Shown here: in pieces, positions 1 to 64,000 of the stretch
Numbering within the stretch: the stretch's first letter is position 1
Layout: every line of letters begins with the position of its first letter
From: Lacibacter luteus
GTDB taxonomy: Bacteria > Bacteroidota > Bacteroidia > Chitinophagales > Chitinophagaceae
DNA length: 64,000 nt
Assembly (NCBI RefSeq): GCF_004118265.1
Contig: NZ_SDHW01000004.1
Location: 310,001-374,000, forward strand
Direction of reading: 5' to 3'
The notes under the pieces: generated by a model
The model's input: only the letters and a program-made list of their open reading frames with translations
Told to the model about the DNA's origin: nothing
Databases searched by the model: none
Position numbers and translations under genes: made by a program

Positions 1-1080
1 CCATTGATTTTGATACCAGGCTTTACGTGTAATGTATCCCGTAGTTGGATCAAAGTTTTCAAGAAAGGAATGCAAACGTTTGAGATAGGTTGATGTTGCG
101 GGCCTGTTGAAACTTGCAATCAACAACCACTTCTTTTCAACAGTTGAATAAAACCAGGCTGTATAGTTTGTATAATTATTATCGACCGGTTTGCCACGCA
201 ACAGAAACCTGCAGGTATCACCAGCTTTCCAGTTATACTTCAAGTAGCTTTGTCCGCCGGAACCTTCGTTACCAAATTCGCCGGTGTATACATTCGTTCC
301 TTTCTTTAGCATGATGATCTTTTTATCTTCCGGAATTTGTTTGGGATCATCTGTATGAAAAGGACTCCATACTGAAAACAATACTCTTCTTTCTGTTGAT
401 GAATTAACCTGCATACCAAAATAACCCTCGCCAAAACCATTCGCCATATAGTAGGAACCAATTACATCGCTTCCCGCCGGCACAACAATTTCGTTATAAA
501 ACCATTCTATATCCTCTTTCACTTCAGTAACATCGTAGCTAAGATGTACAGAAGGTCCTCTTCGTCCCCAATAGAAATAATTGCCTTCGTTATTTTTTAC
601 AAACAGCGTTTGTGCATCAACAGCCGAGCCTGATAGCTGCAATGCATCCATTGATGCAAATACAGTTCCTGTTTTGCTGATGCCTTGTACATCTATCCGT
701 ACATAACCACTATCGTTAACAGTAAATTCACCTAATGAATATTTTTTTGCTGTTCCTTCCAGTGCAGTTTGTGCAGACTTACCATTTACTGTACAGTTAA
801 TAACAGACTTGCCTTCGGGCACTGCAATGGTTGATGCAATGTGCAGACTGCCTTTTTGCTTTACATATACCCATGTGCTGAATATTGCATCTGCATGCTG
901 CCAGTTAACCCATCCATTATTCGTTACCTTTTCGCTTCCGGCCTTTGAAGTAACCCAGGAGTTACCGCCCAACGGAACAGATACTTCCTGTTGTGCAGTA
1001 ACGGTAACCGGCAACATGAGTATGCTTATTAACCCTAACAATCGACCGATTTCAAATATGTTTCTACGTTCCTGTCTCAT
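1..1080 (-). CDS. DUF5077/DUF3472-type exported protein, 3' end outside window
   Basis: Exported protein of unknown enzymatic role, probably serving the carbohydrate locus to its right. The first 360 codons are present and the frame leaves the left edge without a stop. Residues 1-29 form a signal peptide ending near VTAQQ. About residues 32-140 look like the beta-sandwich DUF5077 module, and about 155-360 like DUF3472 (GRRGPSVHLSY; YYMANGFGEGYFGMQV). The ATG at 1078-1080 was chosen because the signal peptide begins there. It lies downstream of a two-operator promoter module nearly identical in layout to the one before susC, so it is probably a separate transcription unit under the same LacI repressor. 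DUF3472 proteins have no established activity that I know of. The family call is from remembered motifs, the regulation is inferred from the operators. Confidence 0.72.
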   Translation of the reverse strand, partial: MRQERRNIFEIGRLLGLISILMLPVTVTAQQEVSVPLGGNSWVTSKAGSEKVTNNGWVNWQHADAIFSTWVYVKQKGSLHIASTIAVPEGKSVINCTVNGKSAQTALEGTAKKYSLGEFTVNDSGYVRIDVQGISKTGTVFASMDALQLSGSAVDAQTLFVKNNEGNYFYWGRRGPSVHLSYDVTEVKEDIEWFYNEIVVPAGSDVIGSYYMANGFGEGYFGMQVNSSTERRVLFSVWSPFHTDDPKQIPEDKKIIMLKKGTNVYTGEFGNEGSGGQSYLKYNWKAGDTCRFLLRGKPVDNNYTNYTAWFYSTVEKKWLLIASFNRPATSTYLKRLHSFLENFDPTTGYITRKAWYQNQW

Positions 1081-1317
1081 CTTCGGTTATTTAATAAAGA
1101 CCTGCTTCTGCAGTGCTGCTAATTGCAAACCATCCCCTGCCGACTTTGCTGCCATCTTAATGTAATGGAATGATTTTGCAGTGTTGTTTTGAAAATACAA
1201 TTACCTATTTACATTGTACATACAGACGCTTACTGATGCAAAATTTTCATTGCGCTGTATTATTTCAAGTACCTCTGAACCAGAAAAAACTACATTGTAT
1301 GAAACCAGGTAAATAGC

Positions 1318-1329
1318 TTTCAATATTAA
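1318..1329 (-). promoter_or_regulatory. Conserved TTAATATTGAAA box, possible -7 region of the DUF3472 gene
   Basis: Read on the minus strand this is TTAATATTGAAA. The same 12 bases occur at 6726-6737 before susC, and in both places the box starts exactly 33 bases from the start of the proximal operator. TAATATTG differs by one base from the Bacteroidota -7 consensus TAnnTTTG, so this may be the core promoter. That assignment is inference. Confidence 0.45.
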
Positions 1330-1350
1330 TACTTCGATTTTTGTTTTGTA

Positions 1351-1368
1351 TGCGCAAACGGTGGCGCA
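1351..1368. promoter_or_regulatory. LacI-type operator, proximal site of the DUF3472 promoter
   Basis: TGCGCAAACGGTGGCGCA is an imperfect 18-base palindrome with the central CG typical of LacI-family operators. It matches the sites at 1430, 6759, 6838 and 8675 (shared core GCGCAAACGnTnGCGC). Together with the site at 1430 it forms a pair 79 bases apart, which could allow a looped repressor complex. Confidence 0.7.
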
Positions 1369-1429
1369 AAATCAACAATGTTCACCTGTTCGTTTTCCAT
1401 GAAAACCTTTGTAGTAAAGCATTTCAGCC

Positions 1430-1447
1430 TGCGCAAACGGTTGCTCA
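1430..1447. promoter_or_regulatory. LacI-type operator, distal site of the DUF3472 promoter
   Basis: TGCGCAAACGGTTGCTCA is the less symmetric partner of the site at 1351. It starts 79 bases from that site, the same distance as in the susC promoter, and is preceded in both promoters by a short related stretch (TTTCAGC). Confidence 0.65.
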
Positions 1448-1560
1448 TGCAATTTGCGCATACAGGTGATTCTGCTTACGTTCTACGTATAAAAAAGCCA
1501 GGCTTAGAAAAGCCCGGCGAACTACTATATGATTATGAGAAAACTGTTTTACGATTGCCT

Positions 1561-2106
1561 CTATTTTGCAGTATACACTTCAATTTCTGCAAGGTGTGTT
1601 GAGGTGGTTTTTCCTTCGGTCATCATTACACGTAAATAACGGATGGCATTGCCGGAAAGCACAGCATATCCCTGCGGTGCTTTATTTGCCGGATCAAATA
1701 CAAAATTGCCTCCACCTTTTTTCAGGTTTGTCCATGTGGTAGCATCTGTACTTCCTTCCAGTGTAAACTTTGTCATTCCGTTTGAGTTGTTCTGTCTTGC
1801 AGTTAAATCAATTGAAATGGCTTTCACTGCTGTTTTCATATCAACAATGATCCAATGTGGGTAAGCAGGCGATGCGCCCATCCATTGCGAATGCCAGAAG
1901 GTATTATAATTACCATCGAACAATGCAGTAGTGCGACCATTGGTTGCACCTTCACCAACCAGCTCTTCGCTGCTTGCAGTTGCCGTCCAACCTGTGCGGT
2001 CGGCTTTACCAGCAGTTGACCGGTCGTTGAACAAAATTGCTTCCGGTTTATTACATGCACTCAAAAACAGTATTAGTGCTGATGTATAACAAAATATTTT
2101 TTTCAT
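1561..2106 (-). CDS. F5/8 type C (discoidin-like) domain lipoprotein
   Basis: Surface or periplasmic lipoprotein, likely carbohydrate binding. Residues 1-18 are a lipoprotein signal ending in the lipobox SAC (Cys18). Residues about 40-180 form one F5/8 type C domain: GRTTALFDGNYNTFWHSQW, then PHWIIVDMKT and the closing IRYLRVMMTEG strand before HLAEIEVY. At 181 residues it is just the anchor and one domain. It follows susD by 50 bases on the same strand and is the last gene of the susC-susD unit, a usual place for a surface glycan-binding lipoprotein. The ligand cannot be told from the sequence. Confidence 0.8.
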   Translation of the reverse strand: MKKIFCYTSALILFLSACNKPEAILFNDRSTAGKADRTGWTATASSEELVGEGATNGRTTALFDGNYNTFWHSQWMGASPAYPHWIIVDMKTAVKAISIDLTARQNNSNGMTKFTLEGSTDATTWTNLKKGGGNFVFDPANKAPQGYAVLSGNAIRYLRVMMTEGKTTSTHLAEIEVYTAK

Positions 2107-2156
2107 GTATTTAAGTTTTTAAATGAAAGGACAGGTTCTATCCTTCAACTTTCACA

Positions 2157-3659
2157 TTATGGGTTTTGAGCAAGCTTGTTATTCTTATCAATTTCAGCTT
2201 GCGGAATAAAAAATATCACCCGGTTATCTGTTGGCAATATGGTTTGGTTAACATTACCCGATACCACATGTGAACCCGGATAGTTGCGAACCATCGACAT
2301 ATTATTACGGAACAGATCATACATACGATGACCTTCAAACGCAAGCTCAAGCCAACGTTCTTCCATCACCACGTCCAATACCGTTTTGCTGCTTGCCGCA
2401 ACACTTGCAAGCGTGTGCAATGCTGCACCACTTAATCCTGCACGCTGACGAATGCGGTTCACATCATCCAATGCTAATTGACCATTACCCAGTTTTGCAT
2501 TTGCTTCTGCACGGTTGAGATACATTTCTGCAAGACGGATATAAACCGGAGAACTCAAGTTCACAATACCTTCCTGCAAACTGTACTTGTTGACATAATA
2601 CATTGGCGTATTCGGCGTAAGCTTGCTGTTAAGCTGCAACACATTATTTACTTTATAGGGAGAAACAAAACTCATACGCAGATCCGCAGGGTTTTCAGCC
2701 ACCTTATCAACATATTTTTTTGAGGCATAGATCTCACCCCAACCACTGAAGGCCTGGTTTTGTGCATTACCACTTCCATCGCCACTGAAATACATAGAAC
2801 CGATGGATGAATAACCACGATCTTCCACTTTTGTATGACGAATACAGAAAATCGTTTCTTTGTTTCCTTCAGGAACCCCACGGAAGTAATTCGTATACTC
2901 TGCGCCGGTTATTAAATTGTACCGGCCCGATGCGATTACCTTATCAGCGTATTCAATTGCCTTTGCATTATCTTCTTTGTATAAATACACTCTTGATAAC
3001 AACGCAAACGCTACTTCCTTTGATGCAAATGCATTTGTTTTTGACACACTCATCAAGTCTGCAGCTTTCAAAAGATCAGCAATAATAAAATCGTATACTT
3101 CTTTTACTGTGCTGCGTGCAAGTGAGAGTTTTGCAGAATCGCTTAAGCCATCTTTCAAAATAGGCACACCGGGATTGTTGCCACTATTTTGCGGATAAGG
3201 GCGCCCAAAAATGCGAACAAGATTAAAATGCATCATTGCCCTGATGTAAAGATTTTCTCCCTTGAGCTGACGCATATCGGCAGTAGCATCATCCTTGATC
3301 ACAGATATAATTCTGTTGGCTGCTTCTGCTGCTTTGTATGCCTGCGACCAGAATAAAGCAGGATGTGTTGATGTGACTAAATGCGTATAACGGTAGGCTC
3401 TGGTCAGATCATCCGATGAATTTTGTCCCTGTGCAATTTCATCAGTAGGATATTCCATTAAAAAATGGCCACTGCGAACGTAACCTGCGTTTTTAAACAA
3501 CGCATACGTACCCACTGTTGCTGTTTCAATATCGCCTGCATTTGTTAAAGCAGCATTTTCATCAATAGCAGTTGATGGCTGAAAACTTTTACGGCAACTG
3601 CTTAACCCAAGCACCAATGCCGATGCTGTTATGAATAAGAATTTATTTGCTGTTTGCAT
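2157..3659 (-). CDS. susD: SusD/RagB family nutrient-binding outer membrane lipoprotein
   Basis: Surface lipoprotein that caps a SusC-type transporter and hands it a glycan or other nutrient. Residues 1-22 are a lipoprotein signal (LGLSSC, Cys22). The TPR-like core shows the family hallmark around residues 130-150 (LKGENLYIRAMMHFNLVRIF) and a C-terminal part with MEERWLELAFEGHRMYDLFR, both typical of SusD. Length 500 is normal. It lies 31 bases after susC, in the usual susC-susD order, and is expected to share the LacI-controlled promoter upstream of susC. The substrate is unknown. Confidence 0.93.
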   Translation of the reverse strand: MQTANKFLFITASALVLGLSSCRKSFQPSTAIDENAALTNAGDIETATVGTYALFKNAGYVRSGHFLMEYPTDEIAQGQNSSDDLTRAYRYTHLVTSTHPALFWSQAYKAAEAANRIISVIKDDATADMRQLKGENLYIRAMMHFNLVRIFGRPYPQNSGNNPGVPILKDGLSDSAKLSLARSTVKEVYDFIIADLLKAADLMSVSKTNAFASKEVAFALLSRVYLYKEDNAKAIEYADKVIASGRYNLITGAEYTNYFRGVPEGNKETIFCIRHTKVEDRGYSSIGSMYFSGDGSGNAQNQAFSGWGEIYASKKYVDKVAENPADLRMSFVSPYKVNNVLQLNSKLTPNTPMYYVNKYSLQEGIVNLSSPVYIRLAEMYLNRAEANAKLGNGQLALDDVNRIRQRAGLSGAALHTLASVAASSKTVLDVVMEERWLELAFEGHRMYDLFRNNMSMVRNYPGSHVVSGNVNQTILPTDNRVIFFIPQAEIDKNNKLAQNP

Positions 3660-3690
3660 AAATAATGTTTTTGTGATGAACAGTTACTGA

Positions 3691-6612
3691 TCAGAAAGAA
3701 ATGTTCAAACCAAATAATACTTTTTTGCTGATCGGGTATTTAATGCTTGATTCACCTCCACTAAGCACCACTTCAGGATCAACACCGGAGAAGTTTGTAA
3801 GTGTCCATAAGTTATCGCCACTTACAAAGAAGCGTACTGCAGAAAGTTTTGCTTTGCTGATGACACTGTTTGGCAGATCATAACTTAAACGGATATTCCG
3901 TAAGCGGATATAACTTCCATCTTCGAGATAGCGTGTGGATGATGCATTGGAAGCATCTGTACGACCATGAACCGGTTTAGGATGTGTGGCAATATCGCCT
4001 GGCTTCGACCAACGGCTCCAGCCTTTTGCCAATTGCATCTGGTTATAGCTTTCATATAAACCATCGTTATCAAAATAAAAACGGCTGTCGTTATATACAC
4101 GATTGCCATATACAAAATTTAAAAAGGCAGTCAGTGTAAAATTGTTGTAAGCAAACGTGTTTGTAACACCACCTGTAAACTTCGGAGCTGCTGATTTGCC
4201 GATATACTGACGTGTTGCTGCGTTGTATGAATTTGTGTAAATCACATAACTTTTTCCATCAGCATCTGTCAATAGCTTTTCCCATAACGGTTCGCCGTTC
4301 ACTGGATTTACGCCAGCCCATACAGGCATATACCATTCATCCATATCTCTGCCAACAGCAACCGGTTGTCTTGCACCTGTAAACACTTCTGTTCTTCCCT
4401 GGTTAACAGACAACACTTTGTTACGGTTGAATGCCATGTTGAGGTTTGTTTCCCATGTGAACTTTCTTGTGAAATTTTTTGATGTGATATTGAATTCTAT
4501 ACCACGGTTTCGGATTGAACCAACGTTTTCATAAACACCATCATAACCTGTTGTTGCCGGTAACGGACGGAAGAACAACAGATCGGTTGATACACGATTG
4601 TACGCATCAACAGTAAGATCGATACGCTTAAAGAAACTTACATCCACACCAATGTTGCTGGTGGTCATACGTTCCCAGGTAAGATCTGGATTTGCTTTTT
4701 GTGATGGTGCAGCACCGGGCAATCCTGCATAGCTTGCTCCTTGTGAAATGGAATACAAACCGAGTGCAGCATAATCGCCAATACCATCGGCATTACCTGT
4801 TGTACCATAGCTTGCACGAAGTTTTAAGAACGTAATTGGTTTTACATTCAGGAAATCTTCATTGCTGATGATCCATGATGCACCTAACTGGTAAAAGTTG
4901 GCGCTGGGGTTGTTCTTACCAAAACGGGAAGAATATTCGTTTACAAATGAAGCAACAAAGAAATATTTGTTTGAATAATTGTAATCGGCCTGTGCAAGGT
5001 ATTTGCTGAAGATGGATTCATCTACACGACCACTAATGGTTTTCTTTTCGCCTGTTGAAGTAGATAATACCGGACGACCTGGAGGTAATCCCGTTGCATA
5101 GGTATCAATTGATTCTGCAAACGTTTTTTCAACTTCGGCAACTGCCAAGGCCGTTATACCGTGATTGCCAAAATTATTCGTGTACTTCAACCTGTTTGAA
5201 GTAAGAAGTTTATTCGTAAATGATGTCGAATTATACAAAGCACCTGCATCTGTTGCACCTTCTTTTGAACGTTTATCATAAAATGCATCACTGCGATAGT
5301 TAAACAGGCGTGCACGGTTATACGTTGCAAAGCTGAAATGCTTTGAAATTTTGTAATCAAGATTCAGATCACCATTCATGTTAAAGCTTTTCGCTTTCGA
5401 AAAATTATATTGAAGTGAATGGAGAAAATTATCTCTGTCCCGTCCGTACCATGTACCATAGCGTGCATCTTTCGGAGTGCCGTCAACATTGTATGCAGAA
5501 TCAAACGGCATGTTCAGGTATGCATCGTATACTGTTGCATCGGGGTTGTACGTATCTTTTGTGAAAATACCATTGAGCAATACACTTACTTTCAAACGTT
5601 CCGATAACTTGTGCGAAATATTGGTACGAAAGTTATAAGCCGTTTTATCGTTATTGATCAATGTACCTTCTTCTTTGTAATAGTTTCCGGAAATGTAATA
5701 GGTTGTTTTATCTGAACCACCTGATGCTGATAAATTATAGCTCTGCACTTTTGCTCTTCTGAACGCAAGATCCCACCAGTTTGTATTTGTGTTGAGCGCT
5801 GCAGGATTAGGATTGAAAAATGTTTTCTGGTAATCGTACAACTGTTGCGTATTCATTAAGCGGAAGTTGCCGGTTGTTGCTTCACTGAACCCGGCTGTTG
5901 ATGTAAATTCAATTTTTGCTTTTCCTGATTTACCGCTTTTGGTTGTAACAATGATGACACCATTCGCAGCACGTGATCCATACAAGCCTGTTGCCGCTGC
6001 ATCTTTCAGAATGGTAACACTCTCCACATCGTTTGGATTGAAAGTGCCGCCAATATTTCCATCTACCACATACAAAGGTGCTGTACTTGCGTTAATGGTA
6101 CCGGCACCACGGATAAGTACATTCGATCCGCTGGTAGGATCACCACTTCCTGTTGATACTACCACGCCCGGTGCTTTACCTTGCAAAAGGCTGGTAAGTT
6201 CGTTCGATGTAACGTCTCTTAATTTTTCGCCTGACACCACCGATACTGAACTTGACAATTCAATTCTTTTCTTTGATGAATAACCCACTACAGCAACCTC
6301 TTGCAGCTCTTCCGATTTTGCTTCAAGTACGATGCTGATGTTGTCGGCAGCTTTTACGGTTAGTGGTTGAAAACCTACTGAGCTGATGAGCAACTCTGCG
6401 TTGCGGTTCTTAACGGAGATACGGAACGTACCTGCTTCGTTTGTGATGACGGTGTTGCTTGTTCCCTTTTCTGTAACGGAAACATTTGGAAGTAAAAGTC
6501 CTTCTTTGTCTTTTACTGTTCCACTGATGATAATGGTGGAATTGTTCTGAGCCCAACTGTAGATTGCAGCAAGCAATGCAAACAGAAAGACCAGCATTCG
6601 TTTTTGTTTCAT
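3691..6612 (-). CDS. susC: SusC/RagA family TonB-linked outer membrane transporter
   Basis: TonB-dependent outer membrane channel that imports the ligand held by its SusD partner. The ATG at 6610-6612 is chosen over an upstream start because it begins a clear signal peptide (MKQKRMLVFLFALLAA, cut before QNN). Residues about 27-105 are the carboxypeptidase-regulatory-like domain (ISGTVKDKEGLLLPNVSV), about 115-230 the plug with the SusC signature (VLIRGAGTINASTAPLYVVDG), and the rest the beta-barrel. Length is 973 residues. The promoter region 6613-6880 carries two LacI-type operators 79 bases apart. First gene of a susC-susD-F5/8 unit. Confidence 0.94.
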   Translation of the reverse strand: MKQKRMLVFLFALLAAIYSWAQNNSTIIISGTVKDKEGLLLPNVSVTEKGTSNTVITNEAGTFRISVKNRNAELLISSVGFQPLTVKAADNISIVLEAKSEELQEVAVVGYSSKKRIELSSSVSVVSGEKLRDVTSNELTSLLQGKAPGVVVSTGSGDPTSGSNVLIRGAGTINASTAPLYVVDGNIGGTFNPNDVESVTILKDAAATGLYGSRAANGVIIVTTKSGKSGKAKIEFTSTAGFSEATTGNFRLMNTQQLYDYQKTFFNPNPAALNTNTNWWDLAFRRAKVQSYNLSASGGSDKTTYYISGNYYKEEGTLINNDKTAYNFRTNISHKLSERLKVSVLLNGIFTKDTYNPDATVYDAYLNMPFDSAYNVDGTPKDARYGTWYGRDRDNFLHSLQYNFSKAKSFNMNGDLNLDYKISKHFSFATYNRARLFNYRSDAFYDKRSKEGATDAGALYNSTSFTNKLLTSNRLKYTNNFGNHGITALAVAEVEKTFAESIDTYATGLPPGRPVLSTSTGEKKTISGRVDESIFSKYLAQADYNYSNKYFFVASFVNEYSSRFGKNNPSANFYQLGASWIISNEDFLNVKPITFLKLRASYGTTGNADGIGDYAALGLYSISQGASYAGLPGAAPSQKANPDLTWERMTTSNIGVDVSFFKRIDLTVDAYNRVSTDLLFFRPLPATTGYDGVYENVGSIRNRGIEFNITSKNFTRKFTWETNLNMAFNRNKVLSVNQGRTEVFTGARQPVAVGRDMDEWYMPVWAGVNPVNGEPLWEKLLTDADGKSYVIYTNSYNAATRQYIGKSAAPKFTGGVTNTFAYNNFTLTAFLNFVYGNRVYNDSRFYFDNDGLYESYNQMQLAKGWSRWSKPGDIATHPKPVHGRTDASNASSTRYLEDGSYIRLRNIRLSYDLPNSVISKAKLSAVRFFVSGDNLWTLTNFSGVDPEVVLSGGESSIKYPISKKVLFGLNISF

Positions 6613-6725
6613 AACAATAATCTGGTTTAGTGAAATAATCAGCGATGCCTGTAACAGTACTCTGTAATTGTATTGGCAGTTAGTTGTAGTTCTTATAAAA
6701 TAAAGAACCGTTGCAAGCAAATCGT

Positions 6726-6737
6726 TTTCAATATTAA
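6726..6737 (-). promoter_or_regulatory. TTAATATTGAAA box, possible -7 region of susC
   Basis: Second copy of the box at 1318-1329, in the same orientation and again 33 bases from the proximal operator. Transcription starting just after it would give a leader of roughly 105-110 bases for susC. Weak TATTTTAT elements closer to the gene are an alternative. Confidence 0.45.
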
Positions 6738-6758
6738 GCAGCTGTTATTTCATTTTCA

Positions 6759-6776
6759 TGTGCAAACGTTGGCGCA
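6759..6776. promoter_or_regulatory. LacI-type operator, proximal site of the susC promoter
   Basis: TGTGCAAACGTTGGCGCA, an imperfect palindrome centred on CG, same core as the other four sites. It lies just before the conserved TTAATATTGAAA box, where a bound repressor would hinder RNA polymerase. Confidence 0.7.
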
Positions 6777-6837
6777 AAATAAACGTTCGTAAAATGCAAC
6801 GAAACGCCGAAACCCTTTACAGCAAAGGTTTTCAGCA

Positions 6838-6855
6838 TGCGCAAACGATTGTGCA
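6838..6855. promoter_or_regulatory. LacI-type operator, distal site of the susC promoter
   Basis: TGCGCAAACGATTGTGCA, the most symmetric site of the set. It starts 79 bases from the site at 6759. It lies between the lacI-type gene's terminator and the susC promoter. Confidence 0.72.
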
Positions 6856-6882
6856 GCTTTACAGGAGTTGCAATTGAAGAAT

Positions 6883-6916
6883 AAAAAAACGGAGCAGTAT
6901 CAGTGCTCCGTTTTTT
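6883..6916 (-). terminator. Rho-independent terminator after the LacI-type gene
   Basis: A-rich side, then a hairpin of CGGAGCA pairing with TGCTCCG, then a T run (AAAAAACGGAGCA ... TGCTCCGTTTTTT). The symmetric A and T tracts would allow it to work in both directions; on the minus strand it ends the CBM9-like/LacI transcript just before the susC operators. Confidence 0.85.
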
Positions 6917-6933
6917 ATTGCTGTTATCTTTTA

Positions 6934-7965
6934 TCAGGAAATTGTTTGTTGATAAGCAACCAGGGTTGCCGGCATTTCTTCTACATAAAAAGAAGTGTTG
7001 ATGATCTTATTATCTGTTTTTTCATTAAGGATCTTGATCATCAATTCCATTGCCCGTTCACCTTGCCCGTATGGATATTGCTCAACTGAAACAAGTGGAG
7101 GAAAAGCTGTGTAGCTTGTAATAGGCAGATTGGCGTAGCTCACAAACACAATATCTTTATTTACCAGGATATTTTGTTTCTGTGCAAACTGTACTGCATC
7201 CATATGTACATAATCGTTAAACGTGATGATGGCCGTTGGCGGATGTTTTAATGCAAGTAATTTTTTCATTGCATTGTGTGTACTTTCTTTCGACAGATCG
7301 GTTTTCTCAACCATCTGCATGTCCACTTTCAGTTTTTGTTTGGATATGCCTTCTATATAACCATTCATTCGTTCTTTACTGGCGTTCAGCTTATCGGGCC
7401 CGTTAATAAATGCAATACGTCTGTAACCTTTATTGAAAAGCCACCCTACCATATCCACCGTTCCTTTGTACAGGTTACAAAACACTTTATGGGCTTCTTT
7501 AAAAGGAGGAACACGATCAAAATACACAACAGGTATTTCAAACTTATTCAACGCTTCAAGATGCTCGTATTTATTTGTTTGTTTCGATAAAGAAATGATC
7601 AATCCATCAACCCGTTGTTTCTTCATTGCTTCCACAACAGCTTTTTCTCTTTCCGGATCATCATGACTTTGTCCGAAAAGGATGGTGTATTGATGCTCCA
7701 TCGCTGCAGCTTCAATACCGCTGATGGCCTGCGAAAAAAATTCTTCCCGTATAAACGGTATTACCACCCCGATAACAAATGTTTTCTTTTGCTTGAAAAA
7801 AATAGCCTGCGCATTGGGTTCGTAACCCAGCTCTTCGGCCAGTTGTTTTATTTTCAGCTTTGTGCCTAAACCTATACGTGGATGATCGCTCAACGCTCTT
7901 GATACGGTTGATACCGAAACGTTAAGTCTCTTGGCAATTTCTTTGATAGTTGGTAATTTTTCCAT
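6934..7965 (-). CDS. LacI family transcriptional regulator of the Sus-type locus
   Basis: DNA-binding repressor or activator that responds to a sugar. Residues 6-28 are the LacI helix-turn-helix (TIKEIAKRLNVSVSTVSRAL), followed by the hinge region and a periplasmic-binding-protein-like sensor domain (FVIGVVIPFIREEFFSQAIS; DGLIISLS; VDMVGWLFNKGYRRIAFING). The ATG at 7963-7965 is chosen because it places MEKLPTIKEIA at the N-terminus as in the family; an upstream in-frame start would add 41 residues that overlap the previous gene. Length is 343 residues. It follows the CBM9-like gene by 16 bases. Five matching palindromes at 1351, 1430, 6759, 6838 and 8675 are its likely operators, the last giving autoregulation. 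The effector is unknown. Confidence 0.93.
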   Translation of the reverse strand: MEKLPTIKEIAKRLNVSVSTVSRALSDHPRIGLGTKLKIKQLAEELGYEPNAQAIFFKQKKTFVIGVVIPFIREEFFSQAISGIEAAAMEHQYTILFGQSHDDPEREKAVVEAMKKQRVDGLIISLSKQTNKYEHLEALNKFEIPVVYFDRVPPFKEAHKVFCNLYKGTVDMVGWLFNKGYRRIAFINGPDKLNASKERMNGYIEGISKQKLKVDMQMVEKTDLSKESTHNAMKKLLALKHPPTAIITFNDYVHMDAVQFAQKQNILVNKDIVFVSYANLPITSYTAFPPLVSVEQYPYGQGERAMELMIKILNEKTDNKIINTSFYVEEMPATLVAYQQTIS

Positions 7966-7981
7966 TTTACTACGGGCTGTT

Positions 7982-8611
7982 TTATTCAAAAACGGCTTTG
8001 CCAAAAAAAGCCGGTTGGTGAAAATCAGGGTCGCTTGTTTGGATATTTTTCCAGCTAATAAAATGCGGCTCCGGCAACAAATCGCCACACTTATAAAAAT
8101 TCACTTTTACTGCGGTATTGCTTAGTGAAGTTACAGGATGTTTTATAAAAACTTTAGCCGGTATTTGCAACAGCAGTTCCCAGGCATAATCAGCACCTTC
8201 TTTCTGCATAGCTACATCGTATTTAACCGTACCTACAACATCTGCCGGCAACAGCTCCCTGTTTGTACGACCGGCACCATACCCAATTAATGCAGTGCCA
8301 ATGCAATTAAATTCACAGTTATAATAACCGCCCTCATCAAAAGCAATAAAAAACTCTACGCAGCTATCTTCCCACACTGCGCCATTTACTTCTGTTGCAA
8401 CATGCCGAACATGTTTTTCTTTTACCCGGTAAAGAATAAATACCGCTTCATTATTATGTGCAATTGAAAAACGCACGGCTGTATCTGTTTTATAAGCCGG
8501 CCATGGCTGTTGCTCCAATGCAAAATCATTGGCCGCAAGCAACAATTGCTTTGCTGCACGCAGCTCTCCTGAAACAGCACAATATGGTATACGAAGTTCC
8601 TGCATAAACAT
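7982..8611 (-). CDS. CBM9-like (carbohydrate-binding family 9-like) protein
   Basis: Predicted sugar-binding beta-sandwich protein. The pattern of an N-terminal strand pair, AVRFSIAHNNEAVFILYRVKE, then EDSCVEFFIAFDEGGYYNCEFN and a C-terminal FYKCGDLLPEPHFISW matches the CBM9-like/DUF1083 family seen in Bacteroidota. No signal peptide is visible, so it may be cytoplasmic. The ATG at 8609-8611 is chosen because GGAGGAT lies four bases upstream (8615-8621), an unusually strong Shine-Dalgarno for this phylum; the upstream alternative at 8638 has none. Length is 209 residues. It is the first gene of a two-gene unit with the LacI regulator, with LacI-type palindromes 64 bases upstream. Role in the sugar locus is inferred. 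Confidence 0.75.
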   Translation of the reverse strand: MFMQELRIPYCAVSGELRAAKQLLLAANDFALEQQPWPAYKTDTAVRFSIAHNNEAVFILYRVKEKHVRHVATEVNGAVWEDSCVEFFIAFDEGGYYNCEFNCIGTALIGYGAGRTNRELLPADVVGTVKYDVAMQKEGADYAWELLLQIPAKVFIKHPVTSLSNTAVKVNFYKCGDLLPEPHFISWKNIQTSDPDFHQPAFFGKAVFE

Positions 8612-8674
8612 TTTATCCTCCAAAAATAGATACAGCAAGTTAAGCTGAATTAGGCCCGCACGAACCTGTTGCGT

Positions 8675-8705
8675 TGCACAAACGTATGCGCAAACCGCTT
8701 ACGCA
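8675..8705. promoter_or_regulatory. LacI-type operator (possibly two overlapping) before the CBM9-like/LacI unit
   Basis: TGCACAAACGTATGCGCA (8675-8692) has the same CG-centred palindromic core as the four other sites. A second, odd-spaced palindrome TGCGCAAACCGCTTACGCA (8687-8705) overlaps it. The position between two divergent genes suggests autoregulation of the regulator's own unit and possibly control of the DUF4345 gene on the other side. Confidence 0.62.
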
Positions 8706-8809
8706 GCTACTAAGCGAAAAGCAGCTGAAGCTGAAAAACATAAATCTTGGTAAACACCAAGAACTACTTCGCTTGTCGGTTTCAATTTTGTGTTACAAAA
8801 ACACACAAT

Positions 8810-9238
8810 ATGAAAAAGTACAAATTACTTCGTTTCGCATCAGCCGGGTTAATCGGCTTTTCTGCTTTCGCTATCCTGATGGTTAGTGTAATGGCTTTTC
8901 AAAATCCGCAAAAAGTAATGGACCTTGTACAGGTTACATTGCCTAATAATGATGCCTTCAGTTCTATACGTGGCGTATATGGCGGTGTTGGTTTAACCAT
9001 TTGCATAAGCCTTGTTTATCTCGCATTTAAAGATCATACCAAAGGCCTTGCATTTGCATCCATTCTGTGGGGCTCTTATGCGCTCTCCAGAATTATAACC
9101 GTTTGTATTGAAGGCCCGTTAGGAGCATTTGGCACACAATGGCTTTATACCGAAAGCTTTTTATGCATTGTTTCTGTAACACTGTTACTCGTAAGGGTGA
9201 AACTTTTACAAAAAAACGCTTCGCTTATTCGTGCATAA
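8810..9238 (+). CDS. DUF4345 family small membrane protein
   Basis: Integral membrane protein of about 142 residues with four hydrophobic segments (GLIGFSAFAILMVSVMAF; GGVGLTICISLVYLAF; GLAFASILWGSYALSRIIT; SFLCIVSVTLLLVRV). The segment RGVYGGVGLTI is typical of the DUF4345 family. The ATG at 8810 is preferred to the upstream one at 8747, which would add 21 hydrophilic residues without a family match. It stands alone, divergent from the CBM9-like gene, and ends in a strong terminator. Function is unknown. Confidence 0.8.
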   Translation: MKKYKLLRFASAGLIGFSAFAILMVSVMAFQNPQKVMDLVQVTLPNNDAFSSIRGVYGGVGLTICISLVYLAFKDHTKGLAFASILWGSYALSRIITVCIEGPLGAFGTQWLYTESFLCIVSVTLLLVRVKLLQKNASLIRA

Positions 9239-9240
9239 AA

Positions 9241-9268
9241 AAAAGGATGCTGCCGGCAGCATCCTTTT
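9241..9268. terminator. Bidirectional terminator
   Basis: A perfect 28-base palindrome (AAAAGGATGCTGCC followed by its complement) between the converging DUF4345 gene and the large kinase gene. The A and T tracts on both sides serve both strands. Confidence 0.88.
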
Positions 9269-9288
9269 AAAAAATATCTTTCTTATGC

Positions 9289-12200
9289 TTAAATAGAAAA
9301 CTCCGTTTTTAATTGCGCTACAGTACTATCAATTACTTCGCCTGCAAGTCGGATATGGTTCTTTAGATCTGCATTGTCATTGTTGTCTTTTCCCGATTTT
9401 TCAATTTCACGAATAACATGCTTAAGCACACTTATGCGCATGTTATCGATGCTTGGTTTTAGTTTGTGTGCAACTGCCCCCATTGCCTCAAAGTTTCCGG
9501 AAGCATACGACTCTTTCATTTGCTGAATCATTACCGGCGACTGATCGCAAAAAAGTTTAACCATCTTGAGAATAAACTCTTTATTTCCTCTGCTTAACTC
9601 GTTGAGTGCCGATAAATCGTACAACTGCGGACTTGTTTGTTCTTTAACTACTTCTTCAGCATTCATGGCAGTTAATTGCCTGTTTAACCAATGAGCAATT
9701 TTTTTCAGGAACTCCTCTTCATTAAATGGTTTGGCAATATAATCGTTCATACCTGCGGCAAGACATTTCTCACTTTCGCCTTTAATTGCATTTGCTGTTA
9801 ATGCAATAATAGGTATGTTACTGTTTTGCTTTCTTATTATTCGTGAAGCATCAAAGCCATTCAGCACGGGCATTTGAATATCCATCAGAATTAAATCAAT
9901 ATTGCCTTTATTTAGTGTAAACACTGCTTCTTCACCATTTTTTGCCTCAACAATTCCTGCTCCGTAATTTTCTAATATTGTTGAAGCCACCAGGCGATTC
10001 ATGTCGTTATCATCCGTAACTAAAATAGTTTTCCCTTTAAGAAAATCTTCTGATATATCGTTCAACATTTGCATTTTAATATCTTTATTATCGCCTTTTT
10101 TAAATTCTATTGTAAAGGAAACAGCTGTGCCTTTCCCTTTTATACTTTCCACTTCAATTTTACCACCCATTAACTCAACCAGTTCTTTGCAAATACTCAT
10201 CCCCAATCCTGTACCTCCATATTTACGGGATACTGATTCGTATTCCTGGCTAAACTTATCGAACAGCTTGTCTACAAACTCCTGTTCCATGCCAATACCC
10301 GTATCAATTACTTTAGCCTCGATGGTTTGTGTAGTTGCCGTTTCTTTTATTACTGTGCAGGTAACATCTACCGAACCTCTTTCTGTAAACTTAATGGCAT
10401 TGCTCAGCAGGTTTAACATTACCTGGTTAAGACGATAGGGGTCGCCAATTAAAACAGGCGAAAGCACTTTATCGCAAAACGAATTGGTAAGGCGCAGTCC
10501 TTTCTCTTCGGCCTTATGCATCAATACCTGCATAGCACCAGCAACTATTTTCTTTGGCTCAAATCCGATTTGTTCAATAGTAAGTTTGCCTGCTTCAATT
10601 TTTGACAGATCAAGAATATCGTTGATGATAACAAGCAGGTTTTCTGCTGCTGAATTAATTGTAGAGAGATAAAAACTTTGCTGATCGGAAAGGTTTGTTT
10701 TAGCCAGTTGATTACCCATGCCAATAATGGCATTCATGGGTGTTCGTATTTCATGGCTCATGTTAGCAAGAAAATTTTCTTTAGCCTTTGCTAATGATTG
10801 TGCCTGTTCTCTTGACTTAATCAGTTCTTTTTCCAGCTTTTTCTGGTTCGTAATATCAAGGCAAATCACAATAGAACCAACATGCGTTCCGTTTGAAGCA
10901 TACTTTGGTGCAGAGCTAACAAACCACCAGCCTTTTGCTCCTTTAATATTTGTTTGTACTTCGTATGCTTCGCTTATACCATCCACTCTTTTCTGCATCC
11001 GTTGGGTTACATCCGTAACACTGTCTTCTGCAAGAAACCGCATTGCATCATACCCTAACGCTTCCATCTCTTTCAGCCCGGTCATCTTAAGTAATGTTTG
11101 GTTGGCAAAATCAATTTTACCTGTGGCATCCATTTCCATTAAGCCCAGGTTCATATTGGCAATAATGCCACGGTACTTTTCTTCGTTTATGCGTATTGCC
11201 TCTTCAATTTTTTTTCTTTCTGTTATATCAACCCCGTATCCAATAACAATCGAAACATTATCATTTTTATCTGTTACAGGAAACCACCTGCGCAGTACAT
11301 ATTTTTCTTCGCCTGCTTTGGTAATGTATTTCTCTTCCTTTTCAAATGGTTTTTTTGTTTCAAGAACATTGGTAAACGACTTGTGCCGATCTTCTGCAAA
11401 ACTTAACGGTTTATTTCTGTACAGGCAGTAGTCTTCATCTTTTTTACCAATTATCCATTTACGCAAATCCGGATCTTTTATTGACCGTGGATTAACAAAA
11501 AGATATTCATGTTTCTGATTAAACACTGCAATTTCTGCAGGCATATTGTTTAATATGTCTTCGTAAAACTTACGTTGCTCTTCTAATTTTTGCTCTGCAT
11601 TCTTTCGCTCAGTTATATCAAGAATAAATCCGGTAAATACATTATCGCCATTTTCTGTTTGGTAAGAAAAAGAAGAATGAACCGAATGCCACTTTATTGT
11701 TCTGCCCGGCACTATCAATCTCGATTCACAATAAAACGGCTCAAGCGTTTTGCGGCAGCTCAGGTTTTTTTGAATGATTTCATCTCTGTCATCGGGATGA
11801 ATGTAGTTAAGATAGTTCTTGAAGTCGTCGGGCTTAATACCAAAAATACGTTCTATTGCCGGGCTTATATAAATAAGGCCTTCTGTTCCGTCTTTCTTAA
11901 ACTCATACTCATAAATTACACCCGGAATATTTTCTGAAAGCGATTGAAACTGTTTAACACGATTGCTAAGCTCTGTTTCGGTGTTTTTAGTACTGGTAAT
12001 ATCTGTGTGTGTACCGGTAATGCGCAAAGGCATTCCATTCCTGTCCTTTTCAATAACTACTCCTCTGTCTAACACCCATCTTACAGAGCCATCTTTATCC
12101 CTGATGCGGTATTCAAGACTGTGAGAATCTGCTTCTGCATTTCTGTACTTCCTGTCAGTTTCTACTAACAAATGCCTGTCTTCGTCAACCACGCTATTCC

Positions 12201-13887
12201 ACCACAATTCCTCATTATTTGTTAACTCATCCATTTGGTAACCTAAAAACTCATTGTCGGTTTTTGAGAATGATGTTTTACCTAATCTGAAATCATGTTC
12301 CCAAACGTTATCGCCAATATTTTCCAACGCTTTTTTAAAACTGCTTTCCGATTCTTTTTCCTTAGTTATATCTTCTTCTAAAGCAAAAAATCCGCTTATT
12401 TCTCCTTTCTGATTTCTGGTTGGCTGGCCCTGAATTCTTGCCCAATACCTTGCTCCGTTTTTATGATAGTTGATTATTTCGGTATTAAACGGCTTACCAT
12501 CTTTAATCTGTCTGCTGAGGTAGTCGATTGTTTTTATATCTGTTTCTGCCCCTTGCAACAAGTGACCGGGCTTACGCCCTACAACCTCCTCAAGCGAATA
12601 GCCCGACATTTTAGTAAAGCTCTTATTTATCCATGTTATACATCCTTCTGCATCAGCTATTATAACTGCGTTGATATTATCTTCAGCAATCTGAGATAAT
12701 ACTTTCATTTTTTCCTCATTAATCTTCTCTTCAGTAATATCTTCAATTATTCCGAAATATTCTTCTACCCCGCCTTTCGAATTTTTAACGGGTTGTGTAG
12801 ATGAACGCCCCCAAAACCAACTTCCATCTTTCCTGTAATAAATAATTTCAATATTAAACTCAAGCCCGCCAAAAAATGCCTCCAGCACTTTTTTGATTGA
12901 TTCGTGATCTGTTAATGGACCACGACAAAGTTCAAACGGTGTTTTACCCATAACCTCTTCGAGTGTAAAACCGGTCATTTTGCAAAAACCTTCGTTTGCC
13001 CAGGTTATTTTTCCATCGGGCTGTGTATACAATACCCCGTTTTTATTTGCACTTGCAACCAAAGAAAGTCTTCTTAATTCATTTGCAATTTTCTTTTCTT
13101 TGGTAATCTCTTTTCCATAAATATTTATGTACCGTTCCTGTTGCATCGGCACACAAACAAAAGAATAATACTTGTTCTCTGTTGCCACTTCAATATCCCA
13201 CCTGGATATTGTTTTATCTATTCGTTCTGCAATAAGTTTAAAAAAATCATCATTACGAAGTGTTTTCTTTTCAAACTCAATAAAATCAAATGAAGCTGCC
13301 GCAGGGTTATTAAGTAAAAGCTCTCCGTTAAAATCAATTCTTATCCTTGGGTCGGGGTTTTGCATTGGAAACAGTGCAAAATCGTGTGCTTTTTTATTTG
13401 CAGCTTTCAGATCTTCTTTTTGCTCATTGTATGTCTTTATCAGTTTCTTAAGATCGTCGTTAGTTACCTCATGCGATTTTAAAATATTCAGCAGATCTAT
13501 TAAATGATCGTGATAGGCAAAGTCTTTCAGTTCAAGATTATTCTCGTTTACTTCTTCCATAGTACCAAACCATGGAGAACCAACAAACAATACTTCATCT
13601 GTTTTTTCAAGATATTCAAACTGTCCTCTTAATTTTATCTTACCGGTTGTATTCGATTCTAATGCTATTAGCTGGTTATGTAAACTCACCAGTTCATCAA
13701 AAGAAGTTGTAAGCATATTCAGTTGCGGAACTGAAAAATGCTGCGTAATAACATCGCCCGGCTTTATGTTACATAATTTCGAAATGGAGTTGCCCATCGA
13801 TTTCACCCTAAGCTCCCTGTTTATTACAAGATAAAAAGGAAACAAACGGTTAAACTGAGCATTATCTAATAAAAAAGATCGATTCAC
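9289..13887 (-). CDS. HNOBA-PAS hybrid histidine kinase with REC and HPt domains
   Basis: Large cytoplasmic sensor kinase without membrane segments. Residues 15-165 match the HNOBA domain of soluble guanylate cyclases (FPFYLVINRELRVKSMGNSI; KIKLRGQFEYLEKTDEVLFV; GSPWF; LELKDFAYHDHLIDL) with the coiled coil that follows. Then come about seven PAS or PAS-like units: 180-265, 275-385, 400-508, 515-630, 645-760, 770-890 and 900-1015. The HisKA box is at 1040-1050 with phospho-acceptor His1045, the ATPase has N-box NLLSNAIKF (about 1159), DTGIG (1195) and GGTGLGM (1224). A receiver follows (DD at 1292, phospho-acceptor Asp1336, Lys1387) and an HPt domain with His1474. Start is GTG (13885-13887); no in-frame ATG lies nearer, and the next one (residue 31) would cut into HNOBA. 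Last gene of a four-gene signalling run; no H-NOX gene is nearby. Confidence 0.93.
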   Translation of the reverse strand: MNRSFLLDNAQFNRLFPFYLVINRELRVKSMGNSISKLCNIKPGDVITQHFSVPQLNMLTTSFDELVSLHNQLIALESNTTGKIKLRGQFEYLEKTDEVLFVGSPWFGTMEEVNENNLELKDFAYHDHLIDLLNILKSHEVTNDDLKKLIKTYNEQKEDLKAANKKAHDFALFPMQNPDPRIRIDFNGELLLNNPAAASFDFIEFEKKTLRNDDFFKLIAERIDKTISRWDIEVATENKYYSFVCVPMQQERYINIYGKEITKEKKIANELRRLSLVASANKNGVLYTQPDGKITWANEGFCKMTGFTLEEVMGKTPFELCRGPLTDHESIKKVLEAFFGGLEFNIEIIYYRKDGSWFWGRSSTQPVKNSKGGVEEYFGIIEDITEEKINEEKMKVLSQIAEDNINAVIIADAEGCITWINKSFTKMSGYSLEEVVGRKPGHLLQGAETDIKTIDYLSRQIKDGKPFNTEIINYHKNGARYWARIQGQPTRNQKGEISGFFALEEDITKEKESESSFKKALENIGDNVWEHDFRLGKTSFSKTDNEFLGYQMDELTNNEELWWNSVVDEDRHLLVETDRKYRNAEADSHSLEYRIRDKDGSVRWVLDRGVVIEKDRNGMPLRITGTHTDITSTKNTETELSNRVKQFQSLSENIPGVIYEYEFKKDGTEGLIYISPAIERIFGIKPDDFKNYLNYIHPDDRDEIIQKNLSCRKTLEPFYCESRLIVPGRTIKWHSVHSSFSYQTENGDNVFTGFILDITERKNAEQKLEEQRKFYEDILNNMPAEIAVFNQKHEYLFVNPRSIKDPDLRKWIIGKKDEDYCLYRNKPLSFAEDRHKSFTNVLETKKPFEKEEKYITKAGEEKYVLRRWFPVTDKNDNVSIVIGYGVDITERKKIEEAIRINEEKYRGIIANMNLGLMEMDATGKIDFANQTLLKMTGLKEMEALGYDAMRFLAEDSVTDVTQRMQKRVDGISEAYEVQTNIKGAKGWWFVSSAPKYASNGTHVGSIVICLDITNQKKLEKELIKSREQAQSLAKAKENFLANMSHEIRTPMNAIIGMGNQLAKTNLSDQQSFYLSTINSAAENLLVIINDILDLSKIEAGKLTIEQIGFEPKKIVAGAMQVLMHKAEEKGLRLTNSFCDKVLSPVLIGDPYRLNQVMLNLLSNAIKFTERGSVDVTCTVIKETATTQTIEAKVIDTGIGMEQEFVDKLFDKFSQEYESVSRKYGGTGLGMSICKELVELMGGKIEVESIKGKGTAVSFTIEFKKGDNKDIKMQMLNDISEDFLKGKTILVTDDNDMNRLVASTILENYGAGIVEAKNGEEAVFTLNKGNIDLILMDIQMPVLNGFDASRIIRKQNSNIPIIALTANAIKGESEKCLAAGMNDYIAKPFNEEEFLKKIAHWLNRQLTAMNAEEVVKEQTSPQLYDLSALNELSRGNKEFILKMVKLFCDQSPVMIQQMKESYASGNFEAMGAVAHKLKPSIDNMRISVLKHVIREIEKSGKDNNDNADLKNHIRLAGEVIDSTVAQLKTEFSI

Positions 13888-14274
13888 TTTATCGGTTACT
13901 TTAAATAGTTCAGTAAGCTTGCTGTATTTCTTTTCTGACTTGATTCTGCAATAGAATGTCCTCCACTTTTACCTAGCCTGATTAGCAAAGCCATACAAAT
14001 TGCGGTTGCAGGTTTTGATAGATGCTTTCTGTTTTCATTTTTCCAGGAGTTATTTCTTCTCAAATATATTCAACACTTAATCTGCCAACAAACTTACTAT
14101 TTAAAAAACAGCTCTTGTCGTTTAATCTGATAACATTACGGAACAATTTGTTGATACAACATGAGCAGTTGCATCCTTTCTTTGACCGGTCAATTTTGTT
14201 TATCGTTGCTCAGCTTTTAGTTATTACATTTTGCAGACGCATTTCGTACTGATGTTTGCAATTGGAGCTGAATT
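13888..14274. other. Gap between the FIST gene and the HNOBA kinase
   Basis: 387 bases, AT-rich. It holds the sigma-54-like promoter candidate at 13947-13962. A 76-codon plus-strand frame at 14022-14252 has no recognisable content and looks like chance. Confidence 0.5.
13947..13962 (-). promoter_or_regulatory. Possible sigma-54 promoter of the HNOBA kinase gene
   Basis: On the minus strand AGGACATTCTATTGCA has GG and GC separated by ten bases and a perfect TTGCA -12 box, as in the sigma-54 pattern TGGCACrnnnnTTGCw; the -24 box is only GG plus poor flanks. It lies about 60 bases upstream of the GTG. The sigma-54 activator gene three genes upstream makes it tempting, but one such match by chance is quite possible. 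Confidence 0.3.
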
Positions 14275-15414
14275 TTAGTCTTCGTAAAAAGAAGTTATCG
14301 TCATGGTTTGGTTGTGTAACTGGCAATTACCGCCTTCGTTAAAAGGAGAAATTTCGCCGTACGAATAAAACCCCGCCATTACTGTTTCATTAGTGTACGA
14401 TTGTTGAACAGCTTTTACTTCTTCAACTACTTTATCGGCTAATATTAATTTACGACCAACACAGCTAATAAGCAATGAAAAGGATGGCATTTTTTTATGC
14501 CCTGTAACCGTTAATGCTGCTGCCTGGTCTGCTGCTGCTATTAGCTTATCGAAGGTGGACTTCATAAACCTTACTGTTGAACCTACAGGAATATCCCCTG
14601 CAAAAATCATCAGCTTTTCCTTTTCGTTTACAGAAAGTATTGTACGTACAAGCGGTTTTTTTGCATCGGGAATTGTTACTGAAAGAGGAAAAAGTAATGC
14701 AGAGGATGGAAGGTTATGGGCTTCTTTTCCTAAATACTTTTTATAAAGATCAAGTGCATTTTGTCCTTCAATTTCCATGAGCACATTTGCAGACGATCTG
14801 GTTACCCTTTTTTCCAACCCAAACATTTCCCACCCACCTTGCGAGCCATGTGTAATTTTTATATTACTTCCATATAAACCAATTGCTACAATTTCGCCAT
14901 GCGCAGGCTGTTTGTTTAAACCTACTAAAGTAGAGTTGAAGTTTGCAGCATCGCCGGCAAGCCCGCCTGTAATTAAAATATTTTGCGGCAACTGCGTAGT
15001 TAATCCCTTAACCAATTCGCTTCCGTTTACAAGTGCACCATCTGAAAACACAAGCACATGTGCAAGATTCTCCGATGGTAATTTTGATGCTAAGCTTATT
15101 GCCGCTTCTTGTGTGTTTGAATAGTTGCTGATGTTAACAGATGCTGCAATTACTTTTGTTTTTTCAAATTGTATTGCTACTGCTATAAATGAATTATCGA
15201 ACACTTCGTTTTGATAAATTTCACCTGCAGTACTGCAAAAAGCAATCTCTGCTGTAGAAAATTTAGACCTGAGTGTATTGTAAATTTCTTCAGTTTCCAA
15301 AAGAGCTTTTGCCGAAAAACAAAGCACAAGGTTGGCTTCATTAGGATTGACGGATTGGCTGTTTGGGTGTAAATTCCAAGTACTGTCTGTCAACCTATAA
15401 ATTGATGTATTCAT
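14275..15414 (-). CDS. FIST N/C domain sensory protein
   Basis: Predicted small-ligand-binding signalling protein. The N-terminal half (about 20-205) has the FIST_N pattern (LVLCFSAKALL; AFCSTAGEIYQNEVFDNS; HVLVFSDGALVNGSELVKGL; ITGGLAGDAANF), the C-terminal half (about 220-370) FIST_C (NALDLYKKYLG; SCVGRKLILAD; AGFYSYGEISPF; CQLHNQTMTI). At 379 residues it is the normal length and lacks any transmitter domain. FIST domains are proposed sensors, possibly of amino acids, often found beside kinases. It sits between a REC-histidine kinase and the HNOBA kinase on the same strand, so it probably modulates one of them. No signal peptide, so cytoplasmic. Confidence 0.9.
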   Translation of the reverse strand: MNTSIYRLTDSTWNLHPNSQSVNPNEANLVLCFSAKALLETEEIYNTLRSKFSTAEIAFCSTAGEIYQNEVFDNSFIAVAIQFEKTKVIAASVNISNYSNTQEAAISLASKLPSENLAHVLVFSDGALVNGSELVKGLTTQLPQNILITGGLAGDAANFNSTLVGLNKQPAHGEIVAIGLYGSNIKITHGSQGGWEMFGLEKRVTRSSANVLMEIEGQNALDLYKKYLGKEAHNLPSSALLFPLSVTIPDAKKPLVRTILSVNEKEKLMIFAGDIPVGSTVRFMKSTFDKLIAAADQAAALTVTGHKKMPSFSLLISCVGRKLILADKVVEEVKAVQQSYTNETVMAGFYSYGEISPFNEGGNCQLHNQTMTITSFYED

Positions 15415-15538
15415 TTACTCTTTGGAGAAAATTTAAAATCCTTAAACAGTACAAACTACTAACCAAACAAAAAAACAGTTTTAAGCAAATGAAAATCATT
15501 AGCTTACGATAAACGAAACAGTAATCCTTTTTCCGGAA

Positions 15539-15581
15539 TTTAGAAAAAAATCCATTTTCTGGACTGGTTTCGTTTTCTAAA
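15539..15581. repeat. Inverted repeat before the FIST gene
   Basis: TTTAGAAAA (15539-15547) and its exact complement TTTTCTAAA (15573-15581) are 25 bases apart, in the AT-rich gap upstream of the FIST gene. It could be a protein-binding site or chance in AT-rich DNA. Confidence 0.3.
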
Positions 15582-15620
15582 ACCCTTTCTTTTTTGTGAA
15601 AATGTGCTACTGCTAGCTAG

Positions 15621-16670
15621 CTAAGTAAACGTTGCAGAATGCAACCCATTAACCGGAATGTTTATACTCCAGCAACAACCTTCGCCCGGCTTAGAACTTA
15701 ACACATAAGTTCCCTTTAACCGGTGAATACGTTGCGTAATGCTGTTCATTCCTATACCTGAGGATATTTGAGAGCTATCGAAACCTTTGCCGTAATCTTT
15801 TACAATTAAGTTGAGGTAGTGTTTATCTTTTTCTATTTTAATTTCGGCTTTTTCTGTTTCTGAATACTTAATCAGGTTGTTTACGATTTCTTTAAAAAGC
15901 ATTAAAAAATCGTTTTGTTCTGCTGGAGATAAAACGTTGTTTAAATCTTGTATATCAACTCGTATATCAAACAGGATCATACTTTGTTTCTCCAGTAAAT
16001 GAAGAAATTTCCCTAGCTGTGTTTCCAGATTTTCTGCCTGTTGTCTGTTAAAGAAAACCTGGTGCGTAAGGTTTCTTACCTCCTCTATTGCTGATGTAAT
16101 AATTTCTTTCGACTCGTTTATGTAATCGCCGGATTTAGCCGGGTTATTCAATGCCATTTCGAGAAACAGCTTTGATATTGATAAAAGGGGGTTAATACTG
16201 TCGTGTAATTCCGATGCAAACGCTTCCTGTGCCTTTGTTTTTTCTTTTTGAGCCATATAAGCATACCGAAGCGAACCAAGCGACTTTAGAACCGGCGACT
16301 GTAACTCCGTAACTCTTTCAAAAATCTGTTTAAACTTATCTACATCCTGTTCGCTTTTTACTACATAATCGAAAGCTCCGTTATTCATCAGTTCAACCGA
16401 TATTTTTACATCTTGCTGTGAACTAAGAATTACAGTAAGCGTTTCAGGACTTCTTTGATTAATTTTTTCGAGCAACTCCGATCCATTATAATCGTTAAGT
16501 TGATAATCGAGGAATATGATATCTGGTTTATCTTGTAAAGCATCTATCAGCTGCGAACCATTTTCCAATAAACTTACGTTTCCGAAGCCTGCCAGCTCCA
16601 GAATCTTACTATAGTAAGCTCTGCTAAAATCATCGTCGTCTACAAAAAGCACTTTCAAATTACCCGCCAT
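15621..16670 (-). CDS. Receiver-histidine kinase (REC followed by NarX-type transmitter)
   Basis: Cytoplasmic signalling protein with reversed hybrid order. Residues 5-120 are a receiver (VLFVDDDD; phospho-acceptor Asp55 in IIFLDYQL; SSQ; Lys105 in YVVKS). Residues about 145-215 are a HisKA_3-like dimerisation helix with His156 in ASELHDSINP, and about 240-345 an ATPase of the NarX/DegS class (NLIKYSETEKAEI; VKDYGKGFD; GIGMNSITQRI). The ATG at 16668-16670 begins MAGNLKVLFVDDDD. Kinases with an N-terminal receiver relay a signal from another kinase, which fits its place between the sigma-54 regulator and the FIST and HNOBA kinase genes. Length is 349 residues. Confidence 0.92.
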   Translation of the reverse strand: MAGNLKVLFVDDDDFSRAYYSKILELAGFGNVSLLENGSQLIDALQDKPDIIFLDYQLNDYNGSELLEKINQRSPETLTVILSSQQDVKISVELMNNGAFDYVVKSEQDVDKFKQIFERVTELQSPVLKSLGSLRYAYMAQKEKTKAQEAFASELHDSINPLLSISKLFLEMALNNPAKSGDYINESKEIITSAIEEVRNLTHQVFFNRQQAENLETQLGKFLHLLEKQSMILFDIRVDIQDLNNVLSPAEQNDFLMLFKEIVNNLIKYSETEKAEIKIEKDKHYLNLIVKDYGKGFDSSQISSGIGMNSITQRIHRLKGTYVLSSKPGEGCCWSINIPVNGLHSATFT

Positions 16671-16811
16671 AACAGTTGTCTTAAGTTATACATCACAATC
16701 ATTGGTCAGATTTCTGCCAATTCAGAAACCTAATCCGCCAACAAAAAATCAACAATTTTATAAATTCAATAACCAGCTTCTATTATTTAAACAGCTTTAC
16801 AAATTCTGGAA

Positions 16812-18167
16812 TTAATTATTTGCTACTTCAATTTCACCCTCCTGTATCATTTTGTAAATAGTGCTTTTGCCAATATCCAATGCTTTTGCTGTAGCCACCA
16901 CATCGTTACTATTTTTTTTCAGGTAATGGTTAATAATATCGCAGGTATGCTGCCTGAGTGTTTTATATTCCGGAATAAACAAATCGTCTGTTTTTGTGGA
17001 AGTAAAAGTAATGTCGTCGGCTTTTATTTCATTATCCTCACACATTACAATACCTAATTCAGTTACAGCTTTTAGTTCCCGCACATTTCCAGGAAAATGA
17101 TATTTTAATAATTTCTCTTTGGCCTCTTTTGAAAACTGAATATTACCAAGTTTATTTTCTTTAGCAAAATCATCGGCAAAGTGTTTGGCAAGAATCAATA
17201 CATCATTTCCTCTTTCTCTCAGGGGTGGCAGCTCAATTGGTAAACCCATAATGCGGAAGTAGAGATCTTCTCTAAAGTTTCCCTTCTTTACTTCATCGGC
17301 CAGGTTTTTATGTGTTGCTACAATTAAACGCACATCAAGTTTTATTTTTTCATTTCCGCCAACTCTTATTACCTCTCTCTCCTGCAATACCCGAAGTAAT
17401 TTGCTTTGCAGACTCAGATCCAACTCAGCTATTTCATCAAGAAAAATCGAACCGCCATTTGCTTCTTCAAATTTTCCGGCTTTACGTGAAACAGCTCCTG
17501 TAAATGCGCCTTTTTCATGACCAAACAATTCGCTTTCAATTAACTCTTTCGGAATTGCAGCCATGTTTACTGCCACAAAGTTTTTCTTTCTTTTTTCACT
17601 GTTATAATGAATGGCTTTAGCCACTACTTCCTTACCCGTACCCGTTTCGCCTGTTACCGATACATTGATATTTGTTTTAACAGCCTTTTCCATCATTGTA
17701 AATACACGCTTCAAATTTTCGCTCTGGCCAATAATCGTTTTTTGAAATGAGTATTTTTGTCCCAACTCCTCCCTCAAATGTTCTACTTCTTTTTTAAGCG
17801 ATTGGTTTTCCTTTATACGAATAACGCTGTTCCATAAAAGATCTTTTGTTGCTTCATCTTTTACCAGGTAATCCGTAACACCCAGCTTCAAGAGGTTTAC
17901 TGCTACCGAAACTTCTTCCTGTGCACTTATAATAATAACAGGAACGGAAGGATAAATCTCTCTTACTTTTTTAAATAACTCGTCCCCTTTCATATCTGGT
18001 AAAGAAAAGTCGATGGTAATAAGATCGGGCTTTGCTGAAAGTTTTGCAAGACAATCTTTTGCAGTTTCAAATCGGGTAATCTTATAATCGGGGTTTAATG
18101 AAAGATGATAAGCTAATATTTCCCCATACCAGGGATCGTCTTCTACTATAAAAATAGTGTAGGCCAT
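16812..18167 (-). CDS. Sigma-54-dependent response regulator (NtrC/AtoC family)
   Basis: Transcription activator for sigma-54 promoters. Residues 1-120 are a receiver (FIVEDD; phospho-acceptor Asp53 in TIDFSLPD; Lys at YLVKD). Residues about 140-375 are the AAA+ domain with Walker A GETGTGKE (about 172), the sigma-54 contact loop GAFTGA (about 218), Walker B GSIFLDEIAEL and the R-finger region FREDLYFRI. The C-terminus (about 410-451) is a Fis-type helix-turn-helix (NDVVATAKALDIGKSTIYKM). ATG at 18165-18167 gives MAYTIFIVEDD; the codon two before it is a weaker TTG. First gene of the four-gene signalling run; a small palindrome lies 45 bases upstream. Confidence 0.94.
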   Translation of the reverse strand: MAYTIFIVEDDPWYGEILAYHLSLNPDYKITRFETAKDCLAKLSAKPDLITIDFSLPDMKGDELFKKVREIYPSVPVIIISAQEEVSVAVNLLKLGVTDYLVKDEATKDLLWNSVIRIKENQSLKKEVEHLREELGQKYSFQKTIIGQSENLKRVFTMMEKAVKTNINVSVTGETGTGKEVVAKAIHYNSEKRKKNFVAVNMAAIPKELIESELFGHEKGAFTGAVSRKAGKFEEANGGSIFLDEIAELDLSLQSKLLRVLQEREVIRVGGNEKIKLDVRLIVATHKNLADEVKKGNFREDLYFRIMGLPIELPPLRERGNDVLILAKHFADDFAKENKLGNIQFSKEAKEKLLKYHFPGNVRELKAVTELGIVMCEDNEIKADDITFTSTKTDDLFIPEYKTLRQHTCDIINHYLKKNSNDVVATAKALDIGKSTIYKMIQEGEIEVANN

Positions 18168-18173
18168 AGTCAA

Positions 18174-18700
18174 TTTGTTTATCGGTTTTTCAGTTCAAGG
18201 ATAGTACAAAAATTGGACTATTTCCAATAATTAGACAAGAATAAAGAATGCAATTTTTTAAGCATTTGATTTTTATATAGTTATCATTTGGCATCAGCTT
18301 TGAAATCTTGAGTTAAACACAATAACGCTGAAAGTACTTACCCAAAATACAATATATAGATGTCATATTAAATCCCGTACTCTATAGACAAATAATTGTT
18401 CTCGTTTTTAATCCGGTTACCCAAAACCCACTTTTTTAATCGTGTACCTTGAAAACTGTAATTCAACCCTGGTAAAACTCAATTAAGTTACTGTATCCTG
18501 CTGAATAAATTTAGAACTGCCGTGTCAACGGCATCTTCAATTGCACAAAAGCATCCTGTAATGTTTGCACATTTTGTAAAACAAAGATCAGGCTGATTGG
18601 CATTTTTAGTCCTGTATTCCCCTTTAAAAACAAAGAAAGTAAGCAGAAGGTACTTAAGAGACTCCCGATTTTATCTTTTGGCTACTGCATCAATGAAGCA
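18174..18700. other. Long intergenic region upstream of the sigma-54 regulator
   Basis: About 530 bases without a convincing gene; a short plus-strand frame at 18597-18803 runs into the tRNA and is rejected. Visible structure: the inverted repeat ATTGGA/TCCAAT at 18212-18228 just upstream of the regulator gene (possible operator) and a small GCCGT/ACGGC hairpin near 18520. No good sigma-54 promoter was found here. Confidence 0.4.
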
Positions 18701-18708
18701 TTTATTAA

Positions 18709-18751
18709 AAACAAAAGCCTTGCAATGTTTATTCCTGCAGGGCTTTTGTTT
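18709..18751 (-). terminator. Terminator of tRNA-Arg
   Basis: AAACAAAAGCC and its exact complement GGCTTTTGTTT enclose a 21-base loop, 15 bases beyond the tRNA 3' end in the direction of its transcription. Confidence 0.65.
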
Positions 18752-18765
18752 AATAATTAATTCTG

Positions 18766-18837
18766 TAGTCCCGACAGGAATCGAACCTGTATCTAAAGTT
18801 TAGGAAACTTCTATTCTATCCATTGAACTACGGGACC
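18766..18837 (-). tRNA. tRNA-Arg(CCT)
   Basis: Complete 72-base cloverleaf on the minus strand. Acceptor stem GGTCCCG pairs with CGGGACT (G1-T72 wobble), D arm GTTC/GAAT, anticodon stem GAAGT/ACTTT with loop TTCCTAA (anticodon CCT, reading AGG), T arm ACAGG/CCTGT with loop TTCGATT, discriminator A. CCA is not encoded. It stands alone. Confidence 0.96.
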
Positions 18838-18906
18838 GGAATTTAAAAAGGAGGGCAAAAATAACATAAATCAGCAATCGCCAATCGCAAATCTGCCGTC
18901 AAACCC

Positions 18907-18914
18907 TACCTTTG
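18907..18914 (+). promoter_or_regulatory. Bacteroidota -7 promoter element of the TPR membrane protein gene
   Basis: TACCTTTG matches TAnnTTTG exactly and lies 19 bases before the ATG at 18934. No clear TTG-type -33 element is seen at the usual distance, so confidence is moderate. Confidence 0.5.
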
Positions 18915-18933
18915 CTGCCCAATTTGTCGACGT

Positions 18934-19593
18934 ATGAAATTATTAAATGTTTATATCCGCTACAGGCTCATAATCGGAATCGTTTTATTGGTTATTGCAG
19001 GCGTAGTGCATTATTATACCAGCTTTTGGTCTTCTTTCATTATTTACCTTGTTGCGTTAATCAGTATTGTTGGTCATTTCTTTTTTGGCCCGTTACGCCT
19101 TATCCAGGAATACATGGAAGCAGGCGACATGGATGGTGCTGAAAAAATCCTCAACTCAGTTACTTTTCCTAATCTTCTTTTTAAACCTATCCGTTCTGTA
19201 TTCTACACGTTGAAAGGCAATATTGCCATGATGAAGCAGGATTTTGATGGCGCAGAAAAAATGATGAAGAAGGGCATGGACCTCGGCTCCGGTTCATCGC
19301 TGATGCAGGGCACCGAAGGTGCAAGTCTTTTACAAATGGGTATGCTGGCTATGCAGAAGAATAATTTTAAACAGGCTGAAAGCTATATCCGCCAGGCTTT
19401 GCGTAAAGGATTGCCCGATAAAGAAAACCAAGCAGCTGCCAACCTCCAGATGTGCAGTATTATGATGAACAAGCGAGAGTTCCGTGCTGCTAAAGATTAT
19501 TTCCGTAAGGCAAAAGCGTTAAAACCAACAACGCAGCAAATTGCCGATCAGATAAAACAAATGGAGAAATATATTTCCCGTCTTCCGGGATAA
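18934..19593 (+). CDS. Membrane-anchored TPR protein
   Basis: Protein of unknown function with two N-terminal membrane segments (residues about 10-28 and 32-52) followed by a soluble part of tetratricopeptide repeats: MEAGDMDGAEKILNSV, MMKQDFDGAEKMMKKGMDLG, MQKNNFKQAESYIRQALRKG, MNKREFRAAKDYFRKAKALK. The repeats form a helical scaffold for protein contacts. Length 219. Its ATG lies 19 bases after a TAnnTTTG element, and it appears to be a single-gene unit ending in a possible hairpin at 19604-19659. Conserved hypothetical in this phylum as far as I recall; no specific role can be given. Confidence 0.8.
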   Translation: MKLLNVYIRYRLIIGIVLLVIAGVVHYYTSFWSSFIIYLVALISIVGHFFFGPLRLIQEYMEAGDMDGAEKILNSVTFPNLLFKPIRSVFYTLKGNIAMMKQDFDGAEKMMKKGMDLGSGSSLMQGTEGASLLQMGMLAMQKNNFKQAESYIRQALRKGLPDKENQAAANLQMCSIMMNKREFRAAKDYFRKAKALKPTTQQIADQIKQMEKYISRLPG

Positions 19594-20025
19594 GGTAAAA
19601 GTTAAGAGGCAGAAACGAAAGGTATTTGCAAACTCAGATAGCTGGAATTCCTGCCTCTTTAAACTCTTTACAGGAAAGCTGATAAATCAGCGGGTGTGGT
19701 AAGGAAAAACAACGGCTATAAAACCTACTATGCTGTAAAAATACCTCCGCCGCTTCTTCTAAAAAATACCACTTTTAGGGTATATCCCCTGCCCCACCAA
19801 AGCAAAACCGCCTCTCTCTTAAGAAAAAGACGGCTTAGTGACGTTTAAGTCTGGATTTTAAAAACGGGCTTTTTTTAACTGTTTCAAGATAGAGAAACAA
19901 GGCAATTGTTTTGTCTGCTTGTTGAAGAATTTATCAAACTATTATCCACAAAAGCAAACATTCGGGTAAATTTAAAGGGCTAAACATCTCAGAGTCAAAC
20001 CAAAAGAGAAAACTAACTTTACTAC
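19594..20025. other. Gap before the helicase-nuclease gene
   Basis: 432 bases. AAGAGGCAG (19604-19612) and CTGCCTCTT (19651-19659) form a long-loop hairpin that may end the TPR gene. TAACTTTA lies five bases before the next ATG and is too close for an ordinary promoter. Nothing else stands out. Confidence 0.4.
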
Positions 20026-23000
20026 ATGTCTATTGCAAATGAAAAGCTCCGGCAGAAATTTCTGGAAGAATATGAGCGTTTGAATGAACAGCAAAAGCTG
20101 GCTGTTGACCGTATTGAAGGACCCGTAATGGTAATTGCCGGGCCCGGTACAGGCAAAACCCAGATCCTTGCCAGCCGTATTGGAAAAATTTTGCTCGAAA
20201 CCGATGCATTGCCTCAAAACATCCTCTGTCTTACTTATACCGATGCCGGTGTGGTAGCCATGCGTAAACGCCTGCTTAAATTTATTGGCACCGACGCATA
20301 TAAAGTAAACATCTATACCTATCATGCTTTTTGTAACGATGTAATACAGGAAAATCTTTCGCAGTTTGAAAAAACAGCGCTCGATCCACTTTCCGATTTA
20401 GAAAAGATCGAACTTTTTAAAGAGTTGATTGATTCCTTTCCAAAAAATCATCTGCTGAAACGTTACCGTGGTGATGTGTATTACGAAATTACCAACCTCG
20501 ATAAATTGTTCAGCACAATGAAACGAGAAGGCTGGACACCTGACTTCATTATTGGCAAAATTGATGAATACCTGAAAGACCTGCCAACACGTGATGAGTT
20601 TATATACAAACGCAAGTACAAACAATTCAACGCAGGTGATGTAAAAAAAGAAAAGCTGGAAGAAGAAACCGAACGCATGGAAAAACTCCGTGCGGCTGTA
20701 AATGAGTTCGATCGTTTCCAGAAACTAATGCGTAATCGTAACCGTTACGATTTTGATGACATGATCACCTGGGTAATTAAAGCGTTTGAAGAAAACAAAA
20801 ACATGCTGGCTAATTACCAGGAGCAGTTTCAATACATATTAGTTGATGAGTTCCAGGATTCGAGTGGCACACAAAACCGAATTGTGGAATTACTCATCAG
20901 CTACTGGCAACAGCCGAATGTATTTGTTGTGGGTGATGACGATCAGAGCATTTTCCGTTTCCAGGGTGCAAACGTGAGCAACATGCTCGACTTCGCCAAC
21001 AACTACAGCAACGATCTGTTAACGGTTGTGCTTACCAGCAACTATCGAAGTACACAAACCATACTCGACAGTTCAAAAGCAATCATTGACCGCAACAACG
21101 AACGTTTAACCAAACAACTGCCCAATCTCAGTAAAGATCTGCAATCAGCAAACAGCAAACTCGCAAACATTGCGCATGCTCCTGCAATTAAAGTGTACCA
21201 GACACAACGGGAAGAAATGATCGACCTTACACTGCAGGTGCAACAGTTAATTGCTGCAGGTGTGGTACCTGGCCATATTGCAATCATCTATAAAGAAAAT
21301 AAGTATGGCGAAGAATTAACCCATTACTTCAATCACTTAGCGGTACCATTTTACAGCAAGCGGCATTTGAATATTTTGGAGTTACCACTTGCACAAAAAA
21401 TCATTCTTATTCTTAAATACCTTGCTGCCGAACACGATATACCGTACGGTGGCGATGAAATGCTTTTTGAATTACTGCACTTCAATTGGTTTCATATTCC
21501 ACCTGTTGAAATTGCAAAATTAACAGTAGAAGTATCGGGTTTACAATTCGGAGAGAACAGGACATCGCTTCGCAGATTATTGTACGAAAAAGCACATGCA
21601 CCTGCAAAAGATCTTTTTTCGCAAGGCATCCATCACGGCTTAAAAGATGCAAGCCGCATGTTTGAAAAACTCATTGGCGATGTACCGAATGTTACATTGC
21701 AACATCTCTTCGAAAACTGCGTTCGGGAAACGGGTATTCTTAAATACATTATGCAAAGCCCCGATAAACATTGGTTGCTGAAAGTGCTTACGGGTTTATT
21801 TGATTTTGTGAAAGAAGAAACAAGACGCAACCCAATGCTGAACCTCGAAGGATTGATTTCCATTATTGAGCTGATGGAAAAAGAAGGTCTTTCACTACCA
21901 TTGGTACAGGTAAGCGGCAGCGAAAACGGCATCAACCTGCTTACGGCACATGGCTCAAAAGGCCTGGAATTTGAACATGTATTTGTTGCCGGTTGTAACT
22001 CTGCTTTCTGGGAAAAGAAAAAGAATAACAACAAAGGATATAAACTACCCGAAAATCTTTTCTTTACTGCAGCAGATGACAAAGAAAGTTCGGTTGAAGA
22101 ACTCCGCCGTTTGTTTTATGTGGCAATGACAAGGGCCGAAACGCATCTTACACTTTCCTACAGTCGTTTTAAAAACGATGGTAAGGAAATGGAACCGTCA
22201 ATGTTCCTGGAAGAAATAAAAGAAGAGCAGCCGCTAACAGATATTCCTGTAGTATTAGCGCCGGAAGTATTAAATGAGTTTACAGCTTTGCTGTTTGGTG
22301 AAGCACAAGCTCCTGAAATTGATAAAATTGAAGAGCAGTTCATTGCGCCCATACTGGAAAAATTTGTAATGAATGTAACAGCGCTCAACAACTACCTGAA
22401 GTGTCCGTTGGATTTTTATTTTAAAAATCTCATCCGCATCCCATCGCCAAAAAACGAAGCAACAGAATTCGGCTCATCGGTGCATCATGCATTGGAACAG
22501 TTGTTCCGTAAAATGCAGGAAAGCAAAACAGACAGTTTCCATTCCAAAGAACAGTTTATTGCAGACTTCGAATGGTATATGCGTCGCCACCGAGAAAGCT
22601 TTACCAGGGAACAGTTTAACCGACGTATGGAATACGGCGTGGAAGTGTTGAGTAATTACTACGATAAATACATCAACAGCTTTTCGAAAATTGTGGCTAT
22701 TGAACGCAACATCCGCAACGTAACCATTAAAGGCGTTCCGTTAAAGGGAAAGCTGGATAAACTGGAGTTTGACGGAAAAGCAGTAAATGTGGTTGATTAC
22801 AAAACAGGTGATGTGGAGAAAGCAAAAGACAAATTAAAAGGCCCTAACGATAAACAACCCGATGGTGGCGATTACTGGCGCCAGGCAGTGTTCTACAAAA
22901 TTCTTGTTGATAATTACGAAGCAAAAGACTGGAAAGTAGTAAGTACAGAATTTGATTTTGTAGAACCTGATAAGAAAAAAGAATACCGCAAGGAAAAGAT

Positions 23001-23181
23001 CGTTATTACTCCGGCCGATATTGAAACGGTAACACAACAGATCGTATCGGTATGGGAGAAAATTCAGAACAGGGAATTTTATATCGGCTGTGGCAAAGAA
23101 GATTGCCATTGGTGCAATTTTGTAAAAACAAATGAAATGGCGGTGGCATTGCATGAGTTAGAGGATGAAGATGCAGCGTAA
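20026..23181 (+). CDS. UvrD-type helicase with C-terminal PD-(D/E)XK nuclease
   Basis: Single-polypeptide helicase-nuclease, probably for processing broken DNA like AddAB/RecBCD. The SF1A helicase part (about 1-750) has Walker A GPGTGKT (39-45), Walker B VDEFQD (about 273), motif III GDDDQSIFRFQG (about 303), motif IV SNYRST (about 338), motif V LLTAHGSKGLEF (about 640) and motif VI YVAMTRAE (about 698). The nuclease part (about 785-1035) has GKLDKLEF and VVDYKTGD (about 908-929). A cysteine near 793 (KCPLDFY) and three in CGKEDCHWC (about 1022-1030) form the four-cysteine set that binds an iron-sulfur cluster in AddB-type nucleases. Length 1051. The gene stands alone and ends in a strong terminator. 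Confidence 0.94.
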   Translation: MSIANEKLRQKFLEEYERLNEQQKLAVDRIEGPVMVIAGPGTGKTQILASRIGKILLETDALPQNILCLTYTDAGVVAMRKRLLKFIGTDAYKVNIYTYHAFCNDVIQENLSQFEKTALDPLSDLEKIELFKELIDSFPKNHLLKRYRGDVYYEITNLDKLFSTMKREGWTPDFIIGKIDEYLKDLPTRDEFIYKRKYKQFNAGDVKKEKLEEETERMEKLRAAVNEFDRFQKLMRNRNRYDFDDMITWVIKAFEENKNMLANYQEQFQYILVDEFQDSSGTQNRIVELLISYWQQPNVFVVGDDDQSIFRFQGANVSNMLDFANNYSNDLLTVVLTSNYRSTQTILDSSKAIIDRNNERLTKQLPNLSKDLQSANSKLANIAHAPAIKVYQTQREEMIDLTLQVQQLIAAGVVPGHIAIIYKENKYGEELTHYFNHLAVPFYSKRHLNILELPLAQKIILILKYLAAEHDIPYGGDEMLFELLHFNWFHIPPVEIAKLTVEVSGLQFGENRTSLRRLLYEKAHAPAKDLFSQGIHHGLKDASRMFEKLIGDVPNVTLQHLFENCVRETGILKYIMQSPDKHWLLKVLTGLFDFVKEETRRNPMLNLEGLISIIELMEKEGLSLPLVQVSGSENGINLLTAHGSKGLEFEHVFVAGCNSAFWEKKKNNNKGYKLPENLFFTAADDKESSVEELRRLFYVAMTRAETHLTLSYSRFKNDGKEMEPSMFLEEIKEEQPLTDIPVVLAPEVLNEFTALLFGEAQAPEIDKIEEQFIAPILEKFVMNVTALNNYLKCPLDFYFKNLIRIPSPKNEATEFGSSVHHALEQLFRKMQESKTDSFHSKEQFIADFEWYMRRHRESFTREQFNRRMEYGVEVLSNYYDKYINSFSKIVAIERNIRNVTIKGVPLKGKLDKLEFDGKAVNVVDYKTGDVEKAKDKLKGPNDKQPDGGDYWRQAVFYKILVDNYEAKDWKVVSTEFDFVEPDKKKEYRKEKIVITPADIETVTQQIVSVWEKIQNREFYIGCGKEDCHWCNFVKTNEMAVALHELEDEDAA

Positions 23182-23213
23182 GCTTTGGCGCTGAGAAAAG
23201 AGAATAAGAGTTT

Positions 23214-23246
23214 AACGCAGAGATTTTTACAAGTCTCTGCGTTTTT
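23214..23246 (+). terminator. Terminator of the helicase-nuclease gene
   Basis: AACGCAGAGA and its exact complement TCTCTGCGTT around an 10-base loop, followed by TTT. The following ACTTTGCGCC makes the whole stretch resemble the 'CTCTGCG...CTTTGCG' repeat family common in this phylum, so it may be a repeat serving as terminator. Confidence 0.75.
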
Positions 23247-23343
23247 ACTTTGCGCCCCCTTATCTAAGCCGAACATCAAACGAACTCTACCAAAACCTTG
23301 TTAATCCTTCTCCCCGCCAAAATCACGGTTCGTACAATTAGCC

Positions 23344-23351
23344 TAAGTTTG
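23344..23351 (+). promoter_or_regulatory. Bacteroidota -7 promoter element of the Ig-like lipoprotein gene
   Basis: TAAGTTTG matches TAnnTTTG exactly, eight bases before the ATG at 23360, so the leader would be very short or absent. No clear -33 element is seen. Confidence 0.4.
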
Positions 23352-23359
23352 CAACTTCT

Positions 23360-24781
23360 ATGACAGCAGGCAGAATTATATCACTCTTCTTTTTCGGTGC
23401 TTTGTTTATTGGTTTGTTCAGCGGTTCAGGTTGTGCCAATATTGTGCCTCCGAGCGGCGGACCAAGAGATAGTTTACCACCTGTTGCTGTTGCATCTTCG
23501 CCCAAAGACTCCGGCACGTTTGTTAAAGAACAAAAGATCACCATTGTGTTTGATGAATTTGTGGAGCTGAAGAATGCCAACGAAAAAATCATCATCTCAC
23601 CTTATCCGGTAAAAGAGCCGGTGTACGAATACAAACTCCGCACTGTAACGGTTCGCTTAAAAGATTCGTTACTGCCCAACACAACCTACAACATCAACTT
23701 TGGCGACGCCATTGTTGATTTGAACGAAGGCAATGTGCTGAAGAATTTTGAGTTCAGCTTTTCAACAGGTGCCAGTATCGACAGCAACTCGTTAAGCGGT
23801 AAAATTATTTTAGCTGAAACAGGCGAAACCGACAGCACTATGTTTGCTCTTCTGTATAAAAAACAGGAAGACTCTACTGTTTCCAAAGAAAAGCCCATGT
23901 ATGTTGCAAGAGTAGATGCGCAGGGCAATTTTCGTTTTTCCAACCTGCCTGCAGGACAGTTTTATGTATATGCACTGAAAGAAGAAGATGGCGACAAGCG
24001 TTACAGCTCGCCGCTTGAGCAGTTTGCTTTTCTTGATTCTGCCGTAACAATCGGAGCAACAACCGCTCCTGTACAACTCTATGCTTTTGCCGCAGAAAAG
24101 CAAAAACCGAAGATGCAATCAACCGCTGTTGATAAAGCAAAAGGATTGATCGGCAACGCAAATGTTGCAGCAGGTGCTTTCGATTTCCTCGACACATTTA
24201 CCATTGCATTTCCCAAGCCTGTTCGAACATTGGATGTATCGAAAATAAAACTGGTGCAGGATTCTGTGCAAACCATCAGCAACCTCACAATTAAAAACGA
24301 TTCTGTACGCAAACAAATACAGATCATCAATAACTGGAAGCCGGGATCGAAATACCAACTCTTTCTCGATAAAGGCTATGCAGCAGATACCAGTGGTTTA
24401 GCTGTTCTTAAAGTTGATACACTTGCTTTTCGTGTAAAAGCCGAAAAAGAATATGGATCGCTGCGTATCCGTTTTACAGGTATCGATACAGGCAGTCACC
24501 CTGTGCTGTTGTTCTATAACAACAAAGATCTTGTTGGCGGTTATCCTTTTAACGGCAAAGAGTTTTACAGGAAGCTGTTTAAACCGGGCAACTATAAAAT
24601 TGCTATCCTTTACGATGTAAACAACAACGGCGTTTGGGATGCAGGCGATTATTTTGCAAAACCAAAACGTCAGCCGGAGTTGGTACAACCCATCAACAAA
24701 GATGTGCTTGTAAAAGAGAACTGGGATAATGAGCTGGTGATCGATGCTGCGGCTTCAGGCACAGCAACAAGAAAGCAATAG
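23360..24781 (+). CDS. Ig-like (Big_5) domain lipoprotein
   Basis: Outer-envelope lipoprotein of the widespread Bacteroidota type that begins with CANIVPPSGGPRD. Residues 1-25 are a lipoprotein signal ending in GSGC. About residues 38-132 are a Big_5 Ig-like domain (PPVAVASSPKDSGTF; ITIVFDEFVELKNA; LLPNTTYNINFGDAIVDLNEG). The rest consists of beta-rich segments and a C-terminal stretch with YDVNNNGVWDAGDYFAKPKRQPE that is usual in this family. Length 473. It precedes recR by 45 bases on the same strand and may share a transcript. The role is unknown; a structural or envelope-stability role is only a guess. Confidence 0.82.
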   Translation: MTAGRIISLFFFGALFIGLFSGSGCANIVPPSGGPRDSLPPVAVASSPKDSGTFVKEQKITIVFDEFVELKNANEKIIISPYPVKEPVYEYKLRTVTVRLKDSLLPNTTYNINFGDAIVDLNEGNVLKNFEFSFSTGASIDSNSLSGKIILAETGETDSTMFALLYKKQEDSTVSKEKPMYVARVDAQGNFRFSNLPAGQFYVYALKEEDGDKRYSSPLEQFAFLDSAVTIGATTAPVQLYAFAAEKQKPKMQSTAVDKAKGLIGNANVAAGAFDFLDTFTIAFPKPVRTLDVSKIKLVQDSVQTISNLTIKNDSVRKQIQIINNWKPGSKYQLFLDKGYAADTSGLAVLKVDTLAFRVKAEKEYGSLRIRFTGIDTGSHPVLLFYNNKDLVGGYPFNGKEFYRKLFKPGNYKIAILYDVNNNGVWDAGDYFAKPKRQPELVQPINKDVLVKENWDNELVIDAAASGTATRKQ

Positions 24782-24826
24782 CTTCTTCTGTAAACCAAAT
24801 TCTGTGTTCCTTCGTACTTTCGTTGT

Positions 24827-25447
24827 ATGTCTTTTTCCTCTTCTTTACTTGAGCAGGCTGTAAATGAGTTTGCGAAACTACCCGGCATTGGCAAAAAAAC
24901 AGCATTGCGACTGGTACTGCATCTTATTAAACAACCGGCAGAAGAAACACAGTTTTTTGCAGATACACTTGCCCGCATGCGTAAGGAAATTAAGTTCTGT
25001 ACAAAATGCTGTAACGTGTCCGATACAGAAGTGTGTAATATCTGCAGCAATATATCCCGTAAAAAACAAATTGTGTGTGTGGTAGAAAACATCCGTGATG
25101 TGATTGCCATCGAAAGTACCCAGCAGTTTAACGGTTTGTATCATGTATTGGGCGGAGTAATATCACCGCTCGATGGTGTTGGTCCCGATCAGTTAACCAT
25201 TGAAGCTTTGCTGCATCGTATTAAAGAAGATGAAGTGGAAGAGCTCATTTTTGCACTCAACCCGAATATTCAGGGCGATACAACTTTGTTCTACATCAGC
25301 AAAAAATTAAAAGAGCACCCCATTAAAATAACCACCATTGCCCGTGGTATTGCCTTTGGTGGCGAACTGGAATATGCCGATGAATTAACACTCGCAAGAA
25401 GCTTACAGAACCGTCAGCCTGTTGCAAGCTATGTGAGTATGAAATAA
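24827..25447 (+). CDS. recR: Recombination mediator RecR
   Basis: Acts with RecF and RecO to load RecA on gapped DNA. Residues about 1-50 hold the helix-hairpin-helix ([17 protein letters not shown]), 58-72 the zinc-binding cysteines ([17 protein letters not shown]), and about 80-175 the TOPRIM domain ([33 protein letters not shown]). The C-terminus carries the Walker-B-like [18 protein letters not shown]. Length 206 is normal. It follows the Ig-like lipoprotein gene and precedes a small lipoprotein gene by 25 bases. Confidence 0.97.
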
Positions 25448-25472
25448 AACAAATCTTATACAATCAACAATT

Positions 25473-25859
25473 ATGCTACTTCGTCTTTCACTTTATACTG
25501 TTTTGTTTGTTTGCATGGTTTCCTGTAAAAAAGAAACAACAACCAACAACAATGTTGATCTCCAGAGCGGAACCTGGCGCATCAATTATTACTGGGATAC
25601 AAAGGATGAAACCTCCAGTTTCACTTCATACATTTTTATGTTCAACAGCGGCGGCAGCATTATGGCACATACCAGCACATCGATGGTTACGGGTACCTGG
25701 AGCGAAACGGCTACCAAACTCACACTCAACTTTGGCAGCGATCCTGTTCTCTCCGGTTTGAATGGCGATTGGCTGAAAACAGAAAAGACCACTACTTCGT
25801 TAAAGCTGAAAGATGATAATGCAGGCCAGGACGACAAAGTATATTTCGTTAAGAACTGA
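25473..25859 (+). CDS. Small lipoprotein, lipocalin-like
   Basis: Unknown lipoprotein of 128 residues. The signal ends in the lipobox MVSC (Cys18) followed by KKE. The mature part has a string of beta strands (GTWRINYYWDTKDE; YIFMFNSGGSIMA; VTGTWSETATKLTLNF; WLKTEKTTTSLKLKDD) like the lipocalin-like lipoproteins common in Bacteroidota, but I cannot name the family. It lies 25 bases after recR, likely co-transcribed, and is followed by a strong terminator. Confidence 0.7.
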   Translation: MLLRLSLYTVLFVCMVSCKKETTTNNNVDLQSGTWRINYYWDTKDETSSFTSYIFMFNSGGSIMAHTSTSMVTGTWSETATKLTLNFGSDPVLSGLNGDWLKTEKTTTSLKLKDDNAGQDDKVYFVKN

Positions 25860-25881
25860 AGACCAGACATTATTATAGCCG

Positions 25882-25912
25882 AAAAACCGCATCATTGCTG
25901 ATGCGGTTTTTT
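25882..25912 (+). terminator. Terminator after recR and the small lipoprotein gene
   Basis: ACCGCATCA pairs with TGATGCGGT around TTGC, with A and T tracts on either side. Confidence 0.9.
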
Positions 25913-25994
25913 CATTTACATTTGCACATTATTCAGGCGGATTTGTTTATTGTTCGGCCGGAGTAAGTGGTGAGCCAAGTCTAACCATTTGCTC

Positions 25995-26020
25995 GTATTT
26001 CGAGCGGAGTCGAGAAATAC
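25995..26020. repeat. REP-like palindrome (GTATTTC...GAAATAC)
   Basis: GTATTTC and GAAATAC are exact complements around GAGCGGAGTCGA. The inner CGAGCGGAGTCGAG matches a dispersed motif I have seen in many Bacteroidota genomes (CTCGACTCCGCTCG). Only one copy is in this window. Confidence 0.55.
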
Positions 26021-26173
26021 ATTCAGAACTAATAAACGTTACAAAAACTCTCACCGGTTTTCTCCAGCGTTTATACTCAATTCGTCTGTTTGCAGTGCGT
26101 AACACTGCATCATTTGATCATTCTGTTGAACTGTTTTGCTTATCGCTCACAGCCAACAGCAAATAGCTTAGTT

Positions 26174-27190
26174 ATGGACATCAGAAAAGAACTCGAAAAA
26201 AGAATCCTCGTTATCGATGGCGCAATGGGCACCATGATCCAGCGGCATAAATTACAGGAAGCCGATTACCGTGGCGAACGTTTTAAAGACTGGCATTCCG
26301 ATGTAAAAGGCAATAACGATCTGTTGAGCATTACACAACCGCAGATCATTACCGGTATTCATAAACAATATTTAAATGCAGGTGCCGATATCATCGAAAC
26401 AAATACATTCAGCAGCACCAGTATAGCACAAGCCGATTATGAAATGCAATCGCTGGCGTATGAATTGAATGTTGCATCGGCACAATGTGCAAGAAAAGCG
26501 ATTGAAGAATACAATGCAGAAAATCCATCTACCCAAAGCACAAAGTTTGTTGCTGGTGCTATCGGGCCGTTGAATAAAACATTATCGCTTTCGCCCGATG
26601 TAAACAACCCTGGTTATCGTGCAGTTACGTTCGATGAAGTGGTAGCTGCTTATTACGAACAGATCAAAGGATTGGTTGATGGTGGTGTTGATGTGTTGTT
26701 GATCGAAACCATTTTCGATACGCTCAATGCAAAGGCTGCCATCTTCGCTGTGAAGAAATATTTTGCCGATCAGCAAAAGCCTGAGTTGCCGATCATGATC
26801 AGCGGAACCATTACCGATGCAAGTGGCCGTACCCTCAGCGGGCAAACACTCGAAGCTTTTTATATTTCGGTGATGCATGCCAAACCATTGAGCATTGGTT
26901 TAAACTGTGCATTGGGTGCACATGAAATGCGTCCGCATATTGAAGAATTATCACAAATTGCTTCCTGTTATGTATCGGCTTATCCCAACGCAGGTTTACC
27001 AAATGCTATGGGTGAGTACGATGAACGTCCGGAAGATACCGGTCATTATTTAGAAGAATGGGCAGAAGAAGGTTGGGTGAATATCGTTGGTGGATGTTGT
27101 GGCACCACACCTGATCATATTAAACATATTGCCGAGCATGTAAGAAAAATTCAGCCGAGAGAATTGCCTGTGGTAGAAGCGACTTTTTAA
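26174..27190 (+). CDS. metH: Methionine synthase, homocysteine-binding module (split MetH)
   Basis: Zinc-dependent module that activates homocysteine for methylation from methylcobalamin. ATG at 26174 gives [23 protein letters not shown] as in MetH; an upstream ATG at 26090 would add 28 unrelated residues. The TIM-barrel shows DGAMGTMIQ (about 16), ETNTFSST, and the three zinc cysteines, one in LNCALG (about 243) and two in [10 protein letters not shown] (about 306). Length 338 ends right after the module. The pterin, cobalamin and reactivation modules are encoded by the gene at 27671. Separate modules are known in this phylum, so the split itself is not a mutation. The two halves are separated here by a GxxExxY gene. 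Confidence 0.94.
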
Positions 27191-27192
27191 GG

Positions 27193-27232
27193 TTGAACCA
27201 CAAAGACACTAAAAACACGAAGTAGCACAAAG
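27193..27232. repeat. Left inverted repeat of the GxxExxY cassette
   Basis: Starts TTGAACCACAAAGACAC and ends GAAGTAGCACAAAG. Its complement is found at 27626-27665 with one change in the first 17 bases and a nine-base gap after that block. It begins two bases after the stop codon of the first metH gene. Confidence 0.7.
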
Positions 27233-27235
27233 CCT

Positions 27236-27625
27236 ATGTATAAATTACTGAGTGAGCAAGAAGAATTTCTTGCGAGTGAAATTGTTGATATCGCCATCAA
27301 GATTCACAAAGAACTTGGACCAGGTTTGTTAGAAAGTGTGTACGCCAAGTGTTTTTATTATGAATTGAACCAAAGAGAAATACCATTTCAAAAAGAAAAA
27401 GAGGTGCCGATCATTTATCAAGCATTAAAAATTGACGACGGCCTTCGATTAGATCTTTTAGTTGATAACTTGGTTATTGTGGAATTTAAAGCACAGGAAA
27501 ATTATCATCCTGTGTGGGAAGCTCAGATCTTAAGCTACCTGAAATTATCTCAGAAAAGATTAGGGTTTCTTCTCAACTTCCATGTGCCTCTAATGAAAGA
27601 AGGAATAAAAAGATTAATCTTATAA
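27236..27625 (+). CDS. GxxExxY family protein (PD-(D/E)XK nuclease-like)
   Basis: Small protein of 129 residues with the name-giving motif GLLESVY (about residues 29-35, in IHKELGPGLLESVYAKCF), then ELNQREIPFQKEKEVPI, RLDLLVDNLVIVEFKA and WEAQILSYLKLSQKRLGFLLNF. The D-x(n)-E-x-K pattern in LDLLVDNLVIVEFKA looks like a PD-(D/E)XK nuclease core; the family's function is unproven. The gene lies exactly between imperfect inverted repeats and between the two metH genes, which points to a small inserted cassette. It has no link to methionine synthesis. Confidence 0.88.
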   Translation: MYKLLSEQEEFLASEIVDIAIKIHKELGPGLLESVYAKCFYYELNQREIPFQKEKEVPIIYQALKIDDGLRLDLLVDNLVIVEFKAQENYHPVWEAQILSYLKLSQKRLGFLLNFHVPLMKEGIKRLIL

Positions 27626-27665
27626 ACTTAGTGCCACTTTGCGACTTCGTGTCTTGGTGGTTCAA
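27626..27665. repeat. Right inverted repeat of the GxxExxY cassette
   Basis: On the minus strand it reads TTGAACCACCAAGACACGAA and then GTCGCAAAGTGGCACTAAG. It overlaps the end of the GxxExxY stop region and ends five bases before the ATG of the second metH gene, so it now serves as that gene's leader. Confidence 0.7.
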
Positions 27666-27670
27666 AAAAC

Positions 27671-30349
27671 ATGAACAGTATTAAACCATACAGCCGCTTT
27701 TCAGGATTAGAACCTTTAGTCGTTCGTCCTGAAACAAACTTTTTGAATGTTGGTGAACGTACCAATGTTACCGGCTCAAAGAAATTTGCACGCCTCATCA
27801 AAGAAAACAAATACGAAGAGGCATTGAGTATTGCACGTCAGCAAGTGGAGAACGGTGCACAGGTGATTGATGTAAACATGGATGATGCCTTGCTCGATGG
27901 TGTGCAGGCCATGACCACCTTCATCAACCTCTTGCAAAGTGAACCCGATATTGCCAAAATTCCGGTGATGATCGACTCTTCGAAATTCGAGATCATTGAA
28001 GCAGGTTTGAAATGTGTGCAGGGTAAATGTATTGTGAACTCTATCTCCATGAAAGAAGGAGTTGACAAGTTTATTGAGCAGGCACGCATCTGTCGCATGT
28101 ATGGTGCGGCTGTTGTTGTAATGGCGTTTGATGAAGTAGGGCAAGCAGATACCAAACAACGTAAAGTAGAAATTTGTCACCGTGCTTATAAGATCTTAAC
28201 GGAGCAGGTTGGTTTCGATGCACAGGATATCATCTTCGACCCGAACATTTTTGCGTTGGCAACGGGTATGGAAGAACACAACAACTATGGTGTTGATTTT
28301 ATTGAAGCTACAAGAGAGATCAAACAACTGATGCCGCTCACTAAGATCAGTGGTGGTGTAAGTAATCTTTCTTTCTCTTTCCGTGGTAACGATCATGTGC
28401 GTGAAGCCATGCACAGTGTGTTCCTTTACTATGCCATTAAGGAAGGCATGGACATGGGTATTGTGAATGCCGGTCAGTTGGTGGTGTACGATGAAATTGA
28501 ACCGCAGTTAAGAGAGTTGTGTGAAGATGTAATTCTCAACCGTAACAACGATAACAACGAAGCCACCGATAAACTCATTGCATTTGCTGAAACAGTAAAA
28601 GCAAAAGGCAAAGCAGAAGTAAAAGATGAAGCTTGGCGCAACGCTTCCGTTGAAGAACGTTTGAAGCATGCATTGGTGAATGGTATTACCGAGTACATTG
28701 ATGTTGATACCGAAGAAGCAAGATTGCAATACAACCGTCCGTTGGAAGTAATTGAAGGACCGTTGATGGCAGGCATGAGTGTTGTAGGCGATCTGTTTGG
28801 TGCAGGTAAAATGTTTTTACCACAGGTGGTGAAGAGTGCACGTGTAATGAAGAAGAGTGTTGCCTGGTTAACTCCTTTTATCGAAGCAGAAAAACAGGAA
28901 GCAAGCAACGCACCAACTATTTTATTGGCCACCGTAAAAGGTGATGTGCATGATATTGGTAAAAACATTGTGGGTGTGGTGCTGGGTTGTAACGGTTACA
29001 ACATCATTGACCTTGGTGTAATGGTGCCGACTGATAAAATTTTAGATGTTGCTCAAAAAGAAAATGTAGACATCATTGGTTTGAGTGGATTGATCACGCC
29101 TTCGCTTGATGAAATGGTGCACGTGGCACACGAAATGAAACGCAGGGGAATGAAGCAACCATTGTTGATTGGTGGCGCTACTACTTCACGTATGCACACG
29201 GCAGTGAAAATTACTCCACAATATGATGATGGTGTGATTCATGTGTTGGATGCAAGTCGTAGTGTGACTGTTGCGGGCAGTTTGTTAAGCAAGGAGCAGA
29301 AACCTGCTTTCCTGCAAGGCATCAAAGGAGAATACGACAAGCTGCGTGATGATTTTAATAATAAGAAAGTTGTAAAACAATTCCTGTCGTTAGAAGATGC
29401 ACAAGCCAATAAAACAAAGATCGACTGGAAAAATTTCACAGCTGTCACTCCAACCTTCACCGGTGTAAAACAGTTCGATAATTACGATTTAAACGAGCTT
29501 AGAAATTATATCGACTGGAAACCATTCTTTATCGCATGGGAACTGCATGGCAACTTCCCTGCAATTTTAACGGATGCAGTTGTTGGTACTGAAGCAACAA
29601 AATTGTACAACGATGCGAATGCAATGCTTGATAAGATCATTGCAGAAAAATGGTTGACCGCAAAAGGAACAGTTGGTTTCTGGCCGGCGAACAGTGATGG
29701 GAAGGACAGTGTGGAAGTACGAAGTACGAATGACAAAGTACGATTGGAGTTTCTTCGTCAACAGATCAAGAAAGCAGAAGGCCAACCAAACATTTCCTTA
29801 GCTGATTTTATTCAACCGGCTAACGACTCACAACCATCGGCTACCGACTACCTCGGTGCTTTCTCCGTAACCATTCATGGCATTGAAGAACACATCAAAC
29901 GTTTTGAAGCAGCACATGACGATTACAGCAAGATTACGTTGCAGGCATTGGCCGATCGTTTTGCAGAAGCATTTGCTGAGTGTTTGCACGAACGTACACG
30001 TAAAGAGTTCTGGGGTTATGCAAAAGATGAAGTGTTGACGAATGAAGATCTCATCAAAGAACAATACATGGGTATTCGTCCGGCACCGGGTTATCCTGCT
30101 TGTCCCGATCATACAGAAAAATACAAACTGTTTAGTTTGTTAGGTGGCGAAGAAGCAACCGGTATTCATTTAACCGAATCGCTGGCGATGTTCCCTGCTT
30201 CATCTGTTTGTGGTTGGTACTTTGCACACCCTGACAGTAAATATTTTGGTGTAGGAAAGATCAGTAACGATCAGTTGGAAGATTATACCAAACGTAAAGG
30301 AATGAGTTTGGAAGAAGTGACGAGATGGCTAAGACCGATCTTAGAATGA
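27671..30349 (+). CDS. metH: Methionine synthase, pterin-, cobalamin- and AdoMet-binding modules (split MetH)
   Basis: Carries methyl from 5-methyltetrahydrofolate to cobalamin and includes the reactivation domain. Residues about 15-280 are the pterin-binding domain ([37 protein letters not shown]). About 330-420 is the cobalamin cap helix region, and 415-550 the Rossmann fold with the axial histidine motif DVHDIGKN (about 424-431) and [12 protein letters not shown]. About 570-892 is the AdoMet-binding activation domain ([15 protein letters not shown] at about 802). With the 338-residue gene at 26174 it makes a full-length MetH. It starts five bases after the right inverted repeat and ends in a strong terminator. 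Confidence 0.96.
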
Positions 30350-30353
30350 TAAT

Positions 30354-30382
30354 AAAAACGCCCCGCAACACGGGGCGTTTTT
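30354..30382 (+). terminator. Terminator of the metH region
   Basis: ACGCCCCG pairs with CGGGGCGT around CAACA, flanked by A and T tracts. Confidence 0.93.
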
Positions 30383-30412
30383 ATATTGAAGCTAAATAGT
30401 AGCTTTATTTCT

Positions 30413-31207
30413 ATGAAAATGCAACTAACCATCTTTCTCTTGGTTTACTCCCTGATTGGTAATGCTCAACTGATAACGATCGATACCTTCTTCGCTAACA
30501 CTTCATCTAAACAGTTCTTCAAACAAAATACTCTTGTTGAGAAAATTTCCTTCTCTAATTACGCCGACGGATCAAAACACATTGATGTTTATCGAAAAGG
30601 AATCTGGCAAGCTGATTCTTATAACTACTCCATTCCAAATAGCTATGAATCCTATGACTTAAATTTTATTGGCGACAATTACTTTTTCCAGAAAAAATAT
30701 GGAACTATACGCTTTCCAGACAGAGAGATTGATTCTTTATCAAAAAATAAATGCAGTGAATTTCCTTATGTAAGGGGTATTATATATCCTGATTCGATTC
30801 GTTGCAAAATAGAGTTCCAATGCCCGGTTGAAATAAAAAATGATTCAGACGAAATAGTATTTACAAAAGTGGAGGTGCCATGGGGCTATGAGGGAGGAGT
30901 AAAAGCACTTCAACAAAAAATCCAATCAGCCTATCAAAATAAATATGTAAAAAGTCAACACTCTTCTGCAGATTCTGCGTTCTTGTTTTCCATACTTGTA
31001 GACAGCAAAAGCAGTTGCCTTTTACGCATTGAACTAACACAAGGAAACTACTCCAGCTTTGCCCAGTTTTTTATTGATGAATTACGTACAGCCTGTCAAT
31101 GGAAACCTAACTTACAGGGAGGAAGAGCAGTAAGATCTTTTACCAAAGTCTTCGTTCGTTTAAACAAAAACCAAACGATAACCGTTGCAATGCCAAATGA
31201 AGAATGA
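30413..31207 (+). CDS. Exported protein with TonB_C-like C-terminal domain
   Basis: Secreted protein of 264 residues. ATG at 30413 is chosen because MKMQLTIFLLVYSLIGNAQ is a clear signal peptide. The last 90 residues resemble the C-terminal domain of TonB proteins: a GGVKALQQKIQ helix, FLFSILVDSKSSCLLRIEL strands, then CQWKPNLQGGRAVRSFTKVFVRL, which matches the WKPG..NGKPV..-type ending of TonB_C. It has no membrane anchor or proline-rich linker, so it is not a working energy transducer; such domains often occur in stray envelope proteins in Bacteroidota. Its base use is more AT-rich than its metH neighbour. Function unknown. Confidence 0.7.
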   Translation: MKMQLTIFLLVYSLIGNAQLITIDTFFANTSSKQFFKQNTLVEKISFSNYADGSKHIDVYRKGIWQADSYNYSIPNSYESYDLNFIGDNYFFQKKYGTIRFPDREIDSLSKNKCSEFPYVRGIIYPDSIRCKIEFQCPVEIKNDSDEIVFTKVEVPWGYEGGVKALQQKIQSAYQNKYVKSQHSSADSAFLFSILVDSKSSCLLRIELTQGNYSSFAQFFIDELRTACQWKPNLQGGRAVRSFTKVFVRLNKNQTITVAMPNEE

Positions 31208-31216
31208 GGATTCATT

Positions 31217-31984
31217 CTACAACCATCCATATCTGATCGCCTTCCCTATCAGCTCACCCGTATTATGAAGATGTTTTTTCCGCAACATATTTTTCCTGTG
31301 CGTATCAACAGTTTGTTTGCTGATCTTTAGCACACTGCCGATCTGTTTGCTTGGTTTGCCTTCGATCATCAGTTTCAACACCTGTTTTTCCCTTGTGGTT
31401 AACGCTTCACGATTGTCGGCTAAAAGCGAGTGCGCTACCACATCATAAAACGAAGGATCATCGTTCACTGCAATAAACGATAACACAGGGTTGCCTTCTT
31501 TTTTTAAATAGCCGATGTCGGTAAACAATCCAAAGCTGCGTACAATGCGGCCCTTTGCATCCTGCTCAAGCAGTATACCCTGATAGAGCAAACGTGTATA
31601 CAACCCATTCTTTTTACGGTAGCGTATATCGTACCGCACTTTGTATTGCATTTGCTTTTCTAAAGGCAGATGTGCAAAAAAATCAATCACCGCATTGGCT
31701 ATGGCTAAAAACCATAACCGGTCGTTCTGGTGTAAGCCACTGCTGAGAAACTCCCAGTTAAACTCCTGTACTTTGTAGCCTAATACTTTTTCAATTTCCT
31801 TGCTTACATATTCTACCGAAGGTTTTCGGTGATTGACGATAAAATAAAACGAATCGGTTGTAAGAAACAGGTTGTACAATTTTGCAAATGCAAACTGTTT
31901 TATGGCTGTTTTGTTATGTAAACGCTTTCGTTCTGTACCGGCCAACACATTACTGAATTTCTGCTGGAAAGGATCTTCCTTCAT
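31217..31984 (-). CDS. PAS-LuxR type transcriptional regulator
   Basis: DNA-binding protein with a sensing domain. Residues about 45-165 resemble a PAS fold (YFIVNHRKPSVEYVSKEIEKVLGY; YDIRYRKKNGLYTRLLYQGILLEQDAKGRI). The last 65 residues are a LuxR/GerE helix-turn-helix (LTTREKQVLKLMIEGKPSKQ, then ISKQTVDTHRKNMLRK). There is no receiver domain and no membrane segment. The class is common in Chitinophagaceae. Length 255. It is convergent with the TonB_C-like gene, ten bases from it, and divergent from the PAP2 lipoprotein gene; the target is not evident. Confidence 0.88.
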   Translation of the reverse strand: MKEDPFQQKFSNVLAGTERKRLHNKTAIKQFAFAKLYNLFLTTDSFYFIVNHRKPSVEYVSKEIEKVLGYKVQEFNWEFLSSGLHQNDRLWFLAIANAVIDFFAHLPLEKQMQYKVRYDIRYRKKNGLYTRLLYQGILLEQDAKGRIVRSFGLFTDIGYLKKEGNPVLSFIAVNDDPSFYDVVAHSLLADNREALTTREKQVLKLMIEGKPSKQIGSVLKISKQTVDTHRKNMLRKKHLHNTGELIGKAIRYGWL

Positions 31985-32330
31985 ACACGCTGATTGAACA
32001 ATAAAAAATAAGAGTCGGAGTAAGAGCAGTTAAAAAGGCCGGACAAAACAGGCAGTAAGTGTGCAAAACAACTGTGTACCTATAAATGGGTATTTCAGTC
32101 TTTGGTTAATAAAATTACATTTAAGCTTTGTTATTTAAAAGAGGTTGTTTAAAAACAAACACTTCTCTCCTTCTACACTTCCGCATCTTTATCCCGCTAT
32201 CCTTTTGAAGCAGGACTTTGTGCCGCTCCCGAAATAATTGAACACTGAGTTTGCTTTTCGCAAGCAAAGAAAGTTACTGCAGAAATATGTTTTGCAGCAA
32301 CCACATCATTTAACCAATAAAGCTAAAACC
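31985..32330. other. Divergent gap between the LuxR regulator and the PAP2 lipoprotein
   Basis: 346 bases, AT-rich, presumably with two divergent promoters. A weak GTTGTTT/AACAAAC inverted repeat lies near 32145. I see no gene and no certain promoter. Confidence 0.35.
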
Positions 32331-33710
32331 ATGACCAGGAACATTAAGCAAGCATTCTTTCTGTTGCTGCTTGTTTCAATAACAGGCCTTTCCTGCAAGA
32401 AAGAAATAAAACCCGAATCGTTACCGGAAGATATTCCCTCAAAAGCAAACAACGCCGGAGTACAAGGTCATCTGCAGCAAACGAAAACATTTTCATCAGA
32501 TGTAATTATGCGTTGGCTTAATATGCAATTAGATCTGTTGCGTGTTCCTCTTGCATCAGGAGCAGGCTCGCAGACTGCCGACCGGGCACAAGGCTATTGT
32601 GGCATTGCAGCTTATGAAGCTGTTGTAAACGGTATGCCTGCCTATCGTTCACTCTCGGGGCAATTAACTGTTTTTCCCGATATGCCGGCTGTTGAACCAG
32701 GCAAAGCTTACCACTGGGCTGCAAGTGCCAATGCTGCATTGGCAGAAATGAACCGCAAACTTTTTCCAACAGCATCCGATGCCAACAAAGCAGCCATCAA
32801 CAATCTTGAAACTACTTTACAAAACATGTATGCAGCAGAAGTAAATGCTTCCACACTTGAACGCTCCATTGCTTTTGGTAAAGAAGTTGCAACAAGAATA
32901 TTTGCATGGGCCGCAACCGACGGACAAAGTAATCCTAATCCTGCTTATGAGCCACCGGTTGGTTTTGGTAAATGGGTAAAAACATCGCCTGCTGCACCTG
33001 CTGCAAATGCGTATTACTTTCAGCGCAGATTACTGGTTCCGGATGTTGCTGCAGGTACAGAGATACCTGCACCTCCGCCTTATTCCATTACACCTGGTTC
33101 TGATTTCTGGAATATGGTAAAAGATGTTTACGATAAATCGTTTGTACTTACTGCAGACCAGATTGCTTCGGCTATTTATAACAGAGACAATCCGGGCTAT
33201 CCCGGTGGCGGACATTTTGTGTCGATCTTTTTACAGGCATTAAGTAAAGCTCAACTTCCACTCGATGCTGCAGCATTGGCGTATGCAAAAGTTGGTCTTG
33301 CACAACACGATGCTACTATTATTTGTTTCACTAATAAATATATCCATCTTACCGTCAGGCCCATTACGTACATACGCAATGTAATGGGGCATACAACATG
33401 GAACACTATCATACCAACCCCAAATCATCCCGAATTTCCATCGGGCCATGCAACCATTAATTCGGCTGTAATGGATATGCTCACCAATGTGTTTGGCGAT
33501 CACTTTGCACTAACGTTGCACACCTACGATTACCTTGGTTTCTCTGCCAGAAGTTTTGCTTCGTTTGAAGAGATGAGTATTGAAATGGCAAACAGCAGAA
33601 TATATGGAGGAATTCATTACCAATCTACCTGCGATAACAGCAGAATACAGGGCAAGAAGGTTGCACAAAACATTTTACAAACCATTCAATTTTTGAAAGA
33701 CGACGATTAA
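32331..33710 (+). CDS. PAP2/vanadium-haloperoxidase-like lipoprotein
   Basis: Periplasmic or surface lipoprotein of the acid phosphatase/haloperoxidase superfamily. ATG at 32331 gives a lipoprotein signal (FFLLLLVSITGLSC, Cys22); the upstream start at 32238 would bury it. The C-terminal third has the superfamily's phosphate/vanadate pocket: HPEFPSGHATINSAVM and SRIYGGIHYQSTCDNSRIQGKK. Length 459. Similar proteins in this phylum are annotated as vanadium-dependent haloperoxidases, but the vanadate lysine and arginine cannot be settled by eye, so phosphatase action is possible. It is a single-gene unit ending in a terminator at 33751. Confidence 0.85.
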   Translation: MTRNIKQAFFLLLLVSITGLSCKKEIKPESLPEDIPSKANNAGVQGHLQQTKTFSSDVIMRWLNMQLDLLRVPLASGAGSQTADRAQGYCGIAAYEAVVNGMPAYRSLSGQLTVFPDMPAVEPGKAYHWAASANAALAEMNRKLFPTASDANKAAINNLETTLQNMYAAEVNASTLERSIAFGKEVATRIFAWAATDGQSNPNPAYEPPVGFGKWVKTSPAAPAANAYYFQRRLLVPDVAAGTEIPAPPPYSITPGSDFWNMVKDVYDKSFVLTADQIASAIYNRDNPGYPGGGHFVSIFLQALSKAQLPLDAAALAYAKVGLAQHDATIICFTNKYIHLTVRPITYIRNVMGHTTWNTIIPTPNHPEFPSGHATINSAVMDMLTNVFGDHFALTLHTYDYLGFSARSFASFEEMSIEMANSRIYGGIHYQSTCDNSRIQGKKVAQNILQTIQFLKDDD

Positions 33711-33750
33711 AATTATTGCAACACCAGAAACACCTGACTCTTGTTGATTG

Positions 33751-33778
33751 AAAGACTCATGCTTTGCATGGGTCTTTT
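33751..33778 (+). terminator. Terminator of the PAP2 lipoprotein gene
   Basis: AAAGACTCATG pairs with CATGGGTCTTT (one G-T wobble) around CTTTG, followed by TTAATT. Confidence 0.72.
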
Positions 33779-33910
33779 AATTATACATTTTTTGCTTTCG
33801 TAAATCCATCCAGCTTCAGCCTTCGTAGTTATTTATGTTCTCAACAAACAAAGAGAACCGGCAGTATTACTGCCTCATTATTTTTCCTTTCATTATAAAT
33901 TAAACACAAA

Positions 33911-34489
33911 ATGAAAAGCGTAAAACTTTTTACCGCTGCAGCTATTGCTATGCTTGTTACAGCAAATGTATTTGCACAATCATCTTCTATGAAGATGAAA
34001 GAAAAAACAGTTGAAGTTGGTGGCGCACCTATGTATCCATCTAAGAACATTGTAGAAAATGCTGTTAACTCAAAAGATCACACAACACTGGTTGCAGCTG
34101 TAAAAGCAGCTGGCCTTGTTGAAACATTAATGAGTGCAGGACCGTTTACTGTATTTGCACCTACCAACGCTGCGTTTGATAAATTACCTGCAGGCACCGT
34201 TGAAACGTTGCTGAAACCGGAAAACAAAGCAACACTTACGGCCGTACTAACCTATCATGTTATAGCAGGTAAATTGGATGCAAAAGAAATTGCCAAACGA
34301 ATAAAAGAGGGCAATGGCACAACGGAATTAACAACAGTACAGGGTGGTAAACTCTGGCTAATGATGAAAGACGGAAAACTGTGGTTGAAAGATGAAAAAG
34401 GCGGAATGGCTGTTGTTACCATTAAAGATGTTTATCAGAGCAATGGTGTTATTCATGTAATTGATACGGTAATAATGCCTAAAAGTTAA
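33911..34489 (+). CDS. Secreted fasciclin domain protein
   Basis: Exported protein with one fasciclin (FAS1) domain. Residues 1-23 are a signal peptide ending in VFAQ. Residues about 50-190 show both FAS1 hallmarks: H1 in GPFTVFAPTNAAFDKLP and H2 at the end, NGVIHVIDTVIMP, with the YHVIAGKL segment between. A linker with MYPSKNIVENAVNSKDHTTL precedes it, as in many Bacteroidota members. FAS1 domains mediate adhesion or bind small molecules. Length 192. It starts the group of fasciclin, DUF4331, TPR and TonB-receptor genes, but has its own terminator (34516). Confidence 0.93.
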   Translation: MKSVKLFTAAAIAMLVTANVFAQSSSMKMKEKTVEVGGAPMYPSKNIVENAVNSKDHTTLVAAVKAAGLVETLMSAGPFTVFAPTNAAFDKLPAGTVETLLKPENKATLTAVLTYHVIAGKLDAKEIAKRIKEGNGTTELTTVQGGKLWLMMKDGKLWLKDEKGGMAVVTIKDVYQSNGVIHVIDTVIMPKS

Positions 34490-34515
34490 CAAATGATGTA
34501 GTCCTGGTTTTGGTA

Positions 34516-34541
34516 TAAGGGTCGGTTTTTACCGGCCCTTA
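34516..34541 (+). terminator. Terminator of the fasciclin gene
   Basis: TAAGGGTCGGT pairs with ACCGGCCCTTA (one wobble) around TTTT, followed by CTTTT. Confidence 0.85.
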
Positions 34542-34674
34542 CTTTTCGCAAAAAAAAATTCAAATCCAATACTATCATTTTTAACGTAACTATTCTATCT
34601 GCAGTAATTAAAGCTTCGCCTAACCTCGTATAAAAAACATACTCGCCATTTATTATTCATTAAAAAACTAAACA

Positions 34675-35334
34675 ATGAAAAAGAGAAAATTTCTGTTAAC
34701 TGCTTTTATCGTAGCAGTTACTGTAACAGGCGGCATTATTTACGCTGCTGACCATCTTGACTCTCCTGCTGTATCTAATCAAACAACAGACATTACCGAT
34801 GTATATGTGTTTCGAGGTCAAAACACAAGCAACCTTGTGTTTGTAGCAAACACACAAGGGTTACTTTCTCCGTCTGCAAGCAGCATGGCCATGTTTGATG
34901 AAAAAACACTGATTGAATTTAATATCGACAACAATGGTGATAATGTTGAAGACCTGGTAATACAAGCCATTGCTAAAAATGGAAAAATGAAAGTATATGG
35001 GCCTTATAAGCCTGTATCTACTGGTACAAAGAGTGTAATTTCTCCTTCTGCATTTTCTGTACAGGCAGATATAACTGTATATGGACAAGCTGCAAAAATC
35101 GGTGAAGAAAACGGTATTAAAGTTTTTGCCGGTCCTCGTGATGATCCTTTCTTTTTTGATCTTGGCCAATATCAAAAAATAATTGGCGGTACTGCAAGTG
35201 GGTTTAACAACCCCGGTACAGATACGTTTAAAGGAACAAACGTAATGAGCATTGTTATTGAAGTTCCCAAATCGCTGTTGGGAAGTACCAACACAATAAA
35301 CGTTTGGGCCGAATCAAAAAAGGCAATCAATTAA
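34675..35334 (+). CDS. DUF4331 family exported protein, N-terminal part type
   Basis: Exported protein carrying the N-terminal signature of DUF4331 (ADHLDSPAVSNQTTDITDVYVF, cut here to its key residues HLDSP and DITDVYVF). Residues 1-24 are a signal peptide ending in YAA. Other family marks are FNIDNNGDNVEDLVIQA, FAGPRDDPFFFDLGQYQ and GTNVMSIVIEVPKSLL. At 219 residues it lacks the C-terminal half of the usual DUF4331 protein; that half is encoded by the next gene, 38 bases downstream. DUF4331 has no settled function. Grouped with fasciclin, TPR and TonB-receptor genes. Confidence 0.9.
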   Translation: MKKRKFLLTAFIVAVTVTGGIIYAADHLDSPAVSNQTTDITDVYVFRGQNTSNLVFVANTQGLLSPSASSMAMFDEKTLIEFNIDNNGDNVEDLVIQAIAKNGKMKVYGPYKPVSTGTKSVISPSAFSVQADITVYGQAAKIGEENGIKVFAGPRDDPFFFDLGQYQKIIGGTASGFNNPGTDTFKGTNVMSIVIEVPKSLLGSTNTINVWAESKKAIN

Positions 35335-35372
35335 AAAGCTGAAGAAATTTTTCATTTCAAAAAATCATTACA

Positions 35373-35897
35373 ATGAAATTAAGAACAGGTTTATCCGTTT
35401 TAATGGCATCAGCAGTAATTCTGTTTACTGCATGCAATAAAGAAAACACACCACCAACGCAGGCTGTTTATGAAATGGGCGACCAGATGGCACGCCCGGC
35501 CATTAACACAGTGTTTGTTGGAAGTTCAGAAAAAGATGTTTTTAACACCACTATTCCTTCGGCTATGGGTGCAGCATTTGCAGCAAAGTTTAAAGCAAGA
35601 CTGCTTGCATTAAATGCCGGATATACAACAAATGCGTTAGGTCAGAATGCCGATCAGTTCACCGGTTTACTTGCAACTGATGTATTAAATGTTTCTAAAA
35701 CTGCACCTACAACTTTCTTTGACGGTACTAATATTTTAACCGGTCGTGCTTTGGCCGATGATGTGATTGATGTAGAGCTGCTTTTACTGTTTGGCGGGCC
35801 AACCGGAGGTTCAAATCCGGGTTTAACGAGCGATCATGTAAGCGAAAACGACAAAGCTTTTCTTGCTTCGTTTCCTTACTTAGCTACGCCACACTAA
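35373..35897 (+). CDS. DUF4331 C-terminal-like lipoprotein
   Basis: Lipoprotein of 174 residues resembling the C-terminal half of DUF4331 proteins (MARPAINTVFVGSSEKDVFN; GRALADDVIDVELLLLFGG; SDHVSENDKAFLASFPYLA). Residues 1-21 are a lipoprotein signal (FTAC, Cys21), so this is a naturally separate protein and not a frameshifted piece. It follows the N-terminal-type gene by 38 bases and is expected to work with it at the outer membrane. A hairpin at 35908-35938 follows. Function unknown. Confidence 0.85.
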   Translation: MKLRTGLSVLMASAVILFTACNKENTPPTQAVYEMGDQMARPAINTVFVGSSEKDVFNTTIPSAMGAAFAAKFKARLLALNAGYTTNALGQNADQFTGLLATDVLNVSKTAPTTFFDGTNILTGRALADDVIDVELLLLFGGPTGGSNPGLTSDHVSENDKAFLASFPYLATPH

Positions 35898-35907
35898 CAA
35901 AACCATT

Positions 35908-35938
35908 ACAAGCGAAGCTGTAGTTCAGCTTCGCTTGT
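35908..35938 (+). terminator. Strong hairpin after the DUF4331 pair
   Basis: ACAAGCGAAGCTG and its exact complement CAGCTTCGCTTGT around TAGTT. No T run follows, so it may only weaken transcription into the TPR gene or stabilise the upstream mRNA. Confidence 0.6.
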
Positions 35939-35967
35939 ACTATTCTCACTCTTTACAAGTATTTGCT

Positions 35968-37272
35968 ATGTATAAACTGTTCCTGCTTTTGTTTGTCGTT
36001 GCAACCTGCTTCAGCTGTTCTTACAATTCCGGTAAAGTAGTAAAGGAAGAACTGTTGCTTCATTTGCTGCAACAGCAACCTGCGCAAAGCAACAGCGCTC
36101 TGTTAATTGAAAAAGATATTTATTTCTGGCAAACAAGAATTGCAGAAAACAGAGAAGAAAATGCATCTGTACTGAAACTTGCATCACTTTATTCAATGCG
36201 GTTTCACCACAGTGGCCTGATCGGTGATATAATTAAGAGTGATAGTTTATACAAAGCAGCAAATCAACTGCAGAAATTTTTCTCCTCAGGTGTTTACCGT
36301 GCACTTGCTGCAAATGCTGTTACACAGCACCGGTTTAAAGATGCAGAGAGGTATATAGACACCGCACTAACAATGGGCGACAACAAATATTTAACCTTGC
36401 TTCAAGCTTTTGACATAAAGCTTGAGTTAGGACAACAGTTTCGTGCCGAACAAATTCTTCAAAGTATTCATCCAAAAAATAATTTTGATTACTACATCCG
36501 TGCTTCAAAGTTAGAAGATCATAAAGGCAACAGTGAAGAAAGCATCCGCTATATGGAAAAAGCATATGCCGATGTAGCCGACAGCAGGAATACACAATTG
36601 CTGCTGTGGGTAAAAACAAATCTTGCAGATATGTATGGCCATCAGAACAGAATTAATGATGCTTACAGATTATATAACGAAGTAATTAGCAGCGATGCCA
36701 ATTACTATCATGCATGGAAAGGAATTGCCTGGCTTGCATTCTCGAACGATAAAAACACAAATTTTGCAAAAACAATCCTTCATCGTCTTCAAAAAATTCA
36801 TCCCATACCTGATTATGATCTGATGTTGAGTGAAATTGCCGGCTATGAAAATAACATCACCGAAAAAAACAAGTGGCTGCTTTCCTTTATTAAAAAAGTG
36901 CAGGCTCCCGGCTACGGCGATATGTACAATAAATATCTCTTTAACATTCTTACGGATGAATACAATAACCCTTCTGCAGCTTTGTTAATTGCACAAAAAG
37001 AAATTCAGAACCGCCCTACCGCTCAATCTTACGATATGCTCGCATGGTCGCTATACAAAAGCAACCGGCTGAATGAAGCTGTTGGCATAGCCAACGGACG
37101 TGTAATAAACAAAACATTTGAACCCGACGCCCTTTATCATATAGGTTTAATTTTTAAAAAAGCTGGTAATAACAACCTTGCAAAGTACTACCTGGGCCAG
37201 GCTCTGGAAAGCAGTTTTGAATTAGGACCGCAAGTAACCAAAAATATTACCCAAGAGCTGCAATCGCTCTGA
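35968..37272 (+). CDS. TPR-repeat lipoprotein of the DUF4331 cluster
   Basis: Lipoprotein with many tetratricopeptide repeats. ATG at 35968 is chosen because it opens a lipoprotein signal (LLLFVVATCFSC, Cys17). Repeats run through most of the 434 residues (TQHRFKDAERYIDTALTMGD; LEDHKGNSEESIRYMEKAYAD; GHQNRINDAYRLYNEVISSD; KAGNNNLAKYYLGQALESS). Such a protein may be a scaffold for a receptor complex. It ends 18 bases before the TonB-dependent receptor gene, so the two are very likely co-transcribed. Confidence 0.83.
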   Translation: MYKLFLLLFVVATCFSCSYNSGKVVKEELLLHLLQQQPAQSNSALLIEKDIYFWQTRIAENREENASVLKLASLYSMRFHHSGLIGDIIKSDSLYKAANQLQKFFSSGVYRALAANAVTQHRFKDAERYIDTALTMGDNKYLTLLQAFDIKLELGQQFRAEQILQSIHPKNNFDYYIRASKLEDHKGNSEESIRYMEKAYADVADSRNTQLLLWVKTNLADMYGHQNRINDAYRLYNEVISSDANYYHAWKGIAWLAFSNDKNTNFAKTILHRLQKIHPIPDYDLMLSEIAGYENNITEKNKWLLSFIKKVQAPGYGDMYNKYLFNILTDEYNNPSAALLIAQKEIQNRPTAQSYDMLAWSLYKSNRLNEAVGIANGRVINKTFEPDALYHIGLIFKKAGNNNLAKYYLGQALESSFELGPQVTKNITQELQSL

Positions 37273-37290
37273 ATTTAACTTCTGTTGTTT

Positions 37291-39507
37291 ATGAAAGAAA
37301 TGCTACTTCTGTTGTTCAGCGTTTTTCTTGTTAATACAACAAAGGCACAAGTTTTTTTTAACGGACGTATTATAGACAGTGTAAACAATGAAGCCGTAGA
37401 AGGCGCTGTTATTTTCTGCAATAATAAAACAACAACCTCTGCAAAAGATGGCAGCTTTTCAATTTCGGTTTCGGCAACAACAACAAACATCAGTATTACC
37501 GCTATCGGCTACCAATCTTTACAACTAAATACTGCAGGAAAATCAGCTGTTATTTACCTGCGCCGTACAACGTTTAATTTAAAAGAACTGGTTATTGCCG
37601 CCGGTAATGCCAACAAAGTGTATTCTACCATCAGCAAAATTGATTTGAATAAACGGCCTGTTAATTCGGCACAGGAGTTTTTGCGTTATGTGCCGGGTTT
37701 GTTTATTGCACAACACCAGGGTGGCGGTAAAGCAGAGCAGATTTTTTTACGAGGTTTCGATGTAGATCATGGTACCGATGTACAGATTACAGTTGATGGC
37801 ATACCGGTAAACATGCCATCGCATGCACACGGACAAGGTTATGCTGATATGCATTTTGTAATTCCCGAGCTGGTAAAAACAATCGACTATGGAAAGGGAA
37901 GCTATTACACTGAGCATGGTAATTTCAACACAGCAGGTTATGTAGAACTCCAAACAGTAAACAGGCTTATACAAAACACGGTACAGCTTGAAGCAGGTTT
38001 GTTTAACAGTTACCGGGCATTGGCAATAATTAACCTGCTCCCTGCATCCAACAAAAAACAAAATGCCTTTCTTGCATCTGAATTCATTTATTCCGATGGG
38101 CCTTTTGAAAGTGCACAGCATTTTAACCGTTTCAATATTTGGGGTAAGTACAATGCTGAGCTTAACGAGCGCAATAAAATATTTATTCAAGCAAGCGTAT
38201 TTAATAGCAAATGGGATGCATCTGGCCAGATTCCGGAGCGTGCAGTAGCCAATAACAGCATCAGTCGCTTTGGCGCTATTGATAATACCGAAGGTGGTTA
38301 CACAGGCCGCATCAATTTCAGTGCAAAACTGCAGCAGCGTTTACATAGTAAGGATCAGCTCGAACATCAGCTGTATTATTCCCGTTATCATTTTAATCTT
38401 TTTTCGAATTTCACTTTCTTTCTCAACGATGCTGTTAATGGCGATCAGATATTACAGCAGGAAGCAAGAGATATTTTTGGCTGGCAATCGAACTGGCAGT
38501 CGAAACACACAAAAGGCAAAACAGATTTTACAAGCAGCATTGGCAGCGGATTACGTTTTGACATAACAGACAATTCGGAGTTATCACATACTAAAAACAA
38601 AGCAGAAGTTCTCGAAGCCATTGCCTTGGGTAATGTGCATGAAACCAATGGCTGGTTGTATGCAGATGAAAAGATCGAGATGGGTAAATGGCTGCTTACT
38701 TTTGGTGCCAGAGTCGACTATTTTCATTTTAAGTACAGCGATAAACTAAACCCTTCTTTAAAAGCGCAGGAGCAGTTCATTGTTAGCCCAAAAGCAAATT
38801 TGTTTTATACGTTAAATAAAACCCTCCAATTGTATTTTAAAAATGGAAAGGGATTTCACAGTAACGATACACGGGTAGTATTACCACAAACAGGCAGAGA
38901 AGTGCTGCCGGCTTCTTATGGCTCTGATCTTGGTTTCATCTGGAAACCTTTCAAAAACTTGTTGCTCAATGCAGCTGTATGGCATCTTTTTCTCCAACAG
39001 GAGTTTGTATATGTAGGCGATGAAGGAATTGTTGAACCCGCCGGCAAAACACGCCGTTATGGTGCAGATATTTCAGTACGCTGGCAACTGTTAAAGCAAC
39101 TCTTTGCCGATGGCAATTTGAACCTGGCGCATACCAGAAGTATTGAGAATGCAAAAGATGAAAATTACATCCCCTTAGCACCAACAGTTACCAGCACAGG
39201 AGGTATCAACTATCAGCAAAACAACTTGAGTGCAGCAATTCGTTACCGTTACATTGCCAAACGTGCAGCAAACGAAGATTACAGCATTACTGCCAAAGGG
39301 TATTTTATTACGGATGCTTCTGTAAGCTATGCTTTATATAATTGGGAAATTTCCGCAGTAGCAGAAAACCTCTTCAATTCAAAATGGAATGAAGCACAGT
39401 TTGCAACAGAATCAAGATTACGCAATGAACCCGCTTCCGTTACCGAATTACATTTTACACCCGGCAATCCTTTTTTTCTAAAACTTAAATTAGCCGTACA
39501 CTTTTAA
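37291..39507 (+). CDS. TonB-dependent receptor of the DUF4331 cluster
   Basis: Outer membrane receptor importing an unknown ligand. ATG at 37291 opens the signal peptide MKEMLLLLFSVFLVNTTKAQ. Residues about 22-95 are a carboxypeptidase-regulatory-like domain (VFFNGRIIDSVNNEAVEGAV), about 110-225 the plug (RPVNSAQEFLRYVPGLFIAQ; IFLRGFDVDHGTDVQITVDG), and the rest a barrel of normal length (738 residues) ending in FFLKLKLAVHF with a terminal aromatic. It lacks a SusD partner, so it is a classical receptor for a siderophore, metal or other small molecule. It closes the fasciclin-DUF4331-TPR group. Confidence 0.92.
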   Translation: MKEMLLLLFSVFLVNTTKAQVFFNGRIIDSVNNEAVEGAVIFCNNKTTTSAKDGSFSISVSATTTNISITAIGYQSLQLNTAGKSAVIYLRRTTFNLKELVIAAGNANKVYSTISKIDLNKRPVNSAQEFLRYVPGLFIAQHQGGGKAEQIFLRGFDVDHGTDVQITVDGIPVNMPSHAHGQGYADMHFVIPELVKTIDYGKGSYYTEHGNFNTAGYVELQTVNRLIQNTVQLEAGLFNSYRALAIINLLPASNKKQNAFLASEFIYSDGPFESAQHFNRFNIWGKYNAELNERNKIFIQASVFNSKWDASGQIPERAVANNSISRFGAIDNTEGGYTGRINFSAKLQQRLHSKDQLEHQLYYSRYHFNLFSNFTFFLNDAVNGDQILQQEARDIFGWQSNWQSKHTKGKTDFTSSIGSGLRFDITDNSELSHTKNKAEVLEAIALGNVHETNGWLYADEKIEMGKWLLTFGARVDYFHFKYSDKLNPSLKAQEQFIVSPKANLFYTLNKTLQLYFKNGKGFHSNDTRVVLPQTGREVLPASYGSDLGFIWKPFKNLLLNAAVWHLFLQQEFVYVGDEGIVEPAGKTRRYGADISVRWQLLKQLFADGNLNLAHTRSIENAKDENYIPLAPTVTSTGGINYQQNNLSAAIRYRYIAKRAANEDYSITAKGYFITDASVSYALYNWEISAVAENLFNSKWNEAQFATESRLRNEPASVTELHFTPGNPFFLKLKLAVHF

Positions 39508-39536
39508 CAGAACAATCAAGCAGAGTAAGCCATAAC

Positions 39537-39567
39537 TTTTGTTGTGGCTTTTTTTGTTTTACTAATC
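39537..39567 (+). terminator. Terminator of the TonB-dependent receptor gene
   Basis: AAGCCATAAC pairs with GTTGTGGCTT (wobbles allowed) around TTTT, followed by a run of seven T. Confidence 0.85.
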
Positions 39568-39636
39568 AGCGTCAGGTATTGCATCTTCTCAAAAATGTTT
39601 CTACCTTTTTTCTGCCAATCACAAAACCAAACTAAC

Positions 39637-40608
39637 ATGCTCAAAAAAACATTGAAATGGACAGGCATCATCCTGCTCTTTCTTATTATTGGCCTTGCGG
39701 CCATTGTACTGCTTAATCAAAACAAAAAGTACGATGCGCCTTACCCCGCTATCAAAGCTTCTTCCGACAGTGCTGTTATTGCACGTGGCAAATATCTTGT
39801 GTATGGGCCTGCGCATTGTGCCGACTGTCATGCAAAACCCGGAACCGAAGAAATTGTAAACAGCGGCGCAGAAGTTGATTTGCCCGGTGGCAGAGATTTC
39901 AAATTGCCCATCGGTCATATTTATCCAAAGAACATTACACCCGATAAAGAAACCGGCATCGGTACTATTTCTGATGAAGCCATTGCACGCTCGTTGCGTT
40001 TTGGCGTTGGGCACGATGGCAGAGCACTGTTCGACTTTATGCCATTTCATGATATGAGCGATGAAGATCTTACAGCAGTTATCTCCTACATCCGCACCAT
40101 AAAACCGGTTAGCAATAAAGTGCCTGATAATAAAATGAATTTGCTGGGCATGGTTATCAAAGCATTTGTATTAAAACCTGTTGGACCAACCGCCACACCA
40201 CCCAAATCTGTAAAAGCAGATTCTACTGTTGAATATGGAAGATACCTTGCCATGAGTGTTGCTAATTGCAACGGTTGCCATACCGACAGAGATTTGATGA
40301 CGGGTGCTTTTATTGGTGAACCATTTGCCGGTGGTTTTAAAATGGAATCGATCATTGATCCGGAACATTACGAATGCCAAAGCCCCAACCTTACACCCGA
40401 TAAAGAAACAGGCCGCATTTACGGCTGGAACGAAGAAACTTTCCGCAACCGCATACGCCAGGGAAAACTTATTAAACACAGCCCGATGGCATGGGGCCCA
40501 TTCAGCCGCATGAGCGATATGGAAATAAAAGCCATTTACAAATTTTTGCAAACCGTAAAACCGGTTAATAAAAAAATAGAAAAAACATTCTACGAAAAGA
40601 AAGCTTAG
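39637..40608 (+). CDS. Di-haem c-type cytochrome
   Basis: Membrane-anchored electron carrier of 323 residues. ATG at 39637 gives a single N-terminal membrane segment (WTGIILLFLIIGLAAIVLL). Two haem-binding motifs CADCH (about residue 66) and CNGCH (about 213) each begin a cytochrome c domain with a distal methionine candidate (FMPFHDMSDEDL; HSPMAWGPFSRMSD). The repeated NITPDKETGIGTISDEA / NLTPDKETGRIYGW pattern is typical of the ADH-type cytochrome subunits, so it may take electrons from a periplasmic dehydrogenase. No such enzyme lies next to it. Confidence 0.92.
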   Translation: MLKKTLKWTGIILLFLIIGLAAIVLLNQNKKYDAPYPAIKASSDSAVIARGKYLVYGPAHCADCHAKPGTEEIVNSGAEVDLPGGRDFKLPIGHIYPKNITPDKETGIGTISDEAIARSLRFGVGHDGRALFDFMPFHDMSDEDLTAVISYIRTIKPVSNKVPDNKMNLLGMVIKAFVLKPVGPTATPPKSVKADSTVEYGRYLAMSVANCNGCHTDRDLMTGAFIGEPFAGGFKMESIIDPEHYECQSPNLTPDKETGRIYGWNEETFRNRIRQGKLIKHSPMAWGPFSRMSDMEIKAIYKFLQTVKPVNKKIEKTFYEKKA

Positions 40609-40636
40609 TTGTACTGAGTCTTGATGTTTCCTGAAG

Positions 40637-40665
40637 AGGCATTCCGGAAGGAATGCCTTTCTTTT
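40637..40665 (+). terminator. Terminator of the cytochrome gene
   Basis: AGGCATTCC and GGAATGCCT are exact complements around GGAA, followed by TTCTTTTT. Confidence 0.88.
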
Positions 40666-40721
40666 TATGTGCATATAAGCAGCCTTGCTTACATTCGCTG
40701 CTGCAACATAAATTCACTCGC

Positions 40722-41492
40722 ATGCGTATTATTTCTTATAACGTTAACGGCATTCGTGCTGCCATAAAAAAAGGGTTTATTGATTGGCTGAAAACAGATC
40801 CTGCCGATATTATCTGTGTGCAGGAAACAAAAGCCACCAAAGAAGATGTAGATCACAAACTGTTTAACGATCTGGGTTACCACGATTATTGGTTCAGTGC
40901 GCAGAAGAAAGGTTACAGTGGGGTGGCTGTGTTTTCAAAAATAAAAGCCGATAATGTTGTAACAGGCAATGGTCATGGACCAAGCGATGATGAAGGCCGT
41001 GTAATACAGCTTGACTTTGGTGATGTTCGTTTGATCAATACTTATTTCCCCAGCGGTACCAGTGGCGACGAACGCCAGGCATTTAAATATGTTTGGCTCG
41101 ATGAATATTTCAACTGGCTGAACGAATTAAAGAAAACGCATCCTAAACTGATTCTTTGCGGCGATTACAATATTGCACACCATGAAATTGATATTCACGA
41201 TCCGAAAGGAAATAAAAAGTCGAGCGGTTTTTTACCCGAAGAACGTGAGTGGATGACGAAGTTTTATAACAGTGGCTGGGTTGATACGTTTCGTGCATTT
41301 CATCCCGAACCTCATCGTTACAGTTGGTGGAGCCAGCGTTTCCCCAGTGTACGCTTACAAAACAAAGGCTGGCGTATTGATTACATCAGTGTTACCGAAC
41401 CGTTGAAAGCAAATTTGAAAGATGCAGAAATTTATCCTGATGTAAAACACAGCGATCATTGCCCTGTTTATCTTGAACTGAAAATGAAATAA
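40722..41492 (+). CDS. xthA: Exodeoxyribonuclease III
   Basis: AP endonuclease and 3'-5' exonuclease for base excision repair. ATG at 40722 gives MRIISYNVNGIRAAIKKGF as in the family. The catalytic marks of the EEP fold are all present: N7 and N9 region, VQETK (Glu at about 36), GDYNIAH (about 147-153), and the final HSDHCPVYLEL. Length 256. The DUF4286 gene starts two bases after its stop codon, so the two are one transcript. Confidence 0.96.
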   Translation: MRIISYNVNGIRAAIKKGFIDWLKTDPADIICVQETKATKEDVDHKLFNDLGYHDYWFSAQKKGYSGVAVFSKIKADNVVTGNGHGPSDDEGRVIQLDFGDVRLINTYFPSGTSGDERQAFKYVWLDEYFNWLNELKKTHPKLILCGDYNIAHHEIDIHDPKGNKKSSGFLPEEREWMTKFYNSGWVDTFRAFHPEPHRYSWWSQRFPSVRLQNKGWRIDYISVTEPLKANLKDAEIYPDVKHSDHCPVYLELKMK

Positions 41493-41493
41493 T

Positions 41494-41799
41494 ATGATCG
41501 TATACAACGTAACATCCAAAGTAACCTGGGCTATACATGATGCATGGCTTAGCTGGATGAAGGAAGAGCATATACCCGAAGTAATTGCAACCGGTTGTTT
41601 TACCGATGCACGTTTTTTTCGCTTACTTGAAACTGAAGAAGAAGAAGGGCCAACATACACTGTGCAGTACTTTGCTGCAAGTAAAGAACTGCAGGAAGAT
41701 TATGTAAACACACATGCCAATACACTGCGGCAAAAAGCATTCGATAAATGGGGTAACCAGTTTATCGCATTCCGTTCATTAATGGAAGTTGTGCAGTAA
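41494..41799 (+). CDS. DUF4286 family protein
   Basis: Small cytoplasmic protein of 101 residues matching DUF4286 (MIVYNVTSKVTWAIHDAWLS; EVIATGCFTDARFFRLLETE; YTVQYFAASKELQEDYVNTH). It begins right after the xthA stop codon, so it is translationally linked to xthA. The family has a ferredoxin-like ABM/Dabb-type look but no known function. Confidence 0.88.
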   Translation: MIVYNVTSKVTWAIHDAWLSWMKEEHIPEVIATGCFTDARFFRLLETEEEEGPTYTVQYFAASKELQEDYVNTHANTLRQKAFDKWGNQFIAFRSLMEVVQ

Positions 41800-41884
41800 T
41801 TGTGGAAAACAGCAACAAAATCAACTGCCCGCAATTTAATTATACACATTGCTGAAACCCTTGCTGGCAAAGGATTACAGCAGC

Positions 41885-41927
41885 AAGAACGCTGAAATGC
41901 TTGTTGCACAAGGCTTTCAGCGTTCTT
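41885..41927 (+). terminator. Terminator of the xthA-DUF4286 unit
   Basis: AAGAACGCTGAAA and its exact complement TTTCAGCGTTCTT, with further pairing of CTTGT and ACAAG inside, followed by ATTTTACTTTTT. Confidence 0.85.
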
Positions 41928-42030
41928 ATTTTACTTTTTCTTAAAATAATTTGGGGGTTGAAATCTTTACAATCCTTGCCCTGCCTGCATTACAGCAAAA
42001 TTTTTAAGTGTTTTCTGTGAGCGAAAAAAA

Positions 42031-42061
42031 TTTTGTTGCTTTTCAAAACCTTCTATATTTG
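42031..42061 (+). promoter_or_regulatory. Bacteroidota-type promoter of the HU gene
   Basis: TTTTG (42031-42035) as -33 element and TATATTTG (42054-42061), an exact TAnnTTTG -7 element, with 18 bases between. It lies 22 bases before the ATG. This is the best promoter match in the window. Confidence 0.72.
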
Positions 42062-42083
42062 CTCCACTTAAAAAAACTCTCAT

Positions 42084-42353
42084 ATGAACAAAGCAGAATT
42101 AGTTGCAAAGCTTGCTGAAGATGCAGAAATTTCAAAAACACAGGCGAATGCTGCCCTGGATTCTTTTGTTGAAGCCGTTACAAAAACATTAAAAGGTGGT
42201 GGTAAAGTTACACTGGTTGGTTTCGGTACATTTTCTGTAACCAAGCGTGCTGCACGTACAGGTCGTAACCCACAAACAGGTGCAACTATCAAAATCAAAG
42301 CGAAGAAAGTAGCTAAATTTAAAGCAGGTAAAGAATTAGCAGCGAAGCTCTGA
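42084..42353 (+). CDS. hup: HU family DNA-binding protein
   Basis: Histone-like nucleoid protein of 89 residues. It has the N-terminal helical dimer region ([20 protein letters not shown]), [17 protein letters not shown], and the arm [17 protein letters not shown] characteristic of HU-beta. A strong promoter and terminator bracket the gene, fitting its high expression. Confidence 0.97.
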
Positions 42354-42367
42354 TTATTTACAGGCAT

Positions 42368-42406
42368 AAAAAAAGCAGGAAACGTTTTTTGTTTCTTGCT
42401 TTTTTT
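42368..42406 (+). terminator. Terminator of the HU gene
   Basis: AAAAAAAGCAGGAAAC pairs with GTTTCTTGCTTTTTTT (one G-T wobble) around GTTTTTT. Confidence 0.88.
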
Positions 42407-42468
42407 ATGTTCAACTTTGTAACTACGCAGCATTGCTGCAATTCACTCATTTAAATAAACGAATTATC

Positions 42469-42588
42469 ATGGGCAGAGGAGATAAAAAAACTGCAAAAGG
42501 CAAACGTTTCAAAGGTTCTTTCGGCAAAAGCCGTCCTGCGAAAGTTGCTGTTGTAAAGAAAGCTGCGAAGAAAGCTGAAACTAAATAA
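42469..42588 (+). CDS. 30S ribosomal protein bTHX (Thx)
   Basis: A 39-residue, very basic protein that starts MGRGDKKTAKGKRFKGSFGK and continues SRPAKVAVVKKAAKKAETK. This is the small-subunit protein Thx that stabilises the head of the 30S particle in Thermus and is widespread in Bacteroidota. It is too short for ordinary length cut-offs. It has its own terminator at 42615-42651. Confidence 0.93.
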   Translation: MGRGDKKTAKGKRFKGSFGKSRPAKVAVVKKAAKKAETK

Positions 42589-42614
42589 GCTTCCGCTATA
42601 AGCAAAAATTCCTG

Positions 42615-42651
42615 AAGCAGGTTGTTACGCAAGTGATCGCCTGCTTTTTTT
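42615..42651 (+). terminator. Terminator of the bTHX gene
   Basis: AAGCAGG and CCTGCTT are exact complements around an 18-base loop, followed by seven T. Confidence 0.75.
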
Positions 42652-42719
42652 ATTTCCCCAAAAACCAATTCCTGCACTCATACTTCCTACATCATAAATC
42701 CTACATCAGCCATTTTCCT

Positions 42720-43361
42720 TTAGGGTGCTAAACGTTCAATCTTCCAGCCACCAATTTCCTGTAACGTATATTGAATACGATCGTGTAAACGGCTGCTTCT
42801 TCCCTGCCAGAACTCGATGATCACGGGCTTTACTCTGTAGCCACCCCAATGTGCCGGACGGGTTAATTGTTCTGTCTTAAATTTCTCATCCATTTCTTTC
42901 ACACGGTTTTCTAACCAACTGCGGTTTTCAATAACTCTGCTTTGCGGCGAAGCCCATGCACCTACCTGCGATCCTGTTGGGCGTGATAAAAAATATTCAT
43001 CACTTTCTTCAACACTCACTTTTTCAACCAACCCAATAATGCGTACCTGGCGTTCGAGTTCTTTCCAGAAAAACAACAAACAGGCTCTCGGATTTTCCGC
43101 AAGTTCCTGCCCTTTCATGCTTTCGTAGTTGGTATAAAACACGAATCCTTTTTCGTCGTAACCTTTCAATAATACAATACGTGCCGATGGTACGCCTTCG
43201 TTCGATGAAGTTGCAAGTGTCATTGCATTTACTTCATCAATTTCCGATTCAATGGCTTGCTGCCACCAATCTCCAAACTGGAGAAAAGGGTTATCGGTTA
43301 CTTCTGTTTCAATTAATGTTTTTAAGGAATAATCTCTGCGGATATCTGCAATGGACGCCAT
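42720..43361 (-). CDS. pdxH: Pyridoxamine 5'-phosphate oxidase
   Basis: FMN enzyme that makes pyridoxal 5'-phosphate, the cofactor of SerC among others. Sequence marks: MTLATSSNEGVPSARIVLLK (substrate and FMN site), GFVFYTNYESMKGQELAENP, LLFFWKELERQVRIIG, SRPTGSQVGAWASPQS, and the family ending EFWQGRSSRLHDRIQY and WKIERLAP. Length 213 is normal. It is a single minus-strand gene with a TAGATTTG promoter element (43387-43394) 26 bases upstream. Confidence 0.97.
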   Translation of the reverse strand: MASIADIRRDYSLKTLIETEVTDNPFLQFGDWWQQAIESEIDEVNAMTLATSSNEGVPSARIVLLKGYDEKGFVFYTNYESMKGQELAENPRACLLFFWKELERQVRIIGLVEKVSVEESDEYFLSRPTGSQVGAWASPQSRVIENRSWLENRVKEMDEKFKTEQLTRPAHWGGYRVKPVIIEFWQGRSSRLHDRIQYTLQEIGGWKIERLAP

Positions 43362-43386
43362 AAAACAAGCTGTTTTAGTGAAGCGC

Positions 43387-43394
43387 CAAATCTA
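43387..43394 (-). promoter_or_regulatory. Bacteroidota -7 promoter element of pdxH
   Basis: On the minus strand TAGATTTG, an exact TAnnTTTG match 26 bases before the pdxH ATG. The -33 element is not clear. Confidence 0.5.
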
Positions 43395-43421
43395 AGGAAC
43401 GAACGAATAATAACCGCTGAT

Positions 43422-44441
43422 TTACTGATTTTGTCCGGAAGAAATCCGTGCAAGCATTGCTTCAATTTCGGAAAGACGGGAAAGTTGCGATTCAAGCTTT
43501 TTATTATGGTCCGATACCTGCTGCAGGTCCTTGTTGAGCTCTTCGAGAAAATCGTTTCGCTTGCTTAATTGCTGGCGTTGCAGGTTGGCTTCTTTCAGCT
43601 TGCTTTCCATTTCAATAACATGTTGCGAAAGCCTGGAGTTTTCTTCTACCAACTCCCGTTGTTTGCTGCGCAGATCGTTCAGCTCAACCGATAAAAGATG
43701 ATTGGCTTCTTCCAGCTCATCGTAACGCAAAGCATTTGTTTGCGGCACACTCAGCTGTTGCTCAACCTTCATCAGCTTCGATTGAATTTCGTTGAACTCA
43801 TCGTACGCTGTTTCCAAACGGTTTTTCATTTCCTGTGTAAGCACCGTTTGCTGACGAATGGTATTGAGCTCGCCTTCTTTTTCTGCTAATGAGCGACGGA
43901 GTATGGTAAGCTGTTCGTTGAGGTATTGATTTTGCTGCAACGTATCCTGGTGCTTCTGTTCCACTTTCTCCAGCAGATCTACCTGGTTCAACAATTGAGA
44001 GATACTTTGATTGTGCTGCAACAGATCGTCCTGCGCTTTCTTCAACTGTGCAAGGTATGCAGCAGGACTTACATCAGCACCCGAAGATGTAGCTGTAACT
44101 GTTTCAACAATTACCTGTTGTGGACGTTGCTTCAGTTCTTTTATCAGATCGTTGAGTTCTTCTATCTCTTCCATCAATGCCTGTTCGCTTTGTTGTACCG
44201 AGGCAAGTTCTTTCTGCAAATGTTCGCCACTGTCTTTCTGCTGCTCAAGAATGTTGTAATACTTCATGCGCCAATCGTATGCTTCTTTCTCAAACTTCTT
44301 TACATCCAGCTCCTGATCGAACTGGTTGCCGTGACGCATACTCCAGAAATAATGAATAACGAAACCGAGTACCAATGCGCCGATCTGGAACATGGCTATT
44401 TCGAAAACAGATATTTCTATAGCTAACAGGGTTACTGGCAT
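43422..44441 (-). CDS. Membrane-anchored coiled-coil protein
   Basis: Protein of 339 residues with one N-terminal membrane segment (about 12-35, FEIAMFQIGALVLGFVIHYF) followed by nearly continuous coiled coil from about residue 45 to the end, rich in Q, E, L and K heptads (LEQQKDSGEHLQKELASVQQ; QQLSKRNDFLEELNKDLQQV). ATG at 44439-44441 is chosen since it puts the membrane segment near the N-terminus; the upstream ATG at 44501 is possible. No enzymatic domain is seen. It lies 128 bases downstream of pyrH on the same strand. A cell-shape or scaffold role is only a guess. Confidence 0.75.
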   Translation of the reverse strand: MPVTLLAIEISVFEIAMFQIGALVLGFVIHYFWSMRHGNQFDQELDVKKFEKEAYDWRMKYYNILEQQKDSGEHLQKELASVQQSEQALMEEIEELNDLIKELKQRPQQVIVETVTATSSGADVSPAAYLAQLKKAQDDLLQHNQSISQLLNQVDLLEKVEQKHQDTLQQNQYLNEQLTILRRSLAEKEGELNTIRQQTVLTQEMKNRLETAYDEFNEIQSKLMKVEQQLSVPQTNALRYDELEEANHLLSVELNDLRSKQRELVEENSRLSQHVIEMESKLKEANLQRQQLSKRNDFLEELNKDLQQVSDHNKKLESQLSRLSEIEAMLARISSGQNQ

Positions 44442-44569
44442 GAACGAATAATTTGTTACGTAGAAGAATACTTCAGAATAACAATGGAAAGTTAATTGCA
44501 ATAACAGGATTGCGGAAATGTTGGTAAGCGAAACTTATCCCCAACAAAACGAAAGTGTGAACGAACAGG

Positions 44570-45283
44570 TTAACCGTTAACAACAGTACCCACATTTTCG
44601 CCGGTAACTACACGCTTGAGGTTGCCGGTACGGTTCATATCGAACACAATAATGGGTAACTTGTTTTCCATGCAAAGTGTAAAAGCCGTCATATCCATTA
44701 CACGCAGGTTTTTGCTGAGGCATTCCTGGAAGGTAATGGTTTCGTATTTGGTTGCTGTAGGATCTTTTTCCGGATCGGCAGTGTAAATACCATCTACACG
44801 TGTACCCTTCAAAATTACATCGGCATTAATTTCTATTGCACGGAGCGAACCTGCTGTATCGGTAGTAAAGTAAGGATTGCCGGTACCTGCACCAAAGATC
44901 ACCACACGACCTTTTTCCAAATGACGAATGGCACGACGACGGATGTATGGTTCAGCAATTTGTTCCATTTTAATGGCGCTTTGTAAACGGGTGTACACGC
45001 CTGCTTTTTCCAAACCTGCCTGTAAAGCCATGCCATTGATAACGGTTGCCAGCATACCCATATAATCGCCATGCGCACGTTCAATACCCGTTTCTGCTTC
45101 GTTCATACCACGGTAAATATTACCACCGCCGATAACAATGGCTACCTGAACACCCAGCTCAACAATGGATTTAATACTTTGAGCGTATTGCGAAATAACG
45201 GCAGAGTCCATACCGAAATTCTTATCGCCCATTAATGATTCGCCTGAAAGTTTAAGAAGGATGCGTTTGTATTTTGGAAGCAT
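44570..45283 (-). CDS. pyrH: UMP kinase
   Basis: Phosphorylates UMP to UDP in pyrimidine nucleotide synthesis. Typical hexameric bacterial UMP kinase: [15 protein letters not shown] with the GESL loop, [70 protein letters not shown], and [14 protein letters not shown]. Length 237. The ATG at 45281-45283 has the possible -7 element TATCTTCG directly before it. Confidence 0.97.
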
Positions 45284-45357
45284 GCTGCGAAGATAAACGA
45301 TTTGGTTTTACGGAAAAAAGGAATGCGGTTTTTGATGGCTGGCGGTAATGCAGGAGT

Positions 45358-45382
45358 TGGCGCAAGCGTCTCGCTTGTGCCA
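45358..45382. repeat. REP-like palindrome, left copy
   Basis: A 25-base imperfect palindrome: GGCGCAAGCG pairs with CGCTTGTGCC (one G-T wobble). Its first 22 bases recur exactly, inverted, at 45544-45565, on the other side of the transposase remnant. Confidence 0.8.
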
Positions 45383-45395
45383 CAACTAGGTTGAA

Positions 45396-45536
45396 ATGTT
45401 TTACCAGACATCAAACTACATTCATTATAATCCTGTAGAAGCAGGATTTGTAGAATTAGAAGAAGAATACCTGTACAGTAGTGCGAGGGACTTTCACAAT
45501 AAGAACGGGTTGATTGAATTGAGTTATATCGTTTGA
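45396..45536 (+). pseudogene. Remnant of a REP-associated tyrosine transposase (RAYT, Y1_Tnp family)
   Basis: An open frame of 46 codons whose product contains YIHYNPVEAGFVE and then EEYLYSSARDFHNK. This is the C-terminal end of RAYT/TnpA_REP proteins, whose full length is about 180-200 residues; the catalytic HUH and tyrosine part is missing upstream. The ATG at 45396 is therefore incidental. It is framed by inverted REP-like palindromes at 45358-45382 and 45544-45565, as expected for REP/RAYT systems. Confidence 0.82.
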
Positions 45537-45543
45537 GCGAAGA

Positions 45544-45565
45544 CACAAGCGAGACGCTTGCGCCA
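45544..45565. repeat. REP-like palindrome, right copy
   Basis: Exact inverted copy of the first 22 bases of the repeat at 45358. Read on the minus strand it starts TGGCGCAAGCGTC and ends TCGCTTGTG. Confidence 0.8.
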
Positions 45566-45604
45566 GTGTCAGCAATTCTCATTCATTTATTTTAATCATT
45601 AGTC

Positions 45605-47395
45605 TTACAAATAAATCCTTTCAATCGCATCCCGATATTTCTCCATGATCACTTTCCGTTTCAACTTTAATGTTGGCGTAAGTTCACCACCATCAACCGT
45701 CCATTCATTAGGACAAAGTTCAAACTTCTTGATTTGCTCCACATGGTTGAACTGCTGATTAAACTCTTCCACAATATGCTTGAACATTTCCAGCACTTTC
45801 GGATTGCGTACCAGGTCGTGTACTGTTCCAAAACTGATATTGTTCTGTGCAGCCCACACTTTTAAATTTTCAAACGATGGAACAATCAACGCACCGGCAA
45901 ATTTCCGTTCGGGTCCCACTACAATCATCTGCTCAATAAACTTGCTCTCCTTCATTTTATTTTCAATCGGCTGTGGAGCTACATATTTACCGCCGCTTGT
46001 TTTAAAAATTTCCTTTTTACGATCGGTAATTTTTAAGAAGCGCCCCTGCTCCAGCATACCAATATCACCTGTGTGGAAATAACCATCTTTATCAATTACC
46101 TCTGCAGTAAGATCGGGACGTTTGTAATAACCCATCATTACATTATCGCCTTTGCAACAGATCTCGCCATCTTCTGCTATCAGTACATCCACGCCATCAA
46201 TCACAGGACCAACTGTACCAAACATCCGGTTCTTTTCAACAAAACGGTTGACTGCAATTACCGGTGATGTTTCTGTTAAACCATAGCCTTCCATAATAAC
46301 GATCTTTCCGGCAGTAAATACTTTCAGCAAACGCACCTGGCAGGCCGCTGCACCCGTAACAATTGCTTTTACTTTGCCACCTAAACCTTCACGCCATTTT
46401 TTAAAGATGAGTTTATTGGCAATGGCCAGCTTCAGTTTATAAAAGAAGCCTTGATTTTTATTGATTGCAAACTCGCCGCCTACATCAACCGCCCAGAAGA
46501 ATAATTTTTTCTTAAGCCCGGTTAACTCCTGTCCTCTGCCCATAATACGTTCGTACACTTTTTCGAGCAAACGTGGTACGGTAGTAAAAACAGAAGGCTG
46601 CACTTCTTTAAGATTATCGCCAATGGTATCTAAACTTTGTGCATACCAGATAGACACGCCGTTAAAAAGATATACATACGTAACCATGCGTTCGAAAATA
46701 TGATTGAGCGGAAGAAAGCTCAATGCCTTATCGCCGGGTACACAAAAATCTGCAAACACAGGTGTACACGACAGTACATTACTGAGAATGTTTTTATGAC
46801 TAAGCATTACACCTTTAGGTGTACCGGTAGTACCTGAAGTATAAATGATCGTCACCATGTCTTCGTAACGGATGCTTTGTGCCGAAACTGCAAGTGTTTT
46901 AAAATCGTTCTCGGTTGCTTTGCTTAAAATATCTTTCCAATGCAATGATGGCTGCAGGTAATCGAACGTAAACACTGCATGCACAGTTTGTACTTTAGAA
47001 CGTATTGATTGAACTTTGTCGTACAGATCCTGATCGCTTACAAAAACCAGTTTCACAGCTGCATCATTTAACACAAACTCCAGTTCATTTACTGCAAGTG
47101 TTGGATAAATTGGAACCAATACTGCTCCTGTTTTTTGAACAGCAAGATCAAGCATCATCCATTCGGGGCGGTTATTGCTGATGATAGCGATTTTATCACG
47201 CTTCTCCGCACTCATATCATTACCGCCAACGCCAAGATGTATTAAGCCAGCTGCAAGCCTGTCAACAGTTTCTTTTACTTCTGCTGTTGAATATTTTTTC
47301 CAGATGCCGCCTTCTTCTTTAGCAGCAAACATTGCTTCCTGCGGAAATTTTGCAAACTGCACATCAATGCAGTCGAATAATCTTGTGGGATTCAT
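45605..47395 (-). CDS. fadD: Long-chain fatty acid-CoA ligase (AMP-binding)
   Basis: Activates long-chain fatty acids to acyl-CoA through an acyl-AMP. The 596-residue protein has the phosphate-binding loop IIYTSGTTGTPKGVMLSH, GYGLTETSPVIAVN, YFHTGDIGMLEQGRFLKITD and the hinge RKKEIFKTSGGKYVAPQPIE, and ends with the ELTPTLKLKRKVIMEKYRD motif of the FAA1-like class. It stands alone with a good promoter at 47445-47472. The exact chain length preference is not readable. Confidence 0.94.
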   Translation of the reverse strand: MNPTRLFDCIDVQFAKFPQEAMFAAKEEGGIWKKYSTAEVKETVDRLAAGLIHLGVGGNDMSAEKRDKIAIISNNRPEWMMLDLAVQKTGAVLVPIYPTLAVNELEFVLNDAAVKLVFVSDQDLYDKVQSIRSKVQTVHAVFTFDYLQPSLHWKDILSKATENDFKTLAVSAQSIRYEDMVTIIYTSGTTGTPKGVMLSHKNILSNVLSCTPVFADFCVPGDKALSFLPLNHIFERMVTYVYLFNGVSIWYAQSLDTIGDNLKEVQPSVFTTVPRLLEKVYERIMGRGQELTGLKKKLFFWAVDVGGEFAINKNQGFFYKLKLAIANKLIFKKWREGLGGKVKAIVTGAAACQVRLLKVFTAGKIVIMEGYGLTETSPVIAVNRFVEKNRMFGTVGPVIDGVDVLIAEDGEICCKGDNVMMGYYKRPDLTAEVIDKDGYFHTGDIGMLEQGRFLKITDRKKEIFKTSGGKYVAPQPIENKMKESKFIEQMIVVGPERKFAGALIVPSFENLKVWAAQNNISFGTVHDLVRNPKVLEMFKHIVEEFNQQFNHVEQIKKFELCPNEWTVDGGELTPTLKLKRKVIMEKYRDAIERIYL

Positions 47396-47444
47396 ATAGC
47401 ATGCAATTAAGTGTACGCAACAAAAAACAGATCTTGTTTTTTGA

Positions 47445-47472
47445 CAAAAGTAAGTTAAGCAGAAAAGCGCAA
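47445..47472 (-). promoter_or_regulatory. Bacteroidota-type promoter of the acyl-CoA ligase gene
   Basis: On the minus strand TTG (47470-47472), 17 bases, then TACTTTTG (47445-47452), an exact TAnnTTTG -7 element. It would leave a leader of roughly 40 bases. Confidence 0.6.
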
Positions 47473-47482
47473 TGCGCCTATA

Positions 47483-47511
47483 AAAAATCCTCCATTGAAA
47501 GGAGGATTTTT
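47483..47511 (-). terminator. Terminator of the TPR protein gene
   Basis: AAAAATCCTCC and its exact complement GGAGGATTTTT around ATTGAAA, just after the stop codon of the TPR gene. Confidence 0.9.
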
Positions 47512-47516
47512 ATTGA

Positions 47517-48533
47517 TCAGTTTGCCTGTTTATAATACTGCCCTGAGGGTAGTTTAAACAGTTTCGATTTTTGAAATTTTGTAAACTCGTTGTATTGTTC
47601 GGTGTTCAGTTTTGTCCAGCTTTCGTATTTAGCTAAATCGCCTGCTGCTTCAAATATCCATTGATTGTATGCATCAAACATACCCTCCTGTACCAGTTGT
47701 TTTTGATGATCGAATAAACGATGCGGAAACTTTGCTGCATACGATTTATTCCAGTCGAGCAGAAAACGTGTACGCAACATTGTGAGCGATTCGGTAGTAA
47801 TACCGTTATTGGTTACTGCACTGTTTTGTTTCATAACAGCAATAAACGCATCCGCAAATTCATTCTTTGTTTTTGATGGTTGTGTTTTTTCATCGATAGT
47901 GAAGAATTTTTTATAGCCATCAAGCAACAATTTTTTCATTTCGGCTGTACGGCTTGTATAGCTTTCCATATTGATGAACACTTCGCCATATACCAATGCC
48001 CACACTTTATCGGTTGTAAAGAAATAATAACGTGCAGCAAAATAATAGTTGCCGGCATAAGCAGGATCGGTTTTAATACCCAGCTCCCATTGTTCTATAC
48101 TTCCAAAATTATCGTTGAGCATCCACAACAATTCGCCATACTCTGCATACAACGGACCACTAGTTGGATATTTCTTCAACGCCTTCTTGTACATTTTTTC
48201 CGCATCCTTACGTTCGGCCAATGCTTTATAAATATTGCCGGCAATCTGGAACACCTGTACATCTGCATCGTCACGATCAATTAAAGGTTTCACTGTTTCA
48301 CGTGCTTTTCCAAAATCACGTTGATAATAATAAGTGAGCGCAAGATCTTTTTGAATGGAGATGCTGTTTGGTTCTTTCTGCAATGCTTTGGTTAAGACCA
48401 ATACCGCATTCGACCAATCGCCACCACGCATAAACTGCTTACCCGTTTCGTGCAGTTGCGCTGCATCGGGGTCTTGGGCAAAAGCTGTTACACACATTAA
48501 AATCAAAACAGATACACTAAGTAATTTTTTCAT
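47517..48533 (-). CDS. Exported TPR-repeat protein
   Basis: Secreted or periplasmic protein of 338 residues. Residues 1-19 are a signal peptide (MKKLLSVSVLILMCVTAFAQ). Residues about 22-170 form tetratricopeptide repeats (FMRGGDWSNAVLVLTKALQK; YYQRDFGKARETVKPLID; AERKDAEKMYKKALKKYP). The C-terminal half has no repeats I can recognise (aromatic-rich, WNKSYAAKFPHRLFDHQKQL). It is the last gene before a terminator and follows DUF1015, from which it is parted by another terminator. Function unknown. Confidence 0.82.
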   Translation of the reverse strand: MKKLLSVSVLILMCVTAFAQDPDAAQLHETGKQFMRGGDWSNAVLVLTKALQKEPNSISIQKDLALTYYYQRDFGKARETVKPLIDRDDADVQVFQIAGNIYKALAERKDAEKMYKKALKKYPTSGPLYAEYGELLWMLNDNFGSIEQWELGIKTDPAYAGNYYFAARYYFFTTDKVWALVYGEVFINMESYTSRTAEMKKLLLDGYKKFFTIDEKTQPSKTKNEFADAFIAVMKQNSAVTNNGITTESLTMLRTRFLLDWNKSYAAKFPHRLFDHQKQLVQEGMFDAYNQWIFEAAGDLAKYESWTKLNTEQYNEFTKFQKSKLFKLPSGQYYKQAN

Positions 48534-48555
48534 ATCGCCTCAAAATTAAACGAAA

Positions 48556-48579
48556 AGAGGCGATTGTAAAACCGCCTCT
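48556..48579 (-). terminator. Terminator of the DUF1015 gene
   Basis: AGAGGCG and CGCCTCT are exact complements around a 10-base loop; on the minus strand TTTTCG follows. It lies between DUF1015 and the TPR gene. Confidence 0.7.
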
Positions 48580-48630
48580 GCAATATTGCAATTTTATTAA
48601 GAAAGCTAAAAACCTTGCCAGGCTTTACAA

Positions 48631-49872
48631 TCAGGCTTCGTTGTAGATGAGATGTGTAAGCAAACCATCCCGCAGCTTCGGTTCAAACCAGGTGCTCTTG
48701 GGAGGCATTACATTACCACTGTCAGCAATATCGAACAGTTGCTCCATCGTAACAGGGTACAAACTGAAAGCTACTTTCATTTCACCACTGTCAACACGTT
48801 TTTGCAATTCGCCCAGTCCACGGATACCACCTACAAAATCGATGCGTTTATCGGTACGCTGATCTTTAATGCCTAAATGTTTATCGAGCAGGTTATCGGA
48901 AAGAATGGTTACGTCCAATATGCCGATAGGATCGGTTTTATAAGTGCCTTCTTTTGCAGTAAGCTCGTACCAGTTGCCATCGGCATACATACCAAACACA
49001 TGCAATTGCGAAGGTTTCACCTGATCTTTACCAACCAGCTTTACTTGAAAATCTTCTTTTATTTTTTCGAGCAGTTCAGCAACCGACAATCCGTTGAGAT
49101 CTTTTACCACACGGTTGTAATCGAGAATCTGCAGTTCGCTTGCAGGAAATAATGTTGTTAAGAAATAATCACTTTCTTCTGTTGAAGCATCGCCCAATGC
49201 GGCACGCACTTTTGCTGCAGATGCTGCACGGTGGTGACCATCGGCAATATAGGTTTGCGGAACCTGTGTTGCAAACAGATTGCTGATGTTTGCAATAGCT
49301 GCATCATCATTTACTACCCAAATGGTATGCTGTATCTCATCATCGGCTGTAAAATCGTAGATAGGACTCTTATCAGCCTTCCATTTTTCAATCAGTTCGT
49401 TCATAGCAGCTACATCACGGTAAGCTAAAAATACATTACCGGTTTGTGCACCGCTGATCTTGATATGATTGATACGGTCGTTTTCTTTTTCGGGGCGGGT
49501 GAACTCGTGTTTCTTGATCACATCCTTTTCATAATCTTCTACCGAACTGCCACAAACCAAACCAGTCTGGCTGCGGCCATTCATAATAAGGCGATAGATA
49601 TAATAGCAAGGTTTATTTTCACGAAACAATACATCACGCTGAATAAACGCAGCAAGATTATCTTTTGCTTTCAGATATACTTCAGCAGCATACTGATCGG
49701 TTTCTTCGGGAAGATCGATCTCTGGTTTTGTAATATGCAGGAAAGAATAAGGATTGCCTTGTGCTTCTGCCTTCGCCTCTTTGCTGTTCAACACGTCGTA
49801 CGGACGTGCCGCCACCTGTTTGGCAAACTGTGCCTGCGGACGCAGGGCTTTAAACGGAACGATGATAGCCAT
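48631..49872 (-). CDS. DUF1015 family protein
   Basis: Conserved cytoplasmic protein of 413 residues. It has the family opening IVPFKALRPQAQFAKQVAARPYD, VFLAYRD, the invariant YIADGHHRAASA near the middle, and LDVTILSDNLLDKHLGI and DFVGG. DUF1015 genes commonly lie next to serC and serA in Bacteroidota, as here next to serC (75 bases upstream). That neighbourhood suggests a link to serine or PLP metabolism, but the reaction is not known to me. Confidence 0.92.
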   Translation of the reverse strand: MAIIVPFKALRPQAQFAKQVAARPYDVLNSKEAKAEAQGNPYSFLHITKPEIDLPEETDQYAAEVYLKAKDNLAAFIQRDVLFRENKPCYYIYRLIMNGRSQTGLVCGSSVEDYEKDVIKKHEFTRPEKENDRINHIKISGAQTGNVFLAYRDVAAMNELIEKWKADKSPIYDFTADDEIQHTIWVVNDDAAIANISNLFATQVPQTYIADGHHRAASAAKVRAALGDASTEESDYFLTTLFPASELQILDYNRVVKDLNGLSVAELLEKIKEDFQVKLVGKDQVKPSQLHVFGMYADGNWYELTAKEGTYKTDPIGILDVTILSDNLLDKHLGIKDQRTDKRIDFVGGIRGLGELQKRVDSGEMKVAFSLYPVTMEQLFDIADSGNVMPPKSTWFEPKLRDGLLTHLIYNEA

Positions 49873-49947
49873 ATATTTTGTTGTACTTACTAACCGGCTG
49901 CAAAGAAAAGGAATTTTCCCCTGCTTGTCCGATAAATCAATTTACTG

Positions 49948-51018
49948 TTACCCATTCTTCGCTGCAAACTCCTTCAGCAACTGCAGCATTGCTTCCACAC
50001 TTTCCATCTTCAACGCATTGTATAAACTTAAACGGAAACCACCCACACTGCGGTGACCTTTCACCCCATACATGCCTTGTTCTTTACACAGCTGCATAAA
50101 TGCTGCTTCTTTTGCAGGATCGTCCATTGTAAACACCACGTTCATTTTACTACGGTCTTCTTTTGCTATCGGCAGGTTAATAAACGGAATTGCTTCCAGT
50201 GCTGCATAGATCAACTCCGCTTTTTTATTGTTGATTGCTTCAATAGCAGCCACACCACCCTGCTCTTTTAACCAACGCAGTGTAAGCATCGCCACATATA
50301 CTGCAAACACTGGCGGTGTATTAAGCATACTGCCTTCTTTGATATGATTGCGATAGTCGAGAATACCCGGAATGATCCTGTTTACTTTACCCAGAATATT
50401 TTTGTTGATCACAACCAGGTTTACACCTGCTGCACCCATATTCTTTTGTGCGCCTGCATAAATAAGATCGAACTTATTAAAGTTGAGTACACGGCTGAGG
50501 ATATCGCTGCTCATATCGGCAACAATGGGCACACCGCAATCGTAAGGCAGCTGATGCCACTGTGTACCGGCAATTGTTTCGTTGGTAGTAATATGCAGAT
50601 AAGCCGCTGTTGCCGGAACAGACAAATCATGCGGCATGGTTGTGTAATTGGTATGTTTAGATGAACCAACAATTTCAACATGGCCAAACAGTTTGGCTTC
50701 TTTAATGGCCTTGCCTGCCCATGTACCTGTTTCGGTGTAAGCTGCAACTTCGTTTTCGTTGAGCAGGTTCATGGGCACCTGCATAAACTGTGTAGTAGCA
50801 CCACCATGCAGGAACAGCACTTCATGATCATCATCCAGCTGCATTAATTCTTTCACAAGCGAACGGGCTTCATTCATCACCTCTTCAAACAACGGCGTAC
50901 GGTGACCGATTTCTAAAATGGATAAGCCGCTGTTGTTAAAGTTGAGTACTGCCTGGCTGGCCTGTTCAAATACTTCTTTCGGTAAAACAGAAGGTCCTGC
51001 GTTGAAATTATGGATCAT
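49948..51018 (-). CDS. serC: Phosphoserine aminotransferase
   Basis: PLP enzyme that turns 3-phosphohydroxypyruvate into phosphoserine in serine synthesis; it can also serve pyridoxine synthesis. The protein starts MIHNFNAGPSVLPKEVFEQA as usual; the PLP lysine lies in DLIYAGAQKNMGAAG, and GIGHRTPLF-like (LEIGHRTPLFEEV), LFLHGGATTQF and the end MYGVKGHRSVGGFRLSLYNAL are family marks. Length 356. It precedes DUF1015. No serA is in the window. Two inverted-repeat elements lie upstream in the divergent gap. Confidence 0.97.
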   Translation of the reverse strand: MIHNFNAGPSVLPKEVFEQASQAVLNFNNSGLSILEIGHRTPLFEEVMNEARSLVKELMQLDDDHEVLFLHGGATTQFMQVPMNLLNENEVAAYTETGTWAGKAIKEAKLFGHVEIVGSSKHTNYTTMPHDLSVPATAAYLHITTNETIAGTQWHQLPYDCGVPIVADMSSDILSRVLNFNKFDLIYAGAQKNMGAAGVNLVVINKNILGKVNRIIPGILDYRNHIKEGSMLNTPPVFAVYVAMLTLRWLKEQGGVAAIEAINNKKAELIYAALEAIPFINLPIAKEDRSKMNVVFTMDDPAKEAAFMQLCKEQGMYGVKGHRSVGGFRLSLYNALKMESVEAMLQLLKEFAAKNG

Positions 51019-51059
51019 GGAGGCGAAATTAATTCATTTGTTAGGAACGGGTGTTAGGA

Positions 51060-51094
51060 GCTTCCCCGTCTGACCGAAGGTCGGCCGGGGAAGC
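51060..51094. repeat. GC-rich REP-like hairpin upstream of serC
   Basis: GCTTCCCCG and CGGGGAAGC are exact complements, with inner GACC and GGTC around GAA. It is much more GC-rich than its surroundings and lies 42 bases upstream of serC in a divergent promoter gap, so it is not a terminator of either neighbour. Confidence 0.65.
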
Positions 51095-51119
51095 GACGGT
51101 TATGTTTTTAGCTGTAATG

Positions 51120-51212
51120 TTCAGGTGTCTGACCTCTTCGACGTACTGACGCCGAAGACTTTCTGATTTTCGGAGACTGCTGTCAGGACGCTGCAAGCGT
51201 CAGACACCTGAA
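51120..51212. repeat. Inverted repeat with inner hairpin, REP-like
   Basis: TTCAGGTGTCTGAC (51120-51133) and its exact complement GTCAGACACCTGAA (51199-51212) enclose 65 bases. The right arm overlaps a small hairpin GACGCT-GCA-AGCGTC at 51187-51201. It lies between divergent serC and the DUF6089 gene. Confidence 0.7.
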
Positions 51213-51347
51213 CCCTGTTTATGGTTTATTGTTTCAGACTTGGGATTGAAGTTTCCCGATACATTATCAACCCCGTTAGCCCTATACTTTTTCCGATTGT
51301 TTTGCGTTCTTAGTTGCGGATTATCGTTGAAAACAATCCAATACACA

Positions 51348-52202
51348 ATGAAAAAACTGATACTGCTAATTTGCCTCGCACCTGTTTTTGCATCAGCACA
51401 AAATTTTCATTTATCCTTTCGTGGTGGCTTTGCCAATTACCAGGGCGATTTACAACGCAGAAATTTCACATTCAACCAGGCGAAGTTTGTTGGCAGCATT
51501 GGTGCCCGTTACGATTTAACCGAACATTTGCTGGCCCGTACACATATCAGCCTGGGTATGCTGCGTGCCGATGATGCAAAAAGCAAAAGTGCATCGCATC
51601 AAAGCCGTAATCTTAATTTTCAAACCAATCTTTTTGAATGGGAGCTCGGTGGGCAATACAATATTTTTAACCTGAATTATAAATGGTGGACACCTTATGT
51701 GTTTGCAGGTGGCGCCCTTTACCGCATAAAACCATTTACTGCCGATAACAATGGAGCAAAAACTTTTCTGCAACCACTTAGCACCGAAGGGCAAGGCTTT
51801 ATAGCAGGAAAGAAAACATATAAATCAACACAGTTCGCTATTCCGTTTGGTATTGGTGGCGAATATTTGCTTACCGAAGACCTGCGTGTTGGGTTAGAAC
51901 TGGGCTATCGCAAAACGTTTACCGATTATATTGATGATGTGAGCACACGTTATGTAGACCAGGCTGCATTGCTTTCCGCACGTGGACAGACTGCAGTTGA
52001 CTTAGCCTACCGTGGTGGCGGAGCTTATCCAACTGCTGGCACTTTGCGTGGCAGCGAAAAAAATAAAGATGCCTATTATTTTATACAGCTTACACTTGTA
52101 TGGCGCCCGTTTGTTGATTGGTACGAACGCACTTCGGGCATTGCTTCGTTTAAGAAAAATAAAAAAGTAGGTTGCCCCGGTACAAGAGAAAAAGGATACT
52201 AA
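51348..52202 (+). CDS. DUF6089 family outer membrane beta-barrel protein
   Basis: Outer membrane protein of 284 residues. ATG at 51348 opens the signal peptide MKKLILLICLAPVFASAQ. The mature part is made of alternating strands (FHLSFRGGFANYQGDLQRRN; LLARTHISLGMLRADD; WELGGQYNIFNLNYKWWTPY; VGLELGYRKTFTDYIDDVST; AYYFIQLTLVWRPF), fitting the DUF6089 barrel, whose ANYQGDL start is typical. PorG-like proteins of the type IX secretion system are relatives, but nothing here proves that role. It may share a transcript with the next gene (51 bases away). Confidence 0.83.
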   Translation: MKKLILLICLAPVFASAQNFHLSFRGGFANYQGDLQRRNFTFNQAKFVGSIGARYDLTEHLLARTHISLGMLRADDAKSKSASHQSRNLNFQTNLFEWELGGQYNIFNLNYKWWTPYVFAGGALYRIKPFTADNNGAKTFLQPLSTEGQGFIAGKKTYKSTQFAIPFGIGGEYLLTEDLRVGLELGYRKTFTDYIDDVSTRYVDQAALLSARGQTAVDLAYRGGGAYPTAGTLRGSEKNKDAYYFIQLTLVWRPFVDWYERTSGIASFKKNKKVGCPGTREKGY

Positions 52203-52253
52203 AGCTGTTTGGATTTGTCTTTTATCTGCGGTACTTTTCCAAAAAAAAACAAC

Positions 52254-52751
52254 ATGAAGAAACCACTTTTGCTTGCCATTCTCTTTCTGGCTAACACAAC
52301 AATTTTTGCCCAGGATTTTCGCCCTTTAGCCGACATTAAATTTGCAACTGCTGAAGAATGCCGTACTTACAATTCGAAAGCATTGGAAGCGGCTGATTTT
52401 ATTTTATCTACACCTGTTAATGGTTCCGATGTTAATCGACTTTCTGCAATGTCTTTTCTTATTAAATGGATGACTTCAACTGCCGATTATACCTTTGAAC
52501 TGAATGCAGATGTTACCAAATATGGTAAAGAAGAAGATATGCTTCTTGCTGTTTACATGGCTTGCCTTACAAAGTTTGTAATGGATAATGCTGATAAAGG
52601 AAAAGACAGCAAGGAAATAACCTACGGAGCAATGAAGCTGTTTGCCGATTACTGTGCGAATGAAAAAAATAACGTGCAATCAAACAAACGATTAAAAAAA
52701 CTGCTCGATGCAAATAAAGAAGGGAAACTAAAAGAGTATCTTAAGCTATAA
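52254..52751 (+). CDS. Exported protein of unknown function
   Basis: Secreted protein of 165 residues. ATG at 52254 opens the signal peptide MKKPLLLAILFLANTTIFAQ. The mature part is helical (RTYNSKALEAADFILSTP; AMSFLIKWMTSTADYTFELN; YMACLTKFVMDNADKGKDSK; RLKKLLDANKEGKLKEYLKL) and resembles a conserved Bacteroidota protein whose name I do not know. It lies 51 bases after the DUF6089 gene and is closed by a strong terminator. Confidence 0.78.
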   Translation: MKKPLLLAILFLANTTIFAQDFRPLADIKFATAEECRTYNSKALEAADFILSTPVNGSDVNRLSAMSFLIKWMTSTADYTFELNADVTKYGKEEDMLLAVYMACLTKFVMDNADKGKDSKEITYGAMKLFADYCANEKNNVQSNKRLKKLLDANKEGKLKEYLKL

Positions 52752-52752
52752 T

Positions 52753-52783
52753 AAAAAAGCGGAGTATTTTACTCCGCTTTTTT
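52753..52783. terminator. Bidirectional terminator
   Basis: AAAAAAGCGGAGTA and its complement TACTCCGCTTTTTT around TTT, between converging genes. Confidence 0.92.
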
Positions 52784-52800
52784 ATTGAGGTTCCTCATGG

Positions 52801-53745
52801 TTATTCTTTTACATCTTTTGGCAGCTGAATTAAAAATCCGCTGTTAGCACCTGCAACGGTAGTTGGTACCTGGCCACTCCATTTCTGCACTTTTATATAA
52901 TCGATATACAAAGACGTTAACGACAATTGTTCTCTTCTGATGGCTTCTGCACGGCCGGCAGCCTGGATAACAGCCTGTGCCGAATCACCTCTTGCTTCGG
53001 CAATCTTCCGTTCTGCTTCTGCTATTGCTACCTGTCTTCTGTTTTCTGCTACCTGCACTTCCTGTATTGCTCTTGTTTTTGCAATGATGGACTCCGAAAT
53101 TTCTGCGGGAGGAACAATGTTGGTACGCAGTTGCGATACATTAAACCACTTTGCAACCCGCTTGTTACATTCTTTTACAATATCAGCTTCAAACTCTTCT
53201 CTATGGTTGAAAATTGAATCGACGGTGTAACGGTTGGCCACATCATTCACCGAACCTACAATTGCATTTTTCAACCAACCCTGTTCCATTTCCTGCACAC
53301 CTACACGCAGGTTCTGAAACATATCGGCAACATTACCGGCATTGATGGAATAGTTGAACGAAGGTTTAATAGTTGCACGAAAACCACCTTTTGTAACAAT
53401 ATCGTTTGCTTCGTAATCAATATGCTGCTGGTGAATCGGGAATTCAAAAATTCTGGAGATCCAGGAATTGTAAAACACCCAACCTGTAACATATTCTGTA
53501 CGGCCTACGCCACGGTTATCGCCAACGTTGCTTACTTTAATGCCTACATGTCCGGCATCAATACGTTCAATATCGATGGGATTGATTACTACAACAATAA
53601 AAGCGATAAGCGTTACAGCTCCTAAACGTAGCAATGCTGTAAGTTTAAACCGACCTTGCTCATTTACATAAGTGGATCGTTTGAGGATGCCGAAAAATAA
53701 CCCTGCAACAATTGCAGCGAGAATAAAAATAATTACAGAGATCAT
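52801..53745 (-). CDS. SPFH/band 7 (prohibitin-like) membrane protein
   Basis: Membrane scaffold protein of 314 residues. Two hydrophobic segments open it (VIIFILAAIVAGLFFGIL, LGAVTLIAFIVVVINP). The SPFH domain covers about 65-220 (RIDAGHVGIKVSNVGDNRGV; ATIKPSFNYSINAG; EFEADIVKECNKRVAKWF), followed by a coiled region rich in A, E and R (AENRRQVAIAEAERKIAEAR) as in prohibitins and HflK/C-like proteins. It follows a tiny two-segment membrane protein gene by six bases, suggesting a membrane complex. Partner proteases are not nearby. Confidence 0.92.
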   Translation of the reverse strand: MISVIIFILAAIVAGLFFGILKRSTYVNEQGRFKLTALLRLGAVTLIAFIVVVINPIDIERIDAGHVGIKVSNVGDNRGVGRTEYVTGWVFYNSWISRIFEFPIHQQHIDYEANDIVTKGGFRATIKPSFNYSINAGNVADMFQNLRVGVQEMEQGWLKNAIVGSVNDVANRYTVDSIFNHREEFEADIVKECNKRVAKWFNVSQLRTNIVPPAEISESIIAKTRAIQEVQVAENRRQVAIAEAERKIAEARGDSAQAVIQAAGRAEAIRREQLSLTSLYIDYIKVQKWSGQVPTTVAGANSGFLIQLPKDVKE

Positions 53746-53751
53746 ATTTTA

Positions 53752-53949
53752 TTATTTGGTTTTAAGAAAGCGGATGAGGGAAGTTATATGGGCGATCAGC
53801 AGAACAAGCATGACCATACAGAAAGCAATGAAAAGAAAAAAACGTATCCAGCCTCCGGACAAATCGAAATCGAGCAGGAAAAACAAAATGAAAAGAGAAG
53901 ACAGAAGATGCAGGAGTAAGGCGATGATGCGAAACGCAGTGTTGTTCAT
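53752..53949 (-). CDS. Small two-segment membrane protein
   Basis: A 65-residue protein with two hydrophobic helices (AFRIIALLLHLLSSLFILFF and WIRFFLFIAFCMVMLVLLIA) and a basic C-terminus (LIRFLKTK). It ends six bases before the SPFH gene start and so very likely belongs to the same transcript. No family is recognised. Reality is supported by its tight spacing, ATG start and membrane-type composition; a chance frame is possible. Confidence 0.65.
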   Translation of the reverse strand: MNNTAFRIIALLLHLLSSLFILFFLLDFDLSGGWIRFFLFIAFCMVMLVLLIAHITSLIRFLKTK

Positions 53950-54054
53950 GCTGACTGTATAGAACAGTATTTTTTACACATCAAAATTACAATGTTCCCC
54001 GACATACAAAAGAACCAAGCATGAAAATATTTTAGCAACAATACTGCAAATCAG

Positions 54055-54768
54055 TTATGCCTTTTTATTACGCATCCGTTCGTAAAAAGCCACGTTCATT
54101 AAAATCAACAGCATGCCGTAAAAAATATCTTCTACCGGAATATTGTTCGTTGGCCAGGGAAGAAAGGAGAAAATACGGATGCCGAGATTTTCTGCATCGT
54201 TGTACAACACAACAGGAATACCGGTAAGCAATCCGTTTACAATAAGAAAAGGAATCACCACAAGCAGGTAACTCAGCAGAAAAGCAGAAGCATTGAAACC
54301 TTTAAACCATTTTGAAAAAATAAACAGCGCTGCAATAAACAACACATTGAACAACGATGTATAAAACGTGTAGGCTTTGCCATAGGTAAAAATAGCAGCA
54401 AGTAAAAAAAATAAACCCACCAACAACAGCACCGGCCTTCCCCAACTCTTCTGCTTAACCGATGGAAAATAGCAAACAATACATTCGTAAATAAACACAC
54501 AGCAATAAGGCACAACAAAAAAGAAGAGCAGTTCTTCTAAAGGCAATGTTGAAATTTTAATACCGGTGACATGCGCATTGCTGAAACTCCAGACGCCTGC
54601 TTTTGTTTTCACCTCATCCCACACAATAAAAAACAAAGCAGGAAGAAGCATAGCAGGAAACAGGTATTTCCATTTGGTATAAAAAGCTACTTTCTTATCG
54701 AAGCTTAACAACAGTGGACCGGCAAATGAGCCAAGCAGAATAAGAAAATAAGTGTAGTGTGAATTCAA
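54055..54768 (-). CDS. Lycopene cyclase domain protein (CrtYc-CrtYd fused type)
   Basis: Integral membrane enzyme that closes beta-ionone rings on lycopene-type carotenoids. The 237-residue protein has six to seven hydrophobic segments and two related halves, each with the lycopene-cyclase-domain motif: KISTLPLEELLFFFVVPYC in the first and NIPVEDIFYGMLLILMNVAFYE in the second, with FIVWDEVKTKAGVWSF. Start is TTG (54766-54768); a TAG lies two codons upstream, and the next ATG would remove the first helix. Last gene of the carotenoid run, 145 bases after crtZ, with an inverted repeat in the gap. Confidence 0.92.
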   Translation of the reverse strand: MNSHYTYFLILLGSFAGPLLLSFDKKVAFYTKWKYLFPAMLLPALFFIVWDEVKTKAGVWSFSNAHVTGIKISTLPLEELLFFFVVPYCCVFIYECIVCYFPSVKQKSWGRPVLLLVGLFFLLAAIFTYGKAYTFYTSLFNVLFIAALFIFSKWFKGFNASAFLLSYLLVVIPFLIVNGLLTGIPVVLYNDAENLGIRIFSFLPWPTNNIPVEDIFYGMLLILMNVAFYERMRNKKA

Positions 54769-54793
54769 ATTCTATTTCTATTTAAAAACGCTC

Positions 54794-54871
54794 GACCTGA
54801 CAGGTTGAGCGCTCACATGTTTCATCTGTTATTTTAAACAAACAGTAAGCGTTGGCTTAACCTGTCAGGTC
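54794..54871. repeat. Inverted repeat GACCTGACAGGTT / AACCTGTCAGGTC
   Basis: GACCTGACAGGTT (54794-54806) and its exact complement (54859-54871), 52 bases apart. Each arm also contains the self-complementary ACCTG-A-CAGGT. This looks like a REP pair placed inside the carotenoid operon between crtZ and lycopene cyclase. Confidence 0.72.
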
Positions 54872-54913
54872 TGTTTACGACAAACGATTACTCTTCATTC
54901 TGCAGTCATCGTA

Positions 54914-55396
54914 TTATTTAATATTCGGATTAAGTTGCTTTTCCTTACGCACTTTTTCCCAATACTTTTTATGCACGAAGAGCATGCCGAAACTTTCACC
55001 ATCTTCTTTGTCTAAATGCTTATGGTGCATTTTATGTGCCCAGCGGATAGCCCGCACATAGGTACTATTCCACCTGCTGAAAACTTTAAAGCGTTGGTGT
55101 ATGATGATATCGTGCACAATAAAATAAGCAGCGCCGTACATAGCTATGCCTGCACCAATACTTACTACCCAATATACCTGGTACATTAAACCCAGCATAA
55201 TGCACAACCAGCTTGGTATAGCAAAGATGAGAAAGAATGCATCGTTCTTTTCGAAGAAACGGCCACGTGGCTGATGATGATCTTCGTGCAGGTACCACAA
55301 AAACCCATGCATCACAAACTTATGTGTAAGCCAGGTAATGCCTTCCATTGTAAAGAACACAGCAAATGCCAGTAAAATGTAGATCAACAAACTCAT
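54914..55396 (-). CDS. crtZ: Beta-carotene hydroxylase
   Basis: Membrane di-iron enzyme that hydroxylates the beta-ring at C3. The 160-residue protein has the histidine clusters of the fatty acid hydroxylase superfamily: HKFVMHG, HEDHH, HDIIIHQRF and HKMHHKH, followed by the CrtZ-type ending GESFGMLFVHKKYWEKVRKE. Its ATG overlaps the stop codon of the cruF-like gene (ATGA, 55393-55396), a sign of translational coupling in the carotenoid operon. Confidence 0.95.
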   Translation of the reverse strand: MSLLIYILLAFAVFFTMEGITWLTHKFVMHGFLWYLHEDHHQPRGRFFEKNDAFFLIFAIPSWLCIMLGLMYQVYWVVSIGAGIAMYGAAYFIVHDIIIHQRFKVFSRWNSTYVRAIRWAHKMHHKHLDKEDGESFGMLFVHKKYWEKVRKEKQLNPNIK

Positions 55397-56082
55397 AATA
55401 CAGTGCGTAAGATTAAAAAGAACATGAACTGGATCAATAACAAATTTACTGCGAATTGGTTTTGTTTATTAAAAGATAAAAGCCGGAATAACAACAGCAG
55501 CAGCAAACTCACTCCAAACCAGGAAGCATAGTTGAGTAATGGAATTGAACCATCGCCCAGCCATTGCCAGTAACCCAGCCTAACGGCCACAGGTTCCATG
55601 AGCCAATCGAAAAAAGTAGCCAGCAAAGCGCTGTCGACAATCACAGCAATAAAACCAACATTGCTGCGGGCCGGCTGATCTTTTTCTTTCAGTTTATTCC
55701 AGAAATAATTAAGCATCTGCTGTATGGTAATGCCGCAACAATACATCAGAATAAACCAGTTAACACCTATTACCAACGGCACATTTTTCCATTGTGCGCC
55801 CATTGCAGGCAGATACCGGTAATACCCAAACAACAACTGATGATTTACGCCGAGATATTCAACAGCATAACCCACCGCATAACAAACAAACAAAAAAACA
55901 AAAAACCAAACATTCTTTTGCTGCTGGGTGTAAATGAGTAACGCAGCACTCAGCAAAAGATTCATGGGTGTAAGCGAAGCAAACAACTGCACATCGTAAA
56001 ACAAAATACCACACAAGCCAACACAATGAAACAGTACGGCTATAGCAGTAGCGATTTGTTGTTTACTGTATTGTTGCAACAT
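55393..56082 (-). CDS. CruF-like carotenoid 1,2-hydratase (carotenoid biosynthesis protein family)
   Basis: Membrane protein of 229 residues with seven or more hydrophobic segments, matching the DUF422/CruF family (FFVFLFVCYAVGYAVEYLGV; FGYYRYLPAMGAQWKNVPLV; WFILMYCCGI; DSALLATFFDWLMEPVAVRL; GYWQWLGDGSIPLLNY). CruF adds water to the open psi-end of the carotenoid, giving a 1-hydroxy group. ATG at 56080-56082 is chosen because it overlaps the stop codon of the preceding gene (TAATG) and starts MLQQYSK; the upstream start would lie in the previous gene. CrtZ starts inside its stop codon. Confidence 0.85.
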   Translation of the reverse strand: MLQQYSKQQIATAIAVLFHCVGLCGILFYDVQLFASLTPMNLLLSAALLIYTQQQKNVWFFVFLFVCYAVGYAVEYLGVNHQLLFGYYRYLPAMGAQWKNVPLVIGVNWFILMYCCGITIQQMLNYFWNKLKEKDQPARSNVGFIAVIVDSALLATFFDWLMEPVAVRLGYWQWLGDGSIPLLNYASWFGVSLLLLLLFRLLSFNKQNQFAVNLLLIQFMFFLILRTVL

Positions 56083-57575
56083 TAATGAGCTTTCTGTTTT
56101 TGTTGATCTTTCTGAATAAGTTCGACAGCAATTTTTGCGCTCTTGAAGCAAAGCGGAATACCGCCTCCGGGATGTACACTGCCGCCGCAGAAATACAACC
56201 CTTCAATTTTCCTGGTAAAATTTGGATGACGGAGAAATGCAGCCATTTTACTATTGCTGCTTGTGCCATACAACGAACCCATGAACGAACCTGTACGTTC
56301 TTCAATACGGATCGGGTCGAGATATTCTTCTGTTTCAATGGCCGATGCAATATCGGTTTGCAATACGCTGCTGAGTTTAGCAATTACAACCTGCTTTAAC
56401 TGTTCACGCAACTTTTCCCAGTTTTGTCCAACATTTGAAGGTGCATTGATCAGCAGAAACCAGTTTTCTTTTCCATTAGGTGCAAGGCCTTCTTCCATTT
56501 TGGAGGTAATGTTTACATACACCGTAGGATCGTTATACAAACGATGCTGCTGAAACAATGATTGAAATTCCGCTGCATAATTTTTACTGAAGAAAATATT
56601 ATGCAACTGCAGTTGCGGAAACTCCCTGTTCATGCCCCAGTAAAAGATCAGTCCACTGCAGCTGCGTTCTTGCTTCTCTACTTTTTTTGTTTCAACAGGA
56701 TCGTTGAGTAATTGCTTGTAGGTAAAATAAACATCTGCATTACTTACAACAACATCAGCAAAGATGTTTTCATTCTTCACCACAACACCTCTTGCTTTTC
56801 CTTCGTGATGAATAATGCGATCAGCAGGTGAATTGTAATGAATATGTACGCCTTTCTTTTCTGCCAGCTTAACCAATGCATGGGTAATGCTGATCATACC
56901 TCCCTTCGGATAATAGGTTCCTTCGTTCAATTCCAGATGCGGAATTAAACTCATCATGCCCGGCGTTTGGTAAGGATTACTGCCATTGTATGTTGCAAAA
57001 CGATCAAAGATCTGTACTGCTTCTGCTGTGCGGAACGAAGATTGATTGATCCCGTGCAAGCTGCCCAGCAAATGTGGTAAACGTACGGTTTGCAACGCTT
57101 TCAGTACCGGCTTTTGCAACCAGGTACTTCTTTTTTGCAATGAATGATTTAAGAATAACTCACCGATATTGTTATACAATGTTGCACTCTTGCTTAAGTA
57201 ATTGAGTACATTGTTTTTTTCTTCGCCAAGTTGTGTGTGCAGCTCATCGGCCAGTTGTTTGGCGTTCGTAAACGCCTGTACACGTTTTCCGTTTTCAAAA
57301 AAATAGTTACAGGAAACAGCAACCTTTTCATATTGAAAATAGGCTTCAATGGGTTCGCCTGCAAAAGCAAATAATTCTTCGAGGTTTTGTGGCTGCGTAA
57401 ATAAGGAAGGACCTGCATCAAACACAAACCCATCTTTTTCAAAATAAGAAAGCTTACCACCGGCATAGCTATTCCGTTCAAACACATCAACATGATAACC
57501 CAGTGTTGCCAAACGGATAGCTGCTGCTAAACCGGCAACACCACTGCCAATTACCACTGCTTTATGCTGCTGCAT
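56082..57575 (-). CDS. Phytoene-desaturase family protein, CrtD-like (second copy)
   Basis: FAD enzyme of the CrtI family, 497 residues. It has the N-terminal dinucleotide fold (KAVVIGSGVAGLAAAIRLAT), GGKLSYFEKDGFVFDAGPSL, and the C-terminal signature LYFCGGSVHPGGGIPLCFKS. It is the second CrtI-type protein in the operon and lies directly before the cruF-like gene; in flavobacterial saproxanthin and myxol clusters the second copy is CrtD, which introduces the 3,4 double bond after CruF. CrtD is therefore the most likely role, but a second phytoene desaturase cannot be excluded. Start overlaps idi by 14 bases; stop overlaps the next start (TAATG). Confidence 0.85.
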   Translation of the reverse strand: MQQHKAVVIGSGVAGLAAAIRLATLGYHVDVFERNSYAGGKLSYFEKDGFVFDAGPSLFTQPQNLEELFAFAGEPIEAYFQYEKVAVSCNYFFENGKRVQAFTNAKQLADELHTQLGEEKNNVLNYLSKSATLYNNIGELFLNHSLQKRSTWLQKPVLKALQTVRLPHLLGSLHGINQSSFRTAEAVQIFDRFATYNGSNPYQTPGMMSLIPHLELNEGTYYPKGGMISITHALVKLAEKKGVHIHYNSPADRIIHHEGKARGVVVKNENIFADVVVSNADVYFTYKQLLNDPVETKKVEKQERSCSGLIFYWGMNREFPQLQLHNIFFSKNYAAEFQSLFQQHRLYNDPTVYVNITSKMEEGLAPNGKENWFLLINAPSNVGQNWEKLREQLKQVVIAKLSSVLQTDIASAIETEEYLDPIRIEERTGSFMGSLYGTSSNSKMAAFLRHPNFTRKIEGLYFCGGSVHPGGGIPLCFKSAKIAVELIQKDQQKQKAH

Positions 57576-58098
57576 AAGTTGGGTTGTTTTGTTGCAACCA
57601 TTCTTCTAAAAGGGGAAGTGCAATTTTAAACCACTCGGTATAACTGCCGGCATTCTGTGCAATTTCATCTTTAATAACTGCTATGGATTTGTAACACACA
57701 GCACTTACTTCATCTGCATTTAAATGCATTGCAGCTTCGTATTCGCCTACAAAAACATGATCAAACTCATGTTCAGTTAAGCCATTATCAAATTCGGCTT
57801 TATAGGTAAAATGAAATGCTTTGTGAATGTTGGTAGTAAAGCCCAACTCCTCCTGCAACCGACGTAAGGCAGCAGCTTTCGTTTCTTCGCCCGGCATTGG
57901 ATGACTGCAGCAGGCATTGGTCCATAACGATGGGCTGTGGTATTTCGTTGCTGCTCTTTTCTGCAGCAACATCTCACCCTGTTTATTAAAAAGGAATACG
58001 CTGAATGCACGGTGTAGTAACGCTTTTTCGTGTGCTTCCATTTTTTCCATGGAACCGATCGCTTCATCCAGCTCGTTTACGAGAATAACTTCGTGCAT
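57562..58098 (-). CDS. idi: Isopentenyl-diphosphate delta-isomerase, type 1
   Basis: Interconverts isopentenyl and dimethylallyl diphosphate, supplying the carotenoid pathway. The 178-residue protein has the Nudix-like fold with the catalytic cysteine in LWTNACCSHPMPGEE and the metal-binding histidines and glutamates (HSPSLWTNACCSHP; ELGF; EHEFDHVFVGEY, with NADEVSAVCY). ATG at 58096-58098 is used; the TTG just before it is weaker. It lies 24 bases after crtB and overlaps the crtD-like gene. Confidence 0.95.
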   Translation of the reverse strand: MHEVILVNELDEAIGSMEKMEAHEKALLHRAFSVFLFNKQGEMLLQKRAATKYHSPSLWTNACCSHPMPGEETKAAALRRLQEELGFTTNIHKAFHFTYKAEFDNGLTEHEFDHVFVGEYEAAMHLNADEVSAVCYKSIAVIKDEIAQNAGSYTEWFKIALPLLEEWLQQNNPTYAAA

Positions 58099-58122
58099 CA
58101 ATCAAAAATAAAGCATTATTGG

Positions 58123-58959
58123 TTACAGGATGTTGAAGTGACTGCGTACACCTGCTCTTAATAAAATCATGATCTTGTAATAATCGGAAATACGCACCCG
58201 CTGTTGCAGGATAACTGTTGGCCGCAACTTTTTTATTTTGGCAAATAATGAGAGATAATATTTGTAAGCTACATACACTCCAAAACGGGCTTTGGGAGGC
58301 AGTTGCATAATGCCTTTGAATGCGGCATCAAAATCTTTCTGAATATCGGTTTCAATTTCCTGTTTTTGCCTGTCGGTAAAATTGCAGAAATCCAAACCGG
58401 GAAAATAAGTACGGTCGAGTTGGTTGTAATCGGCTTTTACATCACGCAAAAAATTTACTTTCTGAAAAGCAGCACCCAGCGATTGTGCAGCCGACTTCAA
58501 CTGGTCGTATCGCTTTTGATCGCCTTCTACAAAAACATACAAACACATTAAACCAACTACTTCGGCACTGCCATAAATGTATTCGTTATACCCTTCGTTG
58601 CTGTATTGCTTTTTTTCAAGATCCATTTCCATGCTGTTAAAAAAGGCATGAATGAGTGCATGATCGATCCTGTATTGATTAACGGTTAATTGAAAACTGT
58701 GCAGGATTGGATTTAAGCTGATGCCACGTTCAATTGCTTCAAATGTTTCTTTACGAAACTCAGCGATCAATGTTGCTTTATCGTGTTCATGAAATGTATC
58801 AACAATTTCATCGGCAAAACGAACCAGGCCGTAAATATTATAGATCGGTTTGCGCAGATCGGGATGCAGCAAACGGATAGCCGACGAAAAAGAAGTACTG
58901 TACCGCTCTGTGGTGATGCGGCTGCTCTGCTGGCATACTTCATGAAAAATATTCATCAT
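58123..58959 (-). CDS. crtB: Phytoene synthase
   Basis: Condenses two geranylgeranyl diphosphates to phytoene, the first committed step. The 278-residue protein shows YSTSFSSAIRLL, the first Asp-rich motif FADEIVDTFHEHD, EYIYGSAEVVGLMCLYVF and the second YSNEGY...GAAFQKVNFLRDVKADYNQLDRTYFP (given here in parts). The ATG overlaps the crtI stop codon (ATGA at 58956-58959), so the two are coupled. Confidence 0.96.
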   Translation of the reverse strand: MMNIFHEVCQQSSRITTERYSTSFSSAIRLLHPDLRKPIYNIYGLVRFADEIVDTFHEHDKATLIAEFRKETFEAIERGISLNPILHSFQLTVNQYRIDHALIHAFFNSMEMDLEKKQYSNEGYNEYIYGSAEVVGLMCLYVFVEGDQKRYDQLKSAAQSLGAAFQKVNFLRDVKADYNQLDRTYFPGLDFCNFTDRQKQEIETDIQKDFDAAFKGIMQLPPKARFGVYVAYKYYLSLFAKIKKLRPTVILQQRVRISDYYKIMILLRAGVRSHFNIL

Positions 58960-60455
58960 AAGCGCTCGGTTGTTTGAACAGATTTTGAATAATGTTGATT
59001 AATTAAAGATGCTACCACTTCGCCACTGATAAGGCTCGGCGGCACACCCGGCCCCGGCACTGTAAGCTGACCGGTATAATATAAATTCTCAACTTTCCGG
59101 CTACGGCATCCCGGTTTTAAAACAGCTGTTTGCAACAACGTGTTGGCTAAACCGTATGCATTACCACGAAACGCATTGTAATCATCTACGAAATTGCTTA
59201 CCGAATACGATTTCTTATAAACAACAGAATCTGCAATTGGTTCACCAATGCGTTGTTCAAAACGTTGAACAATCTGTTGAAAATATTTTTCACGTAACTC
59301 TTCTGTATCGCCTTGTAAACCTGCAGCAACAGGTATCAGAAAAAATAAATTTTCGCAACCTTCCGGTGCCCCCGAAGCATCGGTTCTGGTTGTTGCACTT
59401 ACATAAAACAACGGATCGGTTGGCCATTGCGGATCGTTATAAATTTCTTTACCATGCCTGTTAAAATCGGTATCGAAGAATAAACTGTGATGCGTAAGCT
59501 GAGGCAGCTGTTTGTTCAACCCCACATAATAAAGCAGGCAGGAAGGCGCCATTACACGATTGCTCCAGTAACCTTCCGAATACGATTGATCGTGATGATG
59601 GAGGAGTTTTGTTTCGGTGAAATGATAATCGGCTCCGCTAACTACAACTTCCGCTTCCAGGTATTCATCATTTACTACAACACCTGTTGCCCTGCCATGA
59701 AGCGTTTTAATTTCTTCTACATTGCTGTTAAACCGAAACTCTACGCCCAACGCTACTGCAAGACTGTGCATAGCTTTCACAACTTCGTACATACCACCAA
59801 CCGGAAACCATGTGCCAAGTTTTACATCAGCATAATTCATTAAGCTGTAAAGCGCAGGAATTTTTTCGGGCAGTGCACCTAAAAACAAAACAGGAAATTC
59901 CATCAGCTCACGCAAACGGCTATCGGCAAAATGCTTCCGTACATGTTTCTTCATTGATGTAAACACATCAAGTCTGAAGACGCCTTTCAATAATGCTTTG
60001 TCTGCAAATTCGGAGAGCGACAACCCCGGTTTGTACACCAGTTTGTTAATACCTGTTTCGTATTTGTAAGCTGCTTCTTTTATAAATAGATCAAGCTGCT
60101 TACCGCTGCCGGGTTCTAATGTTTCAAACAAATGTTTTAATGCAGTGTAATCGGCAGGTATATCGGTTGTTTCATTTTTATAGTAAATACGGTACGATGG
60201 ATCGAGCCGCTTCAGTTCGTAATAGTCGTTTGCTTTTTTTTCAAACTGATTAAAGTAACGTTCAAACACATCGGGCATCCAGTACCAGCTTGGTCCCATA
60301 TCAAATGTAAATCCATCTATTTTCAGTTGTCTTGCTCTGCCACCCGGTTGATCATGCTTTTCCAATACAGTAACATGCCATCCTGCTTTTGCAAGAAAAG
60401 ATGCTGCCGACATACCGGCAAAGCCACTGCCAATAACAATTGCTTTTTTAGCCAA
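58956..60455 (-). CDS. crtI: Phytoene desaturase
   Basis: FAD enzyme that converts phytoene to lycopene. The 499-residue protein has AIVIGSGFAGMSAASFLAKA, GGRARQLKIDGFTFDMGPSW (phytoene desaturase start), and the C-terminal YYTGQLTVPGPGVPPSLISG signature of bacterial CrtI. It is the first pathway gene, 11 bases after the ECF sigma gene, and is coupled to crtB by a 4-base overlap. In comparison with the copy at 56082 it keeps the more typical CrtI sequence. Confidence 0.96.
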   Translation of the reverse strand: MAKKAIVIGSGFAGMSAASFLAKAGWHVTVLEKHDQPGGRARQLKIDGFTFDMGPSWYWMPDVFERYFNQFEKKANDYYELKRLDPSYRIYYKNETTDIPADYTALKHLFETLEPGSGKQLDLFIKEAAYKYETGINKLVYKPGLSLSEFADKALLKGVFRLDVFTSMKKHVRKHFADSRLRELMEFPVLFLGALPEKIPALYSLMNYADVKLGTWFPVGGMYEVVKAMHSLAVALGVEFRFNSNVEEIKTLHGRATGVVVNDEYLEAEVVVSGADYHFTETKLLHHHDQSYSEGYWSNRVMAPSCLLYYVGLNKQLPQLTHHSLFFDTDFNRHGKEIYNDPQWPTDPLFYVSATTRTDASGAPEGCENLFFLIPVAAGLQGDTEELREKYFQQIVQRFEQRIGEPIADSVVYKKSYSVSNFVDDYNAFRGNAYGLANTLLQTAVLKPGCRSRKVENLYYTGQLTVPGPGVPPSLISGEVVASLINQHYSKSVQTTERL

Positions 60456-60466
60456 ATGACGAAGGT

Positions 60467-60967
60467 TTAGTTTCTGCTGATCTGTTCTTTCAACAATTTA
60501 CGGGCAAAATGGATACGGCTTTTAATTGTTCCCAATGGCTCATTAAGCACATGGGCTATTTCATGGTACTTGAAGCCTTCAAAATAAAGCGTAAAAGGCT
60601 GTTTGAAAATTTCGGGCAATTCGTAAACCGCTTTTTTAATTTCTTTCAGTTGCAGGTTGGCCTCAGCCTCGTTGGCAACAGTTACCTGCTGGTAATCGAG
60701 TAGAAATTCGTTGGGTGTAAAATCGAAAATTGTTTGTTGCTTGGCCCTGCGACGATAGTTATTAATAAAAATATTACGCATAATGGTGTACAACCATGCT
60801 TTGATGTTTGTACCTACATTGTACTTTTCTCTGTTGGCTAATGCCCTGAACATGGTTTCCTGCAGCAAGTCTTTTGCAGTTTCGTTATCTCTCGTCAACG
60901 TAAAAGCAAACGGCTTCAGAAAATCTGTATTTGTCAAAAGCATTTGGTTGAATTCTACTGTCGACAT
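60467..60967 (-). CDS. ECF-type RNA polymerase sigma factor heading the carotenoid operon
   Basis: Alternative sigma factor of 166 residues. Region 2 is at about 15-80 (FAFTLTRDNETAKDLLQETM; NIKAWLYTIMRNIFINNYRR), region 4 at about 110-160 (ELPEIFKQPFTLYFEGFKYH; LNEPLGTIKSRIHFARKLL). No anti-sigma gene follows; instead crtI begins 11 bases later. It is thus the first gene of the operon and may drive the operon or further genes in response to the nearby B12-type regulator. Two paired inverted repeats lie upstream. Confidence 0.92.
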   Translation of the reverse strand: MSTVEFNQMLLTNTDFLKPFAFTLTRDNETAKDLLQETMFRALANREKYNVGTNIKAWLYTIMRNIFINNYRRRAKQQTIFDFTPNEFLLDYQQVTVANEAEANLQLKEIKKAVYELPEIFKQPFTLYFEGFKYHEIAHVLNEPLGTIKSRIHFARKLLKEQISRN

Positions 60968-60973
60968 AATATC

Positions 60974-61004
60974 TGTTTAATTATCGTACACCTAAAGTTA
61001 AACA
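60974..61004. promoter_or_regulatory. Paired half-sites TGTTTAA / TTAAACA, leader-proximal
   Basis: TGTTTAA (60974-60980) and its complement TTAAACA (60998-61004) with 17 bases between, within the presumed leader of the sigma gene. The same arrangement is seen 56 bases upstream. Candidate binding site of the MerR/CarH-type regulator. Confidence 0.5.
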
Positions 61005-61029
61005 GAAATGAAGGAGGAAAGCAAATTTT

Positions 61030-61059
61030 TGTTTAATTTTTTTGTCAAATTATTAAACA
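61030..61059. promoter_or_regulatory. Paired half-sites TGTTTAA / TTAAACA overlapping the likely operon promoter
   Basis: TGTTTAA (61030-61036) and TTAAACA (61053-61059) with 16 bases between; one more base on each inner side also pairs. On the minus strand TTTGACA lies between the arms and AAAATTTG follows, a possible -33/-7 pair, so a bound regulator would block the promoter. Confidence 0.52.
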
Positions 61060-61081
61060 TTACTCCGAAACAGCAAAAAAA

Positions 61082-61102
61082 ATCCCCCGTAAAACGGGGG
61101 AT
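61082..61102 (-). terminator. Terminator of the MerR/B12 regulator gene
   Basis: ATCCCCCGT and ACGGGGGAT are exact complements around AAA. On the minus strand a run of eight T follows. It insulates the regulator gene from the sigma/carotenoid promoter. Confidence 0.9.
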
Positions 61103-61125
61103 CCTTTATTTGAATATCTTTTCTT

Positions 61126-62010
61126 TTATGGAAGTTGCCTGATAAAGTCGTTTACTTCGTCAAACGATTTCAGCACTCTAATATTCGACGGCAGTGCTTT
61201 CTTTTCAAATGCCTTCAGTAATGTACCCGACATAAGTATTTGCTGATAAGGGAATTTGTTCTTTACCTGTTGCAGAAATTTATCGAAGTTAAATTCTTTA
61301 ATTACTGTAGTTAGATGTGTGTAAATGAAATTAGGTTTCAGGTTTTCAACCACAAACTCCAGATCTTTCATTGGAACATTTGCACCAAGATAAATGACTT
61401 TAAACCCTCTTGCCTTTAAGATGTAGTGCAGGAAGAGCAAGCCTACTTCGTGGTGTTCATTTTCCGGCAGGAACAACAGTATTTTACTTTTATGAATTGC
61501 AATCCCGTTTATTCCGTTAATACCCACAATAAGTTTTTGACGGATAACATTTGTGGTAAGATGCTCCTGTGCAGGATTGATGTGATCGGTTAACCAGAGA
61601 ATGCCAATTCGCTCAAGAAAAGGAAAAAGTATCTGTGAAATTGTTCGCTCAACTCCTAACGCCTTGATCTGATCCTCGATCAATTCTTCAAACGCATCCA
61701 TTTCAAGATCGGCCATGTACTGGATCAGCTCATTTATTACACGCTCCTGTTGTGCTTCATTGTTGGTAAGTGTAAGTGTTTTTGCCCGCAACTCCTCTTC
61801 GCTCATACGATCGATGTGCGAAATTTTGAAACCGTACTTGTTAAGCAAAGAAATATTCAGCAGCATTTTCAATTCATGACCGCTGTAGTAACGGATATTA
61901 GTAGCCGTACGCTGAGGTTTCAGAAACGAATAGCGCTGTTCCCAAATGCGTATAGTATGGGCTTTGATACCGCTGAGGTTTTCAAGATCCTTAATTGTAA
62001 ACTTATTCAT
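61126..62010 (-). CDS. MerR family regulator with B12-binding domain (CarH/LitR-like)
   Basis: Probable light-sensing repressor of the carotenoid operon. Residues 4-70 are a MerR winged helix (TIKDLENLSGIKAHTIRIWE, then QRTATNIRYYSGHELKML). Residues about 85-165 are the cobalamin cap helices, with the CarH signature W-x9-EH (Trp139, Glu149, His150) that covers adenosylcobalamin. Residues about 175-294 are the B12 Rossmann fold with E-x-H-x-x-G (Glu185, His187, Gly190) and the distal SGT at 261. These residues together point to a B12-dependent photoreceptor of the CarH type. Length 294. It is on the same strand as the carotenoid genes, just upstream of them, but with its own terminator. Confidence 0.93.
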   Translation of the reverse strand: MNKFTIKDLENLSGIKAHTIRIWEQRYSFLKPQRTATNIRYYSGHELKMLLNISLLNKYGFKISHIDRMSEEELRAKTLTLTNNEAQQERVINELIQYMADLEMDAFEELIEDQIKALGVERTISQILFPFLERIGILWLTDHINPAQEHLTTNVIRQKLIVGINGINGIAIHKSKILLFLPENEHHEVGLLFLHYILKARGFKVIYLGANVPMKDLEFVVENLKPNFIYTHLTTVIKEFNFDKFLQQVKNKFPYQQILMSGTLLKAFEKKALPSNIRVLKSFDEVNDFIRQLP

Positions 62011-62088
62011 TGTTTATACGCTTCGGCAACTATTACAAAAAAGACCAAAAAAGGTTTACCAATTACTGAAATTCTTAGCTGTAGTGAA

Positions 62089-63300
62089 TTAAGTAAGCTG
62101 CTTACCGGATAAAAGTTGCCGGTAAAAAGCAGAAAGTTCTGCAAGCTCGGTTGTATGCGAAAATTGTGAAGAAGCTGTTTGTTGTGCGGCATTAGCCATT
62201 TGAGCAGCAGTTGCCGGTTGCTGTAATAATAACTGTACATGTATTGCAAGTTCGGCGGCTGTATGCCCGAGCAAACCTGTTTGCCCGTGATGAACAAGTT
62301 CTGCAACACCTCCAACATTTGTTGCTACTACCGGTTTGCCGGCGGCCATTGCTTCCATAACAGAAACAGGCGTTCCTTCATTAAGCGATGTAAGCATTAC
62401 AAGATCTAAGCCTGCAAATACAATATCCATATCTGTTCGCCATGATGTAAAAACAAAGGGCGCAGGGTTGGTTTGTGCGTCACTAGAAGTACAATAACTG
62501 CTCCCCTGCTGCAAAATATATTCCTGCAGCGCTTGTTTTTCTGCACCATCACCAATAATAAAAAAACGAATAGCGGGCAGATTGCTTTGGTTGCGAAGAA
62601 GTGTAACAGCAGTATCAATAAACAAACGATGTTGCTTAATTGGTACAAGCCGGCCAACAATACCAATTGCCTTTGTTGATGCTGTTAGATGAAATTCTTT
62701 TTTGAAAGCGTTTCTTTTTTCAGCATGCACATCTTTAAAGAAAGCAGTATCAATACCGAGCCTTACCAGTTTTATTTTTTCTGCTGATGCGATGCGGTAA
62801 GTATAAACCAGCTCCTGTTTAAGTATGTTGCTGATGGCAATAATTGCAGTTGAATACCCCGCCAGCCATCTTTCGATCTGTATAATACGATTGGAAATAA
62901 AACGGGAGAAATACGAATGAAACACATGCCCATGAAATGTATGCACAATTACAGGCACCTTGCAGTTATGTGCAGCAACCCTGCCTAACACACCTGGCTT
63001 TGTACCATGTGTATGTACAATTTGCGGATTAAAATCGTTGATGACTTTTTTGAGTTGACGATAAGCCCTCCAGTCAACAGCAGGCAAAACAGAACGGCGA
63101 AGCAATTCTATTTTTTTAAAGTGAAATCCTTTGTACTGATCAAGCAGATAATCGGCAGGTTGTTCATCGGCATTTGGTTCGCCGGCAACAACCAATACAT
63201 CAAAAGAAGTACTCAATCCTTCGGCCATACAAAATGTATTTAAAGCCGGACCACCGGTTGCAAGCCTGTTAAGAATAATGAGTACTCTTGGTTTGTGCAA
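62089..63300 (-). CDS. Glycosyltransferase family 4 protein
   Basis: Cytoplasmic or membrane-associated glycosyltransferase of 403 residues, probably for an exported polysaccharide. The N-terminal acceptor domain has RVLIILNRLATGGPALNTF and QIVHTHGTKPGVLGRVAAH, the C-terminal donor domain has GIVGRLVPIKQH, LVMLTSLNEGTPVSVMEAMA and GKPVVATNVGGVAELV, the GT4 E-x7-E pattern. The start is TTG (63298-63300), 9 bases after the phosphatase gene; no in-frame ATG lies between the previous stop and residue 25, so TTG is likely. It is paired with a CpsB-type gene, a common capsule arrangement. Confidence 0.92.
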   Translation of the reverse strand: MHKPRVLIILNRLATGGPALNTFCMAEGLSTSFDVLVVAGEPNADEQPADYLLDQYKGFHFKKIELLRRSVLPAVDWRAYRQLKKVINDFNPQIVHTHGTKPGVLGRVAAHNCKVPVIVHTFHGHVFHSYFSRFISNRIIQIERWLAGYSTAIIAISNILKQELVYTYRIASAEKIKLVRLGIDTAFFKDVHAEKRNAFKKEFHLTASTKAIGIVGRLVPIKQHRLFIDTAVTLLRNQSNLPAIRFFIIGDGAEKQALQEYILQQGSSYCTSSDAQTNPAPFVFTSWRTDMDIVFAGLDLVMLTSLNEGTPVSVMEAMAAGKPVVATNVGGVAELVHHGQTGLLGHTAAELAIHVQLLLQQPATAAQMANAAQQTASSQFSHTTELAELSAFYRQLLSGKQLT

Positions 63301-63309
63301 AAAGAAAAA

Positions 63310-64000
63310 TTAAAGACGGGTGTTTAAAATAGTATTCAGCTGCATAACTGTTTGCAGTTCTTGCATGATCTGCGGATGTTGCATTGCTTCAAGATGACGT
63401 TGATGATGCAGATCGGTACCGATGAGGTCAACCAGCTTTTCCTGCACTAAAAAATGAGCAGCATCCTGTACGCTCTTTCCATAATAGCCAATCAATGAAA
63501 GCAGGTTTACCTGCAACAGACATCCCTGATCTTTAAAGCGATGATAGATGTCTTTTTTTGAATGATAGAAATTATAACGTTCGGGATGTGCCAGCACCGG
63601 CTGATAACCTTGTACAATCAGTTCGAACAATACTTCATTTAAATCGGCTGGTGGTTGCATAAACGAAATTTCAACCAACACATAATTCTGGTGAAGTGTA
63701 AGCAGTTGCTCTTTGTTTTTTAACCGGTCAGCAAAAGTATCGTCAATAAAATATTCAGCTGCTGCCCGCACTTCCACATCAATTCCTTCCTGTTGCAGTT
63801 GCTGCATTAATACTGTATACGCTGACTTAATAGTTTCGGGTGTGTTCGGATAAAGATCGGGATAAGCATGCGGAGTAGTAATAAACTTACGATAGCCCAG
63901 CTGCATCATTTTTTTAATGTAGCTCACCGAAGTAGCAGCATCGGGCGAGCCATCGTCAATACCCGGTAACAGGTGCGAATGCATATCTACGCCCAATGCG
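63310..64000 (-). CDS. CpsB/CapC-type tyrosine phosphatase (PHP family), 5' end outside window
   Basis: Metal-dependent phosphatase that dephosphorylates the tyrosine kinase controlling capsule or exopolysaccharide export. It has the PHP-family motifs GVDMHSHLLPGIDDG (metal-binding His-x-His), ITTPHAYPD, AAAEYFIDD, VLAHPERY and GTDLHHQRHLE. The frame is open to the right edge (64000); in relatives the sequence before GVDMHSH is about 15-20 residues long, so only the extreme N-terminus is missing. The glycosyltransferase gene follows 9 bases later. Confidence 0.92.
   Translation of the reverse strand, partial: ALGVDMHSHLLPGIDDGSPDAATSVSYIKKMMQLGYRKFITTPHAYPDLYPNTPETIKSAYTVLMQQLQQEGIDVEVRAAAEYFIDDTFADRLKNKEQLLTLHQNYVLVEISFMQPPADLNEVLFELIVQGYQPVLAHPERYNFYHSKKDIYHRFKDQGCLLQVNLLSLIGYYGKSVQDAAHFLVQEKLVDLIGTDLHHQRHLEAMQHPQIMQELQTVMQLNTILNTRL

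Follow-up and report, generated by a model that had tools for sequence, protein, structure and literature searches.

A GxxExxY gene between inverted word arrays in the metH gap of Lacibacter luteus: a candidate two-part genomic replicator

Between the two metH genes of Lacibacter luteus lies a small GxxExxY gene that is enclosed by a pair of inverted repeats, here called arms. The locus raises the question of whether gene and arms form a mobile or selfish unit and, if so, which of them acts on the other. We studied it within a stretch of 64,000 nucleotides (contig NZ_SDHW01000004.1; hereafter the window) and compared it with the rest of the same genome (G000), with relatives represented by one genome per species, and with GxxExxY genes from other phyla. 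We propose, at even confidence, that the unit represents a single copy of a genomic replicator with two parts, a GxxExxY nuclease gene and an inverted arm pair.

An optional unit at the metH junction and at other sites

The 473-base arm-gene-arm unit occupies the whole gap between metH1 and metH2 (Table 1). Its left arm, TTGAACCAC..., begins 2 bases past the metH1 stop codon (27188-27190), and its right arm ends 5 bases 5' of the metH2 ATG, in agreement with the initial annotation. An inverted-repeat search paired 27193-27212 with 27646-27665 at 90% complementarity, and a gapped alignment lengthened the match to about 39-45 columns with a score of 20 to 21.5, matching the earlier description of imperfect repeats of about 40 bases. 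The true start of metH1 is, judging by the sequence, probably an ATG near 26174. By profile search, GxxExxY / PDDEXK_3 was the sole match in the unit, with no transposase of the DDE, HUH/Y1 or any other type, and a search for known RNA families at gathering thresholds in the window and five stretches of its own genome returned nothing except one tRNA.

Table 1. The arm-gene-arm unit and its neighbours (positions in the window).
Feature	Position	Strand	Description
N-terminal metH gene (metH1), upstream neighbour	26090..27190	+	ORF from first TTG; PF02574, metH profiles
Left arm	27193..27232	+	Four words CACAAAG / CACTAAA / CACGAAG / CACAAAG at 27199, 27207, 27216, 27226; linkers 1, 2, 3
GxxExxY gene	27236..27625	+	129 aa, ATG at 27236 to stop at 27625; predicted PD-(D/E)XK nuclease; TIGR04256 / PF13366 profiles
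Right arm	27627..27665	-	Four minus-strand words; linkers 1, 1, 3
C-terminal metH gene (metH2), downstream neighbour	27671..30349	+	PF00809, PF02607, PF02310, PF02965

The initial annotation had viewed the unit as a cassette inserted within metH and splitting it. This is ruled out, as metH consists of two genes also in family members without the cassette. metH2 was found in 54 of the 59 relatives. Thirty loci were returned, each from the same family, and 28 of them have metH1 as a separate upstream gene. Twenty-two of these 28 junctions lack GxxExxY, and in 20 of them 0-155 bases separate the two genes. In other parts of the order, metH may be a single gene, as several metH2 matches fall in open frames of 1,222-1,274 aa. 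The metH1-metH2 gaps of G008 (L059) and G020 (L069) measure 1,249 and 1,087 bases and hold other sequence without GxxExxY.

Rather than the same gene with diverged repeats in all relatives, comparison of the junction revealed an occupancy that varies by species, with the gene present in some congeners and a gap without it in others. Of the 14 congeneric genomes, four carry the orthologous gene (G000, G003, G011, and G012, the latter three encoding proteins 88-95% identical in amino acids to the window protein), three carry other GxxExxY lineages with other arms (G013, G001, and G007, at 60%, 48%, and 53% identity), one has a lone arm, and six have no such gene. The lone arm (G009) has the linker signature [1,1,3] and by eye is nearly the left arm of G013, and the gaps of G002, G004, G005, G006, and G010 measure 13-56 bases and contain no recognisable arm. 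Lone arms also occur at the metH junction of two genomes from other genera (G017 and G029).

Five further sites (S1, S2, S4, S5, and S6) were compared using joined host flanks as the query, and 40 of the matched places were read. Together with metH, these make six orthologous sites that hold gene, arms or nothing depending on the species. S1 carries the gene in 3 of 11 genomes (counting G000), two arms without the gene in 3, only the right arm in 1, and none of these in 4. At S2, the gene is present in 6 of 9 genomes (three protein lineages with at least two arm types), with gene-less arms, a lone arm, and neither in one genome each. S4 and S5 are both occupied by the gene in 7 of 10 genomes and empty in 3, the S4 genes belonging to one lineage in five cases and to another in two, and S6 has the gene in 2 of 5 genomes, gene-less arms in 2, and none in 1. 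Some gene copies are broken by internal stops. The arms-only sites were called from word arrays and pattern matches because they are weak as plain inverted repeats; those at S1, S2, and S6 did not stand out in this respect, and only S6 in G003 clearly beat the shuffles (15.0 versus 12.0). The gene-less arm unit at this last place (L347) is seemingly in tandem repeat. The earlier idea of a putatively mobile or selfish unit is supported in part: the unit is optional by species at metH and five other sites, and gene-less copies are dispersed in the genome. The interruption of metH has to be given up.

Gene-less arms at sites that hold the gene in other species could mean that the arm pair is the recognition site of a homing-type parasite, in which case the gene would be copied into the centre of cut empty pairs and something else would spread or keep the pairs. 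The position of the gene in the middle of the arm pair and the arms without gene at the orthologous sites S1, S2, and S6 agree with this, and some homing enzymes share the PD-(D/E)XK fold, which the modelled GxxExxY protein weakly resembles. However, the gene-less arms at these three sites mostly belong to a different word family from the gene-bearing arms of sister species and thus are not simple empty versions, and the type of arm goes with protein relatedness across unrelated sites (see below). We consider homing unlikely.

Arms as spaced word arrays and their relation to the GxxExxY protein

The initial annotation had advised searching the genome for the repeats and for further GxxExxY copies, and both dispersed arms and ten GxxExxY genes were found, each gene with its own arm wording. 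In eight of the ten, the arms upstream and downstream of the same gene match at 20-24.5, compared with 8-15 for cross pairs among the ten; the arms of L010 score 15, which equals the highest cross-pair score, and L018 has no arms.

For a general test, we used 114 different GxxExxY genes whose flanks were complete, with dinucleotide shuffles and neighbouring ORFs of at least 200 aa as controls; a partner-swap control was left out because arms are common to several elements. An own-up/own-down arm score of at least 18 was reached by 65 of the 114 genes, compared with 7 of 3420 shuffles and 4 of the 229 neighbouring ORFs, leaving 49 GxxExxY genes below 18. At a score of 15, the respective counts were 83 of 114, 66 of 3420, and 12 of 229. 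When 29 more Bacteroidota loci were included, 85 of 142 genes scored at least 18, and two further samples, taken mostly from arm-rich genomes with 250- and 300-base flanks and no control of their own, gave 19 of 20 and 18 of 20. Similar arms thus flank many GxxExxY genes in this genome and in other phyla, and the supposed link between such repeats and this gene family, which the initial annotation had suggested, holds beyond the metH locus.

Many arms consist of three to four seven-base words of the C-R-C-N-R-A-G type at set spacings, and other elements use different words, for example of the CAGATT or GGGAAGACGGAAAG types. Among 403 words from 108 arms of the genus, C1, C3, A6, and G7 are conserved at 99-100% and variation is mainly found at positions 2, 4, and 5, a figure that is biased by the fact that most of these arms were located by a pattern fixing C1, C3, A6, and G7. 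The four metH elements were found by their inverted repeats and are free of this bias; here, the core positions 1, 3, 5, 6, and 7 agree in 234 of 240 comparisons and positions 2 and 4 together with the linkers in 107 of 162. Applied to the 114 genes, the word parser returned 59 upstream and 57 downstream arrays in the expected orientation versus 17 and 14 in the unexpected one.

The two arms of an element match each other in their spacing. Words were parsed on both sides in 42 of the 114 genes, and the first two linker lengths agree between left and right in 31 of these 42 (permutation mean 11.0, maximum 19 in 20000 permutations). Excluding the common [1,1] class, agreement was seen in 12 of 23 (permutation mean 2.0, maximum 8), and the linker letters agree between left and right in 47 of 95 cases. 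A single arm has no more folding potential than its shuffles (z 0.42 and 0.08), and for two whole arm pairs this potential is strong (z -6.2 and -10.1). Selection for matched pairing between the arms was considered and rejected, as left-right agreement at positions 2 and 4 (0.71 and 0.41) is not above that of shuffled pairs (0.74 and 0.49); the higher agreement at position 5 (0.72 versus 0.56 shuffled, 6 of 1000 shuffles) fits a shared word family.

Arm similarity is linked with protein relatedness. For 73 elements with clear arms (score of at least 17, arms up to 60 bases), a subset of the 142, protein identity and arm similarity correlated with a Mantel r of 0.41, the maximum of 2000 permutations being 0.205, and for pairs below 60% protein identity r was 0.364 versus 0.226. 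On the protein tree, the state of the first linker (1 or not) requires 5 changes versus a shuffled mean of 8.6, with 2 of 300 shuffles as low, and the full linker signature requires 10 changes versus a shuffled mean of 10.8 (50 of 300). Only the coarse spacing signal of the first linker therefore tracks the protein tree; the full signature does not.

The window protein is a full member of its family, scoring 134.8 bits with TIGR04256 (cut-off 35) and 127.5 bits with PF13366 (cut-off 22), entries that, as displayed by the search tools, carry no function, arms or mobility. Across 60 GxxExxY sequences, G30, L31, E33, Y36, D73, E83, K85, Q97, and G110 are invariant and Y101 nearly so. We predict from the sequence and the model that GxxExxY is a PD-(D/E)XK nuclease, as the invariant D73, E83, K85, and Q97 lie on a fold that AlphaFold2 modelled with confidence (mean pLDDT 95); the conserved D, ExK, and QxxxY presumably form a RecB/Cas4-type nuclease site. 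The best Foldseek matches among solved structures were lambda exonuclease and SSO0001, which we take to be a Cas4, and these were weak (E 0.02-0.04, TM about 0.4-0.5, large rmsd), with no match to the model at E <= 0.001. A sequence search of the PDB with the window protein gave no match, PADLOC Cas4 profiles reached E values of about 0.008, and no PHROGs family was assigned. The modelled protein thus shares a weak fold likeness and the conserved D, ExK, and QxxxY with lambda exonuclease, SSO0001, and RecB-type nucleases, and differs from them as a stand-alone 129-aa gene between arms.

The metH-site gene is under strong purifying selection. In five of the six pairs among the four orthologues, dN/dS is 0.04-0.05 at a dS of 0.87-1.24, and the closest pair has a dN/dS of 0.15 at a dS of 0.23. 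Low dN/dS at high dS in four species argues for long retention of the gene and not for a recent jump. A mainly phage- or plasmid-borne gene was another candidate; the window protein matches 0 phage records and 7 of 72,556 plasmid records, which rules this out and places the gene mainly in chromosomes.

Dispersed gene-less arm pairs

A strict three-word pattern has 30 matches in the genome of the window and 0 when reversed. Gene-less arms are dispersed, often as close inverted pairs, and lie mostly in gene gaps, with some overlapping ORF ends. The 108 parsed arms of the genus include 25 close pairs (50 of the 108 arms), of which 23 are convergent, 2 divergent, and 0 same-strand. In an acidobacterial bin, 27 of 27 close neighbours among the 97 matches listed are convergent, and a Methanoperedens bin has 8 convergent, 6 divergent, and 1 same-strand neighbours among 53. 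The arm types of the window, [1,2,3] and [1,1,3], are the common dispersed ones in the genus. About 23-98 kb on contig C26 of the same genome (L194-L196, L243-L245), there is a stretch of mostly co-directional genes with a large share of the strict arm matches of the genome; ten scanned ORFs there include rhamnosidases, GH141, a GH2 protein, sugar transporters, and a RuBisCO-like protein.

Inverted ends and short gene-less derivatives would also be expected if the units were MITE-like remnants of a classical transposon that used a different transposase, with GxxExxY as cargo. The ends are slightly unlike, as such an origin would allow: among the 22 [1,x]-type pairs, one [1,1] end faces one [1,2] end in 14, which is also the arrangement of the window element, both ends are [1,1] in 6 and [1,2] in 0, and 2 pairs are built otherwise. 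Against this speak the genes found between arms, which are GxxExxY genes (our search started from that gene), and the target-site duplication at S5, which is 0-1 base long in all 7 occupied copies, given approximate borders. In sum, GxxExxY units have terminal inverted repeats and short gene-less derivatives in common with MITEs and classical IS elements, from which the window unit differs by lacking a transposase and S5 by showing no target-site duplication within these approximate borders. We regard a cargo role as highly improbable.

The dispersed arms occur together with the gene. In 296 Bacteroidota genomes, of which 152 carry a GxxExxY gene, arms were found in 100 of 152 gene-bearing versus 13 of 144 gene-less genomes, and at least 10 arms in 30 versus 0. 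Gene-bearing genomes account for 861 of the 880 arms, and after subtraction of two arms for each gene, 39 of 152 versus 13 of 144 genomes still have arms left. As many of the gene-less Bacteroidota genomes come from one family, relatedness inflates these association tests. In 117 genomes from the class of a Geobacteraceae bin, 97 of them with the gene, any arm was found in 78 of 97 gene-bearing versus 9 of 20 gene-less genomes and at least 5 arms in 55 versus 2, and the difference was not significant after discounting two arms per gene (54 of 97 versus 9 of 20). Arms thus track the gene over the Bacteroidota sample and less clearly over the second class. Arms are present in 28 of 30 non-Bacteroidota genomes that were chosen for carrying the gene, with a maximum of 341 in one genome.

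In 20 genomes, we judged by eye, from words and spacing, whether the dispersed arms match a resident gene. They match an examined resident in seven (G000, G003, G034, G201, G273, G312, and G471), partly in three (G241, G277, and G488), and no examined resident in ten, namely G022, G419, G435, and G437, where all residents were examined, and G082, G104, G225, G245, G327, and G445, where only some were. None of the three residents of G022 matches its 185 strict arms, and G439 has 47 strict arms and no GxxExxY match.

It is also conceivable that the arms are sites useful to the host, such as 3' ends, terminators or protein-binding sites, and that GxxExxY is a conserved host nuclease controlled by them. 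Some gene-less pairs recur, by their flanks, at the same place in sister species, where core positions agree in 173 of 180 cases versus 94 of 121 for variable positions, and this conservation would suit a host function, as would the low dN/dS of the metH-site gene. A further point in favour is the site C21:754450 (C21:754444-754558 and orthologues, L296-L301), where arms lie on both sides of a host terminator hairpin in G000, G009, and G003; in G002 and G006 the terminator has flanks of different wording, and in G001 and G010 it stands by itself. However, word families differ between species at one and the same site, many sites are empty in close relatives, a genome may have anything from 0 to 341 arms, and arm type tracks the protein. 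We rate a regulatory or structural role as quite unlikely.

The terminator site also counts against simple insertion, because arms are found on both of its sides. At S4, the left arm includes, in inverted form, a piece of host sequence that lies beyond the opposite end of the element, around the start of the downstream gene (18 bases exact in G006, L333; 13 in G013, L336), and these copies look like fold-back template switching. Both cases hint that fold-back copying at hairpins may have had a part in the origin of arms.

A two-part replicator and its relation to known systems

How could gene and arms work together? In the two-part replicator that we propose, the nuclease would recognise word arrays at the spacing characteristic of its element and cut at or near arm pairs, which would be able to fold as hairpins when single-stranded. 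Subsequent repair or copying would then carry the pair into further intergenic gaps, in most cases leaving the gene behind as a resident that would itself turn over slowly. Labour would thus be divided as in REPIN/RAYT, but by an unrelated enzyme at a different type of site. We judge a driving role of the nuclease to be likelier than any other reading, with about an even chance of being correct. Weighing against it are the ten of 20 genomes without an arm-resident match, G022 and G439 in particular, the GxxExxY genes with an arm score below 18, the arm-less L018, the behaviour of the full linker signature, the weaker association in the second class, and the terminator site at C21:754450.

In its way of life, the unit resembles REPIN/RAYT, in which the enzyme is the REP-associated tyrosine transposase (RAYT, TnpAREP). 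In the parts of PMC3116915, PMC8266576, and PMC8049555 available for comparison, both systems have intergenic inverted doublets that are dispersed in the genome, with lone remnants, and a largely chromosomal resident enzyme gene flanked by related repeats, with co-evolution of enzyme and repeat; extragenic inverted doublets are what the convergent pairs in gene gaps described above represent. According to the same parts, RAYT is an HUH/Y1 transposase whereas GxxExxY is predicted to be a PD-(D/E)XK protein, a REP is itself a palindrome whereas a GxxExxY arm consists of spaced 7-base words without a fold of its own, and several GxxExxY lineages per genome are unlike REPIN/RAYT. The unit is therefore functionally similar to REPIN/RAYT but not a member, as it shares neither the enzyme nor the single-repeat hairpin. 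The TAACTGA heptamer repeats of Beggiatoaceae are likewise intergenic, built on a 7-base word, and present in distant phyla including Bacteroidetes and Cyanobacteria, with no known mechanism; these, as far as the accessible text of PMC4679880 goes, are direct repeats of one word with no linked nuclease named, in contrast to the inverted GxxExxY arms.

Within the literature searched, which leaves out most subscription journals, we found no mention of PDDEXK_3 and no description of palindromic or dispersed repeats matching the arms (six arm sequences included), and in this sense the GxxExxY-plus-arms system is undescribed. The excerpt of PMC8934634 mentions GxxExxY in passing, the name also occurs in PMC12085832, and PF13366 appears in a single paper.

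More broadly, and with somewhat less than even confidence, we suggest that GxxExxY may serve as the enzyme in a hitherto undescribed class of replicators that reside in genomes across phyla. It would read DNA by a spacing code and be, now or formerly, the source of the dispersed palindromes of the CACAAAG/CACAGAG/CGCAAAG type found in many bacterial and perhaps in some archaeal genomes. In the proposed code, each of the two inverted arms has three to four short words, set apart by distances specific to the element. If true, this would provide a substrate and a role for a family lacking a known function and an origin for abundant dispersed repeats of which we found no description, and a way of life like that of REPIN/RAYT would have evolved anew around an unrelated enzyme. 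The system is a natural test bed for the joint change of an enzyme and its DNA words.

The 71 named public GxxExxY loci in our tree span 16 phyla, as judged by record titles and with many metagenome bins among them. Phyla are strongly intermixed on this quick tree of short proteins, yet not randomly, with 31 phylum changes versus a shuffled mean of 37.0 (minimum 33). In some genomes, two or three GxxExxY genes are clustered within a few kilobases (G385 C3 169508-172251; G147 C4; G253 C1). On viral contigs, two narrow patterns yielded 5 confirmed GxxExxY loci. Two viral-contig loci, L160 and L163, encode distant relatives with flanking inverted repeats that score 49 and 54.5, and their A/T-rich arms are of a different kind.
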